DNA of 10,304 bases from JAFGIT01 sp016929465 [NCBI: Candidatus Coatesbacteria bacterium] (GTDB taxonomy: Bacteria; B130-G9): positions 1 through 10,304 of the forward strand of contig JAFGIT010000323.1 in the NCBI GenBank assembly GCA_016929465.1, given 5' to 3'. Made by a program: the position numbers and the translations under genes. Below, piece after piece: positions 1 to 10,304 of the stretch. Position 1 is the stretch's first letter; the number at the start of each line of letters is the position of its first letter. Under the pieces are notes generated by a model. That model was not told the origin of the DNA and did no database searches. It saw nothing but the letters and a program-made list of their open reading frames with translations.

Positions 1-227
1 TCAAGGCAATCTGGAAAGGAAATCAATAGAGATTGGGCGATTCGTGAATCGCCCCTACAACCACACGTTTCGACTTATTAGACAGCCACATTATTGGGGT
101 GCAGATGGGGCGCGCCCTTCGCTTCCCGAATGAGGCATCACGTAAGCGTCGTTATACGGAGGGTGGTGGATGTCGGATTCATCCCCCATCCCTTCGGGCG
201 TCGCCCCTGCGCCTTGTCCTCGCGCCT
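1..227. other. Non-coding 3' flank of the broken FGE-like gene
   Basis: I see no convincing gene here. Open frames crossing the region on the plus strand have no ribosome binding site or recognisable protein content, and they run antisense into the gene that starts at 1475. The stretch holds a REP-like palindrome (35-54), a perfect 10-bp palindrome GGGCGCGCCC at 108-117, and a minus-strand GGGATGGGGGATGAA block at 182-196, about 30 bases past the stop of the minus-strand gene. A similar but expanded G-rich block follows the FGE-like gene that ends at 9499. Confidence 0.6.
35..54. repeat. REP-like perfect stem, GGGCGATTC arms
   Basis: GGGCGATTC (35-43) and GAATCGCCC (46-54) form a perfect 9-bp stem with a 2-base centre, followed by CCTACAA. 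Short palindromes of this GGGCGATTC...GAATCGCCCCTAC type are commonly dispersed between genes in many bacterial genomes. Only one copy is in this window, so its dispersed nature is an inference. Confidence 0.55.
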
Positions 228-1475
228 CTACTTCGGTGGCTCGAGGACCACTCTGAAGCAGTCAAATGGGGATGTAAGGCACGTATGCCTCGCCCACATC
301 ATGCAGGCCATTACTTCATTCGGAGGTCCGCCGCGCATCACATGATATGGGAAGTACTCGTTTACTGTTATGCCAGGAGGAGCATCGGGAGGCCCTTGGG
401 GATTCACTATGCCATCCGGATAATTCTCCAAGCACCACTCATAGTATGTCTGGCCCCAAACCACGCTCATGTCGATGCCGAGGTCGAACCAGTCACTGCA
501 CATCTCGGTGGAGTTCCCGCTGACCTCATAGAGCCCAAAACCGTTAGGCGGATAGGAGCGTACCGGCACCGGAAAGGGCTCACAGCTGTAGCCGTCGGTC
601 ACGCAGATATTGCCGAAGTCACATGATCTATCGTTGCCCCAGGGATAGTCGTCGAGCGAGAATGCCCTCGCGGCATACTCCCACTGAGCCTCCGTCGGCA
701 ATTTTCATCCCTTCCAGAGCGAGTACGCCTCAGCCCCTGCGAAGTGGACATCTGCCGGGTAGTCGTCACAGCCTGGCTCGGCAGCAAAGACGCCGTCCAC
801 GAATTTTATGGGCATAGTCAGATAGTGGCCCCATTTCACTCCGTTTGGCCCGAAAATCCAGGCCTCATCGAGTGTCGCTCCGGCTGCATTCAGGAATTGG
901 GAGAAATCCGAGACAGTTGTCTCGGTCTCAGCCATGAAGAACGAGCTCAGGCAGACCTTGTGCGGGACCTCTCGCTCACGAGGGTTGGGCGTAAATCCGG
1001 TCCCCATCATGAACCGGCCAGACGGGATGGCTACGAATCCCTCTGGCGCGACGGAGAAGGAAGTCTCGTCCTCAGAATAGACCAGCTCACCGACGTTCGA
1101 TGGCGTAATCCAGATCTTGAGCGTAGTGGCCTTATTAAGAACGCTGGGTGGTTCACCGGCCTTGATTGTGGTCAGCCGATATATAGTGGGCTCTGTTAGC
1201 TGCGGCATCAAAAAACCCGCAAATAGAGGGACAGCCTCCGTTGTCCATCCCGATGGCCCGAGATACATCGTGGCTCCATCTGTGGTCCCGCTGAGATAGA
1301 TGTCCACATCGAACTCGTGCGTCCGGTTGGCCGCTGTGGCCCAGAATTCCACATCGTCGCCAATCGAGAATACATCGTCCAGAACCGTGACACTCACCAC
1401 TGGCCCGGCCTGGCAATCGCTAATCAGAATCCCGCAGATAACTACAACCAATATTGCGCATCTCAGCCGGTGCAT
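228..1475 (-). pseudogene. Secreted Ig-like + FGE-sulfatase-like protein, interrupted by in-frame TGA
   Basis: This is a 415-codon reading frame broken by one TGA at codon 257 (bases 705-707). I chose the ATG at 1473-1475 because AGGAGG lies six bases upstream; an in-frame ATG at 1500-1502 lies upstream of that site and would spoil the signal peptide. Residues 1-23 form a signal peptide ending in CQA. Residues about 24-142 are the Ig-like domain shared by all exported proteins here (DVDIYLSG near 56-63). From about 146 comes an FGE-sulfatase/SUMF1-like domain: VAIPSGRFMMG, then after the stop LPTEAQWEYAAR (259-270), GLYEVSGN (315-321), RGG (381-383), and a terminal FRVVL. Sequence on both sides of the TGA is in the same frame and matches the family continuously, so a single base substitution or read error is likeliest. 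The RGG motif is followed by PP instead of the usual S/C-W, suggesting decay or divergence. Its architecture matches the partial gene at 9752. Confidence 0.8.
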
Positions 1476-1481
1476 GGGCAG

Positions 1482-1487
1482 CCTCCT
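1482..1487 (-). promoter_or_regulatory. Shine-Dalgarno site fixing the start at 1475
   Basis: The minus strand reads AGGAGG here, six bases before the ATG at 1475-1473. It is the strongest ribosome binding site in the window and shows that the longer frame starting at 1502 is not the true start. Confidence 0.8.
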
Positions 1488-1544
1488 ATAAGCTCTACTC
1501 ATTCCCGATTACCGATAAATTTCAGCAATCAATATCTAAAGCGA

Positions 1545-1572
1545 ATCCTACCTTATATGGAACGCCAGTCAA
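1545..1572 (-). promoter_or_regulatory. Candidate sigma-70-type promoter for the minus-strand gene
   Basis: On the minus strand, TTGACT (1572-1567) is separated by 16 bases from TAGGAT (1550-1545). Transcription from about 1538 would give a leader of roughly 60 bases before the ATG at 1475. It is a consensus match only. Confidence 0.35.
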
Positions 1573-1690
1573 GCCTATTGCTGAGCACTAAATCAAAGAA
1601 GATTGACATAAATATATGTTTTATAGATACGCGCAGAACAACCCACTTCTCAGGAGCATCTCAATTCGGAGTAGCTGTAATAGAATTCAC

Positions 1691-1719
1691 TTGCACCACC
1701 GCACACAATTTCGTAGAAT
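1691..1719 (+). promoter_or_regulatory. Weak candidate promoter for the DUF6345-like gene
   Basis: TTGCAC (1691-1696) and TAGAAT (1714-1719) are 17 bases apart, in front of the gene starting at 1868. The -10 match is good and the -35 match is poor. The implied leader is about 140 bases. Confidence 0.22.
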
Positions 1720-1867
1720 TATTCTTACCACAGACAACTAAGAGGCGGACGGGGCGGTTGCAGGTCTTGGGGACGATCCGCACTGCTTCCCCTGCTGATT
1801 CTACATATATCTTTCGATTGAGACTGCTCATAATCCGCTATTCTTCGAGCAAAGAAGGGAGAGATGT

Positions 1868-4123
1868 ATGGGGCGACTAAACCTCTCTATAATCGGAATC
1901 TGCCTTATCCTGCTGTGCGTGCTGGCCACCGTTATCGAGACCACCGCGGGCGACAAGGACGTCGGCGTCGAGTGGATCAATAATTTCGCCGGAACGGTGA
2001 ATGACCGCAGCCACTGGGACGAATCCGCGGAAGGGCTTTACAACAATATGACGGCAGAAGGCTGGATCGGCAGGTTCTGCTTCAGCAATTCTGCTGCATG
2101 GGAATCGGACTTCACGACCAACAACGGTTCCTATATCGACGCGGTCGATTTGTCGTTGATCGGGACACATGGGAGCTACGGCTACGACAGCGGGTGGGGC
2201 AAGGACCTGAGCCGCGTCATGTTCAGCACCGGCTCATCCGATTCCTATATGTATTCGAGCGAGTGTTACCAGCGATGGGGAAATGGAGACGCCGAGTGGA
2301 TTGCGCTCGACTGCTGCAGCGTGCTTCGCAATGGCAATGATAGCTACAAATACTGGTCGAGAACCATGGACGGTCTGCACCTTCTCTGCGGCTTCAAGAA
2401 CACGATGTACGTCAATGCACCGGGTGACGGCAAGAAGTGGGGCGATTACATGATCGATGACGGCTGGTTCGATTCTGCCGAGACCGTCACCCAGGCCTGG
2501 TTCCACGCAGCCGATTACGTGCAGCCCAACGGTGTTGACGCGAGAGTGCTCGCTGAGGAATCCGAGAATTATGATGACTACTGCTGGGGCGAGGGCTCTG
2601 TGACAGACGATCCCGTCTATGACAGCGATTTCTACGTTTGGACCCACTCAACGGGCTGTCCCCCGCCGCGGCTTGTCGATACCGATATCGATAAGATGAT
2701 GGTCTTTAAGTTCGCCGGCGAGAAGGTGGACCAGCAGGTGGCGACCGATATGGCCAAGAAGTTCGGACTGAACGAAGAGACCCAACTCGGTAAGGACGGC
2801 TTCTATAGGTCTAATTCCGAGGGCAAGAAATTCAGGGTGCACGAGAACGGCGGCTGGTTCTATGGAGACATGAACCAGCTCTGGGTATTTCCAAAGGACG
2901 CGGTGGAGCTGCCGAGCGAGGATGCAGCGATTGCAGCGGCCGAGGACTTTTTCGAGAAGGCCGGCTTGATGCCTGCCGATGCTGGCGACCCGGATGTTCA
3001 CACCGAGATAGTCTCCCTGGCGGACCGTGAGAAGGAAGACGAGGACATCATCCTGCAGGAATTCGAAGTGATGCGCTGCGTGTTCTTCCCCAGAGAGCTG
3101 AGCTACGGCGGGCAAACTTTCACAGTCATGGGCCCCGGTGCGAAGCTAAGGGCCTATATCGGCCATAACGGCCAGCTGATTGGTGCTCACGGTGGATGGC
3201 GGGCGGTCGAGGAATCCGAAGAGGTTGAAATCTTCCCGGAGCAGCTCGCTCGCACAATCGTCAAGGACTTCGGGAGCAAAGTGGCCCTTCTTGGCCCGCC
3301 GATGTTCAGCACCTTCGAACTACAGGATCTCACGCTCTGCTACTTCGAGTACCAGACCGACCGTTCCGGCGAATCTCTGATTCCCGCCTATCACATGCGC
3401 GGCCAATTCTACCAGGATGGCGAGGCGTTCGACGAGGGCGATATGTATATACCCGCATCCGTCAAGTTCATGCCGCCTGTCCCGAAGATCGTGAGGCCGC
3501 AGGACGGCGCGAGCTTCAGAAATGGCCAGCAGATTGTCCTGGCGGGAGAGCTGAATTTCGGCTCGGGTGACGTGAAGCTCGAATGGTGGTCGGATAAGGA
3601 TGGATATCTGGGAAGCGGCATAACGGTCAGCACGATTCTGACGTCGAACTCGAAGCAGGGCGAGCCGATGCCGCAGGCGATCAAGCTCGTCGCGACCGAC
3701 AGCCAGGGCAGGTCAGCATCGGACCAGGTCACCGTCATGGTGACTCGCCCTTGGATCAGGATCGAACTGAATGAATTCAGCTACCAGGATGGCGATGACC
3801 TCACGCTGCTGCTTTCCGCAGGCAGCCCAGGGGCGGAGATCGACGTCGATCTCTACATGCTCATGATCGGCCCCGGGGGACAGCTGGCGTTCTTCCCGCA
3901 GTGGAACAGCCGCTTTGCGCCGCTCCCATTCAAGCTGTCGACCGACTTCATGCTGCGCGACCTCAAGATACTCTCGGATACACTCCCGATGACCGCGCCA
4001 CCCATCGGCAGGGCTGGCGATTACGCCTTCTGGGCGGTCATAGTCAACCAGCACACGGGCGACGTCTTCGGGACGGCCAGCGTCGCGAAATTCGAATACG
4101 GATTGAGCGAAGGCGAGGATTAA
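1868..4123 (+). CDS. Secreted DUF6345-like protein, putative clan-CD-type cysteine peptidase, with C-terminal Ig-like domain
   Basis: The 751-aa protein starts at the ATG at 1868, six bases after GGGAG (1857-1861); the out-of-frame ATG at 1864 is rejected. Residues 1-27 are a signal peptide ending in TTA. Residues about 32-225 (VGVEWINNF, GLYNNM, WIGRF, DLSLIGTHGS, WIALDCCSVL, DGLHLLCGF, AWFHAA) resemble DUF6345 proteins as I recall them. The HG at 101-102 and the cysteine after LD (C150; C149 adjacent) sit where clan CD peptidases (caspases, gingipains) keep their His and Cys, so protease activity is plausible but inferred. Residues about 276-375 resemble the region that follows in that family (LPSEDAAIAAAEDFFEKAGL). 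Residues about 540-626 are an Ig/cadherin-like domain (PQDGASFRNGQQIVLAG). Residues 628-745 are the Ig-like domain shared with the neighbouring exported proteins. There is no C-terminal membrane anchor or known sorting motif. The gene stands alone, followed by a terminator. Confidence 0.85.
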   Translation: MGRLNLSIIGICLILLCVLATVIETTAGDKDVGVEWINNFAGTVNDRSHWDESAEGLYNNMTAEGWIGRFCFSNSAAWESDFTTNNGSYIDAVDLSLIGTHGSYGYDSGWGKDLSRVMFSTGSSDSYMYSSECYQRWGNGDAEWIALDCCSVLRNGNDSYKYWSRTMDGLHLLCGFKNTMYVNAPGDGKKWGDYMIDDGWFDSAETVTQAWFHAADYVQPNGVDARVLAEESENYDDYCWGEGSVTDDPVYDSDFYVWTHSTGCPPPRLVDTDIDKMMVFKFAGEKVDQQVATDMAKKFGLNEETQLGKDGFYRSNSEGKKFRVHENGGWFYGDMNQLWVFPKDAVELPSEDAAIAAAEDFFEKAGLMPADAGDPDVHTEIVSLADREKEDEDIILQEFEVMRCVFFPRELSYGGQTFTVMGPGAKLRAYIGHNGQLIGAHGGWRAVEESEEVEIFPEQLARTIVKDFGSKVALLGPPMFSTFELQDLTLCYFEYQTDRSGESLIPAYHMRGQFYQDGEAFDEGDMYIPASVKFMPPVPKIVRPQDGASFRNGQQIVLAGELNFGSGDVKLEWWSDKDGYLGSGITVSTILTSNSKQGEPMPQAIKLVATDSQGRSASDQVTVMVTRPWIRIELNEFSYQDGDDLTLLLSAGSPGAEIDVDLYMLMIGPGGQLAFFPQWNSRFAPLPFKLSTDFMLRDLKILSDTLPMTAPPIGRAGDYAFWAVIVNQHTGDVFGTASVAKFEYGLSEGED

Positions 4124-4137
4124 TTCAGATAGGGTGG

Positions 4138-4161
4138 GGGGGCCATTGCCCCCTTATTGTT
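4138..4161 (+). terminator. Intrinsic terminator after the DUF6345-like gene
   Basis: GGGGGC (4138-4143) and GCCCCC (4148-4153) form a 6-bp GC stem around a CATT loop, followed by the T-rich TTATTGTT. It begins 15 bases after the stop codon. Confidence 0.65.
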
Positions 4162-4164
4162 CCT

Positions 4165-4189
4165 ATAGGGCCTTCGGTCTAAGGCCTAT
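4165..4189. terminator. Second hairpin between convergent genes
   Basis: ATAGGGCCTT (4165-4174) pairs with AAGGCCTAT (4181-4189) across a 6-base loop, with one bulged G. There is no long T tract on either strand. It may back up the first terminator or block read-through from both sides. Confidence 0.4.
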
Positions 4190-4192
4190 TCA

Positions 4193-4224
4193 GGGGTGGA
4201 CTCGCCCTCGTGCGGGTTCACCCC
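4193..4224 (-). terminator. Possible hairpin terminator of the cobalamin adenosyltransferase gene
   Basis: GGGGTG (4193-4198) and CACCCC (4219-4224) bracket a GC-rich interior just past the end of the minus-strand gene. No clear T run follows on the minus strand, so termination function is uncertain. Confidence 0.3.
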
Positions 4225-4227
4225 TTC

Positions 4228-4749
4228 TCACTTCTCGATTCCGACCCTGGCCTCGACGCCTTCACGGTGGTAGTGCTTGACCTCGACCATCTCGGTCACG
4301 AGGTCCGCGAGCTCAATCAGCCTGTGATCCGCATTCCGACCCGTTACGACAACCTCTACGTACGCGGGCCTCGCCGCGATGGTTGAGATGAGCTCATCGA
4401 CCGAGAAGAGGCCCAGGTGAACCGCGACGTTCGCTTCGTCTAGTACCACCAGCTGGTACCGTCCGGAAGCGATGGCCTCCCTTGCCTCCTTGAGGCCCTC
4501 CCTTGCGGCCGCGAAGTCAGCGTCGGAGGGCTTGCCTATAATGAACTTCTCACTCCCGAAGTGTCGCAGTTCGATCGAGTCCGAGAATCGCCTGAGAGAA
4601 GCCACCTCGCTCGTCGGGGAGCCTTTGAGAAATTGGGCGATGAATACCCGAAAGCCAGCCCCCGCGGCCCTTATCGCAAGCCCAATGGCGGCGGTCGTCT
4701 TGCCCTTGCCGTTACCCGTATAAACCTGTATTCGTCCTTTCATCGGCAT
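4228..4749 (-). CDS. cobO: Corrinoid (cob(I)alamin) ATP adenosyltransferase, CobO/BtuR/CobA type
   Basis: This cytoplasmic enzyme transfers the adenosyl group of ATP to the cobalt of cob(I)yrinic acid a,c-diamide or cob(I)alamin, in adenosylcobalamin synthesis or salvage. The 173-aa length fits the family (about 170-200). The N terminus carries the family P-loop GNGKGKTTAAIG (residues 13-24). FIAQFLKG, ELRHFG, a Walker-B-like LVVLDEANVA and VVTGRNA follow in the usual order, and the end (GVEARVGIEK) is close to the normal family terminus. The ATG at 4749-4747 has AGGAG six bases upstream (4760-4756). A good promoter lies at 4785-4813. No other corrinoid gene is in the window, so it is an orphan between exported-protein genes, convergent with the gene to its left. 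Function is confident; the organism's route to B12 cannot be judged from here. Confidence 0.95.
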   Translation of the reverse strand: MPMKGRIQVYTGNGKGKTTAAIGLAIRAAGAGFRVFIAQFLKGSPTSEVASLRRFSDSIELRHFGSEKFIIGKPSDADFAAAREGLKEAREAIASGRYQLVVLDEANVAVHLGLFSVDELISTIAARPAYVEVVVTGRNADHRLIELADLVTEMVEVKHYHREGVEARVGIEK

Positions 4750-4784
4750 CTCCGTCTCCTACAAGTTGGCCCAATCGATACGAG

Positions 4785-4813
4785 ATCATAGCCGCGCCGA
4801 GGCGGCATAGCAA
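4785..4813 (-). promoter_or_regulatory. Candidate sigma-70-type promoter for cobO
   Basis: On the minus strand TTGCTA (4813-4808) is followed by a 17-base spacer and TATGAT (4790-4785), giving a leader of about 30 bases. The spacer contains a GC-rich dyad (GCCGC...GCGGC, 4791-4806) that could be an operator. The short leader leaves no room for a cobalamin riboswitch. Confidence 0.45.
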
Positions 4814-4843
4814 AGTGGAAATCCAGGGATCGTGGCCAGCGCA

Positions 4844-4860
4844 GGCTGGGCTTGCCAGCC
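4844..4860. repeat. GGCTGG/CCAGCC hairpin
   Basis: GGCTGG (4844-4849) and CCAGCC (4855-4860) flank GCTTG; outer bases GC (4841-4842) and GC (4862-4863) extend the stem around one mismatch. It resembles a REP-type intergenic hairpin. It lies upstream of both divergent genes, so termination is unlikely to be its purpose. Confidence 0.4.
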
Positions 4861-4884
4861 CGCTAATTGACCGGAGGTTCATTC

Positions 4885-5046
4885 ATGAAGCACCAGGGAT
4901 CACGAAGGGCCCTTTGGGAGTGCGTGCGAGCTCTCGCCGCTTTGGTTTGCGGTGACCCGTCGCCGCATCTAATCAATCGCCTCCCTGCCTCATCCGTGAT
5001 GCACAGGGCATGGTCCGCATGGCTCAAGCGGTGGGTCAATTTTTGA
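4885..5046 (+). CDS. Doubtful small ORF, 53 aa, unknown
   Basis: An ATG at 4885 preceded by GGAGG (4873-4877, seven-base spacing) opens a 53-codon frame that starts MKHQGSRRALWECVRALAAL and ends at a TGA inside the dyad at 5030-5052. It has no recognised domain, signal peptide or membrane segment. The good ribosome binding site is the only positive evidence. It may be a chance frame, or the 5' piece of a gene cut by an inserted element, since its stop lies within the dyad. Confidence 0.2.
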   Translation: MKHQGSRRALWECVRALAALVCGDPSPHLINRLPASSVMHRAWSAWLKRWVNF

Positions 5047-5052
5047 CCCGCC
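5030..5052. repeat. Dyad GGGTCAA-TTT-TTGACCC, copy 1
   Basis: GGGTCAA (5033-5039) and TTGACCC (5043-5049) are perfect inverted arms around TTT; outer bases extend the stem to about 10 bp with one G-T pair. A related dyad lies about 60 bases downstream. Paired sites like these can be transposase-binding ends, but no transposase is present. Confidence 0.45.
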
Positions 5053-5113
5053 TGACGAGTTCTTGCTGATAAAGGGCAATTAGGTAGATTTGGGGGGCGC
5101 TATCCGGACGCGG

Positions 5114-5133
5114 GTGGATCAATTCTGACCCAC
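5114..5133. repeat. Related dyad GTGGATCA-ATTC-TGACCCAC, copy 2
   Basis: The arms GTGGATCA (5114-5121) and TGACCCAC (5126-5133) pair at seven of eight positions. The sequence resembles the dyad at 5030-5052 (GTGGGTCAATTTTTGACCCG). Confidence 0.45.
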
Positions 5134-5234
5134 TCAGACACGAATAGAACTTGGGGCGATGTCGGACCACGACCAGCGGCCACTCAGCCAAACAGATGTC
5201 TTCACATCACAATTGGAGGGGGGAAGACGGACTT

Positions 5235-5250
5235 TGGCACGAATACTGCT
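5235..5250 (+). promoter_or_regulatory. Sigma-54 (-24/-12) promoter for the beta-helix gene pair
   Basis: TGGCACG at 5235-5241, then CTGCT at 5246-5250, matches the RpoN consensus TGGCACG-N4-TTGCW with one mismatch (C for T at 5246). GG and GC have the canonical spacing. Transcription would start near 5261, about 56 bases before the ATG at 5317. The TATATAAA just downstream (5251-5258) lacks a -35 partner at a usable distance, which favours the sigma-54 reading. If real, an ATP-dependent enhancer-binding activator controls the exported beta-helix proteins. Confidence 0.55.
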
Positions 5251-5316
5251 TATATAAAAGGCGTAAGAGCACACGATTCGATTGAGCCGCAATTCAAAAC
5301 GGGAAGGGCGAGACGC

Positions 5317-6942
5317 ATGAAGAAGACACAACTGACACTGATTATCCTGCTGCTGGCGGCCACGATCAGCGCTACCGATTATTATGTCGATGCGAAGAGT
5401 GGCAACGACGCCAATTCCGGGCTCGTCTCGGGCGATGCGTGGGCCACTCTGTCACACGCAATATCGACCTTGAATGTCGATCCAGATCTTGACCCCATCG
5501 TCCTTTTAGCTCCCGGCGGATATACCTTTACTCAAGGGGACTACCTACCGATTATCCGCCGCTTGACGATACTGGGTTCAGGGGAATGGGCCACCGAGAT
5601 TGAGTACGACAACAGGAGCCACTCGCTGGTCGCCGTTTTGGGGGCGGATGTATTGATCCAGAATGTCGTTTTTCGGCCCTTTGAAGGCCAAAACGGGAAT
5701 GGGGCGGAGCCCATCGTTGTCCACGAATCGAGACTTGCTCTGTCCAACTGCCGCTTTCTCGGGCAAGCAGGCATGATCTCGGCTGCCGAGGGTATTCTGC
5801 GCCTCGATTGCTGCGACTTCGATGTAGCCGAGGATGGCGCCGGTGGTGTAGGATTTTCCGTGAATCAAGCTCGATTCTCGGACTGCCAGTTCAGCGGAGG
5901 GTGGTTTTGCCTGATCGCCGGCTCTTCCGATGTGACAATTCTCGAGCGTTGCCAAATGAACGACATTGCGACGGACAGCTTTTGGAGTGGGGAAGGGGTA
6001 TTTATGGCTGGCAATGTCGAACTGCGCGACTGCGTGTTCCACGGTTGGAATTTTAGAGAGCTGGCGGGATTGGCCTTTCTTAGAGGGGGCACCCTCAGGA
6101 TCGTCAATTGCCTGATGGCCGCCAGTGTTTCGACTGGCCAATACGGATTTCTCTTCTGCGCCGAAAACACGAGCAGCTTCTCGATGTCGAACTGCACTCT
6201 CGTCCTCAATGAGTTTAGGGAATTCGCGAGTCCGTGGGGCAGGACTGACTTCCGCTCGACAGATTCTGTCTTGTATTACAATAAAGGCCCCAATCCAGTA
6301 GAGGAACTCCTGAATGATTTCAGCTACTGCTGCCTGGATTTCAATTCACCGGGAGAGGGCAACATAAGCCAGGAGCCTCTATTCGTAGCGGGCCAACTTG
6401 GAGAGGCCTATCTCTCCCAAACCGCTGCTGGACAGGCGCAGAACAGCCCTTGCGTCGATGCTGGCTCGAACCCCGCCGAGTCGCTCGGGATGGATCGATA
6501 CACGACTCGAACGGATGGCGTGCCCGATACGGGCATGGTCGATATCGGTTACCACTATCCCGCATTTCCGGGTGCGGAGATTGAGCTGGAGAAGCGGGAA
6601 TATGCACCTGACGAGACCATGTATGTATATGGCTCGGCCTGGAACTACGCACTCCCGACCGTCGTCGATGTCTATGTCGGTATATGCCGCCCGGATGGTG
6701 AGATCTGGACGATCAGCCCCTCAGGCTGGGCGCCCGCGATCTCACCCTGGCTCGAAGACGTCGAGATGAGCACCGGCTTCGTATTCCCGCTTCAACGGCT
6801 ATTCAAGTTCGATCTTCCCGCTTCAGCCCCTGCAATAGACACCTCCGGCGACTACCTATTTGCGATAGCGCTGCCAATGGCTGGAGATCCCCCCTCTGGT
6901 GGGGACATCCAACTGACACCATTTCACGTGACGGATGATTGA
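5317..6942 (+). CDS. Secreted right-handed beta-helix protein with end-cap module and C-terminal Ig-like domain
   Basis: The 541-aa protein begins at ATG 5317, behind a modest purine-rich site (GGGAAGGGCGAG). Residues 1-19 are a signal peptide ending in ISA. Residues about 20-345 begin DYYVDAKSGNDANSG with DAWATLSHAI, the usual N-terminal cap of DUF1565/pectate-lyase-like parallel beta-helices, then irregular coils (LALSNCRF, LRLDCCDF, VELRDCVF, LRIVNCLM, FSMSNCTL). Residues about 345-415 form a terminal module (PLFVAGQLG, NSPCVDAGS, TTRTDGVPDTGMVDIGYHY) nearly shared with the next protein. Residues 420-538 are the Ig-like domain common to the cluster (VVDVYVGICRPDGEIW). No catalytic residues can be recognised; carbohydrate binding or cleavage is possible but unproven. 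The next gene lies 52 bases downstream on the same strand with no terminator between, so the two probably form an operon. There is no FGE-like domain here. Confidence 0.85.
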   Translation: MKKTQLTLIILLLAATISATDYYVDAKSGNDANSGLVSGDAWATLSHAISTLNVDPDLDPIVLLAPGGYTFTQGDYLPIIRRLTILGSGEWATEIEYDNRSHSLVAVLGADVLIQNVVFRPFEGQNGNGAEPIVVHESRLALSNCRFLGQAGMISAAEGILRLDCCDFDVAEDGAGGVGFSVNQARFSDCQFSGGWFCLIAGSSDVTILERCQMNDIATDSFWSGEGVFMAGNVELRDCVFHGWNFRELAGLAFLRGGTLRIVNCLMAASVSTGQYGFLFCAENTSSFSMSNCTLVLNEFREFASPWGRTDFRSTDSVLYYNKGPNPVEELLNDFSYCCLDFNSPGEGNISQEPLFVAGQLGEAYLSQTAAGQAQNSPCVDAGSNPAESLGMDRYTTRTDGVPDTGMVDIGYHYPAFPGAEIELEKREYAPDETMYVYGSAWNYALPTVVDVYVGICRPDGEIWTISPSGWAPAISPWLEDVEMSTGFVFPLQRLFKFDLPASAPAIDTSGDYLFAIALPMAGDPPSGGDIQLTPFHVTDD

Positions 6943-6956
6943 TGCTAGCAATGATC

Positions 6957-6982
6957 CACGAATGTACACGAAGGACCACGAA
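6957..6982 (+). repeat. Three CACGAA boxes at 10-bp spacing
   Basis: CACGAA occurs at 6957-6962, 6967-6972 and 6977-6982, separated by TGTA and GGAC. Arrays of CCACGAA/CACGAA words are commonly dispersed between genes in several bacterial groups. Here the array fills the gap between two co-directional genes, and its last box runs into AAGGAG (6981-6986), the ribosome binding site of the next gene. Confidence 0.6.
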
Positions 6983-6994
6983 GGAGAGAAAAGG

Positions 6995-9499
6995 ATGAAA
7001 ATGGCTATTTCAATAATCTCGCTGGCGGCCCTTGTCGTCATCCTTTGCAGCATGGCACATGCCGCAACCTACCACGTGAACCAGGACGGGACGGGTGATC
7101 TCACAGTCATCCAGGCCGCGATCGATGCATCAGTCGATGGCGATGAGATCATCGTCCATCCGGGGACATACTATGAGAACATTCAATTCAATGGGCCCAA
7201 TATCGTGCTTCGCTCAACTGATCCTGACGATTGGGATGTGGTCGAAGCGACGGTGATCGACGGCCAGCAGAATGGGCAATCTGTGGTGAGATTCGCCCGG
7301 ACGGAGGACGAGAGATGTCGGCTCTCGGGATTGACACTAACGAACGGTCTATCGACTGAAGGAGGCGGAGGGATATGGGGGGGATGGTATTACCACGAGA
7401 AGACATTTGCCACTATTGAGAACTGCCTGATAACGGGCAACAGCTCGACGATATACGGTGGCGGGCTGGCATACTGCTATGGCACAACTCGAAACTGCAT
7501 AATCACCGGCAATGTTGCCCAAGGAGAGGGAGGTGGACTATGCAGGAGTGGAGCAATCACGAATTGTGAAATAAGCAACAATACCGCTAGTATGGGAGGG
7601 GGATTGTACTATTGTCTCGGAACAGTCTCCAATTGCAGTATAATCAACAATTCTGCAAGAACAGCGGGGGGCGGCTTCTCTAAATGCGTTGGGACAGTGA
7701 TCAACTCTGATATCAGCCACAATTCGGGCGGGTCATCTGGAGGCGGCGTCTATCACGGTAGCGGGACGTTCTTCGACTGCACAATCAGCGGCAACAACGC
7801 CCATTCGGGCGGCGGGTTATGCGCAAATGAGGGAACCTTCATCAATTGCCTCATCCATGATAATTCAGCAGATTCGGATGGGGGAGGAGTGTATTTCGAA
7901 TCGTATTACAGGGCTTGCGGAGAGCAGAATCCGTGCCTATTGGGGTATTACGTTCCTGAGATGATCAATTGCACCGTAAGTAATAATTCCGCCGGCCGTG
8001 ATGGCGGAGGTATATGGTCCAATTGGTGCTTCATCTCCAATAGCGTCATTTGGGGCAACGAGGCATCAGGAGAGGAGCCAACTTACATTCATGACCCCTT
8101 TCATCAAGGGATCGACCATTCCTGCATCGAGCATTGGACGCCTGAGGGCGAGGGCTGCATCTCAACTGACCCTTTCTTCGCGGCTGGACCATTGGGCGAT
8201 TATTATCTCTCTTGCAGGGAAGCTGGACAGGATGAGGACAGCCCTTGCATTGATGCCGGCGCCTCGGAGGCGGGAATGGCCAGAAGGACGACTCGGACGG
8301 ATCACATTCCTGACACCGGCATGATTGACATGGGCTATCGCTATTCGCTGTCCGAGGAGATCGATGTCGAGGTGACCTGTTCACTCAGCGCCGATGAATT
8401 CGCACCAGGCGATGCTCTTCAAGGTTCATTGGGTATTGAAAACCGAGACGGGGATGTTGTCGTGGACCTTTTCACCGGCTTTTTGCTGCCAGACGGCTCA
8501 ATGCTCTCCTACATGTCGTCCAGAGGTTTCATGAATGGCGAGTGGTATTGGTACTCCGACCTAATTCTCCCTTCCGGCTTCTCTGTGGACCCCAGCGTCA
8601 TATTCGAATTGACGCTTCCGGCACATGCCGTACCGGGCAATTACGTCTATCTCGCCGCGATCACGAACGCGCGTATGGGCGGAGCAGGCATTCTTGCGAT
8701 CGATGAGTGGCCATTCCAGATCGTCTCTGGTTCAGGGATTACAATGGTCCCGATTCCCGCCGGGTCCTTTCTAATGGGCTCTCCCGATTACGAGGAAGGA
8801 AGATGGGATGACGAGGGGCGGCAGCGGACGGTGAACATCTCTGCATTTCAGATGTCGGAGACGGAAGTAACGCAGAAGCAGTGGCAAGACGCTATGGGCT
8901 GGAACGACTCCTATTTCAGCAGCGATGACCACCCCGTGGAGCAAGTCACCTGGTATGACTGCGTGAGCTTCTGCAACGAGTTGTCGAATGCTGACGGCTA
9001 TACGAAGTGCTATACGATAGCGAACATCGGCTATGACGGCGACCACATCACATGGGCTGATGTGAAGTGCAGCTTCGAGGCGAATGGCTATCGGCTGCCT
9101 ACTGAGGCGGAGTGGGAATATGCCTGTCGAGCGGGGACTACGACACGGTTCTATACAGCCGACTCGGATTCGGACCTTGATCGCGCGGGTTGGTTTTACG
9201 GCAACTCAGGTTCTACGACGCATTCGGTTGGCGAGAATGAGCCGAATGCTTGGGGGCTCTATGACATGCATGGTAATGTCTGGGAGTGGTGCTGGGATTG
9301 GTATTTGTCTGGATACTATGGCAGTCAGCCTGATCCTGATAGCGATCCCACGGGCCCGAGCAGTGGCTCCTACCGGGTCAGGCGCGGCGGCTGCTGGAAC
9401 TTCAGCCCCCGGTACTGCCGGTCGGCTAGTCGCAGTGGCGACGGGCCGTACTACCGTGGCAGCTACGGAGGCTTTCGCCTCGTGAGGTCAGTGAGATAG
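6995..9499 (+). CDS. Secreted beta-helix + Ig-like + FGE-sulfatase-like multidomain protein
   Basis: The 834-aa product starts at ATG 6995, eight bases after AAGGAG; an upstream in-frame ATG at 6935 would overlap the previous gene and hide the signal peptide. Residues 1-23 are a signal peptide ending AHA. Residues 24-140 are the beta-helix N-cap (YHVNQDGTGDLTVIQAAIDA). Residues 143-359 are eight coils of mostly 23-24 residues with N-C-x-I-x-x-N and GGG motifs. Residues 390-450 are the end-cap module (DSPCIDAG, TTRTD, PDTGMIDMGY). Residues 455-578 are the shared Ig-like domain. Residues 581-834 are a complete FGE/SUMF1-like domain: MVPIPAGSFLMGSP, SETEVTQKQW, RLPTEAEWEYACRAG (700-714), GLYDMHGNVWEW (754-765), RRGGCW (796-801) and GFRLVR. 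C808 matches the second active cysteine of true FGE (human C341), but F803 replaces the first (C336). Classical formylglycine synthesis is therefore doubtful; related domains occur in other enzymes and in non-catalytic binding proteins. Confidence 0.9.
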   Translation: MKMAISIISLAALVVILCSMAHAATYHVNQDGTGDLTVIQAAIDASVDGDEIIVHPGTYYENIQFNGPNIVLRSTDPDDWDVVEATVIDGQQNGQSVVRFARTEDERCRLSGLTLTNGLSTEGGGGIWGGWYYHEKTFATIENCLITGNSSTIYGGGLAYCYGTTRNCIITGNVAQGEGGGLCRSGAITNCEISNNTASMGGGLYYCLGTVSNCSIINNSARTAGGGFSKCVGTVINSDISHNSGGSSGGGVYHGSGTFFDCTISGNNAHSGGGLCANEGTFINCLIHDNSADSDGGGVYFESYYRACGEQNPCLLGYYVPEMINCTVSNNSAGRDGGGIWSNWCFISNSVIWGNEASGEEPTYIHDPFHQGIDHSCIEHWTPEGEGCISTDPFFAAGPLGDYYLSCREAGQDEDSPCIDAGASEAGMARRTTRTDHIPDTGMIDMGYRYSLSEEIDVEVTCSLSADEFAPGDALQGSLGIENRDGDVVVDLFTGFLLPDGSMLSYMSSRGFMNGEWYWYSDLILPSGFSVDPSVIFELTLPAHAVPGNYVYLAAITNARMGGAGILAIDEWPFQIVSGSGITMVPIPAGSFLMGSPDYEEGRWDDEGRQRTVNISAFQMSETEVTQKQWQDAMGWNDSYFSSDDHPVEQVTWYDCVSFCNELSNADGYTKCYTIANIGYDGDHITWADVKCSFEANGYRLPTEAEWEYACRAGTTTRFYTADSDSDLDRAGWFYGNSGSTTHSVGENEPNAWGLYDMHGNVWEWCWDWYLSGYYGSQPDPDSDPTGPSSGSYRVRRGGCWNFSPRYCRSASRSGDGPYYRGSYGGFRLVRSVR
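7421..8071 (+). repeat. Coding repeat: beta-helix coils with Asn-Cys ladder
   Basis: Eight successive coils each begin with NC, NS or DC (residues 143, 167, 190, 213, 237, 261, 284 and 325 of the 6995-9499 product), with a last partial coil at 349. Most are 23 or 24 residues; the coil from 284 has a 17-residue insertion with extra cysteines. Each carries xIxxN followed by GGG-[LFVI]. The DNA copies are well diverged, so this is a structural protein repeat and not recent slippage. Confidence 0.85.
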
Positions 9500-9505
9500 A
9501 TCGCA

Positions 9506-9531
9506 GGGATGGGGGATGGGGGATGGGGGAT
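9506..9531 (+). repeat. GGGGGAT tandem repeat, G-quadruplex-capable
   Basis: Three perfect 7-bp units GGGGGAT (9511-9517, 9518-9524, 9525-9531) follow a partial GGGAT (9506-9510). Four G runs of three or more, separated by AT, satisfy the usual G-quadruplex pattern on the coding strand, beginning seven bases after the TAG stop. Confidence 0.8.
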
Positions 9532-9552
9532 GAAAAAAGGTCAAAAAAGGTT

Positions 9553-9588
9553 AATGGGGTCAATGGGGTCAATGGGGTGAATGAGGTC
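9553..9588 (+). repeat. AATGGGGTC 9-bp tandem repeat, four units
   Basis: The units AATGGGGTC (9553-9561), AATGGGGTC (9562-9570), AATGGGGTG (9571-9579) and AATGAGGTC (9580-9588) lie head to tail, the last two with one change each. It is non-coding on both strands as far as I can judge. Such short arrays vary in copy number between strains. Confidence 0.8.
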
Positions 9589-9751
9589 AAAGGAGCAAGG
9601 AGGGCAAGAGGGGGCCAGTTGGGCTTGAATTAGCGCAATAGAGCTAGCATAGTCGTGTAAAACGATTAACAGGACATCAAGGGTCGGCCGCTGCGATATT
9701 GCGCGATCGCGGGCGACAGACCTGTCATGAACCAAGCTGACGGGGCATACG

Positions 9752-10304
9752 ATGAGAACGATAGCTCTTTGCGCGATTTTGGCCGGCTCTGTTCTGGCGA
9801 CCGGATTGGCCGCTGCCGGCCCGATAATCAGCATCTATACCGACGCATATTTTTATAACTACGGCTACACGATCGAGGTGAGTTTATCTGCACAGAACGA
9901 TGAAGCGGCGATGCCAGTCGATGTTTACGTTGGTATCTTGCTGCCTGATGGCGAGATCTGGTCCACACAATGGGACCGTTGGCGACACCAGATCGAGCCG
10001 TGGGTCCCGAATATCTACGTGCCAGCCTGGTTCGAGATGCCGCGTGCGCCTTACTGGACGTTCGATCTTCCATGCGACGAGCCGCCGATAGAGGATGAAG
10101 GCGATTACGCTTTTGCGGCTCTTTTGACCTATCCCGGCACATTTGACTGGGTCTGCAACGCGAGCCTTGCGCCGTTTTCGTATCAGGCAGTTGGACCTGG
10201 GCCGGAGATCACGATGCTCCCAATTCCGGCGGGATCCTTTCTAATGGGATCTCCCGACGACGAGGAGGGAAGATGGGACAATGAGGTGCCGCAGCGGACT
10301 GTGA
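9752..10304 (+). CDS. Secreted Ig-like + FGE-sulfatase-like protein, 3' end outside window
   Basis: The frame is open from ATG 9752 to the window edge (184 codons, no stop). The start is supported by a signal peptide (residues 1-22, ending AAA) rather than by a strong ribosome binding site; only GACGGGG lies upstream. The mature protein begins GPIISIYTD and continues as the cluster's Ig-like domain (PVDVYVGILLPDGEIW at 55-70, GDYAFAALLTYPGT at 117-130, ending near 146). From residue 152 the FGE-like domain starts ITMLPIPAGSFLMGSP, then EEGRWDNEVPQRTV, where the window ends. The architecture equals that of the broken minus-strand gene at 228-1475, whose mature part also starts GPVVSV. The FGE-like portion is much closer to that of the preceding gene. 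Whether the active-site cysteines are present cannot be seen. A function in extracellular or surface biology is inferred from export only. Confidence 0.85.
   Translation, partial: MRTIALCAILAGSVLATGLAAAGPIISIYTDAYFYNYGYTIEVSLSAQNDEAAMPVDVYVGILLPDGEIWSTQWDRWRHQIEPWVPNIYVPAWFEMPRAPYWTFDLPCDEPPIEDEGDYAFAALLTYPGTFDWVCNASLAPFSYQAVGPGPEITMLPIPAGSFLMGSPDDEEGRWDNEVPQRTV

What the first reader, a model, noticed from the sequence alone, without database searches (positions are those of the whole stretch)
1050..10187. One Ig-like domain reused in all five exported proteins
A domain of about 110-120 residues recurs at about 1050-1403 (minus), 3749-4102, 6574-6930, 8357-8728 and 9818-10187. Conserved points are [VI]-D-[VL]-[YF] at the start of a strand, a PDG or GxG turn, W/G-rich middle, and G-x-Y-x-[FY] late. 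It is placed before FGE-like domains in three proteins and at the C terminus in two. Such consistent reuse in one locus suggests a common role, such as surface attachment, export or assembly into one structure. I cannot name the family; it is CARDB/Ig-like in pattern.
Basis: partly seen in the sequence, partly recalled or inferred. Interest (0 to 1): 0.65.

Follow-up and report, generated by a model that had tools for sequence, protein, structure and literature searches.

The report
Unnamed Ig-like tag on exported proteins
The five neighbouring exported proteins do share one small immunoglobulin-like domain, and it turns out to be an unnamed module used about 150 times across this uncultured bacterium's genome, usually at one end of very different exported proteins, which suggests a general tag for holding or sorting proteins at the cell surface.

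Summary
Five copies of one ~120-residue domain lie at 1041-1406 (minus), 3749-4102, 6571-6939, 8360-8731 and 9818-10192; an HMM built without window copies finds all five (E 9e-45 to 6e-10; best of 1,000 shuffles 0.48). AlphaFold models of two copies (pLDDT 97.2, 90.6) are the same Ig/CARDB/FnIII-like sandwich. In 81 copies no Pfam match is better than E 3e-4, no NCBIfam match better than 0.037. The domain is genome-wide: 147 matches in the own genome, about 100 in each of two related genomes, 12-30 in four genomes of other families. Of 100 complete ORFs 52 end in a copy and 32 copies start by residue 60, on carriers as different as peptidases, beta-helices, propellers and FGE-like domains. 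T9SS SprA was not detected in the 11 domain-bearing genomes, but in 95 of the 386 searched. Best reading: a terminal attachment or sorting module for exported proteins of diderms without detected T9SS, used as SLH, dockerin or T9SS-CTD modules are, but not matching those families. Function is inferred, not shown.

The parts
1041..1406 (-). Ig-like domain copy A, between the signal region and an FGE-like domain (most divergent copy)
228..1502 (-). gene A: signal region, Ig-like domain, FGE-like domain; split by an in-frame TGA at 705-707
3749..4102 (+). Ig-like domain copy B, C-terminal
1868..4123 (+). gene B: signal region, DUF6345 (PF19872), Ig-like domain at the C terminus
6571..6939 (+). 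Ig-like domain copy C, C-terminal
5317..6942 (+). gene C: signal region, probable beta-helix (inferred from the sequence; no Pfam family over cut-off), Ig-like domain at the C terminus
8360..8731 (+). Ig-like domain copy D, between beta-helix and FGE-like domain
6935..9499 (+). gene D: signal region, beta-helix (Chlam_PMP repeat over cut-off, Beta_helix below), Ig-like domain, FGE-like domain
9818..10192 (+). Ig-like domain copy E, directly after the signal region
9752..10303 (+). gene E (runs off the window): signal region, Ig-like domain, start of an FGE-like domain (below Pfam's cut-off)

Best explanation
The domain is a general terminal module for exported proteins in a diderm bacterium. 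Carriers leave the cytoplasm by an N-terminal signal peptide (seen as a hydrophobic segment; cleavage not shown), fold, and probably cross the outer membrane by a type II-like secretin route (machinery seen, route inferred). The Ig-like domain, fixed at one end of the chain, then docks the carrier to a common partner at the cell surface, such as an envelope polysaccharide or a receptor protein, so that peptidases, beta-helices, propellers and FGE/lectin-like domains are all displayed on the surface (inferred). It would be used as SLH or dockerin modules are used elsewhere (their use is recalled).
For: Copy number: 147 matches in the own genome; in a capped run 107, 103 and 98 in three family genomes and 27 in the fourth, 83% complete. 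Placement: of 100 complete ORFs, 52 end in a copy (tail 20 residues or less; one of them, in L041, only because a stop breaks the domain); with tandem neighbours 59 of 113 copies form the C end against 5.5 expected under uniform placement; 32 start by residue 60 against 15.0; 22 are elsewhere, 8 of these starting at 64-107 where the start codon is probably called too early. 90 of the 100 have a hydrophobic N-terminal core, 3 a lipobox-like motif, both by crude rules. Carriers differ widely: FGE, DUF1565/Beta_helix, M28, S8, C25, esterase, VWA, FG-GAP, BNR/Reg_prop propellers, DUF6345. Six of six carriers over 2,000 aa bear two or three tandem copies at the C end. In loci of seven genomes of other families 28 of 33 ORFs have a copy within 19 residues of the C end. 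SLH found in 1 of 11 domain-bearing genomes. Omp85 in 10 of 11 and secretins in 11 of 11; the own genome has a GspD-type secretin near a T2SSM_b protein and two others.
Against: No binding partner, cleavage or localisation was shown. 22 of 113 copies (14 if probable start errors are set aside) are internal, as a spacer would be. 10 of 100 carriers lack a recognisable hydrophobic N terminus. Placement follows the domain tree, so the terminal positions are not independent events. Ig-like folds are common and a shared fold shows no function. Sortases and other anchors than SLH were not searched for.
Confidence: 0.45

Rival explanations
1. Outer-membrane sorting signal: the domain is the address label read by a secretion machine other than T9SS (for example the T2SS), possibly removed afterwards, as the T9SS CTD is.
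For: Extreme C-terminal placement, tails mostly of 3-10 residues, in the own genome, and within 19 residues of the end in 28 of 33 ORFs from other families; Ig-like sandwich as in T9SS CTDs (PMC11285876, start of abstract seen in the listing); GspD-type secretin present.
Against: 40 of 104 full copies are N-terminal, where a C-terminal signal would not be; no dedicated machinery identified.
Confidence: 0.25
2. Ligand-binding accessory module (CBM-like) that aims enzymes and lectin-like domains at environmental polysaccharide rather than at the own cell.
For: Fold neighbours include the biofilm scaffolding protein RbmA and Wzt carbohydrate-binding domains and dextranase N-terminal domains.
Against: Of 79 carriers scanned few match carbohydrate-active families (Pectinesterase in 6, in beta-helix regions); these Z values are shared by many unrelated Ig-like domains.
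Confidence: 0.15
3. Passive cap, spacer or stabiliser, spread by gene duplication without a specific partner.
For: Placement is clustered on the domain tree (13 changes, shuffled mean 38.6), so much of the pattern is inherited; some copies internal.
Against: A spacer should be mostly internal; C-terminal placement recurs in genomes of seven other families.
Confidence: 0.13
4. A T9SS C-terminal sorting domain.
For: Ig-like fold, C-terminal placement, a GxY motif late in the domain (G93, Y95; the resemblance to T9SS CTDs is recalled). One Por_Secre_tail match in G003, over its cut-off.
Against: SprA_N detected in 0 of 11 domain-bearing genomes against 95 of 386 searched (at that prevalence 0 of 11 has a chance of about 0.05 by my arithmetic, more if the four family genomes count as one); none of 81 copies matches Por_Secre_tail or any T9SS model at E 0.1; Por_Secre_tail 0 in G000-G002; many N-terminal copies.
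Confidence: 0.02

Closest known systems
CARDB / FnIII-like Ig sandwiches (CARDB of PF1109, RbmA, AlkC Ig domain)
   Same: Predicted fold: copy E to RbmA Z 10.0, 2.5 A over 101 residues, to CARDB 2kl6 Z 8.2, 2.7 A over 94; copy A to CARDB 3idu Z 10.0, 2.7 A over 99.
   Different: No CARDB or fn3 model among the 14 Pfam families matched at E 0.1 by 81 copies; 8-15% identity to these chains; genome-wide use at chain ends.
DUF4785 central domain (PF20942, PDB 4kh9)
   Same: The only repeated sequence lead: 15 of 81 copies, best E 3.3e-4, and 4kh9 at E 8e-4 over profile positions 2-53.
   Different: The one score shown (16.8 bits) is under Pfam's cut-off of 30; covers less than half of the domain.
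T9SS C-terminal domain
   Same: Ig-like sandwich at the C end of diverse signal-peptide proteins (PMC11285876 and PMC4804311, starts of abstracts seen in listings).
   Different: No SprA detected, no CTD family match, also N-terminal placement.
SLH and dockerin modules (their use is recalled)
   Same: Terminal module at either end of otherwise different exported proteins, in many copies per genome.
   Different: Different fold (recalled); SLH found in 1 of 11 genomes; partner unknown.

Membership tests
Ig/CARDB-like beta-sandwich fold | antiparallel Ig-like sandwich of about 7-9 strands | tested here: met
   Models of copies E and A, pLDDT 97.2 and 90.6, 8 and 9 strands; VIA Z 8-11 to Ig-like chains; Foldseek 3idu E 9e-4 for copy E. 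Copies B, C and D were not modelled
CARDB (Pfam) | match to the Pfam model above the gathering score | tested here: not met
   CARDB is not among the 14 families matched at E 0.1 by 81 copies
DUF4785_2nd (PF20942) | match above the gathering score of 30 bits | tested here: inconclusive
   15 of 81 copies match at E 0.1 or better, best E 3.3e-4; the one copy whose bits are shown scores 16.8; the bits of the other 14 were not shown, though such E-values point to scores under 30
T9SS CTD | sequence match to Por_Secre_tail or NCBIfam T9SS sorting-domain models | tested here: not met
   81 copies scanned, none listed at E 0.1
T9SS CTD | SprA translocon in the same genome | tested here: not met
   0 of 11 domain-bearing genomes, 95 of 386 in the same search; own genome 86% complete
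T9SS CTD | always C-terminal | tested here: not met
   32 of 113 copies start by residue 60, 22 others are not C-terminal
SLH | SLH motif match | tested here: not met
   SLH not among the 14 families matched by 81 domain copies at E 0.1
Surface-attachment module (function) | binds a common envelope partner | not testable with these tools
   needs binding and localisation experiments

The most novel reading that the evidence does not exclude
The domain is the substrate signal of an undescribed outer-membrane sorting pathway, working at either chain end, in several lineages of uncultured bacteria without detected T9SS, so that well over a hundred otherwise different proteins of this genome form one secretome.
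Probability: 0.15. Interest if true: 0.8.

Novelty: new variant of a known kind. Interest (0 to 1): 0.5.

Why it matters
A domain used about 150 times in one 3.2-Mb genome, for which Pfam and NCBIfam gave no convincing match, leaves much of the surface or secreted proteome of a lineage unannotated. Its recurrent terminal placement on different exported proteins gives a concrete, testable handle on how diderms without T9SS sort or hold proteins at the surface, and a profile with which to list those proteins.

Tried and rejected
T9SS CTD: rejected; alone was not informative because no control rang, hence the wider. SLH anchoring: one match in one of 11 genomes. Diversity-generating retroelement acting on the FGE/lectin-like domains: RVT_1 0 matches in G000 and G003, 1 in G001 and 2 in G002, one of these below cut-off, so not supported. 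Lipoprotein anchoring: 3 of 100 with a lipobox-like motif by a crude pattern. Local tandem duplication as the source of the copies: on the tree, B lies far from C and E; C and E do share a 21-row group (support 93, drawn open), but the nearest rows of all three are on other contigs; A and D were not full matches and were not on the tree. T9SS CTD structures were not among the 50 rows shown by VIA-align, which excludes nothing. Paper searches returned nothing; listings showed no title describing this domain; two searches were for the Auka study. The survey scored at most 11 candidates per genome, so 11 of 386 is a lower bound. Foldseek was run on the PDB for copy E only, VIA-align for copies E and A. 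Sequence searches of plasmid, phage and viral collections were not made.

Full report
What was claimed. I checked the sequence, the whole genome and related genomes.

The ORFs give five genes with a hydrophobic N terminus: A (minus, 1502-228), B (1868-4123), C (5317-6942), D (6935-9499) and E (9752 to the window's end). Exact domain ends are 1041-1406 (minus), 3749-4102, 6571-6939, 8360-8731 and 9818-10192. Against 1,000 shuffles per pair the four plus-strand copies are related to each other at z 4.9-23.5; copy A reaches z 2.1-6.5, with 40 shuffles as high in its worst pair. With an HMM of 101 own-genome copies that holds no window copy, all five score E 9e-45 to 6e-10, copy A over only the first two thirds; the best of 1,000 shuffles is 0.48. 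The 101 copies had been found by a search that started from the window copies. Pfam names FGE-sulfatase in A, D and E (in E, cut by the window's edge, below cut-off) and DUF6345 in B; in D the Chlam_PMP repeat is over cut-off and Beta_helix below it; C has nothing over cut-off.

It is a genome-wide family. A five-copy profile finds 147 matches at E 0.1 or better in the own genome of 3.19 Mb, 86% complete, with 150 of 165 candidates scored. In 100 fetched stretches plus the window an iterated profile finds 157 copies in 138 ORFs, some cut by contig ends, with mean pairwise identity 29% among 104 full copies. With the broader profile A2, 11 of 386 genomes match at E 1e-6, seven of them in other families and labelled only 'same domain' by the tool; these hold 30, 28, 15, 12, 1, 1 and 1 copies at E 1e-4. 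The narrower profile had found none in 37 such genomes. The window is the densest stretch fetched: 5 genes, next best 3, 0.03 such windows expected.

It has no name that I could find. In 81 copies the best Pfam match is DUF4785_2nd (15 copies, best E 3.3e-4; Pfam cut-offs are shown only for the first copy, 16.8 bits against 30), then MG2 at 8.8e-4 in one or two copies; the best NCBIfam match is E 0.037. PDB 4kh9, the DUF4785 structure lead, matches at E 8e-4 over the first half.

Fold. AlphaFold with 81 rows gives copy E at pLDDT 97.2, eight strands; with 47 rows copy A at 90.6, nine strands. The alignment rows guide the model, so the second is not a fully independent test; B, C and D were not modelled. 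VIA-align puts copy E near RbmA (Z 10.0, 2.5 A, 101 residues), AlkC (9.6) and CARDB (8.2), and copy A near a dextranase N-terminal domain (11.4, 2.2 A, 103), RbmA (10.6) and CARDB (10.0). Rows within 1 Z are tied, so this shows an Ig-like fold and no function.

Placement. In 100 complete ORFs with 113 copies, 52 ORFs end in a copy (tail 20 residues or less; one, in L041, is an ORF broken by a stop inside the domain). With tandem neighbours 59 copies form the C end against 5.5 expected under uniform placement, 32 start by residue 60 against 15.0 expected, and 22 are elsewhere, 8 of them starting at 64-107. In loci of the seven other-family genomes 28 of 33 ORFs have it within 19 residues of the C end; these are 30 of the better-scoring loci out of 88 copies. 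On a tree of 104 copies, 51 C, 40 N, 9 internal and 4 unassigned, placement needs 13 changes against a shuffled mean of 38.6; only 11 of 101 inner branches are well supported. So placement is inherited in subfamilies but seems to have changed several times. Window copies C and E share a 21-row group, B lies elsewhere, and the nearest rows of all three are on other contigs.

Carriers. 24 ORFs were set aside as FGE carriers by a simple search. Of 32 other N-terminal or internal carriers, 17 match DUF1565, 14 Beta_helix, 12 NosD, 4 FGE after all, 2 peptidase M28, and single ones S8, an esterase, redoxin and FG-GAP families. Of 47 C-terminal carriers, 10 match Reg_prop, 9 Beta_helix, 7 DUF1565, 3 DUF6345, 1 C25 peptidase, 1 VWA and others; 25 of 33 families were shown. 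Of three giants scanned (2,501, 3,381 and 3,822 aa) all carry Big_13, one also propellers and one beta-helices; all end in two or three copies. FGE-like domains give 44 matches, fragments included, in the own genome, 12, 19 and 9 in relatives.

Machinery. SprA_N, the T9SS translocon, is found in 95 of 386 genomes but in none of the 11 that bear the domain; at a prevalence near a quarter this has a chance of about 0.05 (my arithmetic, and four of the 11 are one family), so it suggests that the domain does not need T9SS rather than that the two exclude each other. Omp85 is in 10 of 11, secretins in 11 of 11, SLH in 1 of 11. In the own genome the three secretins are a GspD type with a T2SSM_b protein two genes away, one beside PilO and PilM genes (pilus type), and one near a T2SSE ATPase (Tad-like by inference).

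Reading. A domain that is amplified, almost confined to proteins with a hydrophobic N terminus, mostly fixed at chain ends and indifferent to its carrier is most simply an attachment or sorting module. Because it occurs at either end, attachment to a common surface partner (as with SLH or dockerins, recalled) is preferred to a purely C-terminal export signal. Shown: homology, copy number, placement, predicted fold of two copies, no SprA detected. Inferred: crossing of the outer membrane, the partner, surface location.

Limits.

Noticed in passing
705-707 (minus): An in-frame TGA splits gene A inside its FGE-like domain, with both halves in one frame. Stops of other kinds interrupt a domain copy (C379, TAG) and another FGE (C333, TAA), so damage or sequence error is likelier than recoding.
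   Followed up: partly
1967-2638 (protein B, residues 34-257): DUF6345 has a His after one hydrophobic strand-like stretch (..LIGTHG..) and Cys after another (..WIALDCC..), which recalls clan CD cysteine peptidases (recalled, not tested). No paper in the library holds 'DUF6345'.
   Followed up: no
4228-4749 (minus): A CobO/BtuR corrinoid adenosyltransferase (PF02572, E 4e-61) lies alone among the exported-protein genes.
   Followed up: no
8727-8834 and 10197-10304: 81% DNA repeat of 108 bases, the start of the FGE-like domains of D and E.
   Followed up: no
FGE-like copies of the genome (L032 to L111): Of twelve FGE-like C ends that fit a simple pattern, 11 keep one Cys (CR...) where true formylglycine-generating enzymes have a pair (recalled), so these are probably FGE/lectin-fold domains rather than sulfatase activators.
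   Followed up: partly
L133 (G003:C226:3236-3469): A single Por_Secre_tail match (30.9 bits, over cut-off) in a genome where SprA was not detected; possible contamination.
   Followed up: no
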